DNA of 64,000 bases from Actinomycetes bacterium (GTDB lineage Bacteria; Actinomycetota; Acidimicrobiia; Acidimicrobiales; JAMCPL01). Location of the stretch: the NCBI GenBank assembly GCA_021816935.1, contig JAKAWR010000002.1, positions 67,039 to 131,038 on the forward strand. Direction: 5' to 3'. This document shows, piece after piece, positions 1 through 64,000 of this stretch; position 1 is the stretch's first letter; every line of letters starts with the position of its first letter. The notes beneath the pieces were generated by a model. That model was not told the origin of the DNA and made no database searches. It saw only the letters and a program-made list of their open reading frames with translations. Made by a program: the position numbers and the translations under genes.

Positions 1-1
1 C

Positions 2-3000
2 TGGCCCTCGACCTGTAGCTCGAACAATTCGCCGTTCTCGATCACGGACCATTCCAACCCGTCGCTCGGCACGATGTCGGTGGCAATATGCTCGATCGCC
101 GGATCGGAGGCCACTCTCACCGTACCGAACGATCTGAACGCCTCGGACCAGCTCTCGGTCTCCGCCACCGGCGTGACCAATCCTCCCGTTCCGCCCGCCG
201 GATCGGCTGACTCGATGGTCGTATCCACCTCGTCGGACTCTGCACCCAGCGGAAGCGCCTTCTCGATAGTGCCGTTCACTTCGGTGCAGAACCTGACCGT
301 CGTCGACACCGCCACGGGAGCGGGAGCCCAGGGTACAGAGTTGCTCGTGGGCTTCATCCCGACCGGGGAGCTACTCGCGAACGAGAGTTCCATATCGCTC
401 TCCTTCCAGGGTGCCTGGTGGCCCACGGGAGACCCCTCATTCCCTGCACCGTCGGGAGTGGAGGGACCGGGCCAGCCTCCGGACTACCCTGACGCCGTGG
501 TGATCGACGACTACACCACCAACCTGCAGCAGCTGGCCGGGGCGACGGCCCAGGTATCACCCCAATCCGGTCAGGCCGCCGGGATGACCATCCCGGTTTC
601 CCAGACGATCCAAGCGGGCGATAAGGTCGTCGTGGTGGTAAACGGCGTGATCAACCCGCCCGAGCCGGGAACGGTCCCCTTGACCGTCGTCACCTCATCA
701 GACCTTGCCCCTGCGACAAGCCCGATCACGCTAACCGCTGCGAACAGCGTGTCGAATGTTACGGGCACCTCGGCCAACACTCCGAGCGGTGCACCCGAGT
801 ACCAGATAACCTTCACCACGAGCGCCACAGGGACCCTCGTACCGGGAATATCGACCATCACCCTGGTGCTTGACGCCCCGCCGTCGGCCACGTCCTACTG
901 CATCACCGACACGACCGCTGCGGCCGGTCCGATGATCTATGCGAGCAAGGTAATCTCCTCCTCCTCATCCGAGAGCTACAGCGGCGCGCCGGCTATGCCC
1001 GTGACGCCTTACGTCGTAACGCTCGGGGTGGGCAACGCACTGGGCGCGCCTAGTACGTCATCGAAGGCGGGCTTCTGCGCCGTACAGAGCGGTGGCGCCG
1101 CGCCCACGGCAAGCCCCCTTATCGCAGCAGGCGACACGGTCGAGGTAGACATCTCCGGCACGAACTCGGCTATTGCCAGCCAGGACGTATTTACCTCGTC
1201 AGACGACGCTGAGTCGTCCGCTCTGACACCGCCGGCACCGGCGCCCGGAGCGCCCAGCGTCACGCTGAGCCCGACCTCCACATCTGCCGGGGCGATGGCC
1301 AACTACGCTCTGGCATTCACCGCCCCCACCTATCTTTACGGCCAGAACACGACCGGGCCGTCGTTCATCCAGATCGTCTTTCCTGCAGGCTCGATGCTCA
1401 CCAGCTGCCAGAACCTCGTCGAGTACACGGCATACTGCCCCAAGCCGTCGTTCACCATCCAGGACACCACGACGACCGGCGGCTCCGCCTCGGGCACCAT
1501 AGGAGTGGTAGGCGGAGACGGTACGGTCGTCACGATCCCCTTCCCCAACACGATCGAGAAGGGCGACAACATAACACTCACGATCAGCTCCGTCATGAAC
1601 CCACCTGGTGGAACCTACAGTCTCGGGTATTCACTACTCGACCCAGGAGAGTCGGCCGTGTCGTATCTCGGGACGCAGAGCTACACGATCCAGCCGCCGT
1701 CGTCGCTGTCTGGCCCCGACGCTCAGCACCCCGCCCCCACGGTACAGCTCTCGACAGCGGCGGCAAATGCGACCGGCGTGACATACACGATCAACTTCTC
1801 CCTTTCTGCGAACGGCATCCTCATGCCCCCGAACGGCAACCTGGTGGGCCTTGCAAGCTCGGTTGCCCTCACGGCCGGAGCGGGCACCATCTGGCCGCCG
1901 AACACCCAGGACTACAACTACGTCGACCTCACGGCGGCCAAACCTGGTGCGATGGGCGGCGGCGGCCTGCCGGCGTACGTGACGAACGGCGGCACGGCCG
2001 TGGGCCAGCTCGTCCCTGATACCATCATCAATTCCGGCGATTCGATCAGCCTCGTCATAGCCGGTGTCCAGAACCCGCCTGCGGGAACCTACATCCTGTC
2101 GGTGACCACGACTTCGGACAGCGTAACGGAGATGTCTGCGCCCTACACGATCGGCACGCCCAACCCGCCGCTGGTGAGCTCGGTGAGCTCGACCTCGACA
2201 CTGCCCAGCGCATCGGGAGCCACATACACCTTCAACATGTCCATAAGCTCCACGGGCGGCCTTGCCGCCAACGAAGGACTGATCTACCTGTCGGCAAGTG
2301 CAGGGACCGTCCTGCCACCTCTGAGGTCGGGGTCAACCGCCAGCTACTCCATCACCGACAACACCACCCCCTCCGGCACCGCAGCCGCATCCGCTGTCAC
2401 CCTGAACGTGCTGGCTCCGAGTTCGGCGGTGATCACGGTTGCCAACGCCGTCAGCCCTGGCGACTCGATCACGCTCGCGGTCGCCAATGTTACGAACCCC
2501 CGCCAGAGCGGCGCGTCCCCGATCACCGTTTGGACGTCGTCCGACTCCGTGCCGGTCACCTACCAATCCTTCTCTATGACCACGCCGTCGCCTCCGGAAA
2601 GCCCCTACATCTACATGTCCTCGGCCGTGGTGGATCAAACCGGGGTCACGTACACGATCGACTTCAACACGAGCGCCCTCGGCGTCCTCGCTGCGGGCGC
2701 GAGCTCTATAACAGTGATCGCCCCCCCGGACACCGGGTTCTCGGGCGCCTCGTTCCAGATTACCGACGACACCACCGCTGCCTCGATCGCACAGGGTAAT
2801 GGCAACATCACCCTCTCCGGGGGCTTTTCCATGGTCACGATAGGAATTGGCAGCGGGACCAATAGCACCATCGCCTCCTCGAGCTCTGTAACCGTCGTCA
2901 TCTCAGGTGTGACCAACGCACCCCAGTCCGGCGGCACCTTCACCATCCTCACCTCGTCGGACAGCGTCCCGGCCAAGGTAGTCAACGTGAGCTCATCCCT

Positions 3001-4573
3001 TTCCGTGCCCTCGGTCACGTCCGTTTCGCCGGATGCGGGAACCACTGCAGGGGGGTATGCCACAAAGGTAGCCGGGTCGGGCTTCGAGCTTGCTACGGGA
3101 GTGAGCTTCGGCGGGACTCCGGCGCCGTTCACGATCGTCTCGGCGACCCTGCTTGCCGTAACGGTCCCCAAGGCCTCCGGTCCCGGAGAGGTCGATGTCG
3201 CCGTGACCAACGCCGCGGGCCAGTCGTCTCCGGTAACAACGGACAAGTTCACCTATGTCCAGGCGAGCGCGCCCACGACCCCGGCCGGCTACGTACCGGT
3301 CTCTCCCGTGCGCCTTGCGGATACCCGGTGTACCCCAAGGCCGGAACCGGCGTACTGCAACGGCGAGAACCTGCCCCCCCAGAACGCCACGCTCTCCTCG
3401 ATCGGCTCGCAATCCTCGATCAACGTCACCGTGGCAGGCGTAGACGGTGTGCCGTCCCCGTCCGCCGGAACGACGGCGGTCGCTCTCAATGTCACCCTTG
3501 CCGGGCCAAAAATTGCATCAGGGTACCTGTCGGTCTACCCGGCGTCGATGCCCGCCGGAGCCGACACGGTATCGAACATCAACTGGGATTCCGCCGGTGC
3601 CGCCATCCCGAACCTCGTAATGGTGGCAGTGAGCAGTCAGGGCGAGGTTACCATCCACAACGGCTCCAGCGGAACGGTCGACGTAACGGTGGATCTGGAG
3701 GGCTACTATTCGACATCCGCAACCGGTCCCACCCTGTACAACCCGGTGACCCCGGTTCGCCTTGCCGACTCGCGTTGCTCAGCCACGCCAAGACCCAGCC
3801 TCTGCGCCGGCGAGCATCTCCCGTCGGCCAACGCAGGTCTCGTGCCCCTGGCGTCCGGCGGTAGCGAGAACGTGGCCGTCGAGGGAACTCCCTCGGTACC
3901 CTCCGGTGCCACGGCCGCAATCCTGAACGTCACGGTCACACGTGCCACCTCGTCGGGCTATCTCACCGTCTGGCCGTCCGGCAAGGCGAGGGCAACGGTC
4001 TCGAACCTCAACTGGGTGGCAGGCAAGGCCGTAGCCAACCGGGTCATCGTCCCCCTGGGAAGTGGCGGGAAAATAAGCGTCTTCAACGGAGCAGGCAGCG
4101 GGACGGTCGACTTTATTGTGGACCTGTCCGGGTACTTCAGCTCGACCGGACTAAAGTTCTCGGCCGTAAACCCCATCAGGATCTGCGACACGAGGGACCC
4201 GGGCAAGGTCGGCTACACCACCGAATGCTCGCCAAAGGCAGGGTCGAACGCGCCGCTCCAGTCGGGCCAGACGCTCCTTGTCCAGGTAGGCGGGGTGGAC
4301 GGCATCCCATCAACCGGCGTGCAGGCGGTCGTTGGCAACGTGACCGCCGCAGGATCTACGGCGGCGGGTGGTTTCCTTTCAGTGCTGCCCGGTGGGACAT
4401 CGGTGTCGGGAGCCAACCCACCCAGCATTTCTGACGTCAACTGGGGCGCGAAAGAAGAGGCCGTGGCGAACCTCACGGTCGTAAAGGCCGGGGCCGGAAC
4501 GAGCATAGAGGTGTTCAATTCGGCCGGTGCCACCAACGTGATCGTCGACGTGATGGGCTGGTACACTGGCTGA
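2..4573 (+). CDS. Giant repeat-containing secreted/surface protein, 5'-truncated by window edge
   Basis: The reading frame is open from base 2, so the ATG at 74 in the ORF track is internal. The codons before it read FSITDHSNPS, which matches the start of an internal repeat half (compare YSITDNTTPS further in). About six full repeats and one partial repeat of roughly 140-170 residues follow. Each carries an F/Y-x-I-T-D-x-T segment and ends in GD-x-[IV]-x-L-x-[IV]-x-x-V-x-NPP...TSSDS. A TIG/IPT-like Ig fold (VTSVSPDAGTTAGG, about residues 975-1062 of the track ORF) comes next. Three C-terminal repeats of about 140 residues begin PVRLADTR/PVRLADSR/PIRICDTR; the first two carry a Cys pair after the DTR/DSR motif. 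The sequence is rich in Thr, Ser, Ala and Pro, with few charged residues. It ends in a domain, not in an LPxTG motif or membrane anchor. This layout suits an extracellular adhesin or S-layer-like protein. The N-terminus and signal peptide lie outside the window, and the exact function is unknown. Confidence 0.75.
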   Translation, partial: WPSTCSSNNSPFSITDHSNPSLGTMSVAICSIAGSEATLTVPNDLNASDQLSVSATGVTNPPVPPAGSADSMVVSTSSDSAPSGSAFSIVPFTSVQNLTVVDTATGAGAQGTELLVGFIPTGELLANESSISLSFQGAWWPTGDPSFPAPSGVEGPGQPPDYPDAVVIDDYTTNLQQLAGATAQVSPQSGQAAGMTIPVSQTIQAGDKVVVVVNGVINPPEPGTVPLTVVTSSDLAPATSPITLTAANSVSNVTGTSANTPSGAPEYQITFTTSATGTLVPGISTITLVLDAPPSATSYCITDTTAAAGPMIYASKVISSSSSESYSGAPAMPVTPYVVTLGVGNALGAPSTSSKAGFCAVQSGGAAPTASPLIAAGDTVEVDISGTNSAIASQDVFTSSDDAESSALTPPAPAPGAPSVTLSPTSTSAGAMANYALAFTAPTYLYGQNTTGPSFIQIVFPAGSMLTSCQNLVEYTAYCPKPSFTIQDTTTTGGSASGTIGVVGGDGTVVTIPFPNTIEKGDNITLTISSVMNPPGGTYSLGYSLLDPGESAVSYLGTQSYTIQPPSSLSGPDAQHPAPTVQLSTAAANATGVTYTINFSLSANGILMPPNGNLVGLASSVALTAGAGTIWPPNTQDYNYVDLTAAKPGAMGGGGLPAYVTNGGTAVGQLVPDTIINSGDSISLVIAGVQNPPAGTYILSVTTTSDSVTEMSAPYTIGTPNPPLVSSVSSTSTLPSASGATYTFNMSISSTGGLAANEGLIYLSASAGTVLPPLRSGSTASYSITDNTTPSGTAAASAVTLNVLAPSSAVITVANAVSPGDSITLAVANVTNPRQSGASPITVWTSSDSVPVTYQSFSMTTPSPPESPYIYMSSAVVDQTGVTYTIDFNTSALGVLAAGASSITVIAPPDTGFSGASFQITDDTTAASIAQGNGNITLSGGFSMVTIGIGSGTNSTIASSSSVTVVISGVTNAPQSGGTFTILTSSDSVPAKVVNVSSSLSVPSVTSVSPDAGTTAGGYATKVAGSGFELATGVSFGGTPAPFTIVSATLLAVTVPKASGPGEVDVAVTNAAGQSSPVTTDKFTYVQASAPTTPAGYVPVSPVRLADTRCTPRPEPAYCNGENLPPQNATLSSIGSQSSINVTVAGVDGVPSPSAGTTAVALNVTLAGPKIASGYLSVYPASMPAGADTVSNINWDSAGAAIPNLVMVAVSSQGEVTIHNGSSGTVDVTVDLEGYYSTSATGPTLYNPVTPVRLADSRCSATPRPSLCAGEHLPSANAGLVPLASGGSENVAVEGTPSVPSGATAAILNVTVTRATSSGYLTVWPSGKARATVSNLNWVAGKAVANRVIVPLGSGGKISVFNGAGSGTVDFIVDLSGYFSSTGLKFSAVNPIRICDTRDPGKVGYTTECSPKAGSNAPLQSGQTLLVQVGGVDGIPSTGVQAVVGNVTAAGSTAAGGFLSVLPGGTSVSGANPPSISDVNWGAKEEAVANLTVVKAGAGTSIEVFNSAGATNVIVDVMGWYTG

Positions 4574-4670
4574 CGGGCCGAGCTGCTACAGTACTGCCGG
4601 CCCTCCTCGGCTATCGCAGAGGGTTGCTGCACCGCGTTTTCGCCCATCCGAGGCAATGCACTGACGCTCG

Positions 4671-7600
4671 ATGCCGCCGGCAGCTTGCGAAAGTAGAATG
4701 ACGGCAAGCGAGGTGGATCCCGGCGAAGCCAACCCCAACACGTCCCTGCCTGCCAGGCTGGCGACGGCAATACGCACGCGGCGCACCGACATCCTGGCGC
4801 TCGCAGTGCTCATCGCCATCCCCGCCCTCTATATAGGCATCACCGCGGCCATGGGTCATCCACTCCTGCCAGGCGACGACTGGCGGCAAGGACTTCCCCT
4901 CAGGGTGCTCGCCGGTCACGATCTCGCCGGCGGGCACCTCCCGCTCTGGAACCCCTACATCTGGAGTGGCACGCCGCTTCTCGGCGGGTGGAACGCCGGG
5001 GCGCTCTACCCCACCGTGGCGCTCTTCGCCTTCCTGCCCGCGGTCGGCGCCTGGACCTTGAGCCTTATCATCACCTACGCAGTCTGTTCCTCGGGAACCT
5101 ACCTGCTTGCCCGAAAACTCCATCTCCGCCCCATGGCCTCCTTTCTCGCAGCGGCCACCTTCTCCTACTTCGGCGCGATGAGCAACCAGGTTTTTCATGT
5201 GGAGTTGGTGGACGGATACGCCTGGATACCATGGTTCGTCCTGGCGGTCGAGGGCCTGGCGGCGGCTCTCCGTAGCAGCCCGGGCGCGGCTGGTTGGGAT
5301 TCTATGGAGCAGTCGACCTGGCGATGGCAGGCACGTCGCCGCCAGGCTGGGTGGGTGGCGCTCGGAGCACTGGCTGCGGGGATGGCTGATCTCTCGGGAT
5401 CCCCGGATGCAGTCGAGAAGTTGTTCGTGATCGGCGGCCTGGTCACCCTCTGGCATGCGCTTTCGAACAGCGATCTCCCGGGATGGCGGACCCGCGGGCT
5501 TCTCGTGGCTCTCGTAACGCTCGCCTTCGTGTGGGGCGCTACCGTCGGAGCGGTCCAGCTCCTTCCCGGGCTTTCGTTCCAGACCATCTCCCAGACGACC
5601 GACGGCTCACTGATCTACTCGTTCGCGTTCATATCGCTCCCGTTCTGGGCATGGCTGCTCATGCTGATCCCCGGTATCACCGGGGGCGCCGGAACCTTCT
5701 CCATGCCTCTTTCGCCGCAACCCATACCCGAGTTCTCCGGATACGCCGGCTTGCTCCCGCTGGCGGCGCTCGGTGCACTCGCCACCCGCTCCTACGGAAG
5801 ACGCAGGAAGGACCCGCTCGCCGGCAGGTGGCGCATGTGGATCGTCGTCGCCGTGGTGGGAGCTATCCTGGCAATGGCTCCCGAGCTACCGGGGCTATCG
5901 GCTCTCGCACACGTACCCGTTTACGGATCGCTTCGGGCTCAAGCGAGAAACCTGCTCATCGTGGACCTGGCGCTTGCCATGATCCTCGGGTACTTCGCTG
6001 ATCGGGTCCTCTTCCTGGCGCGACCCCGGCAGGCCGCAGGCGAAACTGCGGAGGAGCCCGAGCAGGTACCGGGTGGCACCGGAACCCCCGCGCAGGCTCG
6101 CCCGCCGATCGACCGGATAGAGGTCGCTGGCGCAGTACTGCCCATGGCCTGTGTAATCGCCTTCTTCGTCGTTGCCCTGGCCTTCCCGAAGCCGGTGGAA
6201 GCCGCCTTGGGCCTGCCGGAGAACCTCGGGAACCTCGTATGCTATATGCTGCCGCTGATTGCCTTTTCGGTAATCCTGGCCATCGAAATATCAGCATTCG
6301 CGGCGACGCTTCCCCGCCTGGGGCAGCGCGCAATAAGCACCCTGATGGTCTGTACCGTAATTGCAGACGCGGTCCTGTTCTCCGCGGGGATTTCGCAATT
6401 CGGCGCAAATCTCACCCCGGCAACGCTTCCGGTAGCCGGTGCGCAGGCAGGGAGCAGGTCCCTGCTGCTGCAAGGTCTCGGAACCTCTCCCGGAGGGACG
6501 GGTGGGCGAGTCGCCTTTTTCGACCCGAGCCCGTTCAACTCGGCCGGGTCCCCGTCACTCGGGACCGCTAGTATCGAAGCCGACACCAATATCTATGCGT
6601 CAGTCCCGAGCGTCCAGGGCTACGGGGCGCTCGTCTGGAAACGTTACGACGCGGCCACATGCACCCATGAGCTCGGCGACATGAGAGTCTCTGCTCTTGC
6701 TTCCCCCACATTCGCCGTCCTCAACCTTCGCACCCTCATCGTCGCCAAGGGTGCGTTCACGTCCCCAACTCAGTCGTCAATAACAAGGGCTCCCCTGTCA
6801 CTGCCCTTTGCTCCGGGATCCTGGGGCGTGTGTCCCCCTTCGGCCTACGCCCCCGCTACGGGAGGTGGAGTTTCCCGGAAGGGAGCGCCAGGCTCGAGCT
6901 GGTTTATCGGGAGCCCGAAACAGGTATCAAAGGTATTCCTGAACATCCCTTCCGCCGTCTCGGAGCCGAAGCATGGGTCGGGACCTGGGCCTGGGCCGCG
7001 ATCCGGGTCAGTGCTGGCGCAGCGCTCGGGTTCGGAGCTGGTACCCGGGTCAGAGCAGGGGCAGAGGTCGGAGGCCCGTCAGGCGTCTCCTGGCATGACG
7101 CAAGTAGGCAGGGACCAACCGGCCCAATCGGCACAGGCGCCTGACGTGCAGCTCCTCGCCCCGGTGGGTACGACCGGCCGCCTCGCAACTATCGCCACGT
7201 CTCCTGCCGTCCCGGTGCCGCCTGCATCGCAGGCGGCACCTGCCGGACATGGGGCCGGCCAGGAGGCAGCCCGCGTGCTCCAGTATGTGGCGACCTTTCC
7301 CCGCGCCCCGAGCGCCGTCGCTCTCAGGATGGCGGGCACTGGGGTGCTATCCGTCTCGCCGTCTCAGGTAGTCATAGAGGCTTCATCAGGGTCCATGGCG
7401 CAGCTTGACGGTCCGCTGGCCTCAGAGGTCCTCCCGGGCCACTGGGCATATCTCCGCACGATCGGTTCCGAAGAGGAGTTCACGGACGTGGCTGCCTGGG
7501 GGCATCTGCGATTCATCCCGACCGGTCCCGCACCCGAGGGCGCTGGATCCCATGGCGCTTCCACGCCGAACGGGCCCGCTTACCGGGTTGTGCGAGCGAA

Positions 7601-7943
7601 CGCAGACGGCACCGAGACCGATCAAGTAGCAACGCCTACCAAGGCCCTGCTCGTGCGCTCAGAAGCCTGGGCTCCGGGTTGGACCGCTACTATCGCCAGC
7701 CATGACGGCAAGAATACCGTCGATCCCGTGCTGCGCTATGGCATCGTCCAAGCCATCACGCTCCCCCCAGGCACCTACAGCGTGACCTTTACCTACTGGC
7801 CCCCGGGGATGACTGGCGGGATCTCGCTGTCTGCAGCCGGAGCGATAGTACTCGCGGCGACGGCCGCAGCCCTGCTCGCGACATGCATCCAGCCTCCGAA
7901 GAGGCGGCGTAGGTCCTCTCCCGAAGAGCGCGAACACACGTGA
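4671..7943 (+). CDS. YfhO-family polytopic membrane protein (GT-C-like)
   Basis: This 1090-residue protein has many hydrophobic segments. Its N-terminus carries the features of YfhO/GT-C proteins: a first membrane segment near residue 45, then GDDWRQGLPLR and LWNPYIWSGTPLLGGWNAG in the first extracytoplasmic loop. About a dozen further membrane segments follow. A large extracytoplasmic region comes next, then a last membrane helix and a basic tail (PPKRRRR). Family members are thought to transfer sugars from lipid carriers to cell-envelope polymers or lipoteichoic-type acceptors; the substrate here is unknown. The region at about residues 760-810 is a low-complexity Gly/Ser/Pro/Gln stretch (GSGPGPGPRSGS), unusual inside this family. 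An alternative ATG at 4698 would remove nine residues, and neither start has a clear ribosome-binding site. The gene sits 97 bp after the surface protein and converges on the pilin genes. Confidence 0.7.
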   Translation: MPPAACESRMTASEVDPGEANPNTSLPARLATAIRTRRTDILALAVLIAIPALYIGITAAMGHPLLPGDDWRQGLPLRVLAGHDLAGGHLPLWNPYIWSGTPLLGGWNAGALYPTVALFAFLPAVGAWTLSLIITYAVCSSGTYLLARKLHLRPMASFLAAATFSYFGAMSNQVFHVELVDGYAWIPWFVLAVEGLAAALRSSPGAAGWDSMEQSTWRWQARRRQAGWVALGALAAGMADLSGSPDAVEKLFVIGGLVTLWHALSNSDLPGWRTRGLLVALVTLAFVWGATVGAVQLLPGLSFQTISQTTDGSLIYSFAFISLPFWAWLLMLIPGITGGAGTFSMPLSPQPIPEFSGYAGLLPLAALGALATRSYGRRRKDPLAGRWRMWIVVAVVGAILAMAPELPGLSALAHVPVYGSLRAQARNLLIVDLALAMILGYFADRVLFLARPRQAAGETAEEPEQVPGGTGTPAQARPPIDRIEVAGAVLPMACVIAFFVVALAFPKPVEAALGLPENLGNLVCYMLPLIAFSVILAIEISAFAATLPRLGQRAISTLMVCTVIADAVLFSAGISQFGANLTPATLPVAGAQAGSRSLLLQGLGTSPGGTGGRVAFFDPSPFNSAGSPSLGTASIEADTNIYASVPSVQGYGALVWKRYDAATCTHELGDMRVSALASPTFAVLNLRTLIVAKGAFTSPTQSSITRAPLSLPFAPGSWGVCPPSAYAPATGGGVSRKGAPGSSWFIGSPKQVSKVFLNIPSAVSEPKHGSGPGPGPRSGSVLAQRSGSELVPGSEQGQRSEARQASPGMTQVGRDQPAQSAQAPDVQLLAPVGTTGRLATIATSPAVPVPPASQAAPAGHGAGQEAARVLQYVATFPRAPSAVALRMAGTGVLSVSPSQVVIEASSGSMAQLDGPLASEVLPGHWAYLRTIGSEEEFTDVAAWGHLRFIPTGPAPEGAGSHGASTPNGPAYRVVRANADGTETDQVATPTKALLVRSEAWAPGWTATIASHDGKNTVDPVLRYGIVQAITLPPGTYSVTFTYWPPGMTGGISLSAAGAIVLAATAAALLATCIQPPKRRRRSSPEEREHT

Positions 7944-7974
7944 CGCACCTGGCTTACCTGTCTCACGGAAGCCA

Positions 7975-8520
7975 TCACTTTCCTGCCGGGGCAGCAGGCC
8001 ACTCGGAATACCATGTCCCCATCGCATAGTTGGCGGGGCGCCCGGCCACGTAGGGGAAGTCCGGCTTCGCGCAGTTCGCGCTCGATTCCTCCGTCATCGC
8101 ATACGAATGACCGGTCGGCGCACCAAAGGCAGGATTGCTCCCCTCGTTGTCAGTTGCGTACCAGCAGATGCCCGCTGCCGACCAGCTGACCAGCGCAGTC
8201 GAGTCCTTCGTACTCCAGAAGCCGACCTCACTCACTGATGCCTTTGCCGACGTATCGCCGGCACCATAGCGAAGCGACGGGTTGATACCTGCCAGCTCTG
8301 ACGCCGCGAGATTCGTGTAGTTGTCGTGATTCGTGTAATAAGCCACGGCGGCAAGCGTCGCATTGGTGAGGTCGGATTGAGCGCCCTTGTCCCTGGCATT
8401 GCCCGTCACGCCGAGAAAGGTCGGTATGGCGATCGCCATTAGGATGCCCATAATAAGTAGCACGACCATGAGTTCGATGAGAGTAAAACCTCCCTCGGCG
8501 CTTTCGGTCATCGTGGGCAT
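7975..8520 (-). CDS. Type IV pilin (second of a tandem pair)
   Basis: A prepilin with the class III signal GG|FTLIELMVVLLIMGILMA: cleavage after Gly, Phe at +1, Glu at +5 and a long hydrophobic helix. The next stretch, TFLGVTGNARDKGAQSDLTNA, is almost identical to the upstream pilin, while the C-terminal head (SWSAAGICWYATDN...EWPAAPAGK) differs. Two Cys residues in the head could form a disulfide. The start chosen is ATG 8520, which gives an 11-residue leader (MPTMTESAEGG). The ORF-track GTG at 8607 would give a leader of about 40 residues. The mature form is about 170 residues. The gene lies downstream of a perfect hairpin that follows the first pilin, so it probably depends on read-through or a separate promoter. 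Confidence 0.85.
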   Translation of the reverse strand: MPTMTESAEGGFTLIELMVVLLIMGILMAIAIPTFLGVTGNARDKGAQSDLTNATLAAVAYYTNHDNYTNLAASELAGINPSLRYGAGDTSAKASVSEVGFWSTKDSTALVSWSAAGICWYATDNEGSNPAFGAPTGHSYAMTEESSANCAKPDFPYVAGRPANYAMGTWYSEWPAAPAGK

Positions 8521-8640
8521 CGGCAGGCGCGCCTCTCTGGCATTCGCAACCGGAGATGCCAATGCGCGCGTGCCGACACGGGGGATCCGTCTCTCGGGGC
8601 GGGACACCGTCTTGACAATGCACTTTTCCTACATGATGCA

Positions 8641-8676
8641 GAACGATGGCGAGCCGGAATCGGCTCGCCATCGTTC
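8641..8676 (-). terminator. Perfect 16-bp hairpin between the two pilin genes
   Basis: GAACGATGGCGAGCCG, a 4-nt loop, then the exact complement. It lies 41 nt after the stop of the first pilin and before the start of the second. No U-tract follows on either strand. It could be a leaky terminator or a processing/stability hairpin that sets the ratio of the two pilins. A hairpin of the same design follows the flagellin gene. Confidence 0.7.
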
Positions 8677-8716
8677 CTCTCTAACTGCAACTACAGGCCG
8701 TTATCGGCGCGACGGT

Positions 8717-9310
8717 CTACTTCCCGCCCGGTGCCGGCGGCCAGCTGGCCTTCCACGTTGCGCTGACCATATTCGCAACCGTACACAGGCTGGAGTTGGC
8801 TTCCACTATCATGCCATAGTTCTCACCGCTTGAGACCCCGGCGATCGTGCCGCCAGTGAACGTCGTTGTTGCGTTGCCGCTCTCGTTGTCGACAATGCCC
8901 CAGCACACTCCGGTCGGCGACCAAGAAGTGAGCAACACGGCATTGCCCGCGGGGGCTGCCAACATTACGGTGCTATTGCCTGAGCTCGCAGACGTGCCCG
9001 CGGCAACGAAGGCGATCTCCGGCTCCGCGCTGTGAAGGTAAGAGGTACTGATACCGGCGTAGCTCTGGTTGTCCTCGTAGTAGGTCTTTGCCGTCAGCAT
9101 CGCGTTCGTCAGGTCGGACTGGGCTCCCTTGTCCTTGGCATTGCCTGTCACCCCGAGGAACGTCGGGATGGCGATCGCCATCAGGATGCCCATGATGAGC
9201 AGCACCACCATCAACTCGATGAGGGTGAAGCCTCCCTCGCCAGCCGCGTCGCCTGCGGCGGCAACTGCCGGCCTGCGGCGCAATAATTCAAGACGTGAAC
9301 GTAGGTTCAT
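8717..9310 (-). CDS. Type IV pilin, probable major pilin
   Basis: The prepilin signal EGG|FTLIELMVVLLIMGILMA is followed by a helix nearly identical to the neighbouring pilin. The C-terminal head ends in KASWPPAPGGK and contains two Cys, a pattern seen in pilins with a disulfide-bounded loop. The ORF track starts at 9367, but AAGGAGGAG lies directly before two adjacent ATGs at 9313 and 9310. The second ATG has the better spacing from GGAGG (5 nt) and gives a basic 27-residue leader (MNLRSRLELLRRR...). A perfect TATAAT box about 150 nt upstream suggests strong expression. Being the first gene of the pair with a strong ribosome-binding site, it is the better candidate for the major pilin, though this is inference. 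The predicted product is substrate for the prepilin peptidase at 22443. Confidence 0.88.
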   Translation of the reverse strand: MNLRSRLELLRRRPAVAAAGDAAGEGGFTLIELMVVLLIMGILMAIAIPTFLGVTGNAKDKGAQSDLTNAMLTAKTYYEDNQSYAGISTSYLHSAEPEIAFVAAGTSASSGNSTVMLAAPAGNAVLLTSWSPTGVCWGIVDNESGNATTTFTGGTIAGVSSGENYGMIVEANSSLCTVANMVSATWKASWPPAPGGK

Positions 9311-9455
9311 CATCTCCTCCTTGCTATCAAGGCCGCCGACTCCCTTCCCGGGATCGCCGCCGGCCATCCAATCAATGCAGTGACCCCGAGTTCCGGCCTC
9401 GCCGCACCCGCAGCCACCAACCTCACGAGCCTACCATGCTCGTAACGCCTTCACC

Positions 9456-9461
9456 ATTATA
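9456..9461 (-). promoter_or_regulatory. Candidate -10 box of the pilin genes
   Basis: A perfect TATAAT on the minus strand within an A/T-richer patch upstream of the first pilin. The -35 region is poor (about AAGCGC). The implied leader is about 140 nt. Confidence 0.45.
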
Positions 9462-9514
9462 TCGACTTCCTCGGGTGCGCGCTTGAGATATTCCCGGAGA
9501 TTATCTCGCAGAAT

Positions 9515-10936
9515 GTGTCAGTGCTGCTACCCTATGCTGTACCCCCGCCGAGCAGCGCCAGCTGTATTAGATTGTCCACCATGTTGCAGGCTCTGCCTCA
9601 CACACGCCAGCGGCTCCGGCTTGGCTGCTGCAATCGGAGGTGGCCGCTTTATATGACGCTGCTCATCGCGATAACCGGTACGGCCTTCTCCCTCTTCTGG
9701 ATCCCTGTAGTGCGTCATGACATGCCATTAGCCGTTCTTCAGCAAGGCGCTCATCCGGAGTTCCGGATGGCGCGTGTCTCAGGTTGGGGCTGGTTGACCC
9801 CGGTCGATATCTGGGAGTACTTCAGGGCCACCCAGACGGTTGGCTGGGGATGGCTCGGTGGCATTTACAACACGGCCCCCGTTTTCGGCCGCCTCGAACT
9901 TCCTCCGGGACTGCTCCTCGTCCTGCTGCCGGTTGCCAAGGTGGCCGGCGTCCTGCATCTCAGCGAAAGCTTCCCACTCCCGCTACAGCGGCCAACCGCC
10001 TGGCTGATCCTGGGCCCGTACGAAATGCTGCTGTCGGGAGTGGCGCTATTCGGGCTCGATGCCCTGGCCGTCCGGCTGGGCCTCAACTCGAGACGCCGGC
10101 ACCTCCTCACGCTGGCGGAAGGTGTTGCAATCTGGCAGGTGGTGGTGTTGCGGGGAGACCCAGAATACGCGATCGCCATCGGCCTAGCCTGCTACGCCAT
10201 GCGGGCCGCCCTGGACGGAAGGCGGACATCCTCGGGCTGGCTTCTCGGTGCAGCGCTTTCGATGCAGCTCTTCGTAGTCCTGCTGATCCCCGTCATCCTC
10301 GCAATAGGAATGACCACCCCATCCTCTCCACAAGCGTTCCGCCAGTTACCGGTCCTCGCCCGTGCGGCAGCCGTCCCGACCGCCCTCGTGGCGACCCCAC
10401 TCATTGTCGAGCCACGCGCTACCTGGCGGTCGCTGGCTATCCAGCCCACCTACCCTAGAGCAATGCATCCCACGCCTTGGTTGGCACTCGCTCCCAGGCT
10501 GGGCCACCAGGCGGTATCAGGAGGACCGACCAGGCTGCTCGCGATAGCTGCAGCCTGCATTATCGGTTACGCCGTCTATCGGCACCGCCGCCGGCACCGC
10601 CACGCCGGGAACGAGACGGCATGGATAATACCCTGCGCCTGTGCGCTGTCCCTTTTCTGCTGGTGCCTGTTCGAAGCGGTGATGGGCAGCTACTACGTGT
10701 GGCCGGCCACGGCTTTTGGGCTTCTTGCGGCGGCATTGCTCGGCTACCGCCGGCTTGCCGCCTGCCTTGGTGCAGGGATCTTCAGCGCGGTCTTCGCCTC
10801 TCATCGCGCTGGGCCATGGCTCTGGTGGACTCCGGTCATCGCCGGCTTGGCGCTAGCCTGCGTATGTGGCATTCCGACGACCCCAGTGCGGAATAGCGCA
10901 CTGGGGGCTCCTCCGCCGGATCAGGGTACCACATAG
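9515..10936 (+). CDS. Polytopic membrane protein, possible GT-C glycosyltransferase
   Basis: This 473-residue protein has about 9-11 predicted membrane helices, for example LYMTLLIAITGTAFSLFWI near the N-terminus. The aromatic-rich loop GWGWLTPVDIWEYFRATQT and the ELPPGLLLVLLPVAKV segment recall GT87/GT-C mannosyltransferase-like proteins. I see no diagnostic catalytic motif, so the family is not certain. The start is unclear: GTG at 9515 is the longest option, and ATG at 9581 gives a more usual basic N-terminus (MLQALPHTRQRLRLG) before the first helix. The gene is divergent from the pilins. Its product could act in cell-surface glycan synthesis, possibly with the YfhO-like protein. Confidence 0.6.
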   Translation: MSVLLPYAVPPPSSASCIRLSTMLQALPHTRQRLRLGCCNRRWPLYMTLLIAITGTAFSLFWIPVVRHDMPLAVLQQGAHPEFRMARVSGWGWLTPVDIWEYFRATQTVGWGWLGGIYNTAPVFGRLELPPGLLLVLLPVAKVAGVLHLSESFPLPLQRPTAWLILGPYEMLLSGVALFGLDALAVRLGLNSRRRHLLTLAEGVAIWQVVVLRGDPEYAIAIGLACYAMRAALDGRRTSSGWLLGAALSMQLFVVLLIPVILAIGMTTPSSPQAFRQLPVLARAAAVPTALVATPLIVEPRATWRSLAIQPTYPRAMHPTPWLALAPRLGHQAVSGGPTRLLAIAAACIIGYAVYRHRRRHRHAGNETAWIIPCACALSLFCWCLFEAVMGSYYVWPATAFGLLAAALLGYRRLAACLGAGIFSAVFASHRAGPWLWWTPVIAGLALACVCGIPTTPVRNSALGAPPPDQGTT

Positions 10937-10963
10937 GCGCCAGGTGGGTGTGCAATTACCCTT

Positions 10964-10991
10964 ACTCAGAGCCTCCGCTGAGGCTCTGAGT
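10964..10991. terminator. Hairpin after the 9515-10936 membrane-protein gene
   Basis: ACTCAGAGCCTC - CGCT - GAGGCTCTGAGT forms a 12-bp perfect stem with a 4-nt loop, 28 nt after the stop codon and without a U-tract. It lies between convergent units and could work in both directions. Its GCTGAGGCTCT core also occurs in the interspersed repeat ends at 23560, 34588 and 34726. Confidence 0.6.
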
Positions 10992-11079
10992 GCTGGGGTA
11001 TCGACTACTTGCCCGGCATCAGGGCCATTACCTGGTACAGAGCCCCGGGAAGCGTACGCTTGGTTCCAGCGCGAGCGCT
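10992..11079. other. Intergenic spacer, no gene seen
   Basis: This short stretch lies between the hairpin and the pilO 3' copy. I see no coding sequence or recognised site. It contains CCAGCGCGAGCGCTAAC beside the repeat boundary. Confidence 0.4.
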
Positions 11080-11323
11080 AACTGCACGTCGCTACGCCTT
11101 ACCCCCCACTCGTGCAGTCCTTCTTGAGCCCGCTGTCGTTCGTCGGCGTCTTCTCGGTAGGGTCCCAGTAGAGATTCCCTCCAAGGTCCACCTCGAAAGA
11201 ACTTCCGGCGGGCGGCACCGTCAGCGAGCCCGCAGACGATCCGTAGAAACCGGAAGATCCGGAAGATCCCGCCTGCGTCGATGTCTTCAGCGTGTACGAG
11301 GTTACCACCATTAGCCGAGGGAG
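11080..11323 (-). pseudogene. Partial copy of the pilO 3' end (cassette 3)
   Basis: This segment is almost identical to 13075-13318, the last 75 or so codons of pilO and the bases just after its stop; the offset is exactly 1995 bp. It encodes RLMVVTSYTLKTSTQAG through DSGLKKDCTSGG and the same stop. It has no upstream half of pilO, no start codon of its own beyond the artificial ATG in the track, and no ribosome-binding site. Homology ends on one side after GCAGTT and on the other where the repeat end at 11324 begins. It is either a remnant of a duplication or a silent donor cassette. Confidence 0.8.
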
Positions 11324-11357
11324 CGTCTCATCCAACCTCCCTATCCGCTGAGCCTCT
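11324..11357 (+). repeat. Solo end of the interspersed inverted-repeat element
   Basis: CGTCTCATCCAACCTCCC and the following TATCCGCTGAGCCTCT match the complement of 34588-34621 at 31 of 34 positions with no gap. It sits exactly between the pilO copy and the stop codon of the DUF4143 ATPase. The other end of the element is not seen here. Confidence 0.7.
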
Positions 11358-12646
11358 TAGGGTCCAAGCAGACCGAGAGGAACCACCGTCACCCCGTCAT
11401 CACGCCGGTACGCGTATTCAGTTCCGGTCAGGATCACGAGCGCCGCGGCAGGGCGAACGGCACGGGTGGACGCCAAACGAAGCAGAGCCCTGGCAGCGGC
11501 ATCTATCATGTTGGAACCAATCTTTACTTCGATACCAACCCAAGCTCCGTCACGACGTTCAACGATGAGGTCGACTTCGAGCTCGCCCGCTCTTTCTCGG
11601 TAATGATACACGGACGCATTTGCTGCGGTGGCATAGACACGGACATCGCGGGCCACAAGCGACTCGAACAGGTAGCCCAGCATGTTGAGATCGCCGAGCA
11701 ATCTCGAGGGGTCGCACTCCATGAGCCCTGCGGCCAGGGAAGGATCAACGAGGTACCGCTTGGGAGTAGTCATCAGGCGGGTCCGTGATCGAAGCTCGGG
11801 GTTCCATGCTTCTATATCGTCAACCACCATAAGGCGACCGAGAGCATCAAGATACGGTTCGGCTGTCCAGCGGGATGGCGCCTCGCCATTGGCAATGCCC
11901 CGAGCCCTTTCCACTATGGTGCTCAGCTTCGCCGGATGCGCGATCAACTGAGCGTAAGCCTGCAGGAACCTTCTGACAAGGCGCGGGTTGCGCCGGGCAC
12001 CCGAGATTATGTCAATATCGTGCTCGACTATCGTGTCGATGTAGCCGCTCACAAAAGCAATGGCATCGTGAACCGGCCGCCCGATCAACCCCGGCCAACC
12101 CCCTATCACTATCCGCTCGGCATACGTGGGCAAGTCCAATGTGGATGTGCCCGTGGGAGGGTCACAACCATCGAGAAGCTCTGCAAGCGAGACCGTGCCA
12201 GGAGAAAACCCCTGTTCGAATAGGGTCATGGGCCGTAGGCGCACGACCGTCATGCGCCCGGCACCGGAGTGCCGGATGGCATTGTCCTGAGGTGTGGCGG
12301 ATCCGGTCAGGATGAACTGGCCAGGAGATCGACGTACATCTACCTCTCTCCGGACAGCATCCCAGATAAGTGGCTCTCGTTGCCATTCATCAATGAGTCG
12401 CGGAACTGCTCCAGGAAGGATGAGCCGAGCGTCGAGGGCTGCTGCCCGCTGGGCTTCCGGGTCGATGTCGAGGAGGATCTCGCTTCGGGCATATTGCCTG
12501 GCCGTCTCGGTCTTGCCGCACGCCTTGGGCCCCTCGATCACAACCGCTCCGAGCGCATTCAGAGCGGAGGCCACCGATGCATCGGCAACGCGTCTCAAAT
12601 ACTGACGGTTCCGGCCAGGAAGGATTGGCATGGTTGGTTCGGCCAT
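11357..12646 (-). CDS. DUF4143-type AAA ATPase
   Basis: This 429-residue protein has a Walker A motif GPKACGKT (residues 39-46) near the N-terminus and a Walker B-like LIDEWQ. The sensor strand ILTGSA and the DUF4143 C-terminal half follow, with FIETLVA-like LFESLVARDVRVYA. A PD-(D/E)xK-like strand pair, ELEVDLIV...VGIEVK (about residues 360-382), follows. This is the common bacterial/archaeal family of AAA proteins joined to a degenerate nuclease-like domain; its function is poorly known and it often behaves as an accessory gene. It is flanked by pilO 3' copies and has a dense operator array at its promoter. The transcript appears leaderless: TAGAAT ends 8 nt before the ATG and there is no ribosome-binding site. 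The stop codon lies at the boundary of the repeat end at 11324-11357, so the C-terminus may have been set by that junction. Confidence 0.85.
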   Translation of the reverse strand: MAEPTMPILPGRNRQYLRRVADASVASALNALGAVVIEGPKACGKTETARQYARSEILLDIDPEAQRAAALDARLILPGAVPRLIDEWQREPLIWDAVRREVDVRRSPGQFILTGSATPQDNAIRHSGAGRMTVVRLRPMTLFEQGFSPGTVSLAELLDGCDPPTGTSTLDLPTYAERIVIGGWPGLIGRPVHDAIAFVSGYIDTIVEHDIDIISGARRNPRLVRRFLQAYAQLIAHPAKLSTIVERARGIANGEAPSRWTAEPYLDALGRLMVVDDIEAWNPELRSRTRLMTTPKRYLVDPSLAAGLMECDPSRLLGDLNMLGYLFESLVARDVRVYATAANASVYHYRERAGELEVDLIVERRDGAWVGIEVKIGSNMIDAAARALLRLASTRAVRPAAALVILTGTEYAYRRDDGVTVVPLGLLGP

Positions 12647-12654
12647 CGAGAGTT

Positions 12655-12683
12655 ATTCTACAAGTCGCAACCGTTTCAATCAA
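12655..12683 (-). promoter_or_regulatory. Leaderless promoter of the DUF4143 ATPase gene
   Basis: TTGATT - 17 nt - TAGAAT - 8 nt - ATG on the minus strand. The -35 hexamer (12678-12683) falls between the first and second iterons, so a protein bound to the array would block RNA polymerase. Confidence 0.6.
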
Positions 12684-12741
12684 CAACTCGCAACCTTCTT
12701 GATCCCCAAGTCGCAACCGTTCCAATCAACAACTCGCAACC
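12665..12741 (-). repeat. Four 23-bp iterons (GGTTGCGA) at the ATPase promoter
   Basis: TCGCAACC on the plus strand (GGTTGCGA in gene sense) starts at 12665, 12688, 12711 and 12734, so the period is exactly 23 bp. Units 1 and 3 also share the filler CGCAACCGTTTCAATCAAC (one T/C change in unit 3). The regular same-face spacing and overlap with the -35 region suggest a cooperative binding array, probably autoregulatory. It is not a CRISPR array. Confidence 0.75.
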
Positions 12742-12818
12742 TCGCAGCACCGCACTTTACTGGGCAGCAAAGGTGCCTCGATACCTGCCACTCGTACGCC
12801 ACTAGCTGGGACTCGACT

Positions 12819-13079
12819 TTACGAGCTGGCCGCCGCCTTGGAACAGGCTGTTGCCAGCTCGTCGCTGTTTTTCGGAACAGTCTCGTTGAGATCGTAGTAG
12901 ATGAACCCAGCCAGGTCCACCTCGAAGTTGGTGGCCGAACTCGGCAGGGTCGTCGAACTCCCCGACCCCCCGTAGTAACCGGAAGACGAGGACTGCGCCA
13001 CCGCCTGTTCCAACGTGTACGAAGTCACCACCATGAGCCGCGAGAACGTCCCAGCCAATTTGATGAAGGACAGCAACTG
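12819..13079 (-). pseudogene. Diverged pilO 3' end (cassette 2), no upstream half
   Basis: The frame QLLSFIKLAGTFSRLMVV lines up with QLLKFIRLVGTFPRLMVV in pilO. It continues through a Ser/Gly-rich loop (SSSSGYYGGSGSS), FEVDLAGFIYYDLNETVPKNS and a new C-terminus ending ACSKAAASS. The conserved alternation, intact frame and own stop codon suggest selection until recently. It lies directly after the pilO stop and lacks the membrane helix and the coiled part of PilO. It could be the tail of a decayed second pilO gene or an alternative C-terminal cassette that can be exchanged with pilO. Confidence 0.7.
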
Positions 13080-13318
13080 CGCGTCGCTACGCCTTACCCC
13101 CCACTCGTGCAGTCCTTCTTGAGCCCGCTGTCGTTCGTCGGCGTCTTCTCGGTAGGGTCCCAGTAGAGATTCCCTCCAAGGTCCACCTCGAAAGAACTTC
13201 CGGCGGGCGGCACCGTCAGCGAGCCCGCAGACGATCCGTAGAAACCGGAAGATCCGGAAGATCCCGCCTGCGTCGATGTCTTCAGCGTGTACGAGGTTAC
13301 CACCATTAGCCGAGGGAA
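13075..13318 (-). repeat. Direct repeat partner of 11080-11323 (pilO 3' end)
   Basis: About 244 bp of near identity to 11080-11323. The two copies are in the same orientation and bracket cassette 2 and the DUF4143 gene, so recombination between them would delete 1995 bp and leave one intact pilO. Confidence 0.8.
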
Positions 13319-13765
13319 CGTCCCGACCAACCTGATAAATTTGAGGAGCTGGTCATAGGTGCCGGTTACCGTGACGGTAAAGGCAATGGGCACCAGTGGA
13401 CTGGTAGTCCCCTTCGCCGCAGGCAGCGCTGTCTGAGCTGGGAAGCTGAACTGTACCTGCCCGGTAGGAATGCCCGAAGTATTTGCGAACGTCTGCAGGT
13501 CCGTAATGAAGACATTCTGGTCCGGACTTGACGGGATCTGCAGCGACTGAGTCGTCAGCCTCGTGCAGTTCGTACGAGTGTGTGGGAGGTGCTCGAGCTG
13601 GATTACGGTCGCCCTTAGGGTCTGCTCTCTCGTCGTCAGGTTGGCCACGGTAGAATTGGTGGAAGCCAGCTTGGACGACTCGGGGCTGATCCAGGCAAGA
13701 TACACGGCAATGAGCACGACCACGACTGCGGCTAGAGCAATGCCCGGATACCTCAACCGCTGCAT
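13094..13765 (-). CDS. pilO: Type IV pilus alignment protein PilO
   Basis: This 223-residue inner-membrane protein has a short cytoplasmic N-terminus (MQRLRYPG), one membrane helix (IALAAVVVVLIAVYLAWI) and a coiled segment (SSKLASTNSTVANLTTREQTL). An extracytoplasmic ferredoxin-like fold typical of PilO follows (FTVTVTGTYDQLLKFIRLV...LMVVTSYTL). PilO pairs with PilN and with PilM-bound partners to form the alignment complex of the pilus machine. The ORF-track start at 13825 is too early; the ATG at 13765 has GGAGAGG 5-6 nt upstream. The gene is last in the operon after pilM-pilN, and it is followed at once by diverged and near-identical copies of its own 3' end. The C-terminal Ser/Gly loop (STQAGSSGSSGFYGSSAG) is the most variable part between copies. 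Confidence 0.85.
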   Translation of the reverse strand: MQRLRYPGIALAAVVVVLIAVYLAWISPESSKLASTNSTVANLTTREQTLRATVIQLEHLPHTRTNCTRLTTQSLQIPSSPDQNVFITDLQTFANTSGIPTGQVQFSFPAQTALPAAKGTTSPLVPIAFTVTVTGTYDQLLKFIRLVGTFPRLMVVTSYTLKTSTQAGSSGSSGFYGSSAGSLTVPPAGSSFEVDLGGNLYWDPTEKTPTNDSGLKKDCTSGG

Positions 13766-13877
13766 CGAAACCTCTCCACTCCTCCCGCGGTATATGGACG
13801 CCGTTCCACCCCGCCGGTCCTGCACGAGCCGGGGTTAGGAAGGCCGATCACGCGTCCGTATCGGCATCCGCGCAATC

Positions 13878-15707
13878 TCACTTTGGACACCCCGGCCATG
13901 CACCAGGACTACCCTTGGCGGGCGGTGGATTGTAATATGCATCACACGCCATGCTCGCGGGTCCATTGATAACCACTGTCGACTCGAACGTGGTCAATCC
14001 CGCCTGAGTCGTGAACTTGGTCGAGAGTATCTGCCCGAAAATGGTGTCCGCCGGGACGTTCTTGCGATGCTTCCGCTGGACCTGCGTGATCCATGACGCT
14101 GCCGGGTTCAGGCCGGTGGGCCCGCTCGTCATGGTAACGTCTATCTGGCCTATGCCTCCAGGTGCCGCAGTCACAGCGCCGGCGGCGGTACCAGGCGGGC
14201 ATGACACGCTCGTACTACTCGACGGCGATAACCCTCCACCGGACACCGCCGCAGACCCGGCACAGAGGGCGGTCCCTGACACCTCCGTTATCTGAAATCC
14301 GCCCGCGGCAACTCCGGACTGCCCGTTGACAGACTGGACGATTCCCGTAAGCAGGTTGATCACCTGGCCCCAGTTGACGGCGCCGGTAGCAGCGGACAGT
14401 TCGGCCGTAGCCATCACCTGTTCCGCATTGTAAACCGCACGCTTGGAAGAAAGCCTACCTTCCTGCGCTACGAGAGCGGCGATACGAGCATTGAGCGTGG
14501 TGATCGACCCGCCGGCATGGTGGACCTGCCACCACTTCCAGACGCCCCAACCGGCTATGGCCACCACCAGCACGATCGCCGCCGCAATGGACGCAACCTT
14601 GATCCTCCGCTGGAGTGCCCGTTCTGCCACCTCCGGGGGAAGCAGATTGACCCGCTGGGCATCCGGGAAAACGTCAGGTTCGACGAGCCCGACCGCCGTC
14701 CCGATCACGGCGTCCATCTCGGCCATCTGCTCCGCCGTCGGCTCGACCTGGCTCATGTCCAGCTTCGCAAGAGGCGACACCGGGAAGACAGGCACGCCCA
14801 ACGACTCCTGGAGCCGCGGCAGGAGGCCCTTCAGACGGCTGCCCCCTCCCGTCACGAGAACCCTCGCCACGGGCCGACGATCCGGCAACGAAGCGAAGAA
14901 GCGAAGGGAGTTGCGTACCTCCTCGACAAGCTCCCTGGTCGGGGCTTCGACCGACTTCTCCGCCGCCTGGATCTGAGTCGAGTTCTCGAAACCGATGCGG
15001 CGCTTCAGGGACTCACCGTCACCGAAGGGGATGTCGAGGGCACCCGATATGGCAAGTGAGAGCGTGTTGCCGCCGACCGCGATAGTCCTTACGAACTCGG
15101 GACGCCCCAACTGGTGGACCACCACCACGGTAAGGCCGGCACCGACGCTGACGATCGCCTCGGGCTGGTCGATCGCGTACGATGGATCGCTCAACGCCCT
15201 GATGAGGGCGAGGGGAATGAGATCCAGGGCGACCGGGGTGAGCCCTGCGCCCTCGACAGCTGCCACAACAGCGCTGACATAGTCATGGTGCGCCGCCGCC
15301 ACCATCACCCGGCGCATCATGCCGCCGTCCGCACCGGTGAAATCGCCCATCGACCGGGAGGAGAGAACCATCTCCTCAGGCGAGAACGGCAGCACGTCTT
15401 CGGACGCGTACCGCACTACCGAGTCCACCTCGTCGTCGGGCACCCAGGGGATCTCCACCTCACGGCTGATTGCACGCACCCCTCCCAGGCCCACGTAGAC
15501 TTGCTTCGAATGGAAATCACCATCCCGCCACAACTGCCGAAGCGCCGTCGTAACCGAGGCCACGTCGTGAACCTCGCCGTCAACAACGGCCCCCGGGGTC
15601 AGCGCCACCTGCATGAACGCCTCGAGCCGCGACTGCGATTCGCCTACTTCCATCTCGACCGCGCGCACCGCGCTGGTACCGATATCGAGACCTACCAGGC
15701 GGGCCAT
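13878..15707 (-). CDS. pilM: PilM-PilN fusion protein
   Basis: Residues 1-350 are PilM: an actin-like ATPase fold starting MARLVGLDIGTSAVRAVE, with VIVSVGAGLTVVVV and VLVTGGGSRLKGL for the nucleotide-binding core. Residues from about 355 onward are PilN: the NLLPPEVAER peptide that binds PilM, a membrane helix (about 365-390, VASIAAAIVLVVAIAGWGVW) and a periplasm-like domain with GVNWGQVINLLTG and FQITEVSG. In most bacteria these are two genes and the PilN N-terminal peptide inserts into PilM; here the link is covalent. No stop or start signal separates the parts. The track start (GTG 15734) adds nine residues. ATG 15707 fits the family N-terminus better, though neither has a clear ribosome-binding site. 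Function: cytoplasm-to-envelope coupling in the pilus alignment complex. Confidence 0.85.
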   Translation of the reverse strand: MARLVGLDIGTSAVRAVEMEVGESQSRLEAFMQVALTPGAVVDGEVHDVASVTTALRQLWRDGDFHSKQVYVGLGGVRAISREVEIPWVPDDEVDSVVRYASEDVLPFSPEEMVLSSRSMGDFTGADGGMMRRVMVAAAHHDYVSAVVAAVEGAGLTPVALDLIPLALIRALSDPSYAIDQPEAIVSVGAGLTVVVVHQLGRPEFVRTIAVGGNTLSLAISGALDIPFGDGESLKRRIGFENSTQIQAAEKSVEAPTRELVEEVRNSLRFFASLPDRRPVARVLVTGGGSRLKGLLPRLQESLGVPVFPVSPLAKLDMSQVEPTAEQMAEMDAVIGTAVGLVEPDVFPDAQRVNLLPPEVAERALQRRIKVASIAAAIVLVVAIAGWGVWKWWQVHHAGGSITTLNARIAALVAQEGRLSSKRAVYNAEQVMATAELSAATGAVNWGQVINLLTGIVQSVNGQSGVAAGGFQITEVSGTALCAGSAAVSGGGLSPSSSTSVSCPPGTAAGAVTAAPGGIGQIDVTMTSGPTGLNPAASWITQVQRKHRKNVPADTIFGQILSTKFTTQAGLTTFESTVVINGPASMACDAYYNPPPAKGSPGAWPGCPK

Positions 15708-15926
15708 CAGCCGGCGCCCAGCCGTATCGCACACACGGGCACCACGCCATCCGCCGTCGGTGCCACCTCAGCGCCCATGTCCCCCGCGTAATAGCTCATC
15801 GTTGCCATCGGGACAACCTTACTCGGCTCGCCCATGCGATGCACGGATACGCGACTGCAACCGCAACGGCGCTCGCCTCTGTGCGTGAACCAACATACGA
15901 TAATCCACCGGATCCTGTACCTGCGA

Positions 15927-17165
15927 CTATTGCGTCGGAACGTGCTGGACGTACTTGAACATGGGCAGGTAGAGTGACACCACCATGAGCCCCACCATGA
16001 TCCCCATGACCACGGTCAGGAGCGGCTCGAGGAGTGACGACAGGCTGTTGACGGTGGCCTCAACCTCCTCGTCGTAGAACTGCGCCACTTTGAGAAGCAT
16101 GGCGTCGAGGGCGCCGGTCTGCTCGCCCACATCCACCATCTGGGTGACCAGAAACGGGATCACCTCGGGGTGCCTACCAAGAGGCTCCGCTAACGCTCGC
16201 CCCTGCCTGACCGCCTCCTTCGCCTCCTGGAGCACGTCCGCAACGATCTGGTTACCGGACGTATCAGACACGATGTCGAGCGACTGGAGCATCGGGACCC
16301 CCGAAGCGACCAGCGCCGCCAGGCTGGAGGTGAAACGGGTCATGGACACCTTGTGCATGAGCGGGCCGAATACCGGGAAGTGGAGCTTGAGCCGGTCCCA
16401 GACACGCCTGCCAGAATCCGAGGCCTTCCACTTCACGAACCCGATTATCAAACCAATGATCACTGCGATGATGACAAGTGACCACAGCGAGGCGATGATC
16501 GACGAGATCTTCAGCACGGCGAGCGTCGGCGCCGGCAGCTTGGCGCCGCCCAGCGAAGCGAAAATCTTCTTGAAGACGGGCACGATGAAGACCAGCATCG
16601 CAAGGAAGATGATGATCATAACGCACAGGACCACCGCCGGATAGGTCATCGCCGACTTGATCTTGCGGTTGATCGCCACCTTCTTCTCTATCGTCGAGGC
16701 AAGCGACGGTAGGACGACATCGAGGGTACCTGCGGCTTCCGCCGCCTGGATCATGGAGGTGAAGAGGTGGTCGAAGACCTTGGGGTGCTTGGCCAGCGCC
16801 CTGGAGAAGGGCGTGCCGGATTCGGCGTCCAGGCGAACCTCTTCGAAGACCTTCGCCAGCTTCTTGTTCTCGATCTGGGAGGTCATCACCGTGAGCGCCC
16901 GCACGAGCGGAAGGCCCGATTGCACCATCGAGGCGAGCTGGCGGGTCGCCATCGCTATCTCGGCACCCTTTATCCGGTCCAGGCCGGGTATAGCGATGTC
17001 GGCTTTCAGGGCCAGCTCCCGCTTGGTACGCGGCTTGACCGAGATCGGCAGGTATCCCTGCTCCCTGAGCCTTCTTACGACGAGGCCGACACTGTCTCCA
17101 TCGAGCGACCCCTCGATCACCTTTCCCGCTTGGTCCCGGACCTTGTACTCGAAGGTCAGCGCCAT
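15927..17165 (-). CDS. pilC: Type IV pilus platform protein PilC
   Basis: This 412-residue membrane protein has an N-terminal PilC signature (FEYKVRDQAGKVIEGSLD) and two T2SSF repeats. Each repeat has a cytoplasmic helical bundle (MVQSGLPLVRALTVM; LVASGVPMLQSLDIV) and membrane helices (TYPAVVLCVMIIIFLAMLVFIVPVF; LLEPLLTVVMGIMVGLMVVSLYLPMF). It anchors the motor ATPases and turns the pilus base. The length is usual for the family. AAAGGGGGGTGGCAC precedes the ATG and gives a strong ribosome-binding site. It follows pilT by 36 bp in the pil operon. Confidence 0.93.
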   Translation of the reverse strand: MALTFEYKVRDQAGKVIEGSLDGDSVGLVVRRLREQGYLPISVKPRTKRELALKADIAIPGLDRIKGAEIAMATRQLASMVQSGLPLVRALTVMTSQIENKKLAKVFEEVRLDAESGTPFSRALAKHPKVFDHLFTSMIQAAEAAGTLDVVLPSLASTIEKKVAINRKIKSAMTYPAVVLCVMIIIFLAMLVFIVPVFKKIFASLGGAKLPAPTLAVLKISSIIASLWSLVIIAVIIGLIIGFVKWKASDSGRRVWDRLKLHFPVFGPLMHKVSMTRFTSSLAALVASGVPMLQSLDIVSDTSGNQIVADVLQEAKEAVRQGRALAEPLGRHPEVIPFLVTQMVDVGEQTGALDAMLLKVAQFYDEEVEATVNSLSSLLEPLLTVVMGIMVGLMVVSLYLPMFKYVQHVPTQ

Positions 17166-17201
17166 GTGCCACCCCCCTTTGCCGAAGCCGGGTCGGAATG
17201 C

Positions 17202-19106
17202 CTAAGCCGTGGCAAGGTGGTTCCTCAGGTCTTCCTCGTCGCGGCAGTGGTCAAAAGCCTGTGCCTGGGTAATCCGTCCCTCTTTCACCAGGCGGGCCAG
17301 CCCCTGATCCATCGTCTGCATGCCGAACTGCGCCCCCGTCTGGATGATCGAGTAAATCTGGTGGGTCTTTGCCTGGCGGATCAGGTTCCTGATAGCGGAC
17401 GTCACCACCATTACCTCGCAGGCGGCAAGCCGGCCCGAGCCGTCCGCCGTGCGCAGGAGCTGCTGGGTCACGACGCCCTCCAGCGTTGCCGCGAGCTGGG
17501 TTCGCACCTGGGCCTGCTGGTTCGTCGGGAACACGTCGATGATTCGGTCGATCGTCTGCGGGGCATCCTGGGTGTGCAGGGTGGCAAAGACGAGGTGGCC
17601 GGTCTCGGCAGACGTGATCGCCATGGAGATCGTCTCCAGGTCGCGCATCTCGCCGATGAGTATCACGTCGGGGTCCTCACGAAGGACCCTCCTGAGGGCC
17701 TCCGCGAAAGAATCGGTATCCTGGCCAACCTCCCGCTGGTTCACGACAGAACGCTTATGGTTGTGGAGAAACTCGATGGGATCCTCGACCGACACGATGT
17801 GAAGCGGCTTGTTCTCGTTGATGATGTTGATCAGGGTCGCCAGCGTGGTCGACTTGCCGGACCCCGTCGGGCCGGTGACGAGAACCAGCCCCCGACGGAG
17901 TTCCGTGAATCCTCGGATCGACTCGGGGATCTCGAGCGACTCGAACGTCGGCATCTCGTGAGGGATCATCCTCATGACCGAAGCGATCGTGCCCCGCTGC
18001 ATGAAGACGTTCACTCTGAAGCGCCCGATGCCGGCGATCGAGTGAGAGGTATCGAGCTCCTTCTCCGCCTCGAAGCGCTCACGCTGGGACTGCGGAAGGA
18101 TACCGAAGACCATCTCCCGGATCATCTGGTTGTCGAGCTTCGGGCACCCCTCTATGGGCCTTAACGCACCGTTCAGCCGGATGATCCCGGGCATCTGCGC
18201 GGTAAGGTGAAGGTCCGATGCCCCCGCCTTCACCGCGTAGCGCAGCAGGTCGTCCACGTGCAGCGGAACGTTCTTGTCGATATGCAGCGCTCCGAGCTCC
18301 CTCACCTGCCCGAGAGTTGGCCCGTCCTTCTTGGCTTCGTCCATGGTTACGGCCACTGCCGCTGCATTCGAGAACGTGACCGGATTGGCCTCCGTACCTG
18401 CGCCGCCAGGCACGGCAACTCCACCACCGTGGCCATCCCCTCCGGGGTATCCAGTCGCGGCACCATTCGGCGGCGGCGGTGGCGATCCCGGCGACCCCGG
18501 CGGTGGCGGCGACCCCGGCGGCGGTGGCGACCCCGGCGGCGGGCCGATGGGAGCCGTCGCGCCCGCAGGGCCGGCGACCGCGCCTGCGCCTGCGCCTGCG
18601 AACATGGCCGCTCCGACACCACCGCCATCCTGCGGAATGCCGGTAGCGGCCGCGGTCGGGATTCCCCGCGATATGAGCCCCCCGACCGCCATCGGATCGG
18701 CCAGCACTGGGGTCACCACGTGGCCGACGATGGTCTCCAGCGCCTTTACGTCCGCCGTATCGGGCGGCTCCGGGAAGGCGACCACGACCTGGCCCCCCGA
18801 TGCCCGCCACGCAATCGCCCGGTACTGCTCGGCAATCGACTGAGGTAGGAGCGGCAAGGCAGCGGGGTCAGGCGGGTCCGAGTTGAGATCCACTACGGGC
18901 AACCGGGCGAGGCCGCCCAGGACCCCCATCACAGTCTGCGACGGCACCAGGCCTCTCGCTACGAGCAACCCCGAAAGCGCCACCCCGTTCGAGTCAGCCT
19001 CCTGGACAAGCGGTGAGAGCGCTTCATCGGTGGCGTAGCCAGCTGCAACAAGGCCCTGAGCAAGGCGCTTGGTCCACTCGACTCTCGCCGCTACCGTAGG
19101 GCTCAT
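17202..19106 (-). CDS. pilT: PilT-type retraction ATPase with N-terminal MshEN-like domain
   Basis: The C-terminal part (about residues 270-634) is a full PilT: DLHLTAQMPGIIRLNG, Walker A GPTGSGKST (about 410), Asp box EDPIEFLH, Walker B VILIGEMRD and the His box TGHLVFATLHT. Unlike normal PilT (about 350 residues), it has about 160 N-terminal residues resembling an MshEN/GspE-N domain (GVALSGLLVARGLVPSQTVMGVLGGLARLPVVDL). That domain is joined by a Gly- and Pro-rich linker (PPPGSPPPPGSPPPP). MshEN domains in related ATPases bind c-di-GMP or PilM-type partners. A retraction motor with such a domain could be regulated differently from the short PilT encoded at 27772. The linker is coded by GC-rich tandem triplet-like repeats that may vary in length. 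Confidence 0.85.
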   Translation of the reverse strand: MSPTVAARVEWTKRLAQGLVAAGYATDEALSPLVQEADSNGVALSGLLVARGLVPSQTVMGVLGGLARLPVVDLNSDPPDPAALPLLPQSIAEQYRAIAWRASGGQVVVAFPEPPDTADVKALETIVGHVVTPVLADPMAVGGLISRGIPTAAATGIPQDGGGVGAAMFAGAGAGAVAGPAGATAPIGPPPGSPPPPGSPPPPGSPGSPPPPPNGAATGYPGGDGHGGGVAVPGGAGTEANPVTFSNAAAVAVTMDEAKKDGPTLGQVRELGALHIDKNVPLHVDDLLRYAVKAGASDLHLTAQMPGIIRLNGALRPIEGCPKLDNQMIREMVFGILPQSQRERFEAEKELDTSHSIAGIGRFRVNVFMQRGTIASVMRMIPHEMPTFESLEIPESIRGFTELRRGLVLVTGPTGSGKSTTLATLINIINENKPLHIVSVEDPIEFLHNHKRSVVNQREVGQDTDSFAEALRRVLREDPDVILIGEMRDLETISMAITSAETGHLVFATLHTQDAPQTIDRIIDVFPTNQQAQVRTQLAATLEGVVTQQLLRTADGSGRLAACEVMVVTSAIRNLIRQAKTHQIYSIIQTGAQFGMQTMDQGLARLVKEGRITQAQAFDHCRDEEDLRNHLATA

Positions 19107-19185
19107 AACAGCCTTCTCCCGGCCTGCGGGTCAGCGGACGCAATCCTCGACCCATCGATCAACTCCCGCATAACCCGCCAGCGTA

Positions 19186-22083
19186 TCATGCCACGACCCT
19201 CAATACCTCTTCCAACGTCGTCTCGCCGGCGAGTACCTTCTCCAGCCCCGCATGGCGAAGCGACGTCATACCCATGGCCACGGCCTTCTGGTGGATCTGC
19301 TCGGCACTGGCCCCACCGGTGATGAGCCGCTCCATCTCGTCGTCCGATACGAGAAGCTCGTACAACCCTTCCCGCCCCCGGAACCCCGTATTCGAACAGA
19401 CCCGGCACCCCACGGGCTTGCAGATCGTCGGCGACTTCGAGGCGGAGAGCATCTCCATCTCCTCCGGCCTGAAGCCCGCCGCCACCAATTCCTTCTCCGT
19501 GGCGTCGTAGGGTTCCTTGCAGTGGGCGCACAGTACCCTGACAAGCCTCTGGGCCACGACGGCCGAGATCGACGACGCCACCAGGTAGGGCTCTATGCCC
19601 ATCTCGACCAGACGCATCGGCGTTCGCGACGAGTCGTTCGTGTGCATGGTGGCAAGAACCAGGTGGCCGGTAAGCGCCGCCTCGACGGCTATCAGTGCCG
19701 TCTCCCTGTCCCTTATCTCACCGACCATCACGATGTCGGGATCCGCTCGCAGCATCGAGCGGAGCGCCGATGCGAAGGTAAGCCCGGCCTTGTTGTTGGT
19801 CTGGACCTGGTTGATCCCCTTGATACGCAACTCGACAGGATCCTCCACGGTGATGATGTTCTTGTCGGGAGTGTTCAGCTCGCCGATCGTGGCATACAGC
19901 GTCGTGGTCTTGCCCGAACCGGTCGGTCCCGTGACGAAGATCGTCCCGTAGGGCCGCCTGAAAACCTGGCGGTAGGCTTTGACGAACTCCGGTTCGCAGC
20001 CGAGCTTGTCGAGTTCGAGCACCACCGCGGACTTGTCGAGGATTCGCATGACCAACTTCTCGCCGTAGACGGTCGGGATGGTGGCAAGGCGAAGGTCGAT
20101 CGTGCGCCCGCCGACGGAGACGGAGAGGCGGCCATCCTGGGGGATCCTGTGCTCGGCAATGTTCAGGTCGCCCATGACCTTGATCCTTGTCACCACCGAA
20201 GAAAGCAGCTCCAGGGGAGCGGCCTGCTTGTCGTGAAGCACCCCGTCGATCCGGTAGCGGATGCGCAGCGAGTCGTGAGTCGGCTCGATGTGTATGTCAG
20301 ACGCCCGATCGTTCAGTGCCTGGACTATCAGCAGGTTCACGTAACGTACGACCGGTGCATCCTCCGAGACCGTTGCGATCTCTATCTCGGTCTTCTCGCG
20401 CTCTTCGCCGCCGACGACATCGACCGCGGCACGCTGAGCCGCTACGTCGGCACTCCCGCCGTGGGTATAGGAACGATCTATCCACGTATTCAGCTGCGAC
20501 TTCGAGGAAAGTACCATCTTGAAGTTACGACCGAGAACAGAACGCAGATCGTCCTGCGCGTAGACATCGGTGGGATCGGACACCGCCACGACGAACTGGC
20601 CATCCTCCTGACCGATGAGGAGGACGCTGCGCCGCCTGGCCATGGCCTCCGGGATCTTGACGGCAAGCTCCAAGTCGATCATGTACGTCTCGAGATCGAT
20701 AAAGTCGTAGCCCATTTCCTGGGCTATCCCCCAGACGAGGTCCGTATCAGTGACCAGCCCCCGCTGGGTAAGCACCCTCGCAACGGTCTGGCCGGTAGCC
20801 TCGTGCTCGGCCAGCACCGATAGCATGTCCTCCAGAGGCACCCGCTTCCCCTCTACGAGAATCCTCGCCAGCGCCGGGAAGGACTCGATGATCGAGCTCT
20901 CGCCCTCCGGAGCGATGGCGCTGGTCATCGCGTCAAGCTCCTTGTCGAGTGTGGAGCCGACCAGGTTCCCCATGTCTATGGACAAGCCGCCATCAGCAGG
21001 CACAACCTCCACAGCGGACACGTCGCCATCCGCCGTGACACCCGCCCCGCTACCGGCTGCGCCTTGGTCGGCAAGCGTCGGCTCGTACATCGTCGCGGCC
21101 GCGCCAGGGGCTCCTCCGGATGCTTCGATGCCGGTGCCGGCTGCGTCCTCCTCGGCTCCCGCTTCGCCGCCCGAGGGCTCCTCCCGGCGGGCGGTCCGGG
21201 TCTTGCGCCTCCGCAGGCCCTGCCGACCACCCTCATGGGTACCGCCTTCCTCCTCCGCAGGCTCGAGCCCACCTTCCAGTACCGTGAGCGAGTGCTGGGC
21301 ACCGCTCTCCCCGGAGCGGGCCTGATGAGCGTCCGCGCCTGGCGAAGCCGCGCCGTCCGGTGTGCCGCCGTCCGGTGATCCGGAATCGCCTTCGACCTCG
21401 GCGCCGGACGGATCGCCTAAGCCGGTGCTGTCGGGTGCACCGGCTGCAACAGGATCATCGACGGGCAGGGCGCTCCGACCGTCACCCTCGCCTGTACCTG
21501 TCACCTCCTCCGGTGCATCGACCAGGGAAAGGTGGCCGTCACTTCCCGCTACTGCCGCCACGGCGCTGCCCGCCTGCTCTCCGGAAGCTGCCGGAGCCAG
21601 AGCACCATCTTCTTCGGCCCCGGACAGCGACGGATCGGGGAAGGCAGCGGTATAAAGCGACGACCCGAGGGCGTTGTCCAGCGCGCTTGCCAGCGGATCG
21701 CTCCAGCTCGGGTCGCTGCCGGATCCCGCTTCGTGGGACGGCGGCGCCTCCTCTGTCCCGTTGGCCGCCCCGGCATACACCCTGTCGTGCAACGACTTTA
21801 TCTGCTCTCCGTCAGCAACGACGGTGACGAACTCCCTGCCGACCATCGACCGCAAGCTGTCGGCGGCAAACACGTCCGCCGGATCGGCCAGAGCGATCAC
21901 CGGAGCTCCAAACTTCCTACCGATTGGCACTACCGTATGCGTCCGGGCAAAATCCTCCGGGACCACAGACCCCATCGCCAGATCCACCCTGTAATGGTCC
22001 AAGTCGACGAATTCAAGGTTGTACTCGCTCGCAAGAAGGCGAAGCGATGCGGCAGCTTCACCCGTCACGGCACGGCACCCCAC
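19186..22083 (-). CDS. pilB: Pilus extension ATPase PilB with two MshEN domains
   Basis: This is a 965-residue assembly motor. Residues 1-100 are a partial MshEN domain (YNLEFVDLDHYRVD...VIALADPADVFAADSLRSMVGREF). A long acidic Gly/Ala/Glu linker follows (about 105-390), then a complete MshEN domain (about 395-560, FIDLETYMIDLELAVKIPE). The AAA motor has Walker A GPTGSGKTTT (about 718), Asp box EDPVELRIKG, Walker B IVMVGEIRD, HLVLATMHTND and the zinc motif CAHC...CRVC (about 852-896). The first MshEN lacks its usual N-terminal helix within this frame. A short upstream ORF overlaps GTG 22068 by 4 nt, so the real start may be 22068 by translational coupling, or the two frames may be joined by a frameshift. 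It heads the pilB-pilT-pilC-pilMN-pilO operon. Confidence 0.9.
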   Translation of the reverse strand: MGCRAVTGEAAASLRLLASEYNLEFVDLDHYRVDLAMGSVVPEDFARTHTVVPIGRKFGAPVIALADPADVFAADSLRSMVGREFVTVVADGEQIKSLHDRVYAGAANGTEEAPPSHEAGSGSDPSWSDPLASALDNALGSSLYTAAFPDPSLSGAEEDGALAPAASGEQAGSAVAAVAGSDGHLSLVDAPEEVTGTGEGDGRSALPVDDPVAAGAPDSTGLGDPSGAEVEGDSGSPDGGTPDGAASPGADAHQARSGESGAQHSLTVLEGGLEPAEEEGGTHEGGRQGLRRRKTRTARREEPSGGEAGAEEDAAGTGIEASGGAPGAAATMYEPTLADQGAAGSGAGVTADGDVSAVEVVPADGGLSIDMGNLVGSTLDKELDAMTSAIAPEGESSIIESFPALARILVEGKRVPLEDMLSVLAEHEATGQTVARVLTQRGLVTDTDLVWGIAQEMGYDFIDLETYMIDLELAVKIPEAMARRRSVLLIGQEDGQFVVAVSDPTDVYAQDDLRSVLGRNFKMVLSSKSQLNTWIDRSYTHGGSADVAAQRAAVDVVGGEEREKTEIEIATVSEDAPVVRYVNLLIVQALNDRASDIHIEPTHDSLRIRYRIDGVLHDKQAAPLELLSSVVTRIKVMGDLNIAEHRIPQDGRLSVSVGGRTIDLRLATIPTVYGEKLVMRILDKSAVVLELDKLGCEPEFVKAYRQVFRRPYGTIFVTGPTGSGKTTTLYATIGELNTPDKNIITVEDPVELRIKGINQVQTNNKAGLTFASALRSMLRADPDIVMVGEIRDRETALIAVEAALTGHLVLATMHTNDSSRTPMRLVEMGIEPYLVASSISAVVAQRLVRVLCAHCKEPYDATEKELVAAGFRPEEMEMLSASKSPTICKPVGCRVCSNTGFRGREGLYELLVSDDEMERLITGGASAEQIHQKAVAMGMTSLRHAGLEKVLAGETTLEEVLRVVA

Positions 22084-22169
22084 TGGAGAGCCTCAGCGAA
22101 CTCGCGCTCGAACTGCCGGGCTCCGCTACCGGGCATCGCAAACCTTGCCGACGCCCTTAGGCCGTTCAC
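22065..22169 (-). CDS. Small ORF (34 aa) coupled to pilB
   Basis: The GTG at 22169 has AGGAGAG 6 nt upstream. The frame reads MNGLRASARFAMPGSGARQF...FAEALQWGAVP and stops at TGA overlapping GTG 22068 of the pilB frame (GTGA). The end, FAEALQWGAVP, looks like the helix-turn that begins MshEN domains (EALVERGLVT). It could therefore be the missing N-terminus of PilB in another frame, or a leader ORF that couples translation. It is too short for the ORF track. Whether it is a separate peptide, a sequencing or natural frameshift, or chance is not settled. Confidence 0.4.
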   Translation of the reverse strand: MNGLRASARFAMPGSGARQFEREFAEALQWGAVP

Positions 22170-22300
22170 CACATGCTCTCCTGTAACCAGGTTCACCCAC
22201 ACCCCTTTTCCCGGACACGTCTCCGGTAACCTTGAGCTATGCCGACCTCATCCCCGGCCCACCGTTCCGGAATCGCAGCCCAACACCGACCCTGTCCCAA

Positions 22301-22323
22301 GGCCGATGTCCCCAATCGGCCTG
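22301..22323. promoter_or_regulatory. Hairpin in the long pilB leader
   Basis: AGGCCGAT - 7 nt - ATCGGCCT, an 8-bp stem within the roughly 230-nt leader implied by the promoter at 22405-22433. It may be a regulatory or stability element. No known riboswitch pattern was recognised. Confidence 0.35.
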
Positions 22324-22404
22324 AAGTTCCACGCACTTTTCAAGGTCTGGGACTCTAACTTACCAGAAATCACTCCCGTGGAATTACTCTGGACCCACAC
22401 ACCT

Positions 22405-22433
22405 ATCATATACTTACTCTCGGCTCCGTACAA
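22405..22433 (-). promoter_or_regulatory. Candidate promoter of the pil operon
   Basis: TTGTAC - 17 nt - TATGAT on the minus strand in the A/T-rich part of the pilB-pilD intergenic region. It overlaps the presumed pilD promoter on the other strand (TACAAG, 8 nt before ATG 22443). The 22084-22439 gap otherwise holds only the small ORF and the leader hairpin. Confidence 0.45.
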
Positions 22434-22442
22434 GTAGCATTG

Positions 22443-23570
22443 ATGGACATACTCTACATCGCCTCCACGCTCATAGCGTCGGCAGCAGGACTCATGGTCG
22501 GCTCGTTCCTCAACGTCGTCATCTACCGCGTGCCGCGATCCCTCTCGATCGTCGCGCCAAGGTCCTTCTGCCCCTCGTGCTCGTCTCCAATCCGAGCCTC
22601 GGACAACATCCCGGTCGTGTCGTGGCTGGCATTGGGCGGCCGTTGCCGTAACTGCGGGGCACCTATCATGCCACGATATGTGATTATCGAACTATTGACA
22701 GGCATTGGCTTCGCCGGGATTGTTGCCAGGCAGCTTGCCGGGCTCCAGCTCTCCTCGATGACTCCTCACCACCTGGCCGCCGCGGCGTCGACACCCGCGC
22801 TTCTAGCGGCAATCCTCTCCGGGATGATCTGTACGATCGCCATCCTCATCGACACATCGCCTTCCCCGGACAGCGATCGCCGGGCAAGCGGCGGCACTTC
22901 TGGGGGCGGAGAGCACGGCGGGCGGGCGGGGAGGCGGGGAGGGCCGGTGGAGGGGCAGGGCGACTGGGTGGCGGAGCAAGATGGTTCGGTGCCGGTTTCG
23001 GGCGATCCCGAGGCGAGAAGCAACGTTTCGCTGCCGGTGCCGGACGTTCCGGCTTCAATCCCCCTGGTCGCACTCTGCATCGCCCTCAGCCTCACCATTG
23101 CCGCTTCGGCGAGCGCCGCCACGTTCGCTCCGCTGTTCCAGGCGCTGGCTGGGGCTGCGGCCGGCGCGGCAGCAGGGAAGCTGGCCACGCACTCGCCGGG
23201 CATCGCTGCCGGCTTTGCCGCTACCGGTGCAGGGATCGGCTGGCTCGGATGGCAATCCGCGCTGGTCGCGATGGGGACCGCGACCGCTCTCGGCTTGGCG
23301 GCACTCGCCATCGGGCGCTGGGGCAGGGCAAGCATCGCCGCCGGGTTCGCAACGTTGGGGACCGGCGCAGACGGTGTCGCGGCAGAAGGCCCCTTGCCAC
23401 CACCCGTCACGCCTGTCCGGTCTGGCGCGCCTCGTGACCCTCGCGCTCTCCCGCCCCAGAGTACCTTCCAGATGCGGTTGATCGCCCGGAGCGCCTCGAC
23501 GGCCGTACTCGCCGGGCTCGCTGCCGGGCTCGCTGCCGCCTCAATGATCTTCGCTGCTCCTATCCGCTGA
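22443..23570 (+). CDS. pilD: Prepilin peptidase (PilD/A24 type), second catalytic Asp not seen
   Basis: The N-terminal DiS_P_DiS domain is intact: [15 protein letters not shown], then two Cys pairs CPSC (about residue 42) and CRNC (about 67), which bind zinc and accompany N-methylation. The peptidase half keeps a first Asp in [10 protein letters not shown] (about 134). A Gly/Arg/Glu-rich cytoplasmic insert of about 70 residues follows. Where the family has the second catalytic motif (G-x-G-D-x-K/V), this protein reads [17 protein letters not shown]. The expected Asp is absent, and I find no other candidate in a membrane helix. It may be methyltransferase-only, use a displaced residue, or be partly inactive. 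The gene diverges from pilB and is the only peptidase in view. ATG 22443 is preferred over TTG 22440. The stop codon lies inside a copy of the repeat core at 23560. Confidence 0.75.
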
Positions 23571-23578
23571 GGCTCTCG
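23560..23578 (+). repeat. Short copy of the interspersed repeat end at the pilD stop
   Basis: CTATCCGCTGAGGCTCTCG matches the right end of the element at 34729-34747 with one change. The pilD stop codon (TGA) lies inside it. Confidence 0.55.
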
Positions 23579-23645
23579 AGCTCCAAGGCTCTGTGCACCG
23601 GGGTCCCGATTGGAGGTCGCCACCACCGGGATGTAGAAAATAGGC

Positions 23646-26594
<2,949 letters not shown>

Positions 26595-26606
26595 TGGTGC
26601 GACTGC

Positions 26607-26628
26607 TCCCACGACCAAGGCCGTGGGA
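26607..26628. terminator. Possible hairpin between acnA and the convergent deacetylase gene
   Basis: TCCCACG - 8 nt - CGTGGGA, a 7-bp stem just after the acnA stop in an 83-bp convergent gap. No U-tract. Confidence 0.35.
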
Positions 26629-26677
26629 TTCTAGGGCTCGGACAGCCAAGGTGTCCGCAGGCGGGCTGATCGGCCAC

Positions 26678-27526
26678 TCAGCCGGTATGCACCACCTGGA
26701 AAATCTCTGCGAGGCTGCCCGCGACAAGCCCAGCGACTTCGGCCCCCCTCGCCATCCACTCCTTCAGCGTCCCCTCTAACCAGGAGCCGTCGCCCACCTG
26801 GCTCTCATGTCTCTTGAGCGCGGCAACCTTGCGGCCGAAGGAACCCGTCACGTCCACTGCCCCCGTGGGACTGGCACTGGCCATGAGCCACGTCTCCGAG
26901 ACGATGTGAGGCTCGAGACCCTCCTCCATCAACTCCGGATGGGCAAACGGATTCCTCGCATCCGGATAGATCGCGCACAGCGCAGCCTCACCTGCCGCCA
27001 TGTGGTCGGGATGGCTCGCCGGAATCCGCTCGTAGTTGCGCTCCGGGCACTGCGTGATCACGATATCCGGGCGCACCTGCCTGATCACGCGAGACAGGTC
27101 CCTTCGCAGGTCGAGTGTGACCGTCAGGCGACCATCCGGATAGCCCAGGTAAACCACATCGTGGACGCCGACCTCCAGTGCCGCCGCTCGCTGCTCTTCC
27201 CTGCGCAGGGAGGCCATCTCGCCTCTCGCCACGTTACGGTCGTAGCCGCCGGCATCGCCATCGGTAACTATGCAGTAGCTGACGCCGGCGCCCTCCTCGA
27301 CGAAGCGTGCCACAGTCCCCGCCGCCCCGAAATCCACATCATCAGGATGAGCTGCAACGACGAGCACCCTGCAACCATCGGCCGCGGCGGGCACCGTAGC
27401 CGGTGCCGTCTCGTGTATCGGCGGTCCCGTATCGAACGGGCCCCTCGCCCTCGAGGCGCGCCTGGCACTCACCTCCACCACGAGAGCGGCCACATCCACA
27501 ACGGTTACCTGCGCCTTTTCCTCCAC
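26678..27526 (-). CDS. PIG-L/LmbE-family N-acetyl sugar deacetylase
   Basis: A zinc-dependent deacetylase of the MshB/Mca/BshB superfamily. It shows the metal motif AHPDDVD (residues 59-65) and the second His motif SHPDH (171-175), the YCIVTDGDAGG strand and LGYPDGRL. Actinobacterial members include MshB of mycothiol synthesis and the conjugate amidase Mca; others act on N-acetylglucosaminyl lipids or antibiotics. I cannot choose between these from the sequence. The first 45 or so residues precede the fold, and the true start may be internal. TAGACT lies 9 nt before the GTG, compatible with a leaderless transcript. The gene is divergent from pilT2. Confidence 0.85.
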   Translation of the reverse strand: MEEKAQVTVVDVAALVVEVSARRASRARGPFDTGPPIHETAPATVPAAADGCRVLVVAAHPDDVDFGAAGTVARFVEEGAGVSYCIVTDGDAGGYDRNVARGEMASLRREEQRAAALEVGVHDVVYLGYPDGRLTVTLDLRRDLSRVIRQVRPDIVITQCPERNYERIPASHPDHMAAGEAALCAIYPDARNPFAHPELMEEGLEPHIVSETWLMASASPTGAVDVTGSFGRKVAALKRHESQVGDGSWLEGTLKEWMARGAEVAGLVAGSLAEIFQVVHTG

Positions 27527-27757
27527 AGTCGAAACAGTCTACCGGGAACGTCGCAGGCAAATGCAGCCCGGATCGAACCGCCACTCATCTCCCGACGGAA
27601 CCGCCCCGGCACCGCCGTCCTGTTGCCAAGCCGGCCGCTCCCGAAACCGTCGTCGCGCGCCTCGTCCTCGCGGCATTCCCCGCCGGCACTCGCGTCGCCA
27701 CCACTTCCCGTGTGCTCGACCGTGCATTGTGGCGTGGCGGCACCGTCCCACGCTGTG

Positions 27758-27763
27758 TAGTAT
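27758..27763 (+). promoter_or_regulatory. -10 box of the second pilT gene, leaderless
   Basis: TAGTAT followed by 8 nt and ATG 27772. No ribosome-binding site is present, and the -35 region is weak. Confidence 0.45.
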
Positions 27764-27771
27764 TGGGTTTC

Positions 27772-28872
27772 ATGGATAACGCGGACCTGGATCGACTTCT
27801 CAAGCTTCTTTGCGATCTCGACGGATCGGACCTGCACGTGAAAGCAGGGGCTCCCCCGAGGATCCGGGTCGATGGCTACCTGCGGACGCTCGACGACGAA
27901 CCCCGCTTCAACGCTGACGAGACGCGGAACCTCGCCGAGTCGATCATGCCTCCAAGGATCCTCGACATCTTCAACGACAAGCACGAGGCGGACTTCGCGT
28001 ACAGCGTTCCCGGAGTCGGGCGATTCAGGGTCAATGCCTTCTTCCAGAGATCATCCGTCGCAATCGCAATGAGGCGCGTGCGGGCCAATGCATTCTCACT
28101 GGCCGAACTCGGGCTGCCCGACGTCATAAGGCGCTTGGCCGAGGAGCAGCGCGGCATGGTCCTCGTAACGGGGCCAACGGGATCAGGCAAGACGACCACG
28201 CTGGCGGCCATGATCGACCACATCAACCACATCAGAGCCTGCCACGTGGTCACGATAGAAGACCCCGTGGAGTACCTCCACCGCGACGATCAGGCTGCCA
28301 TCGATCAGCGGGAGATCGGGTTCGACACGGAAAGCTTCTACAGCGCCATGCGGGTCGTGCTGCGCCAGGATCCCGATGTGATCCTCGTCGGCGAGATGCG
28401 CGACCCGGAGACGGTTTACGCTGCCATTACAGCGGCCGAGACGGGCCACCTCGTTCTGTCCACCCTGCACACCACGAACGCTCCGGAGACGATCAACCGC
28501 GTGGTCGACTTCTTTCCCCCACACCAGCAACAGCAGATCCGCGTGAGCCTCTCCGGTTCGTTGAAGGGGATAATCTGCCAGCGCCTAATGCCCCGAGCGG
28601 ACACGAGTGGACGGGTGCCGGCGTTCGAGATATGCGTCTCTACCGGCCGAGTGCAGCAGGCCATACTGGATCCGACCCACAACGCCGACATCACAGAGAT
28701 CATAAAGGAGGGCGAGTACTACGGCATGGAGACCTTCGACCAGTCGCTGGCAAAGATGCTGCGCGACGGCATCGTCAGCCTGTCCGAGGCCATGAACGCC
28801 GCCGACAACCCGCACGACCTCAAGGTCATGCTGGAGCGGATGGGCGTACTGAAGACCGGCCAAGTCGCCTGA
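27772..28872 (+). CDS. pilT: Twitching motility ATPase PilT (second copy, short form)
   Basis: This 366-residue retraction ATPase of normal PilT length has DLHVKAGAPPRIRVDG at the N-terminus, Walker A GPTGSGKTT (about 133-141), Asp box EDPVEYLH, Walker B VILVGEMRDPET, TGHLVLSTLHTTNA and the C-terminal CQRLMP arm. The ORF track starts at 27403, but the first 123 codons overlap the opposite deacetylase promoter region and do not resemble PilT. MDNADLDRLLKLLCDLDGSDLHV is the real N-terminus. Unlike the PilT in the pil operon it has no MshEN-like domain. It stands alone, away from the pil operon, and may serve a different retraction mode. Confidence 0.93.
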   Translation: MDNADLDRLLKLLCDLDGSDLHVKAGAPPRIRVDGYLRTLDDEPRFNADETRNLAESIMPPRILDIFNDKHEADFAYSVPGVGRFRVNAFFQRSSVAIAMRRVRANAFSLAELGLPDVIRRLAEEQRGMVLVTGPTGSGKTTTLAAMIDHINHIRACHVVTIEDPVEYLHRDDQAAIDQREIGFDTESFYSAMRVVLRQDPDVILVGEMRDPETVYAAITAAETGHLVLSTLHTTNAPETINRVVDFFPPHQQQQIRVSLSGSLKGIICQRLMPRADTSGRVPAFEICVSTGRVQQAILDPTHNADITEIIKEGEYYGMETFDQSLAKMLRDGIVSLSEAMNAADNPHDLKVMLERMGVLKTGQVA

Positions 28873-28923
28873 GTCTCGGCCTTCCGGCCGGGCTTTGCGT
28901 GGCTTCGCCCCTGTCCTGTACTC

Positions 28924-28942
28924 GAACGTCCACCGGACGTTC
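28924..28942. terminator. Hairpin between convergent pilT2 and thiC
   Basis: GAACGTCC - ACC - GGACGTTC, an 8-bp stem with a 3-nt loop, 51 nt after the pilT2 stop. The rest of the 195-bp gap holds no gene that I can support. Confidence 0.45.
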
Positions 28943-29067
28943 TCGCTCCTCGGGCCTCCGGCGATCGACACCTTCTCGGCACGTTCCACACTCACCGCCA
29001 CTCCGTTCCCGGGCGCCCGCCGGCAGTGGCGACCACGGGCCGAACCCGCCGGCCGGCCCGTTCCGGG

Positions 29068-30942
<1,875 letters not shown>

Positions 30943-31563
30943 TTAACCCGGCCGGCGAACCTGGAGCTGGGAAAGGAAAATCTCGTGGTTAAGCGCCTTC
31001 ACGGCTCTCTCGCCGATATTGGTGAACTGCAAACGGGTGAAGCGCCCGGCCGCTTCGAGTACCACGCCAGTCACCTCGAACTCCCCACTGTCGAGGGAAA
31101 ACGTGAGCCGGACAGTCTCGCCACCCGCGACTCCCCTGAGCCGCTCCAGCCGAGCTCCACCAGCGGAGATGTCGATCGTCTTCGTCTCTTCCACCGGTAA
31201 GCGCCCGCCGCCGGTTGAATCGATATACCTCGCGATCACCGGAACCCTGACACGGCCCCGCACCCAGGCACGCCGCTGCACCTCGGCGAACGGGCCGATG
31301 TCGGACAGCGCGGCCACGAACGGAGGGGGGTCGAAGATCTTGACCGCCAACGTCGCACTCGCCCGATACAGCGCCCCTTCCAGAACCACGTCGACGAATA
31401 CGCGACCACCGTCCATAGCGGGAAAGCAGCGATCGAAGCTCTCGATCCCGATACGATCGCCCTTCTCGACCCGGATTATGGCATCGGCAGTGTCGCCTCC
31501 GCCTTCTGGAGTCAAGATCACCCTCCTTCCGGCAAGATCCACCTCGTTTCGCTCCTGTAACAC
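30943..31563 (-). CDS. PilZ-domain c-di-GMP-binding protein (YcgR/MotI-like)
   Basis: A 206-residue protein with an N-terminal YcgR-N-like beta domain (residues 1-95). A PilZ domain follows whose c-di-GMP-binding motifs are visible: the Arg-rich QRRAWVRGRVRVPV and DISAGGARLERL. Such proteins slow or stop flagellar rotation when c-di-GMP is high. It is the last gene of the flagellar operon, 2 nt after flhB, which supports a motility role. No catalytic domain is attached. Confidence 0.88.
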   Translation of the reverse strand: MLQERNEVDLAGRRVILTPEGGGDTADAIIRVEKGDRIGIESFDRCFPAMDGGRVFVDVVLEGALYRASATLAVKIFDPPPFVAALSDIGPFAEVQRRAWVRGRVRVPVIARYIDSTGGGRLPVEETKTIDISAGGARLERLRGVAGGETVRLTFSLDSGEFEVTGVVLEAAGRFTRLQFTNIGERAVKALNHEIFLSQLQVRRPG

Positions 31564-31565
31564 AG

Positions 31566-32672
31566 CTATGCAACCATAGCGCTTGCGGACCGCCTGTGTA
31601 CGCTGCGTCCCCGCCGGAGAGCGTCGGGCATCGTCAACACGAAAGCGAGAAGGCGAGCCACCGCCACGTACAGCTCGAGCGGGATCTCTTCATCGAGCTC
31701 GCACGCCGCGTGCAGCGCGCGCGCCAGGGGTGGATCCTCCACCACCGGCACTCCATGGCGCTGCGCCTCCTCCCGTATCCGAAAGGCCAGCCAATCCTCT
31801 CCCTTGGCCACTACTCTGGGCGCGCAGCGCCTCTTCGGCTCGTACTTCACCGCGACGGCGATGTGGGTCGGGTTGGTAACCACCAGGTCGGCGGTCTTGA
31901 CCTTCGCCATCATCCTGGCCCGTGCCAGCCTGATCTGGCGCCTCCTGATCTCTTTGCGGGCTTCGGGAGGTGCCTGGTGCCGCCTGAACTCCTCCTTCGC
32001 TTCCGCCTTGGTCATCTTCAGGCTTTTCATGATCTGGCGCTTCTGATAGAGGTAGTCCACTACGCCGAACGCTAGGCAGGCTATCGCGACGTACCGGACA
32101 AAGAGAAGAATCTCCGTCGCCATGTACCCCACCACGATACCCAGCGAGACCGGTCGATTGCCCAGGAGGGTAGGCATGATCTGCCTCATCACGAACACGG
32201 CCACGCCCGCAACCACAGCGAACTGAACTACCTGCTGAGCAAGCTGCCAACCTACCTTCAGCGAGAAGAGTCGCTTGATCCCCTTGAACGGGTTGAACCT
32301 GCCGAAATCCGGCTTCATCGCCCCGGTGGCAAAGACGACGCGGACCTGCAGGAAGGTGGCGAATAGCGAGGAGGCGGCCACGATGGCGCCAATCGGGAGC
32401 GTGATCAGAACTACATCGGTCAGCGCCAGCTGAAACAATCCGATCGCCCGGGGGAGGCTCGGATGGGCCATCGCGGCTCCCGCAAGGTTCGTCAGGCCGG
32501 ATATCCTGCGCTCCGCGTTACCGAATGCTGCAGGCAGGAGGAAGGTTGCCGCAAGGAGAGAGAACCAGGAACCTATCTGGGTGGACTTAGCGATCTGGCC
32601 CAACTTGCGCGCCTCGCTCAGCTTGCGCGGGCTGGGCGGTTCGGTCTTGTCCGCGGCATCGCCGAAGGCCAT
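31566..32672 (-). CDS. flhB: Flagellar export protein FlhB
   Basis: A membrane component of the flagellar type III export gate that switches substrate class. It has the N-terminal DKTEPPSPRKLSEARKLGQIAKS signature, four membrane helices and a cytoplasmic domain with the autocleavage motif NPTH (about residue 266), then AVKYEPKRRCAPRVVAKGEDWLA. The intact NPTH predicts normal self-cleavage and hook-to-filament switching. It follows fliR by 70 bp. Confidence 0.95.
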   Translation of the reverse strand: MAFGDAADKTEPPSPRKLSEARKLGQIAKSTQIGSWFSLLAATFLLPAAFGNAERRISGLTNLAGAAMAHPSLPRAIGLFQLALTDVVLITLPIGAIVAASSLFATFLQVRVVFATGAMKPDFGRFNPFKGIKRLFSLKVGWQLAQQVVQFAVVAGVAVFVMRQIMPTLLGNRPVSLGIVVGYMATEILLFVRYVAIACLAFGVVDYLYQKRQIMKSLKMTKAEAKEEFRRHQAPPEARKEIRRRQIRLARARMMAKVKTADLVVTNPTHIAVAVKYEPKRRCAPRVVAKGEDWLAFRIREEAQRHGVPVVEDPPLARALHAACELDEEIPLELYVAVARLLAFVLTMPDALRRGRSVHRRSASAMVA

Positions 32673-32742
32673 TACCGGAACCTGGCCTTACTCCCAAGAG
32701 CCTCAACGGGCAGCATGCCAATAGCCGGGGCCATGGCGCGTC

Positions 32743-33507
32743 TCACCTAAGCAGCGACGACATGCCGGTGAGCATCCTCAGCACCATCTGCTCCACATAG
32801 CCGGGCAGGGTCCTGATCGCGAAGGTGATAAGCAGCAGGAGAAGGAGCACCTGGAAGGGCAGGCCCAGCCACCAGGCGTTGACCTGCGGCGCGGCCTTTG
32901 CGATCATGGCCATGATCATCTGCGCGACGAAGAGCACGGCAATGACCGGTGCTGCTATCTCCAGCGCCGCTACGAAGAAAGTGGCGGTCTCGGCGCCCAG
33001 TACCGACATGACCCTGCCCGACGAAGCCAGCGTCAATCCCGGCAGGTCGAAGGAGGTCATGAACCCCTTCACGAGCAACAGCACGCCACCCGATGTGAAC
33101 AGCAGGAGCAGCGAGACCTGCTCGAAGAAGTTCCCGATGAGCGGCGTCGGCGAGGTGTCCATCACGCTGACTGACGGCGGGAGGGCCATGCCCCCGAACA
33201 TGGTCATGATCCCGCCTGCCATAGTGAAAGACGAGATCAGGATGCGGACAGCCATCCCCAGAGCGAGGCCGGTGAACATCTGGATCCCGAGGGCTCCGAT
33301 GAAAGACGCGGTATCGGTGGGCAGCCCCGGGGATGCGGCGAGATGAGGTGCCTCCAGTAGCGCCAAGCCCGCTGCAATGCCAACCACGCCCTGAGGCGGG
33401 ATCACCTTCGACAGCGCGAAGGGTGGAACGAGGAACATCCACGATGCCGCCCTTACAAGAGCGAGCAGGAACGCCAGCAGCCATGCCGCATCAAGGTTTA
33501 TCTGCAT
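32743..33507 (-). CDS. fliR: Flagellar export gate protein FliR
   Basis: A 254-residue membrane protein with about six helices and the FliR pattern: ALVRAASWMFLVPPF at the N-terminus, GLALGMAVRILISSFTMAGG in the centre and LPFQVLLLLLLITFAIRTLPGYV near the end. It forms the export gate with FliP and FliQ. The length is usual. It is 17 bp after fliQ. Confidence 0.93.
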   Translation of the reverse strand: MQINLDAAWLLAFLLALVRAASWMFLVPPFALSKVIPPQGVVGIAAGLALLEAPHLAASPGLPTDTASFIGALGIQMFTGLALGMAVRILISSFTMAGGIMTMFGGMALPPSVSVMDTSPTPLIGNFFEQVSLLLLFTSGGVLLLVKGFMTSFDLPGLTLASSGRVMSVLGAETATFFVAALEIAAPVIAVLFVAQMIMAMIAKAAPQVNAWWLGLPFQVLLLLLLITFAIRTLPGYVEQMVLRMLTGMSSLLR

Positions 33508-33524
33508 GGCCCGTACCCTGGTCC

Positions 33525-33800
33525 CTAACCCGAGTTGATCAGGTGGGGAAGTTGGCCGAAGAGATTGTTTACATAGCCCACGAAGGTGAGGATCATCCAG
33601 TGGCCTGCGAATGCGACCACGACCGCTATGCCGAGAAGCTTCGGCACGAACGTCAGGCTGAAGTCCTGGAGCTGGGTAACCGACTGGAAGATCGAGATCA
33701 ATAGACCGATGCCGAGGCTGGCGAGCAGGATCGGCCCCGCCAGCTTGGCAGCCACCACCATGGTCTCCGTGGCTATGTGGATTACCTGCGTGTCAGTCAC
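33525..33800 (-). CDS. fliQ: Flagellar export gate protein FliQ
   Basis: A 91-residue protein with two membrane helices: VAAKLAGPILLASLGIGLLISIFQSVTQLQD, the family core, then FVPKLLGIAVVVAFAGHWMI. It assembles around FliP/FliR in the export gate. Confidence 0.93.
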   Translation of the reverse strand: MTDTQVIHIATETMVVAAKLAGPILLASLGIGLLISIFQSVTQLQDFSLTFVPKLLGIAVVVAFAGHWMILTFVGYVNNLFGQLPHLINSG

Positions 33801-33873
33801 TTACATATCCCCCGGTCGTCGTGCAGCCGCTCTGCCGCTTGGGCAGGCTCCCGCCCCGACCACGTCCCCGAGG

Positions 33874-34587
33874 TCATCTGAAGCTCACCACCAGTGCCTT
33901 CGTCAGCAATACCCACCCGTCCACCATCACGAAGAGGAGAAGGTTGAACGGCAACGCCACAAGGGTGGGCGGAAGCAGCATTATGCCCATCGACATGAGG
34001 GCCGAGGCCACTACCAGATTGATGACGAGAAACGGGAGCAGGAGCACGAAGCCGATGATGAAGCCGACCTTGAGCTGCGTTAGGAGGAAGGCCGGGATGA
34101 TCGCCGACAGCGACATTGCCATCGGGTTTGCTGGATTCTCCTTGGCCACGGAACTCGTCAACGCAAGCTCGTCCTTCCCCGTCTGCTTGAGCATCCAATG
34201 TTTCAAGGGGACCTGCGCCGCGTCGTATGCCTGACTGAAAGACTCCTTGCCGTGCAGGTAGGGCTGGAGGCCGACGTTGTTCATCTGGCTGAGCGTCGGC
34301 GCCATTATGAAGAGCGACAGGAACAGCGCCAGGCCGGCCAGTGCCTGAGCAGGGATGATCTGCTGGAGCCCGAGAGCATTCTGCGTGAGGCCGAGGACGA
34401 TGACCACCCGAACGAACCCCGTGAGAAGGATGAGAAGTGACGGCGCAAGCGTAAGAACGGTGATCCCCAACACGATGAGGATCGAGTCGCTCGGCTTGGA
34501 CAGCGACTTGCCGAAGTTGATCGTGATCGACGACGCCGCTATCAGCACACCGCCAACCGAGATCACAGGTGGTCTCCCCCGTTGCAT
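33874..34587 (-). CDS. fliP: Flagellar export gate protein FliP
   Basis: A 237-residue export-gate protein with a hydrophobic N-terminus and the family motifs LAPSLLILLTGFVRVVIVLGL, GLQQIIPAQALAGLALFLSLFIM and LLPPTLVALPFNLLLFVMVDGW. The ATG at 34587 abuts the inverted-repeat element at 34588-34745. The only SD-like sequence (GCTGAGG, 4 nt before the ATG) comes from the end of that element. A later GTG start is possible but would cut into the signal-like helix. Confidence 0.93.
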   Translation of the reverse strand: MQRGRPPVISVGGVLIAASSITINFGKSLSKPSDSILIVLGITVLTLAPSLLILLTGFVRVVIVLGLTQNALGLQQIIPAQALAGLALFLSLFIMAPTLSQMNNVGLQPYLHGKESFSQAYDAAQVPLKHWMLKQTGKDELALTSSVAKENPANPMAMSLSAIIPAFLLTQLKVGFIIGFVLLLPFLVINLVVASALMSMGIMLLPPTLVALPFNLLLFVMVDGWVLLTKALVVSFR

Positions 34588-34745
34588 AGAGCCTCAGCCG
34601 ATAGGGAGGTTGGACGAGACGGTCCGCTGTACTGCCGAAAGGAAGAACAGCGGCTCGTCCACGACAAGTATCGGTCCGCTGTACCGTCGAGAGGAAGGAG
34701 TGGCGAAGCGCTACTTCGCCCGGTATCCCTATCGGCTGAGGCTCT
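34588..34745. mobile_element. Small inverted-repeat (MITE-like) element between fliO and fliP
   Basis: A perfect 20-bp terminal inverted repeat, AGAGCCTCAGCCGATAGGGA at 34588-34607 and its complement at 34726-34745, encloses about 118 bp. Inside are two copies of GGTCCGCTGTAC/TGCCGAAAGGAAG-like sequence and a GGCGAAG - 5 nt - CTTCGCC hairpin (34702-34720). No ORF lies within. The left 34 bp recur at 11324-11357, and the core recurs at the pilD stop (23560) and in the hairpin at 10964. It interrupts an otherwise tight export-gate operon. Confidence 0.7.
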
Positions 34746-34756
34746 CGGATGCACAA

Positions 34757-35545
34757 CTATCTCCTGACGGTCATCTCGCGCAGGTGCTCGATGGCGTCCG
34801 CTATCCAGACGCCCTTCGGACCACCGAGTCCGCCCGCCATCGCACCCCCGTCCGGGTAGAGTGACTCGATCTCGGCCAGGTGAACGGATCCGCCGTCCGC
34901 CGAGGCGGCGCCGGGTCCGGTACTGTCCAGCTCCGCCAGGAGGCTGATGCTCTGCGGCGTGGTCCCGAGCAGCAATGTCCTGCCCTCTACCTCCACGAGA
35001 AGCAGGAAGGCGCCCTTGCCGAGCATTTGCCTGCCAAGTATCGTCATCCCGCCGTTCCTGCGGGGTCGTGTTGTCCCGCCCCCGGCTCTCGCTCTCGACC
35101 CGGTCCCCAGTGCAAGGCCGGAAAGAAGACCGCTTCCCGCCTTCGACCGCAAGAACTTCGACAGAAGCCACACGAAAAGGAGGATCACGCCAAGCGCCAT
35201 GATTACCTGGAGCAAGAGCCCCGGCAGGGACACCGTCGCCGGTGCCGCTGAGTGGACTGCCCCGGCCGCATGGTGAGCGGCCGTTGCCGCGTGGTGGACC
35301 GCACCTGATCCCGGCTTGGCTGCGGTGGTTGCCCCCGAGGGGGTCGAGCCGCCGGCACTCGCACTCGCCGCTCCGGGCGGGGATGCGGCACCGGCGGTAC
35401 TTGCAGCGGGCTGTGCGGGCGAGTGCAGTGCGGTCTCAGGCGTAGAGGCAGTTGACGCCGGCGTCGCCGGAGGCGTTGCGGCCGACGCCGTTGCCGGCGT
35501 CGTAGACGATACGGTTGCGGGGGGTACCGGCGCTGCGGCTGTCAT
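34757..35545 (-). CDS. fliO: Flagellar export protein FliO with long Ala/Thr/Pro-rich N-terminus
   Basis: FliO helps FliP assembly. The family part has one membrane helix (LPGLLLQVIMALGVILLFVWLLSKFLR) followed by the cytoplasmic GGMTILGRQMLGKGAFLLLVEVEGRTLLLGTTPQSISLLAEL. Before the helix are about 100 residues rich in Ala, Pro, Thr, Ser and His (AAHHAAGAVHSAAPATV), probably outside the membrane and disordered. FliO is weakly conserved; position between fliN and fliP plus the VEVEGR...LLLGTT motif support the call. Confidence 0.85.
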   Translation of the reverse strand: MTAAAPVPPATVSSTTPATASAATPPATPASTASTPETALHSPAQPAASTAGAASPPGAASASAGGSTPSGATTAAKPGSGAVHHAATAAHHAAGAVHSAAPATVSLPGLLLQVIMALGVILLFVWLLSKFLRSKAGSGLLSGLALGTGSRARAGGGTTRPRRNGGMTILGRQMLGKGAFLLLVEVEGRTLLLGTTPQSISLLAELDSTGPGAASADGGSVHLAEIESLYPDGGAMAGGLGGPKGVWIADAIEHLREMTVRR

Positions 35546-35547
35546 TC

Positions 35548-36042
35548 CTACTGACCTCCCGTGGCCGGCTGCTCACCCGCGAGCTCTGTAATCCGGATGC
35601 CCAACTCCTCGTCGACGACCACGACCTCCCCCTTTGCAAAGGGCGTGCCATTGACGAGCACGTCCACATCACTGCCTACCTGGCGATCCAGCTCCACTAT
35701 CGAGCCAATCCGCAGGTTGAGCAACTCCCTGACCAGCATCCTCGTGCGACCAAGCTCGGCAGTCAGCAACATCTCGACACCCTGGAGCACTGAGAGCGGC
35801 CTGGCAAGATCCGGACCCTCTCCCGCGCGCAGCGCCTGCGGGCCATGACCGGCGCCGGACGTCATCGGCTTGTCTCCGCTCGAGGCAGCGACGCCTGCCT
35901 GTCCGGCTTCGGCTACGACCGCATCCAGCGCGGATCCAGTAGCGTCCGATACCGCGCCCTCCGGGCCATCCGGGCCATCCGGCAACATGGCGGCCGGGCC
36001 GGGCACCGTGCCGGTCGCGCCGGCGATCTCGTCAGCCATCAT
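35548..36042 (-). CDS. fliN: Flagellar switch protein FliN
   Basis: The C-terminal SpoA domain (about residues 85-160) reads GVEMLLTAELGRTRMLVRELLNLRIGSIVELDRQVGSDVDVLVNG...VVVVDEELGIRITEL, typical of FliN of the C-ring. The first 80 residues are Gly/Ala/Asp-rich and unlike short FliN proteins. It follows fliM without a gap (stop at 36043, start at 36042). Confidence 0.93.
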   Translation of the reverse strand: MMADEIAGATGTVPGPAAMLPDGPDGPEGAVSDATGSALDAVVAEAGQAGVAASSGDKPMTSGAGHGPQALRAGEGPDLARPLSVLQGVEMLLTAELGRTRMLVRELLNLRIGSIVELDRQVGSDVDVLVNGTPFAKGEVVVVDEELGIRITELAGEQPATGGQ

Positions 36043-37110
36043 TCACTCTCCTTCCATATCGACAACAACACATGCCTGCCGCTTACCCTTCGACGTCGGC
36101 AGCACGAAGCAAAGGGGGATCCCTGCCGCTTCCATCTCGAGATGCCGGCCCGGTTCCTGGTGGAGCGGGATGACATCGCCGACCTTGATTCGCAGGAGTT
36201 CGTCAGAGTCGATCGGCACGCTCGGGAACCGGACGGACGTGTCGATGGGAATCTCGTAGAGCAGGACCTCGAGCTCCTGCCTGATGTCGCTCTCGGGGCC
36301 AAGCACCTGTGCCGCCTCGAGCCGGTCAAGGGCGTCCAGAATAGGCAGCATGACGTTGAGCGGCAGGCACAGCGTAAAGGATCCCGTAAGTCCCTCGCCG
36401 ATCTCGAGTGAGCACTCCACAATGAGGCACACTTCGTTTGGCTTGGCGATCTGGAGGAAGATAACGTTCGATACCTGCGTGACCGCGCCAAGATGCACGT
36501 TGAGAACAGGCGAGAGCGACGGCACGAACTCCGCGAAGAGCTCTCCGGCAAGCTGCCCGACGATGTGCTGCTCGATCTCGGTGAGGGGCCTCACCGGGAA
36601 CTGCCCCCAGCCTCCTCCGCCGAGACGGAAATCGACGAGCAGCATGGCGACATCGATGGGAACGTGCATGAGCACACGCCCCCCAAGGGGGATGAGCACC
36701 ACGCTTGCCAGGAAAGTGGCCTCGGGAAGCGACGCGGAGTACTCGTCCCAGCGGTACTGCTCCTGCGTCTTCACTGCTACGTGAGCAGGCGACCCCAGGC
36801 TGCTCGTCAAGGAAGCGGAGATGCGATGGGTGAGCGTCTCCAGGATGGGAATGAATCTCCGCAGCCTGGTCCGGTCCATCGCTTCACGATGGTAGAAGTC
36901 ATATCGTTTGACGACTCCGTTGCGGCCTGCGGCCAACCCGCCGCCTGCGGCATCGCCGGGGGCGACCTCTTCGCCTCGCTTGCCAACCGGGCCCGGCTGT
37001 CCCGCAGATTCCTCGACAGTCAGGTCGGAATGGTCCTCGCCTTCCTCGCCGCGCTCGGCAGGACTGCCACCCGCGTCCGCGACCTCTTCACCGTTCTCGA
37101 GAACCGTCAC
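36043..37110 (-). CDS. fliM: Flagellar switch protein FliM
   Basis: A 355-residue C-ring protein. The CheC-like middle domain starts at RFIPILETLTHRISASLTSSL and includes LTEIEQHIVGQLAGELFAEF. The C-terminal SpoA domain is LEVLLYEIPIDTSVRFPSVPIDSDELLRIKVGDVIPL. The N-terminus is a Gly/Glu-rich acidic stretch (ENGEEVADAGGSPAERGEEGED). I do not see the CheY-binding peptide (LSQ-x-EIDxLL) that normally opens FliM. Switch control may therefore differ, or the peptide is too diverged to see. The gene follows flgE after 136 bp; fliL and motAB, which often lie here, are absent from this spot. Confidence 0.92.
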   Translation of the reverse strand: MTVLENGEEVADAGGSPAERGEEGEDHSDLTVEESAGQPGPVGKRGEEVAPGDAAGGGLAAGRNGVVKRYDFYHREAMDRTRLRRFIPILETLTHRISASLTSSLGSPAHVAVKTQEQYRWDEYSASLPEATFLASVVLIPLGGRVLMHVPIDVAMLLVDFRLGGGGWGQFPVRPLTEIEQHIVGQLAGELFAEFVPSLSPVLNVHLGAVTQVSNVIFLQIAKPNEVCLIVECSLEIGEGLTGSFTLCLPLNVMLPILDALDRLEAAQVLGPESDIRQELEVLLYEIPIDTSVRFPSVPIDSDELLRIKVGDVIPLHQEPGRHLEMEAAGIPLCFVLPTSKGKRQACVVVDMEGE

Positions 37111-37246
37111 CGGAACCGCCGCCGCACAGTTGGTCTTCCGCGGGCATCCGCTGACGCACCCGTCTCCGGCTGCCTCGGTCGCCCTTCCAGAGGGTCTCTT
37201 GTCACGTCGTCGCGTACCTGTTCACAGTGCCTGGCCGCCCGGCTGC

Positions 37247-38566
37247 CTACGGCATGTTAATGATCGACTGCAGGTCGGTTGCGGTCGTGGTCACGACCTT
37301 CGTGTTGGCCTGGTAGTCGGTCTGGGCGATAATCAGGTCGGTAAGCTGGTTTGCCAGGTTCACGTTCGACATCTCGAGGCTGCCGCCGACAAGACTGCCG
37401 CGACCCCCGGTCAGCGGAGCGCCGATCAGCGCCTGGCCCGAGTTGGAGGAGGTTCCGTAGGCGTTGTTACCAAGCTCCTGGAGACCTCCCGGGTTGGCGA
37501 ACGTTGCAAGCGCCAGCTGGCCTACAGACATCGAGCGGCCGTTAGAGAAGGATCCGGTGACGGTCCCGTCCGAGCCTATGGAATAGGTCTGGAGGACACC
37601 CGCAGCGTTGCCGTCCTGGTTCAGCGCGCTGAAGGTATTCTGGTTGGCAAACTGGGTGACGTTGCCCACCGCATTGCTCGGCGGGAAGTCGACTGTCCAG
37701 GTGTCACTGGCCGGGAAGTAATACGGCGGCGACACCGGCATCGCATTGACCGAAACCTTGAAGCCCGTCCCGGGCGCACCGGTCACCCCACCGCCGCCGG
37801 TTATCGTGCTGATCTGGCCAGTGGTCGGATCGAATGTGATCGTCGCCGGAGTGGTGAACAGCTGGGTAGTACCGCCCGACGCGTTCGGCGTGGTCGCCGT
37901 CATCGTCCACTCATTCGCCGTACCGGTGACACCGGTCATGGTAAAGGTGACCGGCACCACGTTACCGAGCGAGTCGTATGCGTCGATGGTGGTCGTCTGG
38001 GTTGGAGCCGCCCCGGTCCCGGCCCAGGCTGGGAGGTTGCCTCCCATGGTGATGTTCGTGGTCGCCGATGCGAGCATAACCTCCCCGGTGGGGATCCTGA
38101 TAGCCGTGATCGGATTGGTGTTGTTGATCGCTCCCGTCGAGGTTGCCTGCCATCCCTGGATCAGGCCGCCCTCGGCCGTCACGAGATTGCCGTTCGCATC
38201 CAGGGTGAGCTGACCGTCCCTCGTGTAGACCTGATTCGCGCCCTGGATCGCCACGAGGTAGCCGCTACCCGAAATTGCCACGTCAGAAGACTGGTTGGTC
38301 TGCTCCATCGATCCCTGCTGGGTGGAGTGCAGCACCGCCGCAAGCCTCACACCCGAACCGACGGCAACAGGGTTGATCCCGCCGTTCACCGCCAGCCCGG
38401 CCGGCGCGCTCGCTCCCGATATCTGCTCGGCCAGCAAGTTGGCGAACACCGGATCCTCCGATTCGTATCCGACCGTATCCACATTGGCGATGTTGCTGCC
38501 GATCGTGTCGACGAAATCCTGGTTGGCCGCAATGCCCGACACCGCTGCCAGAAGTGATCTTTCCAT
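37247..38566 (-). CDS. flgE: Flagellar hook protein FlgE
   Basis: A 439-residue hook subunit with the rod/hook N-terminal motif SLLAAVSGIAANQDFVDTIGSNIANVDTVGY, a central FlgE domain (TTTIDAYDSLGNVVPVTFTM) and the C-terminal SNVNLANQLTDLIIAQTDYQANTKVV motif. Its size fits FlgE better than FlgF/FlgG. AAGGAGG lies about 10 nt before the ATG. It lies between flgD and fliM in the hook section of the operon. Confidence 0.93.
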   Translation of the reverse strand: MERSLLAAVSGIAANQDFVDTIGSNIANVDTVGYESEDPVFANLLAEQISGASAPAGLAVNGGINPVAVGSGVRLAAVLHSTQQGSMEQTNQSSDVAISGSGYLVAIQGANQVYTRDGQLTLDANGNLVTAEGGLIQGWQATSTGAINNTNPITAIRIPTGEVMLASATTNITMGGNLPAWAGTGAAPTQTTTIDAYDSLGNVVPVTFTMTGVTGTANEWTMTATTPNASGGTTQLFTTPATITFDPTTGQISTITGGGGVTGAPGTGFKVSVNAMPVSPPYYFPASDTWTVDFPPSNAVGNVTQFANQNTFSALNQDGNAAGVLQTYSIGSDGTVTGSFSNGRSMSVGQLALATFANPGGLQELGNNAYGTSSNSGQALIGAPLTGGRGSLVGGSLEMSNVNLANQLTDLIIAQTDYQANTKVVTTTATDLQSIINMP

Positions 38567-38685
38567 TTCTTCATATCCTCCTTACCTGTACACCTGCGCC
38601 GGAAGCTTCATTCTCGGGTGCTGTCCGGCTCGAACCCGTTCTGGTAGTAAAATCCACACACTTCACGTCACTTGCTCCCCCCCCA

Positions 38686-39102
38686 TCACGAGACCTGCGT
38701 AACCGCTGACAGGGGCACTTGAGTGCCGTTCACCGTGAGCACTGGACTGCCCCCCGACGAGAGCTGTATCGACGACACGGCACCCGATACCTTGCTGCCG
38801 TCCGAGAGGGTCGCCTGAACCTGTTTGCCGATCAGCCCGGACGCCGTCGACACCTGCAGCGCCTGCTGCTGCGCCTGGATGTCCTGCGACATCTGCGTCA
38901 CCATCTCGACCTGGGACAGTTCGGCACTCTGCTGCATCATGTTCGCTCCGCTCACGGGACTTAGCGGGTTCTGGTACTTGAGCTCTGCCACGAGGAGCTG
39001 CAGGAAGATATTTGGGTTCGCAAGCTGGCTTGCCGGGCTCGCCGCGGTCTGCTGCTGCGTTCCCGCGCCCTGCGTCGAAGAAGCCGGTGAAATGTAAGTC
39101 AT
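38686..39102 (-). CDS. flgD: Flagellar hook cap protein FlgD
   Basis: A 138-residue scaffolding protein with NIFLQLLVAELKYQNPLSPVSGANMMQQSAELSQVEMVTQM, the FlgD N-terminal signature, and a short second half (VQATLSDGSKVSGAVSSIQL). The larger FlgD Tudor/Ig-like domains are missing, as in other short Gram-positive forms. The ribosome-binding site GGAGG overlaps the end of fliK, so the two are coupled. Confidence 0.92.
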   Translation of the reverse strand: MTYISPASSTQGAGTQQQTAASPASQLANPNIFLQLLVAELKYQNPLSPVSGANMMQQSAELSQVEMVTQMSQDIQAQQQALQVSTASGLIGKQVQATLSDGSKVSGAVSSIQLSSGGSPVLTVNGTQVPLSAVTQVS

Positions 39103-39115
39103 GCTCGAATGCCTC

Positions 39116-41353
39116 CTATAACCTGACGTCCAATAGCCTCGAAGCGTCTCCGCTCGTCACCGGCGCGCCCGTCGCAGCCGCAAGGGCATCACCAGCGCCC
39201 CTCGCCCCGGGATTGGCCGGGCCGAACGTGGGCGAGCCTGGGCTCCCGTTCGCGCTTCGATGGCCTTCCGGGGAGGAGAAGGAAAGGGTGACGGTCGCCT
39301 GGCCGGTCCCGGATGAGAGATGCTGCTCGAGGTCCTGGATGACCTGGGAGAGCATCCGGTGCGCCTGCGGGTTGTCGGTATACAGGTGAACCGTCACAGT
39401 TCCCGCACCCGACTCGACAATGGCGTTGACCGTCCCCATCCCGGGAGGCTCCAGCTTGACCGCAAGTGCCCGAGTGCCGAGCGAGGATGCCTGGAACGGA
39501 ACGAGCACCGCGGCAAGATCCTCCGCCACCTGGGCCGCCGTGCTGCCAGGCCCGGCTGCGACCACCGCATCGGCCACTACTCCCGCGGCGTCGCCGAACG
39601 ACAACGCCAGTGCGGAAAGCTCGGAAGCAACGGTCTGGCCGAACGCGGTTTCGCCCCCCGCCACATGGCGGCTGCTGCCGTCGAGTGCCGCCAGGACCGC
39701 CGAACTGCCACCTCCGGTACGTACCATGTCCTGCTGCCCGGCAAATGAACCGCCCTGCGAACCGCCCTGCGAACCGCCCTGCGAAGCCGTGCCGCCCGAG
39801 AACCCCCCGCTCGTTCCGCCACTGCCAGTGCCTGCGGACGAACCGCTGCCGCCGCCCGCCGCGCCGGACCCTCCCCCGCCGGTCGATCCGCCACTTCCGG
39901 CTCCGGTCCCCGCTCCGGCAGCGACGTTCCCCTGCCCGGCGATCTGGCCTCCCTGACCTGCCAATAGAGCCGATCCGCCGGAAGCAATCAAGCCCGAGGC
40001 GGCACCGGCAGTGGCCGAGCCGGAGTTACCTGCCGGGAGTGACTCGCTCGCCGCCCGTGCGGCTGGCAGCGCTGCCCCTGCACCAGAGCCTGCCGGCTCA
40101 GAAGAGCCCGAGGTAGCTGCAGCAACAGGCATTGCAGGCGATGGCGCTTTGCCTGGCGCCTGACCTCTTGGCGACGCTCCTGCCGTACCCGGGCCCGAAG
40201 AAGAGATTGTGGCGGTATGTGACGCGGCACCGGCGCTTCTTGTATCCGATGTCTCGACGAAACCTGCGCCAGTAGGGGCGGAAGGTGCATTGGTGGCGCC
40301 CCTGGCGCCGCCGGTTCCTCCAGTCCCCCCGGCACCGTTAGGGCCGCGTGTCCCGCCTGCCTCCCCATCTCCGCCAGACCCTCCGGTCCCGCCCGCGGTG
40401 CAGGCGGCGGCGTTCGCATGCCCACCGCCCGCTCCGCCCGTAGCCGAGGTGGCAGAGCCTGCAGCGGTAGCCGGGCCGCCGCCCGCCATTCCCGGAGAGC
40501 GGGAAGCTGCGCGGGCACCTGGGACAGCCGCCTGCGGCGATCCGGAAGCGTCTGAAGCCGCGCTTGGAGCTCTACCGGCCGCAGTGCGGCCGGCTGACCC
40601 TGCAACGCTCGAGGCGGCGCCGGCGGGTGAGCCGGACGCATGATGGCCCGAAGCGGTGCCCGCCTGCGCATCTCCCCCGGCGGCGCCTACTCCTGCGCCC
40701 GGCGAACTCGATGAAGCAGCCCCAGTAGGGGTGGAGGGTGCTTTGGCGGCGCCCCTGGCGCTGCCGGTTCCTCCAGTCCCCCCCGCGCCGTTAGGGCCGC
40801 GTGTCCTGCCTGCCTCCCCATCTCCGCCAGACCCTCCGGTCCCGCCCGCGGTGCTGCCGGCGGCGCTCGCATGCCCACCGCCCGCTCCGCCCGTACCCGA
40901 GGTGGCAGAGCCTGCAGCGGTAGCCGGGCCACCGCCGCCTGCTGTCCCGAACGATCCGGGAGAGGCAAGGGCGCCTGACGCAGTGGCGTGCGACGAAGCG
41001 GATGCATCTTGCGGAGAACCGGAGCCAGGCGACATTGCACCTGACCCTCCGGGACTGAAGCCCTCCGCAGGCGATCCTGATCGAAGAGCGCTCACCGCTG
41101 GTTCCGTCCCGCCTGCAGCGCCCGCGAGTTGCGACTGCGACTGCTGGCTGCGCATGACCTCTTCGAACGGCTGGGGAACCTGCGCGGGGCCGAGCGGGAG
41201 CGCTACGACTCCGTACGCAAGGGCGGACCCCGAAAGGCCGTCTAGACTGCCGGATCCCTGGAGGGCCTGCACTCCACCTAACGCTCCGGGCAACCCACTT
41301 CCCGAGCCGGCGCCGGGAGCGGGCACGGCCGGCACCGCCGGTTCCGGGATCAT
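39116..41353 (-). CDS. fliK: Flagellar hook-length control protein FliK with repeat-rich linker
   Basis: A 745-residue molecular ruler. The C-terminal Flg_hook domain (about residues 610-720) reads LEPPGMGTVNAIVESGAGTVTVHLYTDNPQAHRMLSQ, followed by a substrate-switch tail. Most of the rest is Gly/Ala/Ser/Thr-rich disordered sequence. It contains a direct repeat of about 75 residues (GGGPATAAGSATS...TGGSGGDGEAG...GPNGAGGTGGTG) coded at 40266-40495 and 40719-40948. FliK length sets hook length in other bacteria, so repeat number could tune the hook. The start overlaps the stop of the transglycosylase gene (ATGA). Confidence 0.88.
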   Translation of the reverse strand: MIPEPAVPAVPAPGAGSGSGLPGALGGVQALQGSGSLDGLSGSALAYGVVALPLGPAQVPQPFEEVMRSQQSQSQLAGAAGGTEPAVSALRSGSPAEGFSPGGSGAMSPGSGSPQDASASSHATASGALASPGSFGTAGGGGPATAAGSATSGTGGAGGGHASAAGSTAGGTGGSGGDGEAGRTRGPNGAGGTGGTGSARGAAKAPSTPTGAASSSSPGAGVGAAGGDAQAGTASGHHASGSPAGAASSVAGSAGRTAAGRAPSAASDASGSPQAAVPGARAASRSPGMAGGGPATAAGSATSATGGAGGGHANAAACTAGGTGGSGGDGEAGGTRGPNGAGGTGGTGGARGATNAPSAPTGAGFVETSDTRSAGAASHTATISSSGPGTAGASPRGQAPGKAPSPAMPVAAATSGSSEPAGSGAGAALPAARAASESLPAGNSGSATAGAASGLIASGGSALLAGQGGQIAGQGNVAAGAGTGAGSGGSTGGGGSGAAGGGSGSSAGTGSGGTSGGFSGGTASQGGSQGGSQGGSFAGQQDMVRTGGGSSAVLAALDGSSRHVAGGETAFGQTVASELSALALSFGDAAGVVADAVVAAGPGSTAAQVAEDLAAVLVPFQASSLGTRALAVKLEPPGMGTVNAIVESGAGTVTVHLYTDNPQAHRMLSQVIQDLEQHLSSGTGQATVTLSFSSPEGHRSANGSPGSPTFGPANPGARGAGDALAAATGAPVTSGDASRLLDVRL
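40266..40495. repeat. Direct repeat in fliK, copy 1
   Basis: About 230 bp highly similar to 40719-40948 (offset 453 bp). In-frame; unequal recombination would add or remove 151 residues of FliK. Confidence 0.75.
40719..40948. repeat. Direct repeat in fliK, copy 2
   Basis: Partner of 40266-40495, same orientation, with scattered substitutions. Confidence 0.75.
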
Positions 41354-42126
41354 GATCCGCCACCCAGCTTGGCCATCTCGTCCTGCACGAGCTGCACGTA
41401 GTTCTCGGTCTGGGTATACGGCGGGATGCCGCCGTACTTCTCCACAGCCCCCATGCCGGCGTTGTACCCTGCCAGTGCCAGCGGCACCGAACCGCCGACC
41501 CCGCTCAGGTTCGACTTGAGAATCTGCGCAGCAGCCATGATCGCCTGAGACGGGTCGAACGGATTTACCCCGTACTCCTGGGCGGTTGATGGCATGAGCT
41601 GCATGACACCCTCGGCCCCAGCCGAGCTCTGCGCTAACGGATCGTACCCGGACTCGACATAACCTACCGCGGCAAGCATCACCGGCGATACCCCGTAGCG
41701 GTCGCCGGCTGCTACGAAAAGCTGCGCCATGCTCGCAGGCACGCCATGCGCTTCGAGCTGGGATGCCGTGGACGAACCGGCCGATCCTGCCGAACCGCCG
41801 ACCGTTGCGGCCACACTGCCTGCCGTATATCCAGTCCCGCCCGCGCCGGCAGCGGCCGTAGCACCACCCGACTGGGACTGCCCGGTCCCGTAGAGAACAC
41901 TCGACCCGAGGCTGCCTGTTCCGGACGAGCTGCCACCGGGGCCGGAAGATGCGCCCGTTACCGAACCCTCGAAGTCGGCTGCAGCCTCGTTGACCGACTG
42001 GATTGCCGCGAGAACCTGCTGGAAATCCGGTCCGGAAGCCGGAGCGGAACCACCGCTCGGGACCGTGGGCACGCCGATCCCGCCGAGAGCCGCTATGCCC
42101 GCTTCGATGCCTGCCATGTCTACCAT
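41350..42126 (-). CDS. Flagellar lytic transglycosylase (SLT domain)
   Basis: The C-terminal half is a lysozyme-like SLT domain: the catalytic Glu in YVESGYDPLA, then SAGAEGVMQLMPSTAQEYGV, FDPSQAIMAAAQIL and LALAGYNAG. The N-terminal 110 residues are Gly/Ser/Ala-rich with no obvious signal peptide, so export through the flagellar machine is likely. Set between fliJ and fliK, it probably opens peptidoglycan for the rod, the role of FlgJ in proteobacteria. ATG 42126 overlaps the fliJ stop (TGATG); GTG 42129 is the ORF-track start. Confidence 0.88.
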   Translation of the reverse strand: MVDMAGIEAGIAALGGIGVPTVPSGGSAPASGPDFQQVLAAIQSVNEAAADFEGSVTGASSGPGGSSSGTGSLGSSVLYGTGQSQSGGATAAAGAGGTGYTAGSVAATVGGSAGSAGSSTASQLEAHGVPASMAQLFVAAGDRYGVSPVMLAAVGYVESGYDPLAQSSAGAEGVMQLMPSTAQEYGVNPFDPSQAIMAAAQILKSNLSGVGGSVPLALAGYNAGMGAVEKYGGIPPYTQTENYVQLVQDEMAKLGGGS

Positions 42127-42635
42127 CACCGGCCTCGACTTCCGATTCTGGCGCCCTTTACGTAGCCGTTCGCAGCGACCTGGCGCACTTCAGCGGTCAC
42201 GTAGCCAAGTCCCTCGACGGCGTAGCAAGCAGACACAATGTCGTCCACCTCTTTCACCTCGAGCCGGCCAAGCTCGACGAGATACGCCTCCTTCGCCCTT
42301 TTGTCCATACGGTCGAGCGCCTTTACCTTGCGCCTTGCGAAAACCCAATCAAGCTGGCGCGCCGCGGACTCCGAGACGGCAGTTGCCACAGCCTGCTCGC
42401 CGGCCGCTAGCGATGCAGCCGCCAAGTTCAACTCCCCTTGATTTCGCATGAACGAATCCCTCTCCATGACCCCGGTAAACCTGGGCAACGACACGTACCG
42501 CTCGCGCCGCTGGTCCCTCTCGGCGATCGCTTGCCCAAGTCGCCGATTTGCGACGCCAAGGGCGTTGCGCGCCACAACTTCCTCCGCCCTCCGGAGGGCC
42601 CGGATGCGCTCCAGACGGAAACGGTAGGTCTTCAC
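42126..42635 (-). CDS. fliJ: Flagellar export chaperone FliJ
   Basis: A 169-residue, highly charged all-helical protein (FRLERIRALRRAEEVVARNALGVANRRLGQAIAERDQRRERY) of FliJ type and size, following fliI with a 4-nt overlap. FliJ links the FliI ATPase to the export gate. Sequence conservation is low; the call rests on coiled-coil character and position. Confidence 0.85.
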   Translation of the reverse strand: MKTYRFRLERIRALRRAEEVVARNALGVANRRLGQAIAERDQRRERYVSLPRFTGVMERDSFMRNQGELNLAAASLAAGEQAVATAVSESAARQLDWVFARRKVKALDRMDKRAKEAYLVELGRLEVKEVDDIVSACYAVEGLGYVTAEVRQVAANGYVKGARIGSRGR

Positions 42636-44050
42636 CGCCCCGCTCCCGCTCCCGCAACCAACTCAGCAACCGGCTGACCGGCTGTCAGCAAAGCCTTCCC
42701 TCCGTCACTGGAGCGGCCCTCGTCACTGCCTCCAGCGCCCTCGTCGCCCATCATGAGCGCAATCAGCGCAGCCTTGGACTTCTCGATAGACGCAACCTCG
42801 AAGATGTCCTGCGTCAGGAATGCCTCGATCCGGTCCTGCAGATCCAACGCCCTGTCGACTGCGGCGTTAGACCCCCTCACGTAGGCCCCTATCTCGACCA
42901 GGTCCCTGGCCTCCCGGTAGGCGGCCAGGACGGAGCGCAGCGCTTGTGCTGCCAGCCGCTGATCGGTCGATGCGATTGCGGGCTCGACGCGCGATAGCGA
43001 TTCAAGCACCTCGACCGCGGGGTAGTGGCCGGCGTTTGCAAGGCGCCTCGACAGTACGACGTGCCCGTCAAGGATCGCCCGTGCAGCGTCCGAGATGGGC
43101 TCGTTCAGGTCATCACCCTCGACAAGCACGGTGTACAACCCCGTTATGCTGCCTCGAGCGGCAACCCCCGCTCGCTCCAGGAGCCTGGGCATCAGCGAGA
43201 AGACCGACGGCGGGTAGCCTCTCGTCGCCGGAGGCTCCCCTGCAGCCAGGCCCACCTCGCGCTGTGCCATGGCGAAGCGCGTCAGCGAGTCCATCATGAA
43301 AAGCACGTCGAGGCCCTGATCCCGGAACCATTCGGCGATCCGGACCGCCGTGAAGGCGGCGCGCAGGCGGAGCATTGCTGGCTTGTCGGACGTGGCCACC
43401 ACCACTACCGACCTGGACAGGCCAGCCTTGCCGAGATCGCGGTGGATGAACTCGTTCACCTCGCGGCCGCGCTCTCCGACCAGCGCCAGAACGGAGACAG
43501 CGGCGCTGGTGCCCCGCATGATCATCGACAGCAGGCTGGACTTGCCGACGCCCGATCCTGCAAATATCCCCAGCCGCTGGCCCTTGCCGCACGGCACCAC
43601 CGTGTCGATCGACCGGATGCCGAGAGCGAGTTGCTCCTCGATCAGATCCCTTTCGAGAGGCGGGGGCGGGTTGCCATGGATCGCAAGCTCGTCCGCGCCG
43701 GCAACCGGCGCACCACCGTCGATCGGGTTGCCGAAGCCGTCGAGAACACGGCCCAACAGCTCCTCGCCCACCTGTACCGCGAACGGCCGGCCGAGGGCCT
43801 CAGCCGGATCTCCTACGCGCACGCCCGCCAGCTCGCCGAGCGGCGCGCAGACGAGACCCGAACTATTGGCCGCCACGACTTCGGCGTCCAGCACGCCCGC
43901 CCGGTGGAAAATCTTGAGGCCGTCGCCCACCGCGCCCTCGACCCCTTCGACGTCGACCCTCAGTCCCACCATATTCGAAACCCGGCCGCACCGCCTGGGA
44001 CGGGCCACGACCTCGACATTCCTCACCACCGAGGCCGGGATGACGCTCAC
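42632..44050 (-). CDS. fliI: Flagellum-specific ATPase FliI
   Basis: A 472-residue F1-like ATPase: Walker A FAGSGVGKSS (about 165), LVGERGREVNEF, Walker B VLFMMDSLTRFAMAQREVGL and AGEPPATRGYPPSVF. The ORF track starts at 44257, inside fliH. GTG 44050 overlaps the fliH stop (GTGA) and begins VSVIPASVVRNVEVV, the usual N-terminal length. It energises export with FliH and FliJ. Confidence 0.95.
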   Translation of the reverse strand: MSVIPASVVRNVEVVARPRRCGRVSNMVGLRVDVEGVEGAVGDGLKIFHRAGVLDAEVVAANSSGLVCAPLGELAGVRVGDPAEALGRPFAVQVGEELLGRVLDGFGNPIDGGAPVAGADELAIHGNPPPPLERDLIEEQLALGIRSIDTVVPCGKGQRLGIFAGSGVGKSSLLSMIMRGTSAAVSVLALVGERGREVNEFIHRDLGKAGLSRSVVVVATSDKPAMLRLRAAFTAVRIAEWFRDQGLDVLFMMDSLTRFAMAQREVGLAAGEPPATRGYPPSVFSLMPRLLERAGVAARGSITGLYTVLVEGDDLNEPISDAARAILDGHVVLSRRLANAGHYPAVEVLESLSRVEPAIASTDQRLAAQALRSVLAAYREARDLVEIGAYVRGSNAAVDRALDLQDRIEAFLTQDIFEVASIEKSKAALIALMMGDEGAGGSDEGRSSDGGKALLTAGQPVAELVAGAGAGR

Positions 44051-44925
44051 TCGTCTCCTCCCTCGGCAGCGGGAACGTTCAGCTCCACCCCGCCGCCATC
44101 CCCGTTCACGGGATTGCTGCGATCGCGAAGCGGTGTTCCCAGCCCCCCAGCCGGAGCGCTCTCGCTGGGTACGACGGACCCGAGCAAGTTGGCCACTCGT
44201 TCCAGAGCAGCAGATACCTGCGCATCTATCCTCGCCGGGCCGGCCTGCACAACGCACCCGCCCCTCTCCACCGACGCGTCTGCCACTACCGCCACATTGA
44301 CATCCCCGACCAACTCCCTCACCTCGGCAACGTCGACCATATCGTCGGGATTGAGCCGCACTTCCAGGTCCTCCCCTGCCGGTACGAGCTTCAGCGCCCG
44401 CACGACGGCCTCTTTCCCCGGACTGTGCGACACAACGAGCTCCCGATCGAGGATGGCCCCTGCCGTCTTGACGGCAAGGTCCACAACCTCCTTCTCGATC
44501 CCCGAAAGCATCTCAGCGCGCGATGTCGCCGCTACGCCGGCGGCATCCGCAATGGACATGGCGAGTTTGCGGGCCGTTTCCAGGCGCTCGGCCTCCATCG
44601 AGGAGATAGCCTCCGCCAGCCCGGCCCTGAAGCCATCCTCGTAACCGGCCGTCCTCGCAGCGGCCAGCTCGTCCGCCATGTTCTGCAGGCGGCCACCGGT
44701 AGCGACAGTGTCGGCGGTCGTTCTGGCCGCTCTGGCCGCCACGGTCTCCTCCAGCTTCGCCCGGGTCGCCTGCTTGGCAAGATCGCCCGTAAGGACGATT
44801 CCGCGCGGCGGCGATCGCCGCGCCTGCGCCTGCGCCACGAGACTTCCGCCGCTTCCCGAGCTGGCGGCACCGCCAACGCCGCGGAGCCGTACCGAGGACG
44901 GTGCCCTACGAGACGACTTCATCAT
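44047..44925 (-). CDS. fliH: Flagellar assembly protein FliH
   Basis: A 292-residue FliH: an Ala/Arg-rich N-terminus, a helical stalk with GYEDGFRAGLAEAISSMEAER and a C-terminal FliH/VATPase-E-like domain (LRLNPDDM-like VRLNPDDMVDVAE, VERGGCVVQAGPARIDAQV). It regulates FliI. The start overlaps the end of fliG by about 20 nt, and ATG 44922 is equally possible. Confidence 0.9.
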   Translation of the reverse strand: MMKSSRRAPSSVRLRGVGGAASSGSGGSLVAQAQARRSPPRGIVLTGDLAKQATRAKLEETVAARAARTTADTVATGGRLQNMADELAAARTAGYEDGFRAGLAEAISSMEAERLETARKLAMSIADAAGVAATSRAEMLSGIEKEVVDLAVKTAGAILDRELVVSHSPGKEAVVRALKLVPAGEDLEVRLNPDDMVDVAEVRELVGDVNVAVVADASVERGGCVVQAGPARIDAQVSAALERVANLLGSVVPSESAPAGGLGTPLRDRSNPVNGDGGGVELNVPAAEGGDE

Positions 44926-45919
44926 CGCCTCTGAGCAGTACTATCTCGCCTGCCGCCTCTAGCTCGCGAATCACCCTCACCACATCCTGCTGGGCCTTCT
45001 CCACCTGCGATACCCGCACGGGCCCGAGGATCTCCATCTCCTCGACCAGGTCCTCCTGAGCACGCTCGGACATGTTTCGCATGAACTTGTCGCGGATCTC
45101 GTCGCTTACGCCCTTGAGCGCAACGGCCAGATCCTTCGCTGTGACATTGCGCAGCACCCGTTGCAACGTCCTGTCGTCGAGGTTCGAGATGTCGTCGAAC
45201 ACGAAAAGCTCGTTGCGGATCTTCTCGGCGAGCTCCGGATCGGTCTCCTCCAGCTCCTCGAGGATCTGGCGCTCTACCGACCTTTCGGAATGGTTGATGA
45301 TCGCCACGATGGAGGGAATGCCGCCGATCTCGTTCACAGTCACGCCCTGGCGAATCAAGGTGGACAGCTTCCGCTCCAGGACCTCCGATACCCGATCGAT
45401 GGCTTCCGGCGGGACGCGACCGAGCATCGCCACGCGTTTTGCAATGTCGACCCGCACGTGCTCGTCCATATGGGCAAGGACGCGGGCGGCGTCCTCGCCC
45501 GGCAAGTGGGCAAGCACGACGGCCACGGTCTGGGGGTGTTCGTCGGCGAGAAAGCCTACGATCTGCATCGGGTCTATCCTGTTGAGAAACGACAGAGGCC
45601 GGCTCCGACCGCCGACGGCCAGGTCGTCGAGTATCTCGTCTGCGCGCATCTTGCCGAACCGCTCTTCCAGGAGCCGGTGAGCACTGTCGATCCCGCCCTG
45701 CCTGACCTGGAAAAGCACGGCGGCCTGCTCTATCAGCTCGTTGAGGACAGACTTCACGATATTCTGATCGAGGGCCGGAAGAACCGCCATCTCCGCTACC
45801 AGCTCGACGACTTCCATCTCGGTCAGGTTCTTCAAGACCCTCTGAGCGTGATCGTCGTCGAGCTGCGCCAGCACGACGGCCGCCTTCTGAGGACCGCTCA
45901 GCACGGCGGGGGGCGTCAT
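44906..45919 (-). CDS. fliG: Flagellar motor switch protein FliG
   Basis: A 337-residue protein with all three FliG domains: LSGPQKAAVVLAQLDDDHAQRVL, the middle EHPQTVAVVLAHLPGEDAARVLAHM, and the C-terminal torque domain FVFDDISNLDDRTLQRVLRNV with the charged residues that contact MotA. It overlaps fliF by 4 nt (ATGA). Confidence 0.96.
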   Translation of the reverse strand: MTPPAVLSGPQKAAVVLAQLDDDHAQRVLKNLTEMEVVELVAEMAVLPALDQNIVKSVLNELIEQAAVLFQVRQGGIDSAHRLLEERFGKMRADEILDDLAVGGRSRPLSFLNRIDPMQIVGFLADEHPQTVAVVLAHLPGEDAARVLAHMDEHVRVDIAKRVAMLGRVPPEAIDRVSEVLERKLSTLIRQGVTVNEIGGIPSIVAIINHSERSVERQILEELEETDPELAEKIRNELFVFDDISNLDDRTLQRVLRNVTAKDLAVALKGVSDEIRDKFMRNMSERAQEDLVEEMEILGPVRVSQVEKAQQDVVRVIRELEAAGEIVLLRGDDEVVS

Positions 45920-47550
45920 CTACCTGCTCCCGGCGAGCTACCGGCACCCGAGGCGACCTTAGATCCGCTCTCACGCATCCACGACCGTAACGTGGCGGCG
46001 ACCTCGTCGGGCTGGCTGTCCACGAACTGGCCGATATCCACCGCTGTGAGCGGTTCCATCCCGGGTGCTACGGCAGGGATCTGCGTCGTGGGCTCGCCGG
46101 CGAGCGCGGCGCCCGGATACCCGAGAAGCTCGGGGATCTCGACCTGGCTCTCTATTTCCTCTCTCCGGGCCTTCCTGGCCGACCGCCAGAGCAGGAAGAG
46201 GACCAGCAGGATCACGAGCGCGAGAACGGCGTCCTTGAGCTCGTTCATGAGCGAAGCCTGCTTGGTCGCTGCGGCTGCGGCTGCGGCTGCCTTCGCCGCG
46301 CTCGTGGCGGCCGTTGCCGAGAACGGCATCGACGCGAACGACAGGGTATCTCCCCGGGCCGTCTGTATGTGGGCAGCGTTTGTAACGCCTGTCTGAAGCG
46401 TTGCAAGGTTAACGCCGGCGGGCAACGCCTTCGAGTTGACCAGCACAGCGACCGACTGGTTTGTCAACTGACCGGGGGCGATATCGTTAGTGGTTGTGCT
46501 CGAGCCGGCAGTGCAATTCTGCTGGGTGGATGTGTTCTTGTAGTTGGTGGGGCCGGTCCCACCCGTTGGCGTGACAGACCCCAGGGCCCCGCCTGCGAGA
46601 CTTCCGGACCCGGTAAAGGTCTGGGAGTTGGTACTGGTACTCGTACAATAGGAATTGGGGTTCGTCTTGCTCGCGGGATTGGGAAGAACCTGGTTGGTGG
46701 TGGTTGAGGTCTTGTTGAAGTCGAGGGCCGCGTTCACGACCACGTCTGCGTTGTTGGGCCCCAGCACCGTCGTGAGGTAGCCCTCGACCTTCGCCTCGAC
46801 GGCCTTGTCGTAGGACTGGGTAGCCGCCGTCTCCGTGCCGATCGCAGCGGTGACACCCGGGCCTGCGAGCAAATTGCCGTTCGAATCGGCCACCGTCACG
46901 TCGCCGGCGGTCAGCCCTGGCACCGACGAGGCTACAAGATGCACGATCGCCTGGACCTCGTCAGGAGACAGCGTCGCTCCCGGCGCCAGGTCGACGAGCA
47001 CGGAAGCTCCCGTGGGGTTAGAGCCGTTGAGCACGAAGGTCTGGTTGGCCGGCAATGCCACGTTCACCTGAGAGCTCTGCACGCCGCTGATCGCGTCGAT
47101 TGTCGTCTCGAGCTCGCCCTGCAGCCCGATCAGGTAGTCGGTCTGCTGTGCAAGCTGCGAAGTGGTGATGCCCGCCTGGTTCACCTGCGACAGCCCCACG
47201 TTGCTCTGGGTAGGAAGCCCCGCTTCCGCCATCGAGATCCTGGCACTGGCGACGTCGTTCGCAGGCACCATCACCTCCGTGCCGGTGGGCGACAGTTTGT
47301 ACGGGATCTTGTCGGCAGAAAGCTTCGAGGTGATCGAAGCCGCGTCCGAGGCGGAGAGGTTGGTAAAGAGCGGCGAGTAGGTCGGCCTACCCGAGATGGT
47401 CATGTAGATGACGCCGAGAGCGACGACGACCGCAGCTGCCGCGATAACGCCCGCCTTCTGGCCTACGGTGAACTCCGAAGAGAACGACCGGAGACGATCT
47501 GCGACAAAACCCCGGTAACGCTCCAGCTGATCCTGTGCGACAAGTGCCAT
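45916..47550 (-). CDS. fliF: Flagellar MS-ring protein FliF
   Basis: A 544-residue protein with two membrane helices (VIAAAAVVVALGVIYMTIS; DAVLALVILLVLFLLWRSARKARR) and ring-building motifs between them (YSPLFTNLSASDAASITSKL, ARISMAEAGLPT, VNVALPANQTF). The C-terminal FliG-binding tail ends VDSQPDEVAATLRSWM. The standard gene order flgB-flgC-fliE-fliF-fliG supports the call. Confidence 0.96.
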   Translation of the reverse strand: MALVAQDQLERYRGFVADRLRSFSSEFTVGQKAGVIAAAAVVVALGVIYMTISGRPTYSPLFTNLSASDAASITSKLSADKIPYKLSPTGTEVMVPANDVASARISMAEAGLPTQSNVGLSQVNQAGITTSQLAQQTDYLIGLQGELETTIDAISGVQSSQVNVALPANQTFVLNGSNPTGASVLVDLAPGATLSPDEVQAIVHLVASSVPGLTAGDVTVADSNGNLLAGPGVTAAIGTETAATQSYDKAVEAKVEGYLTTVLGPNNADVVVNAALDFNKTSTTTNQVLPNPASKTNPNSYCTSTSTNSQTFTGSGSLAGGALGSVTPTGGTGPTNYKNTSTQQNCTAGSSTTTNDIAPGQLTNQSVAVLVNSKALPAGVNLATLQTGVTNAAHIQTARGDTLSFASMPFSATAATSAAKAAAAAAAATKQASLMNELKDAVLALVILLVLFLLWRSARKARREEIESQVEIPELLGYPGAALAGEPTTQIPAVAPGMEPLTAVDIGQFVDSQPDEVAATLRSWMRESGSKVASGAGSSPGAGR

Positions 47551-47690
47551 GATCTACAACTCCAAACCGCTCGGTTCCGCCCGCACCAAGAGCCCACCCG
47601 CGCGAAGCGAGCCCGGGGCCCCACGACCGCAGCGCCCCATCTGCTGCGAGCTCCCGGGTCCTTCACCCCGGCGCAGCTTGCCCGCCGTAG

Positions 47691-48005
47691 TCATATCGGA
47701 AGGTTCATGACCTCGGTGAACGCTGTCACCGCCCGGTTGAGGGTCGCCACCGTAACCTGGGTCGCAAGAGAGGCCCTGGACGTGGCGATCATTGCCTGAG
47801 CGATGTCTCCCTGACCCGCTGCCGCCGAGGCCTGTGCGGCAGAGGCCTGCGCCTGTACATTCTGTAGCGAGTCGATGGCATTGCCGATCGCCGTGGCAAA
47901 GGAGCCGTTCCCGCCGGATGAGCCGGCGGCGGCGGTTCCCTGGGCGCCGCCGCCGCCGCCCTGTATGGGAGGAAGGGGAGGAAGAACGGGGAGCGCCATG
48001 GTCAA
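47691..48005 (-). CDS. fliE: Flagellar rod-MS ring junction protein FliE
   Basis: A 104-residue protein with FATAIGNAIDSLQNVQAQASAAQASAAAGQGDIAQAMIATSRASLATQVTVATLNRAVTAFTEVMNLPI, the FliE pattern including the conserved Met-Pro-type end. It overlaps flgC by 4 nt. A Pro/Gly-rich N-terminus precedes the helices. Confidence 0.93.
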   Translation of the reverse strand: MTMALPVLPPLPPIQGGGGGAQGTAAAGSSGGNGSFATAIGNAIDSLQNVQAQASAAQASAAAGQGDIAQAMIATSRASLATQVTVATLNRAVTAFTEVMNLPI

Positions 48006-48418
48006 CTCCCCATCGTCAAGGCCGATTGGTAGGCACTGACCGCACGCCTTACGGCGGTGGCGTTCGCCTGATAGGACTGCTGGGCCTCGACGAGATCCAC
48101 GAGTTGCTGCGAGAGTGAGACGTCAGGATAGCGCACGTACCCTTGAGCATCCGCCAGGGGGTTGGATGGATCGTAGGCAAGCTTGCCGGTGGAGCTACCG
48201 AGCGCTACGGCGACTACTGATACCCCGGTACCCGGCTGGCCGGGTGCGGTCGGCACGGCCGCGTCGGGAGCAACCACGGGTACCTGCTCCTGATATGTCG
48301 GGGCATTCCCGGGTACCGCATCGTTGATGTTGGCCAGGTTCCCGGCAATCGCATCGATCCAGGTCTGCATCGCCTCGATGCCGGAGGCGGATACCGGGAT
48401 GGAACCGAAAAGGCTCAC
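48002..48418 (-). CDS. flgC: Flagellar rod protein FlgC
   Basis: A 138-residue rod protein. The N-terminal IPVSASGIEAMQTWIDAIAGNLANINDA and C-terminal DVSLSQQLVDLVEAQQSYQANATAV motifs are those of rod/hook proteins, and the QxxYP-like loop VRYPDVS is FlgC-like. It overlaps flgB and fliE by 4 nt each. Confidence 0.94.
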   Translation of the reverse strand: MSLFGSIPVSASGIEAMQTWIDAIAGNLANINDAVPGNAPTYQEQVPVVAPDAAVPTAPGQPGTGVSVVAVALGSSTGKLAYDPSNPLADAQGYVRYPDVSLSQQLVDLVEAQQSYQANATAVRRAVSAYQSALTMGS

Positions 48419-48759
48419 TGGAAGCTACCCCCTGACGCCCCCTGAATGAGGCGGTACTGGGCGTTGAACATGTCGACCATCGCCTGGTACTGCATCGTCT
48501 CCTGCTCGGCATTGACCAGCTGGCTGCCGACGTTGACGTTGTTGCCGTTAGTGGACGGCGGGGTCGGATCTGGCGACTGGGTGGTCGTGGCAGTGCCGCC
48601 CGCCTGGGACTGCAGCGCCTGCTGTAGGCTTGCCTGGAAATGAACCTCTGAAGCGGTATAGCCGGGTGTGTCGGCGTTCGCCAGGTTATCTGCGGTCGAC
48701 TGCTGGCTCTCCGTCAATCCGGAAAGCGCAAACGACAGCACTGACATGATGTCGCTCAA
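48415..48759 (-). CDS. flgB: Flagellar rod protein FlgB, TTG start
   Basis: A 114-residue first gene of the operon: MSVLSFALSGLTESQQSTADNLANADTPGYTASEVHF, the FlgB signature. The start is unusual: TTG at 48759 with AAGGGAG about 9 nt upstream. ATG 48747 lies too far from that site. A weak start could limit rod subunit synthesis. Confidence 0.92.
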   Translation of the reverse strand: MSDIMSVLSFALSGLTESQQSTADNLANADTPGYTASEVHFQASLQQALQSQAGGTATTTQSPDPTPPSTNGNNVNVGSQLVNAEQETMQYQAMVDMFNAQYRLIQGASGGSFQ

Positions 48760-49084
48760 CGGAGCTACTCCCTTTGTCCCTACGCACTGTTACTTGACTC
48801 GTATTCCCCAACCAGCCGGCTACAGCCCGACTGTTGGGACTCCAGTGGCTGGCCCGGCCATGCGGCCCAACCATTGGGATCTGAGCCCGTCCTGGGCAGA
48901 TTCGATGCGCTCCGTTGCACCGTCAAGGTTTATATCGTCAGTACGACGATATCCTTGAGCCGAGAATAGCACGGATAGAACTACAAGTGTGTGTTTTCCT
49001 GCCGCCGAGCCGTCGTGCTCCGTTGCGGTCCGCGCCGCCAGTCTGAGCGTGGACCGGAATCCACCGCCGGGGGCGTCCACGCTG
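48760..49084. other. Divergent regulatory region flgB - methyltransferase
   Basis: A gene-free region of about 325 bp. It holds the inverted repeat at 48932-48952, a TATAAA box overlapping it (48929-48934, minus strand) that could serve flgB with a leader of about 160 nt, and the leaderless promoter of the methyltransferase. No additional ORF is supported. Confidence 0.5.
48932..48952. promoter_or_regulatory. Inverted repeat, candidate operator of the flagellar operon
   Basis: ATATCGTC - AGTAC - GACGATAT, an exact 8-bp inverted repeat with a 5-bp spacer, flanked more loosely by CAAGG...CCTTG. It overlaps a TATAAA sequence facing flgB. A dimeric regulator or a hairpin are both possible. Confidence 0.5.
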
Positions 49085-49107
49085 TAATATGATCGGCATG
49101 CCGATCA
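49085..49107 (+). promoter_or_regulatory. Leaderless promoter and palindrome at the methyltransferase start
   Basis: TAATAT (49085-49090), 7 nt, then ATG 49098. The perfect palindrome TGATCGGCATGCCGATCA (49090-49107) covers the start codon, so it could be an operator or a translation-affecting site. Confidence 0.5.
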
Positions 49108-49964
49108 AGGAAGCAACCGACTGGGACGCGCTCGACACGGCCTTCCGGGCCGAACAGGGAGCCGATCTCGACATAGCGCACGCACACCTGCTTTCTCAGA
49201 CCCAGGCCGCTGCAGCCGGGAGACGGATCCTCCTGCAGGCACTGCACCTGGAACGGCATGCGAACGCCCTCGATATCGGTACCGGCTTCGGGCCGGTTGC
49301 CTTCGAGCTCGCAGGCCTCGGCGTAGGCGCGGTTACAGGGGTCGACAACGACACACTGTGCGTCGAGACAGCCAGGCGGATCGCTGTGTCGTTGCGCAAC
49401 TGGCTCCCCGAGGGTGCAAGCGTCGCCTTCGAAGAGGCAGACGGTGCGTCGCTGCCCTTCGGCGACGCGTCCTTCGACCTGGTCACGTCATTCCTGCTTT
49501 ACCAGCACATCTCCGACCCGCGAGCCGTCACTGCCGAAGCCTGGCGGGTGCTGTGCTCCGGAGGTCTTTTCTGCGTGGCCGAGGTGGACAACGGCCTCGC
49601 CGTGGTCTACCCCGAGACGTCGGCAGCTGCCTCGAAATTGGAGGCCGCCTACGACGCGTTGTACGAGAAGCGGCTGGGAGACCGGCTCGTCGGACGTAAG
49701 CTATCGACCTACCTGGACAACCAGGGGTTCTCCATCGAAGCCGTCCTCGTGCTCCCGAACGCTGCGCATGGGCCCAGCAGGCGAAACGACTTCGGCCGGC
49801 AGATGGACCTGGAGCGTCTCATGCTGGAGCGGGACGGGATCGTGTCGCAGGGCATCATGAGCGCCGATGAACTCAACGACGCTCTCGCGGTCTACGCCGA
49901 CGAGGAGGCGTCCGCGAGGTTTCGCCTGGAGACGCTCATCGCCGTGGTCGGACGGAAGCCGTAG
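49098..49964 (+). CDS. Class I SAM-dependent methyltransferase
   Basis: The SAM-binding motif I is LDIGTGFGPVAFELA, with motif II VTGVDNDTLCVETA, LPFGDASFDLVTS and the post-motif AWRVLCSGGLFCVAEVDN. The fold is that of small-molecule/UbiE-like methyltransferases; the substrate is unknown. The C-terminal region (LNDALAVYADEEASARFRLETLIAVVGRK) is helical, then a strand. The start at 49098 rests on the leaderless promoter; the track start is 49089. It is divergent from the flagellar operon and convergent with the fliD operon, so it may modify a flagellar component, but this is only positional. Confidence 0.8.
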   Translation: MPIKEATDWDALDTAFRAEQGADLDIAHAHLLSQTQAAAAGRRILLQALHLERHANALDIGTGFGPVAFELAGLGVGAVTGVDNDTLCVETARRIAVSLRNWLPEGASVAFEEADGASLPFGDASFDLVTSFLLYQHISDPRAVTAEAWRVLCSGGLFCVAEVDNGLAVVYPETSAAASKLEAAYDALYEKRLGDRLVGRKLSTYLDNQGFSIEAVLVLPNAAHGPSRRNDFGRQMDLERLMLERDGIVSQGIMSADELNDALAVYADEEASARFRLETLIAVVGRKP

Positions 49965-49975
49965 ATTCCTCCGCC

Positions 49976-49993
49976 AGCGGGCCTACGCCCGCT
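49976..49993. terminator. Hairpin between the methyltransferase and fliDS operons
   Basis: AGCGGGC - CTAC - GCCCGCT, 7-bp GC stem, 12 nt after the methyltransferase stop in a 93-bp convergent gap. Possibly bidirectional. Confidence 0.5.
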
Positions 49994-50057
49994 CGAGTGA
50001 GTCCTTCTCTCGATTGCGACGCCCGGTCCGGTGCTCTCGAGCAGTAGCCCGGCGGGC

Positions 50058-50393
50058 TTATGCCAGCTTGTCCACGTAAACCGGCGGAGCGGCCGAGGAT
50101 GGACGGCTGCGTTCCAGCCTGGCGAGACCGGCCACGACTCCATCTCGCATGACCGACACCCGGTCCTCCATCTGGCGAACCTGGTTCAGCACGGCTTTCG
50201 CTCGACCGGCAAGCTCCCTGGGAAGTGGCCCCAAGCCGGCAGGGACGACGTAGGGGGGAGGCCAACCGCCTTCACCGTTTGCAGCCAGCCCGCAGGCTGC
50301 CAGCCCCGCCTCGATCTGATCGAGAACAGCCTCCCAGTCGGGTGGAACGACGGGCGGCTTCGTCTCAGTGCCTGCAGGCGCCAGACTGGCCAT
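50058..50393 (-). CDS. Small flagellar-operon protein after FliS, possible FliT-like chaperone
   Basis: A 111-residue protein with a Pro-rich N-terminus (KPPVVPP) and two predicted helices (DWEAVLDQIEAGLAACGLAAN; LPRELAGRAKAVLNQVRQMEDRVSVMRDGVVAGLARLERS), with no signal or membrane segment. It follows fliS within the same operon (1-nt gap), the place where fliT or a similar export chaperone often lies. No family motif was recognised, so the role is inferred from position. Confidence 0.65.
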   Translation of the reverse strand: MASLAPAGTETKPPVVPPDWEAVLDQIEAGLAACGLAANGEGGWPPPYVVPAGLGPLPRELAGRAKAVLNQVRQMEDRVSVMRDGVVAGLARLERSRPSSAAPPVYVDKLA

Positions 50394-50394
50394 A

Positions 50395-50820
50395 TCACCC
50401 CGCCACTGCGCCGGATGCCGCCTGATCGACCCTCGTTGCCGCTATCTTGAAGGCTTCGCCGAGCTTGCCGACCATTCCCGCCACAGCCGCCAGCCGATCC
50501 GCGTCCTGTTCCATGTTGGCAGCGACGAGCTCACCGTGTAAATGAAGGTACAGGGCCGCAAGACTACCGGCTCCATCCCAGATGTCGGCACGAAGAACCC
50601 CCTGCAAGGTAAGCACTATCTCCTGGGCGTTGACCAGGTTGTCGTTTGCCATCTTCAAGTCACGCGGCTCCGGAGCCGCCAGTGCATTCTCGGCGATGGC
50701 GATGTTCTGCAAGAGCTGATCGTAAAGCATAACCACCCGCTGCGCAGGAGTGGCTGTCAGGACCGCTTCGCGCAGGTACCGCAACTTCATGTCCTCGAGA
50801 CCACCTCGGCTATAGCTCAT
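50395..50820 (-). CDS. fliS: Flagellin export chaperone FliS
   Basis: A 141-residue helical protein with LRYLREAVLTATPAQRVVMLYDQLLQNIAIAENAL and the C-terminal LYLHLHGELVAANMEQDADRL, the FliS pattern. It binds the flagellin C-terminus before export. The start overlaps the fliD stop (ATGA). Confidence 0.93.
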   Translation of the reverse strand: MSYSRGGLEDMKLRYLREAVLTATPAQRVVMLYDQLLQNIAIAENALAAPEPRDLKMANDNLVNAQEIVLTLQGVLRADIWDGAGSLAALYLHLHGELVAANMEQDADRLAAVAGMVGKLGEAFKIAATRVDQAASGAVAG

Positions 50821-52709
50821 GGCAGCTGCGCAATCGCAGCGGAGAGCTCTGAGCTCTGGTTCTTCAGGGACCCGAGCGTCACTTCCATCTGAGCGAACTG
50901 GGAAGACAACAGCTGGCGTTCCTGATCGAGTATGTTCTGGTAGAAGCTTATCTGAGGATTCAGGCCCGTAGACTGCTGGTTGAGGTTCTGGATCGTCTCG
51001 GTGAGCGAGCCGTTGATCGAGCTGGTGGCTGCGTTGGCGTTGCTCGCCAGCTGCTGGCCTATTCCCGGCACATAGTTGATGGCGCCGGAAACCGGGTAGG
51101 TGCCCGTTGCCGGCAACGTCACATCGAGGACCATCCCGCCAAGGTAAGAATCGGTTGCCGGGAACGACAGGTACTCACCGTTGCCCGAACCGGTTACGGT
51201 ACCCCCCGGCGTAGTGATCGTGCCTGCCACAGACTGAGTCCCCGCGATGTACGGCTGAGTGACGTTCAGAGTGTACTGACCCGCCTGGGTCTGGTCGCTT
51301 GCGTAGGTGAGATTGAGCTCGCCGGTGAACGGTGATCCCGACGGCAGCGTGATGCCCTGGGTGAACAGATTCTGCACCTGCTGAGGATTGGCCTTGTACT
51401 CGGTCTCGAACGTCGTCTGGTCGAAGTTGATCGTACCGTCTTTCGAAAGGGTTATCCCCGCAGCGGTAGGCGTAAGGGTCGACGTTCCCGTATCAGTGCC
51501 GAGCGTCGAGAGGATCTGCTGCTGGATGTCCTGCAGGACAGCCGATCCCATGAGCGGGCCCGCGGTCTTGGTCTGCTGGTCATAACCGGCATACTTCTGG
51601 ATGTCCGAGAGCACCTGGTTCGCATCCTGCACCATGGTCTGCACCTGAGTTGCCTCGCCAGTGGCGTCGGGTGAGACTGTTATGGTTGTGGATCCGGTCG
51701 AGACTGCCGTCAGGTCCGTACCGGGCATGACGTTGTCAAAAGTGTTCGTCTGGGACGTCAGGGTGATCGGGTTCGTTGTGCCGACGGCGAGCTGAGCATT
51801 CTGAGCGGCCTGGGTGGTGTTGAACTTCCCGAGGTCGGTGTAGAACTGGTCGTAGGTTGCACCGTTCGTGGCACCGGTCGGTACGGTAATCTGGCCGTCC
51901 GTACCCGTGGCTCCCGAAATCAACTGGAGGGCATACTGCCCGTTCGATTCCTTGATTGCCGCCGCGCTGACTCCGGCCCCGGCGGAGTTGATGTTGTTGA
52001 CCACGTCGGCGAGCGAGCCGCTCCCCGTCGAGACGTTCGTGGCATTGACCGTCCCGTCCGTAAGGCTGCTCCCCGACGGCATGGCAACGATCGAGCCCCC
52101 ACCGGGAGCGTTGAGTGTAATCGGGGTACCTGCAGTCACGCTGGAGACGCTCGTCGTGGCACTGTTGGTGCCCTGCGTAACTGTTACGGTCCAGGCACCG
52201 GCACCACCGGAGACAGCAACGGAGTACGCCCCGAGGCCAAGGCCGGATCCTGCGGCAACCCAGTTGAACCCCAGGTTCTCGGCGCCGGTTGCAACCAGGA
52301 AGTCGCTCGCCGATGTGACGGTATCCGAGGTAGCCGCCACCGTACCGGCAGTCGTCAGTATGTTGTTCTGCGCAAGCTGGCTCACGCTTACCTGCTCGGT
52401 GCCGGTCGTCGCACCTGCCGACGTCGCTACCGTTGCTACGCCTGTATCGGAAGACGAGGCGGTCATTAGGTTCCATCCGGATGGGGCCGCAAGTGCCTCA
52501 GCGGCTTTCTGCAATGCAAGCAGGTCGGTGTTGATCGCCTGGTAGTCGGATGCCTCGCTGTTGAGCTGCTGCTGCTCATTCTGGAGATTCGTTACCCTCG
52601 CCTGGTAAGGCTGCAGTAACGCATCGATCACCTGCGTGGTGTTGATGCCCGAGATCAGACCGTTCTCGGTCAGGGGAGGGGTGTATCCTGTCGGCATTGC
52701 CATGGTCAT
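50817..52709 (-). CDS. fliD: Flagellar filament cap protein FliD
   Basis: A 630-residue protein. The N-terminal domain (GLISGINTTQVIDALLQPYQARVTNLQNEQQQLNSEASDYQAINT) and C-terminal domain (GIGQQLASNANAATSSINGSLTETIQNLNQQSTGLNPQISFYQNIL...LLSSQFAQMEVTLGSLKNQ) are clear. The centre is a Thr/Ser/Gly-rich beta region, longer than in enteric FliD, and could carry modifications. GAGGAGG lies 7 nt before the ATG. Confidence 0.95.
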   Translation of the reverse strand: MTMAMPTGYTPPLTENGLISGINTTQVIDALLQPYQARVTNLQNEQQQLNSEASDYQAINTDLLALQKAAEALAAPSGWNLMTASSSDTGVATVATSAGATTGTEQVSVSQLAQNNILTTAGTVAATSDTVTSASDFLVATGAENLGFNWVAAGSGLGLGAYSVAVSGGAGAWTVTVTQGTNSATTSVSSVTAGTPITLNAPGGGSIVAMPSGSSLTDGTVNATNVSTGSGSLADVVNNINSAGAGVSAAAIKESNGQYALQLISGATGTDGQITVPTGATNGATYDQFYTDLGKFNTTQAAQNAQLAVGTTNPITLTSQTNTFDNVMPGTDLTAVSTGSTTITVSPDATGEATQVQTMVQDANQVLSDIQKYAGYDQQTKTAGPLMGSAVLQDIQQQILSTLGTDTGTSTLTPTAAGITLSKDGTINFDQTTFETEYKANPQQVQNLFTQGITLPSGSPFTGELNLTYASDQTQAGQYTLNVTQPYIAGTQSVAGTITTPGGTVTGSGNGEYLSFPATDSYLGGMVLDVTLPATGTYPVSGAINYVPGIGQQLASNANAATSSINGSLTETIQNLNQQSTGLNPQISFYQNILDQERQLLSSQFAQMEVTLGSLKNQSSELSAAIAQLP

Positions 52710-53071
52710 AGCAGAACCTCCTCGAAACCTCTCAGAAAACTACACAACCGGATCTGCACCCCGGAGTAGCCACCTCTCGTTGCAGGCGATCACCTACTAT
52801 AGGTGTCATCATACTCCCCTACACCCTAGCTACGCAACCCCTAACCGGCACACCCAGTGGCCACACGCCGACCCTCCGCTCAGTGTAAATTGTCCCAACA
52901 CTGCCCCTCTCAACACATACACCCGTGGCACTCGCTGTCTCGCCCGACCGCTTGCCTCGGAAAACCCCGTATGCGCAACCCTACTGAGCACTGCTCTATG
53001 GCCACCCTATGAGCGGCACTTGGGAGGAACGTGGCCTGCCCGGCAAGATTCTGCTCGCCGAACAGACCACG
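52710..53071. other. Gene-free region between fliC and fliD
   Basis: A roughly 360-bp stretch relatively rich in A/C compared with its surroundings. It holds a candidate minus-strand -10 (TATAGT at about 52797-52802) for fliD, without a good -35. The ORFs in the track here look like shadows. Nothing else is supported. Confidence 0.4.
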
Positions 53072-53107
53072 AGCATGGATCGTCCTCGGAAGAGGACGAT
53101 CCATGCT
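53072..53107 (-). terminator. Perfect 16-bp hairpin after the flagellin gene
   Basis: AGCATGGATCGTCCTC, 4-nt loop, exact complement, 31 nt after the fliC stop. No U-tract follows. It has the same size and layout as the pilin hairpin at 8641-8676. Confidence 0.75.
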
Positions 53108-53137
53108 TCCCATCCCGTGTTGCCTTACCGTCTCCTC

Positions 53138-53989
53138 TCAGATGAGCTTCAGGATCATCGACGGCGATGTCTGGGCCTGAGCCAACATCGCAACGCCGGT
53201 CTGCATGAGAATCTGATCGGTGCTGAACGTGGTCATCTCCTGCGCCATGTTCACATCGACCATTCCCGAGTACGCAGCCTGGAGATTCTGATTGCCCACC
53301 GTCAGGTTGGCAACAAGCGCCGACAACTCGTTCTGGGTGGCACCGAGATTGGCTTCAACCGAGTCAACGTAGGACAGCGCGCTCTGGACCGCAGCGATCG
53401 CCGACGTTGCGCTCGCGTAACCGGACACGGCCACGGCCGACGTGTTCACAAGGAGAGCTCCGGTAGTGACAGCGCTGATCGAGAAGCTAATCTGCTGGAA
53501 GGAGTTGCCTCCTGGACCGCTCAGCCCGAACGCTCCGACCTGGACCGTGTACGCTGCAGTGCTGGAGTTGAGCAACTGCGTCGATCCGTAGCTCGACGAG
53601 TTGGCTATCTGGTCAATCTGGTTCTGCAGTGCGGTGAACTCGGCCTCGTTGGCGCTCAGCGCCGTGGAGTCCGTCGTCGCTGAGTTGGCCGAGGCTACCG
53701 CCAGTTGGTCCATCGTCTGCAGGATTGACGTGATCTGGTTGAGAGCCCCGACGGCTGTCTGGATCATCGCCGTCGAGTCCTGTGCGTTGCTCATTGCCGC
53801 CTGGTATCCGGTCGACTGGAACGACAGAGCCTCAGAGATGACGTAACCTGCGGGATTGTCGGCCGCCGTCTGGATCTGCAACCCTGATGAAAGCTGCGAA
53901 ATCGCAGTTGACATAGCATTGTCAGTGCGGCTCAGGTCGTTATAGGCCTGAATCGCCTGCATATTGGTGTTGACTACGAGAGAAGACAT
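53138..53989 (-). CDS. fliC: Flagellin
   Basis: A 283-residue flagellin with conserved D0/D1 ends: VVNTNMQAIQAYNDLSRTDNAMSTAISQLSSGLQIQTAADNPAGYVISEAL at the start and LVANLTVGNQNLQAAYSGMVDVNMAQEMTTFSTDQILMQTGVAMLAQAQ at the end. The central part is short (about 100 residues, rich in Ser, Thr and Gly), so D2/D3 are reduced or absent. Those residues are possible O-glycosylation sites, which fits the glycosyltransferases next door. AAGGAGG precedes the ATG and the promoter is close to consensus, so expression should be strong. Only one flagellin gene is in view. Confidence 0.96.
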   Translation of the reverse strand: MSSLVVNTNMQAIQAYNDLSRTDNAMSTAISQLSSGLQIQTAADNPAGYVISEALSFQSTGYQAAMSNAQDSTAMIQTAVGALNQITSILQTMDQLAVASANSATTDSTALSANEAEFTALQNQIDQIANSSSYGSTQLLNSSTAAYTVQVGAFGLSGPGGNSFQQISFSISAVTTGALLVNTSAVAVSGYASATSAIAAVQSALSYVDSVEANLGATQNELSALVANLTVGNQNLQAAYSGMVDVNMAQEMTTFSTDQILMQTGVAMLAQAQTSPSMILKLI

Positions 53990-54026
53990 ACTACCTCCTT
54001 GTTGTTTGCCTCATCTTTCGTGAGAG

Positions 54027-54082
54027 TCCCCCGATCCTTGGGGAACGTTTCAGATTGTACACCCCGTGGCGCTCGATGTCAA
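54027..54082 (-). promoter_or_regulatory. Flagellin promoter and leader hairpin
   Basis: TTGACA (54077-54082) - 17 nt - TACAAT (54054-54059), close to the housekeeping sigma consensus; no sigma-28-type sequence was seen. A short hairpin, TCCCC - 7 nt - GGGGA (54027-54044), lies in the leader of about 58 nt. Confidence 0.7.
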
Positions 54083-54211
54083 CCCCTGCCGCCAAACCCA
54101 CAACGCGTATTTGTCACACCACCGGCGGCATCTAGCGCGGGCGGGTACACCCGCTGAGGCTATAGGTAGGCCAGGGTATTCGGTGCATGTGGAGAGGGGT
54201 AACATGTTTGT

Positions 54212-57200
54212 GTGACGCCACGGGTGAGACCCCCTATCCGACTGGTGCTGCTAACAGGGTCGGATTGGGAGCAGACCCAGCGGTGTCTTGATACCTTGAA
54301 CCCATCCCTGGATCCTGCCAGGGACAAGCTGGTTGCTCTCGAGTCTGGCCAGGGTCCCCCGGTGGACAGCGGCAGGCTGACCCTGTACACCTGGGTGACG
54401 CGCTCAAGCGATGAATCAGACAGGGCCGCGCCGGGAACCTCGCGTGTACCTGCCCTCAACAGGGCAATCACCGGACTCGGACTCCACGAAGGCGACCTCG
54501 TAATTGTCATGGACGACCATACCCTTCTCCCGGCCCCGTCGCTCAACCGCCTCGTCGCAGCAGTGAGCAGCGGCGACTGGCACGCCGCTGCTCCGTATTT
54601 CCCCCGCGGGAGCACGCTCCTTCACTTCGACGAGACCGACCCCGGTTCGCTCGCCGCAATCTGGCGCAACTGGTCCGCCGCGCGCCAGTCGAGGGTCCTC
54701 CCAGCGGAGCGGCTGAGGCCGTACTGCCTGGTGTTCACAGCAGAACTACTCCTGGCGTCGCGACCACTCGACGAACGCTTCATACGCGTTGACAGCGCGC
54801 TCGAAGACCTGGTACAGCGGGCTGCGACAACTGCCGGCAGCATCGGCGTGGTTCATGGTGCTCTCGCCTATCACCGGCCCGTATACGACTGGAAACCTGG
54901 CCCGGATCTGCAACCGGCCGCGTCGGACTTGTCGCTTCGTGGCCCTAAGCCTGGCGCCGTCCCTCCCGGCCTTGGCGCCGGCGACAGCGGCTCCACTGCG
55001 CTGCCAAGCGGTGACCCATCGGGAAGTGCGCTTGCAGCCGACAGCGCCCTGTTCGTTGCCATCCACGGGCGCCCGCCGGTTTCGGCAACAACCCAGCTCA
55101 TCTCGGCATGCCTTATCACGAAGAACGAGGAAGCGAACCTCCCGCGATGCCTCGACGCCCTATACGGCTTCGTCGACGAGGTGGTGATCTACGACACCGG
55201 ATCGACCGACCGGACGATCGGGCTTGCACGCGCCCGGGAAGCAAGCGTCTTCGAAGGATATTGGGACGACGACTTCTCCAGAGCCCGCAACGCCGCTCTT
55301 GCACACTGCGGAGGGGAGTGGATACTCTGGGTCGACGCCGACGAGGAGGTGGTGCTTACCGACCGGCCGGCTGAGGTCCGCAGCATCATCGCTTCCTCCC
55401 CTCCGGCAATCGAAGGCTATCTGATCCACATAGACAACCTCGAAGGATCCGGTACCACCTCCGTACTCACCCACCCCGCTGCGAGGCTCTTCCGCTCGGA
55501 GCGCTGCCACTGGTCGGGGCGGCTGCACGAACAGATCACTCTCCGGGAAGCCACCGCGGGCAGGGCTCCCATCCTCGTGGAATTTCCCAAGGTCAGGCTG
55601 ACCCACTACGGCTACCTCGACACCCTCGTAAAAGAGAGGGACAAGGGAGGAAGGAACGTCCGGATTGCCGAGAAGGAGCTCGAGGACCGGTCTGAACGGG
55701 ACAGAACCTACATGCAGACGAGTCTCGCCCGATCCGTCTCGATGGAAGGCGATCTGGACAGGGCCCTCGCGCTCTCCCGTGATGCCGCACGCTCCGCCAC
55801 CGATCCTACGACGCGGCGCCTTGCCCTCCGGACCTCCGCAGCAACGCTCGCCGCAATGGGCCGTATGGACGAGGCACTGGAAGAGGTGAACGAGTTGCGG
55901 CTGGCATCGGGCAACCCCGTCACGGCCGACATGATCGAGGTCGGGATGCTGCTCGCCATCGGGGAGGGGGAGGCTGCCCTCGCCGTAGCCGAGACTCTGA
56001 TAGCCCGAGGCAGGCAGGTCGACGATGACATGTTCGAGTACAAACCCGAGCAGTTCCTCGGAGCGAGGGCCGCCGCACTGCGCCTTCTCGAACGCCACGG
56101 CGAGGCTGCTGATTGCCTGCTCGAGACCCTGCGCAACGGGGAGTTCCTTGATGCTCATATGGGTGACCTGCTGGGCGACCTGCACAAGGCCGGCAGGTCT
56201 GTGGCTGAGATAGCCACCGCCCTGCCGGCCAGCAAGCTCGTGGGCTTCATGGGCCAGGTACGCCAGCTTCCCCCCGAAGAGGCTGACGAGATCCTGGAAG
56301 CATGCTACAACCGCTTCCAGCGCAGCAGTCGCTCTCTCCGAGTGGTACTGGCCGCTGCTTCGAAGACGGCCGAAGAGCTTCCTATCGCCAGGACACTGGA
56401 ATGGGCGGCGCGGGTACGGCGTTTCGGCGTGCCCGCCGGAGATCCCCTCTTGGCGCTTGCCACCAACGTAAGCCGTCCCTTGCCAGACAGGGCGCTGGCT
56501 GCTGCTACATGTTGCCGTGCATTCGGTGATCCTGACGCCGTTCTCAGTTTGAGAAGAGTCGTCTCAGCTTCACGGAGGGTGGGTGGAGGCGTCGCAGCGG
56601 AGGTTCTGGAATTGGTAAAGCAGATCTCGCCGGGCACCTTGGCAAGATCCCGGCTCGAGGCCAGCGCCGTCGTGTACGTGACCCAAGATGCCGGCGGGAC
56701 CGGCCGAACCGAAGCCCTCCTGGACGGACTCCTTGACGCGGTAGCCGACGGACGTATCGAGATCATCGTCGTGGACGATTCTAGAGCCGCCACCCCCGGT
56801 GGCGAGCCTGACATCGGCACAGCCGGTCCGGTTGGCCTTCGAGACGGCCGCGAAAGCCCGGAATACGCCGCCGGTAGCGTCCGCGTGCACCGGACGGATC
56901 GCCACCTGGGCATTGCCGGAGGTTTGCGGGCAGGCACGGAACTGGCGCGAGCGGAGTACGTGGTCCTGCTCATCAACCGCTCCCAGGTCACCGACAGCGG
57001 GCTGGCCAGGCTCATCGAGACGCTAGACCGCGATGACTCGACACCGGCAGTCGCCTTCCCGACCGGTGCCGCGGGAGCGGACGACGGCGCCTCCAAAGAT
57101 AACGGCCTCGCTACGGTGGGAGGCGGAACCCCCGGCGACGGTCCCACCTCCGATAGCCCTGCATGCACTGTCGGCATCATCGCTCGTAAAGGTGCGCTGA

Positions 57201-59788
57201 TCGAGACATGGGACACATCCACGCCTCCTCGCGCAGCAACCGGATCCACCGAAACGCATCGCACCACGCCGTCCGGGGGTAGAACACCGCAGATAGGTCA
57301 GCCTTCCAGTACCGAAAGAGGCCTCCTCTCCGGAATCCACGTCCACCTCTTCGAGTCCACTGCAAAAGCGACAAGCGGCCTGGCGCGGGGAGGTCGCCTG
57401 TTGCTGGAGGCTCTTCAATCCTCCGGGGCGTCGGTGGAGCCGGCACGCTATAGGGACGCCAAGGGCCGGCTGGCGCCCGAGAGACCGGGATTACCGGCTG
57501 GGACCCGCTTTCACGCGGACATGATCGCGGTGGACCTCATAGAGGTCGCCCGTGCCATTTCCTCCGGTGACCCCCTGCCGGGCTGTCCGGATGGTTACCG
57601 GATTGCAAGCTGGCACTGGGAGGTTGACGCCCTCCCACCGCACCTTGTCGCTGCAATGGACCTCGTTGACGAAGTATGGGTACACAGCGAGTTCGAAAGG
57701 CTGGCCTTTGCAAGAGCTTCGCGGGGCCGGGTTAGAGTCGAGATCTTTCCCTATGCGGTCGCTAGCGATGGTACGGCGAACCGGTACTCGCGAGCGGCGC
57801 TTGGGTTGCCCGAAGGTTTCATCTTTCTGACGATGTTCGATTTCGCCTCGACAATCGCGCGAAAGAACCCCGAGGGGGCCATAAGGGCCTTCGCCCGCGC
57901 ATTCTCTCCCGGCGAAGGTCCGACCCTCGTCGTAAAGGCGAACGACAGGCACTCTCCTGCCGACTTCCGCAAACTGGCAGAAGCCGTCGGCGGCCGGGAC
58001 GACATAGTGCTCATAGTCGAGGAATGGAGCCGCGCTCTGGTTGAAGCCCTGCTCGAGAGCGCAGACTGCTACGTATCCCTGCACCGATCGGAGGGTTTCG
58101 GGCTCCCCATCGCCGAGGCCATGGCACTTGGCAAACCCGTCATCGCCACCGCCTATTCGGGGAACCTAGACTTCATGGACCCGGACAACTCGTATCTTGT
58201 TCCCTGCGGTTTCTCGACCATCCCGCGGGCTACCGGACCGTACCCGGAGGGCTTCATATGGGCCGAACCGAACCTTGCGGCCGCCGCCGATCTTATGCGG
58301 CACGCCTGGTCCGACCAGGATTCTGCGGCTGCCAAGGGAGGAAGGGCACGCAACACGATCCGGAGACGGTACTCCGCGGAACGGGCAACAGCATTTGTGA
58401 GAGCCAGGCTCGCGGCGATCGCGAACACTCCACAGGGATCTGCGGCTCGGTCCCACGCAGATCGAGAGCACCGATCTCGTCGAGGCATCCGGCTTGCAGA
58501 TCTTTACTCGGCCGGCACAGAGGCGAGCAAGCCTGCTATCCACGCTGGCCACAGCCCCGGCACGGGCACGGGCACGGGCACGGGCACGGGCGGAGCCGGT
58601 ACCATTCACCGGACACGTAGCGGCGACCTGCCGGAAGGGGTGGACATCATTGGACCAGGCACATCCACGAGAGGCTATCCGGCCCTCTTCGGCATCGTCG
58701 CGAACCTTCTTGCATCAGCCGGTTACCCATACTGCGAGGCAGACGGCAGCCCGATCCTGAAGCACGACACCGTCGTCCTGTTCAGGGATCCGGATTCGCT
58801 GGCCAATATCGCCATGCAGTGGGGCAGCGACTTCTTCGAGCGCTATGTCATCTGCTGTTTTGACTGGCCGCTGACCGTCCTTCCCGATCCACTGGCGAGA
58901 GGACTCCGCTACACGAACGAGATATGGGTACCTTCTCCGAATGCCCGGGTTGCGGTCGAGACCGCAGGTGCAGGCAAGCCAGTGATCGAGCTTTCGATCC
59001 CGCCTGATGCTGCGATCGCAATCCTGGCTGCGGTGTCGCCCGGTAGGGAGTTCGGCGCTCTCGGTGCCGACATACCCGCCACGCCGCTCGTTGCATGGGA
59101 CGAGGGCGGCTTCCTCCTCACGGTCGTGGACGGTAGCGATTCGTTCCAGCGCTCGAACCCGATAGGTGTCGTCGAGGCGTTCACAAAGGCATTCCCCGGA
59201 AGCGACGGCCCCCGACTCGTTGTCATGACCACGCGCAGTCCTTTGCGGAGAGATGACCGGAAAACGCTAACCGAAGCGACCGTGGACCGCGACGACATAG
59301 ACGTCACCGGACCGCACAACCTTTCCGAGGTTGGCAACGCTCTCCGGAACTGCTCAGCCTATATTTCTTTGCACCGGGCCATCGGTTACGACCTGCCTCT
59401 TGCAGCCGCGGTGGCACTCGGGAAACCGGTAATATCGACGGCATCTCCACGGGTGCCGCCGTGGCTCGCTACCGACTCGGGGACCGTCACTCTCATCCCC
59501 TACGACGAATCGACCGTCCCCGCGGGCTGCTGGCCCTACCCTGAGGGCGCGCCCTGGTCGGATCCCGACGCCGCCGCCGCCGCCGCCCTGGCTGACTTCT
59601 ACTCCCGCTGCGGCCAGCCTGACCGCGTGCCGGAACGATCGGGCGCACACACTGGTTCGCCTCCGCTGTCCTCAACGGCAGCTGCACCCACGAGCCCCTT
59701 GCCGCTCCCTGATTTGATCTCCTCCAGGCTGCGCTTCGCTCACGGTACGTACCTGAGGGCGAGGCACCTCCTCGCCGGTGGACGGTAG
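54212..59788 (+). CDS. 1858-residue multi-domain glycosyltransferase
   Basis: Domains in order: (1) a GT-A-like domain (about 1-230) with DLVIVMDDHTLLP; (2) a GT2 domain (about 295-480) with CLITKNEEANLPRCLDAL, VIYDTGSTDRT and WVDADEE; (3) a helical, TPR-like region (about 490-800); (4) a third GT-A-like fold (about 815-960) with EIIVVDDSRAA and HLGIAGGLRAG; (5) a GT4 domain (about 1040-1415) with the EX7E motif SEGFGLPIAEAMALGKPVIAT; (6) a Gly/Thr linker coded by a hexamer repeat (about 1450-1460); (7) a second GT4-like domain (about 1475-1810) in which the same site reads AIGYDLPLAAAVALGKPVIST. Both glutamates are lost there, so that domain is probably inactive or only binds sugar. Divergent from fliC, it is a candidate flagellin or surface-glycan glycosyltransferase. 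The GTG start has GGAGAGGGG a little far upstream. Confidence 0.85.
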   Translation: MTPRVRPPIRLVLLTGSDWEQTQRCLDTLNPSLDPARDKLVALESGQGPPVDSGRLTLYTWVTRSSDESDRAAPGTSRVPALNRAITGLGLHEGDLVIVMDDHTLLPAPSLNRLVAAVSSGDWHAAAPYFPRGSTLLHFDETDPGSLAAIWRNWSAARQSRVLPAERLRPYCLVFTAELLLASRPLDERFIRVDSALEDLVQRAATTAGSIGVVHGALAYHRPVYDWKPGPDLQPAASDLSLRGPKPGAVPPGLGAGDSGSTALPSGDPSGSALAADSALFVAIHGRPPVSATTQLISACLITKNEEANLPRCLDALYGFVDEVVIYDTGSTDRTIGLARAREASVFEGYWDDDFSRARNAALAHCGGEWILWVDADEEVVLTDRPAEVRSIIASSPPAIEGYLIHIDNLEGSGTTSVLTHPAARLFRSERCHWSGRLHEQITLREATAGRAPILVEFPKVRLTHYGYLDTLVKERDKGGRNVRIAEKELEDRSERDRTYMQTSLARSVSMEGDLDRALALSRDAARSATDPTTRRLALRTSAATLAAMGRMDEALEEVNELRLASGNPVTADMIEVGMLLAIGEGEAALAVAETLIARGRQVDDDMFEYKPEQFLGARAAALRLLERHGEAADCLLETLRNGEFLDAHMGDLLGDLHKAGRSVAEIATALPASKLVGFMGQVRQLPPEEADEILEACYNRFQRSSRSLRVVLAAASKTAEELPIARTLEWAARVRRFGVPAGDPLLALATNVSRPLPDRALAAATCCRAFGDPDAVLSLRRVVSASRRVGGGVAAEVLELVKQISPGTLARSRLEASAVVYVTQDAGGTGRTEALLDGLLDAVADGRIEIIVVDDSRAATPGGEPDIGTAGPVGLRDGRESPEYAAGSVRVHRTDRHLGIAGGLRAGTELARAEYVVLLINRSQVTDSGLARLIETLDRDDSTPAVAFPTGAAGADDGASKDNGLATVGGGTPGDGPTSDSPACTVGIIARKGALIETWDTSTPPRAATGSTETHRTTPSGGRTPQIGQPSSTERGLLSGIHVHLFESTAKATSGLARGGRLLLEALQSSGASVEPARYRDAKGRLAPERPGLPAGTRFHADMIAVDLIEVARAISSGDPLPGCPDGYRIASWHWEVDALPPHLVAAMDLVDEVWVHSEFERLAFARASRGRVRVEIFPYAVASDGTANRYSRAALGLPEGFIFLTMFDFASTIARKNPEGAIRAFARAFSPGEGPTLVVKANDRHSPADFRKLAEAVGGRDDIVLIVEEWSRALVEALLESADCYVSLHRSEGFGLPIAEAMALGKPVIATAYSGNLDFMDPDNSYLVPCGFSTIPRATGPYPEGFIWAEPNLAAAADLMRHAWSDQDSAAAKGGRARNTIRRRYSAERATAFVRARLAAIANTPQGSAARSHADREHRSRRGIRLADLYSAGTEASKPAIHAGHSPGTGTGTGTGTGGAGTIHRTRSGDLPEGVDIIGPGTSTRGYPALFGIVANLLASAGYPYCEADGSPILKHDTVVLFRDPDSLANIAMQWGSDFFERYVICCFDWPLTVLPDPLARGLRYTNEIWVPSPNARVAVETAGAGKPVIELSIPPDAAIAILAAVSPGREFGALGADIPATPLVAWDEGGFLLTVVDGSDSFQRSNPIGVVEAFTKAFPGSDGPRLVVMTTRSPLRRDDRKTLTEATVDRDDIDVTGPHNLSEVGNALRNCSAYISLHRAIGYDLPLAAAVALGKPVISTASPRVPPWLATDSGTVTLIPYDESTVPAGCWPYPEGAPWSDPDAAAAAALADFYSRCGQPDRVPERSGAHTGSPPLSSTAAAPTSPLPLPDLISSRLRFAHGTYLRARHLLAGGR
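58559..58590 (+). repeat. Hexanucleotide tandem repeat (GGCACG)n in the glycosyltransferase gene
   Basis: Five perfect units code Gly-Thr dipeptides in the linker between the two GT4 domains. Changes in copy number keep the frame and alter only linker length. Confidence 0.85.
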
Positions 59789-59841
59789 CCCACTACCGGC
59801 CATCCCGGTGAGCCTCCGCCGAGGCCCTGAAGGCCCGCTCG

Positions 59842-61377
59842 TTACGCCACGAAGCCCTGCTTGACGTGGTTCGTGGGAGGCACCTTCACAGCGTCGAAAT
59901 AGCACGTAACAAGGTCGCCCATCCAGGTTGCGTCGGCACCCATGAAGATGAACAAGCGCCGGGCGATGCCTTCTTCGCCCCCTCTCGACCGCTCGGCTAC
60001 CAACCCATCGGCAATGGCCGCCGCCAGCTTCCGGTGCAACTCAGCCAGGTCGTCTGTCTCCTCGGGGAATACCACTCCGTCGGAGCTGGCAACAGGCATC
60101 CCCCCGGCGAAAGCATCCACAATGAATACGTCGGCGAGCCCGTACATCTGGGCACCCACGACATTGCACCTGGCAGGCAGGTCTTCGGGAAGGCCAAACG
60201 CCCCGCCGACAAAGCTTTCGTGGACGAGGAGAGTCACCTCCGGCATGGCGACATGGAGAAAGCCCGACAGCAGCGACACGAGTGCGGTGTTCCTCCCGAC
60301 ATAGGCGATCACCGAGGACGGCGGCTGGCACCAGATGAGATTCGCTAGGTGCGGAAATGCGTGCTCAACGTCGTAGAGCTGCAGATGATCGAAGGCAGGC
60401 TGCCCGTAGACAACCTCCCTCGTGTACGGCTGCAGCTCGCCCGGAAGAAGATGCCGCATCACGTCCGCGAACTGCGCCCGCCCGCCGCCGTCAAGCCTCA
60501 CCTCCTCCAGCTCTTCGCCGGCCATGCCCCACGTATCTCCCTGGTCCGGCAGGAGTGGCGTTTGCAAACCTAACACGAAGCGGCTGAAGTCGTTTCCATC
60601 CGAGTGGGGTCTGTGATGAAGCGGCGGTATACGCGTGTGGCTGCAGTGGTAACAAAAGACGTTGTCGACCAGCGACCTCGTGACGCTATTGAGGAGGTAC
60701 AGCCGAGCAGCGACGTTGGAATCGGTATGCCAGGCACGCACCATCTCCTCGTTCATCCCTCCGATCTCGAAAAACTGGCTGCGCAGTATCAGCTGGAAGT
60801 CGCCCGGACTGTCGTAAAGGCAGTATGGCGCGGTCGCGATCGCCTCGTTGAGATGCAGGTCTGATCCCAGGGTCCTCAAGGCAGCTATGGTGCCCCGCGG
60901 ATCAAGGCGGTCGAAAGACTCCCAGAGGGCCTCGGGTAACTCGAAGCGGGGCGTCTCGTAGAAACCGTCGGCAAGCTCCGCGACCACGCTCGACAGCGAG
61001 CGTGTAGCGTCGCGCACCACCAACGCCACGTCGGAGTTGGTAGAGAGTATCCAGCGGTTCTCGGGATTGGAACGGCGGATGGCTACGTTGCGGCTCAGGG
61101 CGTCCAGTGCGGGAAGCGTCGATCCTCTCTTGTGGCGGTCGTAGGCAGCCGGTCTTATCCGGATTGCACGCAGCAGGCTCCTTGCCCTCTCCGTCAGGGT
61201 GTCGGCAATCGCCTCGGGAAAGGTCGGCGTAAGATCCGGGGTGTTGCAGTCGACGAAGATGATCTCGTCCGCAGGATCGTCCAGTACCTCGGCGAGCGCG
61301 TTGATACTGATAGCGGCTCTCTTGTGCAGGTTGTAGCTGTAGGAGTCGTTCCTGCCGTACATCACGACCGAAATCAC
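59842..61377 (-). CDS. Glycosyltransferase-like protein, tandem copy 1
   Basis: A 511-residue protein whose N-terminus resembles a GT-A nucleotide-sugar fold: VISVVMYGRNDSYSYNLHKRAAISINAL, DEIIFVDCNTPD and a later WILSTNSDV. The second half (YVGRNTALVSLLSGFLHVAMPEVTLLVHESFVGGAFG, VFIVDAFAGGMPVASSDG) is unfamiliar. The ORF track starts at 61386. The alignment with copy 2 (TGACAGGA - 8 nt - GTGATTTCG in both) places the start at GTG 61377, giving two genes of exactly 1536 bp. It is nearly identical to copy 2 over most of its length but differs in short blocks and in the last 60 residues (ending HVKQGFVA). It may act in glycosylation with the 1858-residue protein. Confidence 0.75.
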   Translation of the reverse strand: MISVVMYGRNDSYSYNLHKRAAISINALAEVLDDPADEIIFVDCNTPDLTPTFPEAIADTLTERARSLLRAIRIRPAAYDRHKRGSTLPALDALSRNVAIRRSNPENRWILSTNSDVALVVRDATRSLSSVVAELADGFYETPRFELPEALWESFDRLDPRGTIAALRTLGSDLHLNEAIATAPYCLYDSPGDFQLILRSQFFEIGGMNEEMVRAWHTDSNVAARLYLLNSVTRSLVDNVFCYHCSHTRIPPLHHRPHSDGNDFSRFVLGLQTPLLPDQGDTWGMAGEELEEVRLDGGGRAQFADVMRHLLPGELQPYTREVVYGQPAFDHLQLYDVEHAFPHLANLIWCQPPSSVIAYVGRNTALVSLLSGFLHVAMPEVTLLVHESFVGGAFGLPEDLPARCNVVGAQMYGLADVFIVDAFAGGMPVASSDGVVFPEETDDLAELHRKLAAAIADGLVAERSRGGEEGIARRLFIFMGADATWMGDLVTCYFDAVKVPPTNHVKQGFVA

Positions 61378-61417
61378 GAAACACATCCTGTCACGTGGCT
61401 ACGTCCTCGAAGATGAC

Positions 61418-62953
61418 TCATACGACAGCCGCCGGGTAGCAGTGGTGGGCGAGCGGTGCACTCGCAAGGTCATAGCTGCCCCATACGAATGAGTCCAGCG
61501 TCGCACCACCATAAGGCGCTATCAATCCCATAAAAATGAAAAGTCTATTCCCCCCGGCAACCTGGCGTGCCCGTTCGTCGTCTGCAGCGTCACTTGCCGC
61601 CTGTATCAGCTTCCGGTGCAACTCAGCCAGGTCGTCTGTCTCCTCGGGGAATACCACTCCGTCGGAGCTGGCAACAGGCATCCCCCCGGCGAAAGCATCC
61701 ACAATGAATACGTCGGCAAGCTCGTACATCTGGGCACCCACGACATTGCACCTGGCAGGCAGGTCTTCGGGAAGGCCAAACGCCCCGCCGACAAAGCTTT
61801 CGTGGACGAGGAGAGTCACCTCCGGCATGGCGACATGGAGAAAGCCCGACAGCAGCGACACGAGTGCGGTGTTCCTCCCGACATAGGCGATCACCGAGGA
61901 CGGCGGCTGGCACCAGATGAGATTCGCTAGGTGCGGAAATGCGTGCTCAACGTCGTAGAGCTGCAGGTGGCTATTGACCACCCATACGTCGGTGGTGTAC
62001 GGCTGCAGCTCGCCCGGAAGAAGATGCCGCATCACGTCCGCGAACTGCGCCCGCCCGCCGCCGGCAAGCCTCACCTCCTCCAACTCTTCGCCGGCCATGC
62101 CCCACGTATCTCCCTGATCCGGCTGGTCGGCCCGCTCCACGTCAAAAACGAACCTGTATACGTCGTTCTCCTCGGATCCGGCCTCGTGATGAAGCGGCGG
62201 CATGCGCGTGTGACTGCAGTGGTAACAAAAGACGTTGTCGACCAACGACCTCGTGGCGCTATTGAGGAGGTACAGCCGGACAGCGACGTTGGAATCGGCA
62301 TGCCAGGCACGCACCATCTCCTCGTTCATCCCTCCGATCTCGAAAAGCTGGCTGCGCAGCATCAGCTGGAAATCGCCAGGGGCGTCGTAGAGCATTGCCG
62401 GCAACCCGCCGGCCATCGCCTCGTTCAGGTGAAGCGCAGGGCCAAGGGTCCTCAAAGCAGCTATGGTGCCCCGCGGATCAAGGCGGTCGAAAGACTCCCA
62501 GAGGGCCTCGGGCACCTCGAAACGGGGCGTCGCGTAATAGTCATCGGCAAGCTCCGCGACCACGCTCGACAGCGAGCGTGTCGCGTCGCGCACCACCAAC
62601 ACCACATCGGAGTTGGTAGAGAGTATCCAGCGGTTCTCGGGATTGGAACGGCGGATGGCTACGTTGCGGCTCAGGGCGTCCAGTGCGGGAAGCGTCGATC
62701 CTCTCTTGTGGCGGTCGTAGGCAGCCGGTCTTATCCGGATTGCACGCAGCAGGCTCCTTGCCCTCTCCGTCAGGGTGTCGGCAATCGCCTCGGGAAAGGT
62801 CGGCGTAAGATCCGGGGTGTTGCAGTCGACGAAGATGATCTCGTCCGCAGGATCGTCCAGTACCTCGGCGAGCGCGTTGATACTGATAGCGGCTCTCTTG
62901 TGCAGGTTGTAGCTGTAGGAGTCGTTCCTGCCGTACATCACGACCGAAATCAC
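61418..62953 (-). CDS. Glycosyltransferase-like protein, tandem copy 2
   Basis: A paralogue of copy 1, same length (1536 bp), offset 1576 bp. The GTG start has CAGGAG 8 nt upstream. The N-terminal 200 residues and the block FPHLANLIWCQPPSSVIAYVGRN to HRKL are almost identical to copy 1. Differences cluster at about residues 205-215, 265-290, 335-350 and the C-terminus (ending CYPAAVV). This mosaic suggests recent duplication with gene conversion, and the variable blocks may set specificity. Confidence 0.75.
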   Translation of the reverse strand: MISVVMYGRNDSYSYNLHKRAAISINALAEVLDDPADEIIFVDCNTPDLTPTFPEAIADTLTERARSLLRAIRIRPAAYDRHKRGSTLPALDALSRNVAIRRSNPENRWILSTNSDVVLVVRDATRSLSSVVAELADDYYATPRFEVPEALWESFDRLDPRGTIAALRTLGPALHLNEAMAGGLPAMLYDAPGDFQLMLRSQLFEIGGMNEEMVRAWHADSNVAVRLYLLNSATRSLVDNVFCYHCSHTRMPPLHHEAGSEENDVYRFVFDVERADQPDQGDTWGMAGEELEEVRLAGGGRAQFADVMRHLLPGELQPYTTDVWVVNSHLQLYDVEHAFPHLANLIWCQPPSSVIAYVGRNTALVSLLSGFLHVAMPEVTLLVHESFVGGAFGLPEDLPARCNVVGAQMYELADVFIVDAFAGGMPVASSDGVVFPEETDDLAELHRKLIQAASDAADDERARQVAGGNRLFIFMGLIAPYGGATLDSFVWGSYDLASAPLAHHCYPAAVV

Positions 62954-63037
62954 GCAATTGCTCCTGTCAGCCCGCGAAACTGATTGCCAAGTGCTGACGA
63001 CTACGGTCGACAGTACCAGCCGAGATACGGGCTCCGT

Positions 63038-63166
63038 TCATGTCGCGAACCTGGCTGCCAGGTTCGCGGGGAAAGGATCGTCGTGGGCGAGCACCGCCAA
63101 GTCCCCGATCCAGGCCAATTCCACGTCTTCCCTGCTCGCTATCTCGGGAGACGCGCGATCCTTCAC
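63038..63166 (-). CDS. Small ORF (42 aa) coupled to the methyltransferase gene
   Basis: GTG 63166 overlaps the methyltransferase stop (GTGA). The frame reads MKDRASPEIASREDVELAWI, then GDLAVLAHDDPFPANLAARFAT and stop. Codon use is like that of the neighbours. WIGDLAV resembles WMGDLVT near the end of copy 1, so it might be a remnant of a third glycosyltransferase-like gene. It is too short for the ORF track; real expression is unproven. Confidence 0.4.
   Translation of the reverse strand: MKDRASPEIASREDVELAWIGDLAVLAHDDPFPANLAARFAT
63044..63068 (-). terminator. Hairpin at the end of the methyltransferase unit
   Basis: CGCGAACCTGG - CTG - CCAGGTTCGCG, an 11-bp perfect stem with a 3-nt loop. 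It overlaps the last codons of the 42-residue ORF and precedes the glycosyltransferase copy 2. Confidence 0.55.
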
Positions 63167-63990
63167 GCGTCACCCCTCTTTGCGATAACCGCATAGTCCA
63201 TGCAACCCCGGCGATTCGCTTCGAGGTCCCCAACGGGTGCCGGAAACACAACTTCTGCCCGGTCGAAACCAATTTCCCTGCACATGGTGACCGCTACTTC
63301 GGGATAGATGGGCAGCCTGTGGCTGGGATCCGTGGCAAAGAACCGGAAGGCCCCCAGGAAGTGGGGATTCAGAGTCTCGAAAATCACGGAGCCTCCTGGT
63401 CGCACAACCCTCAGCGCCTCACGCAGGAACGCGAGGAGGGCACTGTAACCGAGATGTTCGACCACCTGAATGCTGATCACACTCCCGAAGGAGAACTCGG
63501 GCCGACCGGAGATATAGTCGACCATGTCGCCCTGCACAGCCTCGATTCCCGTGCGCTGGCAGTAGCTTATGCACTCGGCGTCGAGATCAACGCCGGTCGA
63601 GGCGATCCCTGCATCCCTCAGCGCTCGGAGAAGATCACCCCGGCCGCAGCCTGCATCGAGTACCGGATCCTGCCCGGCGAGGTACGAAACGTAAAAGCGG
63701 GCGCGTTCTCTTTTTTCAACCGGCGTTCCTCCGAAGAGGGCAGCGAAGCTCGCCGGACCAAAGCCCGCGGCCTCACCCAAGTTGCTCTGATATCCGATGA
63801 CCTCTCTGCCACTCTCATCTGTGTAACGAAGCCAGAGCCTCTGCGAGTCGGCATCACCGGGGCCGAACTGCAGCTGGGCAAAGACGGAATTGACCTGGGA
63901 CAAAATACCGTTGATCGACGTGCCCACAGCTCCCGTCACTCGCCCCTGGCTCGCCAAGCGCTGCTCGAGCTGTGCAATCATCCCAGACAT
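63163..63990 (-). CDS. Class I SAM-dependent methyltransferase, possibly continuing past the right edge
   Basis: The SAM-binding motif is VLDAGCGRGDLLRALRDAG, followed by TGVDLDAECISYC, VQGDMVDYI, VISIQVVEHLGY and LRVVRPGGSVIFETLNP. This is the family often found in surface-polysaccharide loci. The N-terminal 25 residues form a heptad-like helix (MIAQLEQRLASQ). The frame stays open to the last base of the window (…LAK before the first M), so the protein may be longer and the start at 63990 internal. It may methylate glycans built by the neighbouring glycosyltransferases. Confidence 0.8.
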   Translation of the reverse strand: MSGMIAQLEQRLASQGRVTGAVGTSINGILSQVNSVFAQLQFGPGDADSQRLWLRYTDESGREVIGYQSNLGEAAGFGPASFAALFGGTPVEKRERARFYVSYLAGQDPVLDAGCGRGDLLRALRDAGIASTGVDLDAECISYCQRTGIEAVQGDMVDYISGRPEFSFGSVISIQVVEHLGYSALLAFLREALRVVRPGGSVIFETLNPHFLGAFRFFATDPSHRLPIYPEVAVTMCREIGFDRAEVVFPAPVGDLEANRRGCMDYAVIAKRGDA

Positions 63991-64000
63991 CTTCGCCAGC

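What the first reader, a model, noticed from the sequence alone, without database searches (positions are those of the whole stretch)
12655..12741. Four iterons with an exact 23-bp period over a leaderless ATPase promoter
TCGCAACC starts at 12665, 12688, 12711 and 12734, overlapping TTGATT-N17-TAGAAT eight bases before the ATG. The strict spacing suggests cooperative binding and tight, probably autogenous, control of a DUF4143 ATPase whose family role is unclear.
Basis: seen in the sequence. Interest (0 to 1): 0.7.

Follow-up and report, generated by a model that had tools for sequence, protein, structure and literature searches.

The report
Private iteron operators of DUF4143 ATPases
The four evenly spaced repeats in front of this ATPase gene are one example of a widespread rule: genes of this very common, uncharacterised candidate phage-defence family often carry their own private row of repeats, spaced 23 base pairs apart (32-33 in a sister clade), over or just upstream of their promoter, which points to a protein that recognises and controls its own gene.

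Summary
In detail: four 23-bp units (12655-12746, minus strand) overlie TTGATT-N17-TAGAAT, 8 nt before the ATG of a 429-aa AAA_14/DUF4143 ATPase. Chance is excluded (score 34; best of 5000 shuffles 17). Comparison widened the finding. Close homologues in unrelated neighbourhoods carry the same array. Distant ones carry arrays of unrelated sequence but the same spacing: of 74 relatives 58 have significant arrays, 57 of them with a period of 22-24 or 45-46 bp; Bacteroidota, Chlorobiota and Lactobacillales plasmid copies fit too. A sister clade uses 32-33 bp. Spacing follows the protein clade, not the host (one genome holds both). Repeat sequence follows protein identity; same-genome paralogues are no more alike than random. 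No neighbour gene is conserved, so the ATPase itself is the likely binder. Its model shows P-loop ATPase, winged helix and PD-(D/E)XK nuclease. Best explanation: cooperative autogenous control by the ATPase-nuclease, probably repression. The family is PADLOC PDC-S01, reported as the fourth most common prokaryotic defence and not validated. I found no published description of the arrays. Binding, repression and defence are untested.

The parts
12655..12746 (-). Iteron array: four contiguous 23-bp units (12746-12724, 12723-12701, 12700-12678, 12677-12655 in gene sense), core GGTTGCGASTTGTWGA
   Evidence: same unit before close homologues
12655..12683 (-). Promoter-like TTGATT-N17-TAGAAT, both hexamers in the same register of two successive iterons
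   Evidence: one site found, 0.1 expected
11357..12646 (-). Gene of the 429-aa AAA_14/DUF4143 ATPase (PADLOC PDC-S01), probably leaderless
12509..12532 (-). Walker A, GPKACGKT (residues 39-46)
   Evidence: G39, G44, K45, T46 invariant in 13 homologues
11798..11986 (-). Predicted winged-helix region (residues 221-283; helices 221-236, 241-251, 263-271), candidate iteron reader
   Evidence: AlphaFold2 model, moderate confidence here; assignment as winged helix is inference
11522..11665 (-). PD-(D/E)XK-like nuclease motif residues E328, E357, D359, E373, K375
   Evidence: E328, E357, D359, K375 invariant and E373 nearly so; C-terminal fold; family described so in PMC12988326

Best explanation
The array is the private operator of the adjacent ATPase gene and is read by the ATPase itself. 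Shown by comparison: members of this AAA_14/DUF4143 family tend to carry a tandem array whose spacing is fixed by the protein clade (23 bp here, 32-33 bp in a sister clade) and whose sequence is private to the protein. Inferred: the predicted winged helix of each protomer contacts one iteron; neighbouring protomers, held together through the ATPase domains, fill the array cooperatively at fixed helical phase; because the last units cover the -35 and -10 hexamers of a leaderless promoter, occupancy excludes RNA polymerase and keeps a potentially harmful nuclease-ATPase at a low level until the protein is diverted or changes its nucleotide state.
For: Array real and locus-specific. Same array before close homologues in unrelated neighbourhoods. 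58 of 74 relatives have significant arrays, 57 of them at 22-24 or 45-46 bp; the family-average self-match peaks only at lags 23, 46, 69. Controls are low: 5/120 other upstream regions, 6/86 downstream, 0/90 coding, against 51/101. Holds in other phyla. Spacing class follows the protein tree and both classes share one genome. Repeat similarity follows protein identity, Mantel p 0.001, while same-genome paralogues are at random level. Units tested in two complete genomes lie in their own arrays, with one 2-mismatch hit elsewhere for each pattern. No conserved neighbour gene. The -10 lies within or beside the last unit, 4-12 nt from the start, in 31 of 62 arrayed relatives. Model with ATPase, winged-helix-like and nuclease domains.
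Against: No binding or expression data. Residue co-variation does not single out the winged helix: the two best columns (W281, T261) lie in it, but the region is not enriched among the top 30 (8 of 30 against 81 of 382 tested). 16 of 74 close members and many distant ones have no significant tandem array, including the genome's own second DUF4143 gene. In many Coriobacteriia members the array lies upstream of a separate -10, so activation is possible there.
Confidence: 0.72

Rival explanations
1. The ATPase binds the array, but to activate its own promoter, or as a nucleotide-switched activator/repressor in the manner of STAND regulators such as MalT.
For: In many AT-rich members the array lies 30-60 nt or more from the start, upstream of a separate -10. 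MalT is among the structural matches.
Against: Here and in about half of the arrayed members the last unit contains or abuts the -10, a position that normally blocks polymerase.
Confidence: 0.15
2. The array is an initiator-type origin or iteron set: the ATPase is a replication initiator of an integrated or extrachromosomal element, like Orc1/Cdc6 at its ORBs or a Rep protein at its iterons.
For: ATPase plus winged helix beside its own repeats; ORC/Cdc6 among the structural matches; haloarchaeal origins depend specifically on their co-located cdc6 genes (PMC3936714); some homologues lie on plasmids.
Against: Solitary chromosomal gene between pilus genes here; up to 22 paralogues in one 3.4-Mb chromosome; invariant nuclease residues; arrays sit on the promoter; no partition or other replication gene is shared among neighbours.
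Confidence: 0.05
3. The array is a target for the nuclease, or an end of a mobile cassette, used for homing or transposition.
For: Gene and array move together between neighbourhoods; the window cassette lies between 259-nt duplicated pilO tails; L068 has the array also downstream of the gene.
Against: A downstream copy of the array is not general (1 of 69); arrays are not found elsewhere in the genomes tested.
Confidence: 0.05
4. The array is bound by an unrelated host regulator, or is a neutral tandem duplication.
For: Tandem repeats can arise by slippage, and some arrays have near-identical units (L114, L240).
Against: Fixed spacing with unrelated sequences across phyla, tied to protein clade; rare in upstream, downstream and coding controls; private to each paralogue.
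Confidence: 0.03

Closest known systems
PDC-S01 (PADLOC phage-defence candidate; ATPase fused to a PD-(D/E)XK member)
   Same: The protein belongs to it by profile match; so do the 32-33 bp members tested.
   Different: In the papers I could search, no operator, array or regulation is described for it; its defence role rests on genome context (PMC12988326).
Orc1/Cdc6 with its ORB repeats beside its own gene (archaea)
   Same: ATPase plus winged helix, repeats beside the gene, and each paralogue tied to its own locus (PMC3936714).
   Different: Those repeats are replication origins; here they are short promoter arrays with strict tandem spacing, and the protein has a nuclease domain. No membership by Pfam.
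RptR, repressor of a type I restriction-modification defence island
   Same: Represses a defence promoter by binding three direct repeats that overlap the -10 region (PMC12255303).
Iteron plasmids (Rep and iterons, with Rep autoregulation; from general knowledge)
   Same: Direct repeats of about two helical turns in front of the gene for the protein that binds them.
   Different: The protein matches no Rep family in Pfam and the locus is chromosomal and solitary.

Membership tests
AAA_14/DUF4143 ATPases (PF13173 + PF13635) | Both domains above Pfam's cut-off | tested here: met
   DUF4143 102 bits (cut-off 28.1), AAA_14 46.7 bits (cut-off 27)
PDC-S01 | Match to the PADLOC profiles over the whole protein | tested here: met
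   PDLC04790, E 2.9e-72, residues 15-427
PDC-S01 | Protection against phage | not testable with these tools
   Described as awaiting validation for most PDCs (PMC12988326)
PD-(D/E)XK nuclease | Conserved acidic residues and lysine in the expected strands | tested here: met
   E328, E357, D359, K375 invariant in the C-terminal alpha/beta domain of the model; nuclease activity untested
Autoregulated iteron operator | Tandem direct repeats over the promoter of the gene, conserved with the gene | tested here: met
Autoregulated iteron operator | The gene product binds the repeats and alters its own transcription | not testable with these tools
   Only indirect: co-variation with the protein and no other conserved gene
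Iteron plasmid replicon | A Rep-family protein | tested here: not met
   Only AAA_14 and DUF4143 in Pfam
Orc1/Cdc6 initiator | Membership in the Orc1/Cdc6 sequence families | tested here: not met
   No such match in Pfam; only fold-level similarity with low TM-scores
CRISPR array | Repeats separated by unique spacers of similar length | tested here: not met
   Units are contiguous and alternate units match over 36 nt at 97%

The most novel reading that the evidence does not exclude
A large, phylum-crossing family of solitary ATPase-nucleases (PDC-S01) consists of self-contained switches: each protein reads only its own private iteron array through an oligomer whose geometry fixes the spacing (23 bp, or about one helical turn more), and emptying of the array, for example when the protein is drawn away during phage infection, induces the nuclease. 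Paralogues in one cell would be mutually orthogonal.
Probability: 0.3. Interest if true: 0.88.

Novelty: new variant of a known kind. Interest (0 to 1): 0.76.

Why it matters
PDC-S01 is reported as one of the commonest candidate defence systems in prokaryotes, and nothing in the papers I could search says how it is controlled. A family-wide operator with quantised spacing gives a first mechanistic handle: it predicts that the protein is a sequence-specific, oligomeric DNA binder, lets its binding site be read off for many members by inspection, and offers sets of probably orthogonal protein-operator pairs within single genomes. The spacing rule constrains oligomer models and makes the regulation of the family directly testable.

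Tried and rejected
RNA family at the locus: no Rfam match. RNA structure of the array: z -2.2; with leaderless geometry the array would not be transcribed, so not pursued. Relatives of solved structure by sequence: none. Phage families: no PHROG match. Spacing dictated by -35/-10 geometry (23 = 6 + 17): attractive here, rejected as the general cause because the 32-33 bp clade breaks it, both classes share a genome, and many arrays lie upstream of a separate -10. Array as the two ends of a mobile element: rejected as a rule. Residue-level search for the recognition surface: suggestive (W281, T261) but not significant by domain. Inverted repeats as an alternative operator type: found at p<=0.02 in 14 of 46 non-tandem members; some may be terminators, and this was not pursued. 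Literature: DUF4143 occurs in one paper, in a gene table; PDC-S01 in three; no description of the arrays found. One search (AAA_14) returned only unrelated text matches. bioRxiv and most subscription journals are not in the library.

Full report
Observation. Reading the minus strand towards the gene, the sequence before the ATG at 12646 is four contiguous 23-bp units: TGCGAGGTTGCGAGTTGTTGATT / GGAACGGTTGCGACTTGGGGATC / AAGAAGGTTGCGAGTTGTTGATT / GAAACGGTTGCGACTTGTAGAAT, then AACTCTCG and ATG. TTGATT of the third unit and TAGAAT of the fourth occupy the same register and are 17 nt apart; this is the only promoter-like site in the 400-nt region (0.1 expected). The array scores 34 in a self-match test against a maximum of 17 in 5000 dinucleotide shuffles, and the spaced motif pair is found nowhere else in the 2.32-Mb assembly. 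The gene encodes a 429-aa protein with AAA_14 and DUF4143 domains.

Close relatives. A genome scan returned 14 relatives. The five closest (74-82% identical; L004-L007 and L016, from other Actinomycetes MAGs, a Dormibacterota MAG and an unnamed bacterium) carry the same unit, GGTTGCGACTTGTNGA or a near variant, in the same orientation, in 2 to 6 copies, ending in TAGAAT or TAGACT a few bases before the start codon. None of the genes beside the window gene was found beside the homologue in these loci, so gene and array move together.

Distant relatives. Most relatives at 37-43% identity carry arrays of other sequence with the same spacing, for example units with GCGAAACGGTAGCGT, GATCTGTAGCGTAGA or TTCGATGGATGGTAG. 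Surveys with the Pfam family and with the protein gave 174 non-redundant homologues with readable upstream DNA; 103 have significant tandem arrays. Among the 74 closest (phmmer at least 150 bits) 58 are significant, with best periods 23 (42), 46 (11), 24 (2), 22 (1), 45 (1) and 56 (1). Averaged over the 74, self-match stands out at lags 23, 46 and 69, and even the 12 members that are not individually significant peak at 23. In like-for-like controls a score of at least 12 was reached by 51 of 101 DUF4143 upstream regions, 5 of 120 upstream regions of other genes (one of them the same array seen from a divergent gene), 6 of 86 downstream regions and 0 of 90 coding stretches. Fisher tests give p of about 1e-23 to 1e-26, but homologues are not independent and the survey used a wider lag range than the control, so those values are indicative only.

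Other phyla. The rule holds in plasmid-borne homologues of Bacteroides ovatus, B. uniformis, Prosthecochloris aestuarii, Lentilactobacillus hilgardii and Collinsella aerofaciens and in two phage-labelled faecal contigs, all at 23 bp; a Rhizobium plasmid gives 22 (p 0.01), an IMG/VR contig 46, and Actinomyces oris 23 without significance. The Prosthecochloris unit (GGCGAAACGGTAGCGTAA) is nearly that of a Spirochaetaceae homologue (L010; 67% protein identity) and of actinobacterial ones.

Spacing belongs to the protein. In the tree of 174, one clade of 135 (support 1.0) has 83 members with 23-type and one with 32-type spacing; a clade of 18 (support 1.0) has 13 with 32-33 and none with 23. Genome G143, which has 22 copies, contains both classes. 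The two spacings differ by about one turn of the double helix, which suggests, as inference only, that neighbouring protomers keep a similar rotational offset in both classes.

Sequence belongs to the protein. Over 65 arrays the similarity of repeat units follows protein identity (Mantel r 0.33, p 0.001). Pairs 60-80% identical average 12.5 against a random expectation of 9.28 (SD 1.17); paralogues in one genome average 9.34, that is, random. In complete genomes G119 and G143 the units tested lie in their own arrays, with one 2-mismatch hit elsewhere for each pattern. No neighbouring gene is conserved among 39 loci. A host factor cannot easily read arrays that differ between paralogues, so the conserved ATPase is the likely reader.

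The protein. A 13-sequence alignment has an invariant Walker A core (G39, G44, K45, T46), invariant LIDEWQREP (Walker B region) and invariant E328, E357, D359 and K375. The AlphaFold2 model (pLDDT 83.6, pTM 0.86) shows a P-loop domain, a three-helix region with a short strand that I read as a winged helix (lower confidence there), and a C-terminal nuclease-like domain. Foldseek matches are to ORC/Cdc6, CED-4, MalT, RuvB and Avs proteins, and weakly to Card1/Cdn1, with low TM-scores, so they hint at the folds but do not give a family. The family is PADLOC PDC-S01. [quoted passage not shown]

Mechanism. The best reading is autogenous control by cooperative binding. The last iteron contains the -10 here, and TANNNT lies 4-12 nt before the start in 31 of 62 arrayed relatives, 30 of them without an SD sequence; repression of a leaderless promoter is therefore the simplest sign of control. 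Where the array lies upstream of a separate -10, repression and activation are both open. Shown: the array, the spacing rule, the privacy of the sequence, the linkage to the protein. Inferred: binding by the winged helix, cooperativity through the ATPase domains, repression, and induction when the protein is diverted.

Limits. Co-variation does not yet single out the winged helix. Sixteen of 74 close members and many distant ones lack a significant tandem array; some have inverted repeats instead. The genome's other DUF4143 gene lacks an array. The literature search covered only open-licence PubMed Central papers.

Noticed in passing
window 11080-11338, 13075-13333 and 12819-13076: The DUF4143 cassette lies between two 259-nt direct repeats (98% identical) that encode the C-terminus of a PilO-like protein, with a third, diverged copy between the intact pilO and the array. 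It may mark how the cassette entered the pilus locus.
   Followed up: partly
L068 126-205: This member of genome G143 has its TCGGAWWWTC array also directly downstream of the gene, in the same orientation; the only such case of 69.
   Followed up: partly
L014, upstream of the ORF at 1254-2357: A 23-bp repeat (CCCACAAAGC core) precedes a ThiF-family ORF in a Bifidobacteriaceae MAG, near a DUF4143 gene.
   Followed up: partly
L018 (genome contig C6, 87266): The genome's second DUF4143 gene has no tandem array but TATCCTTG and CAAGGATG arms around its promoter region.
   Followed up: partly
L047, L048, L050, L091, L106, L037, L032: Other DUF4143 clades have palindromic elements at the same place (for example TTACTCAATATGTTGAGT, or AAGGCCTTATTTTCGCC facing its complement), perhaps a second operator type of the family.
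   Followed up: no
window 29186-29237: Tandem 12-bp repeat GGGCTGCCCCTC.
   Followed up: no
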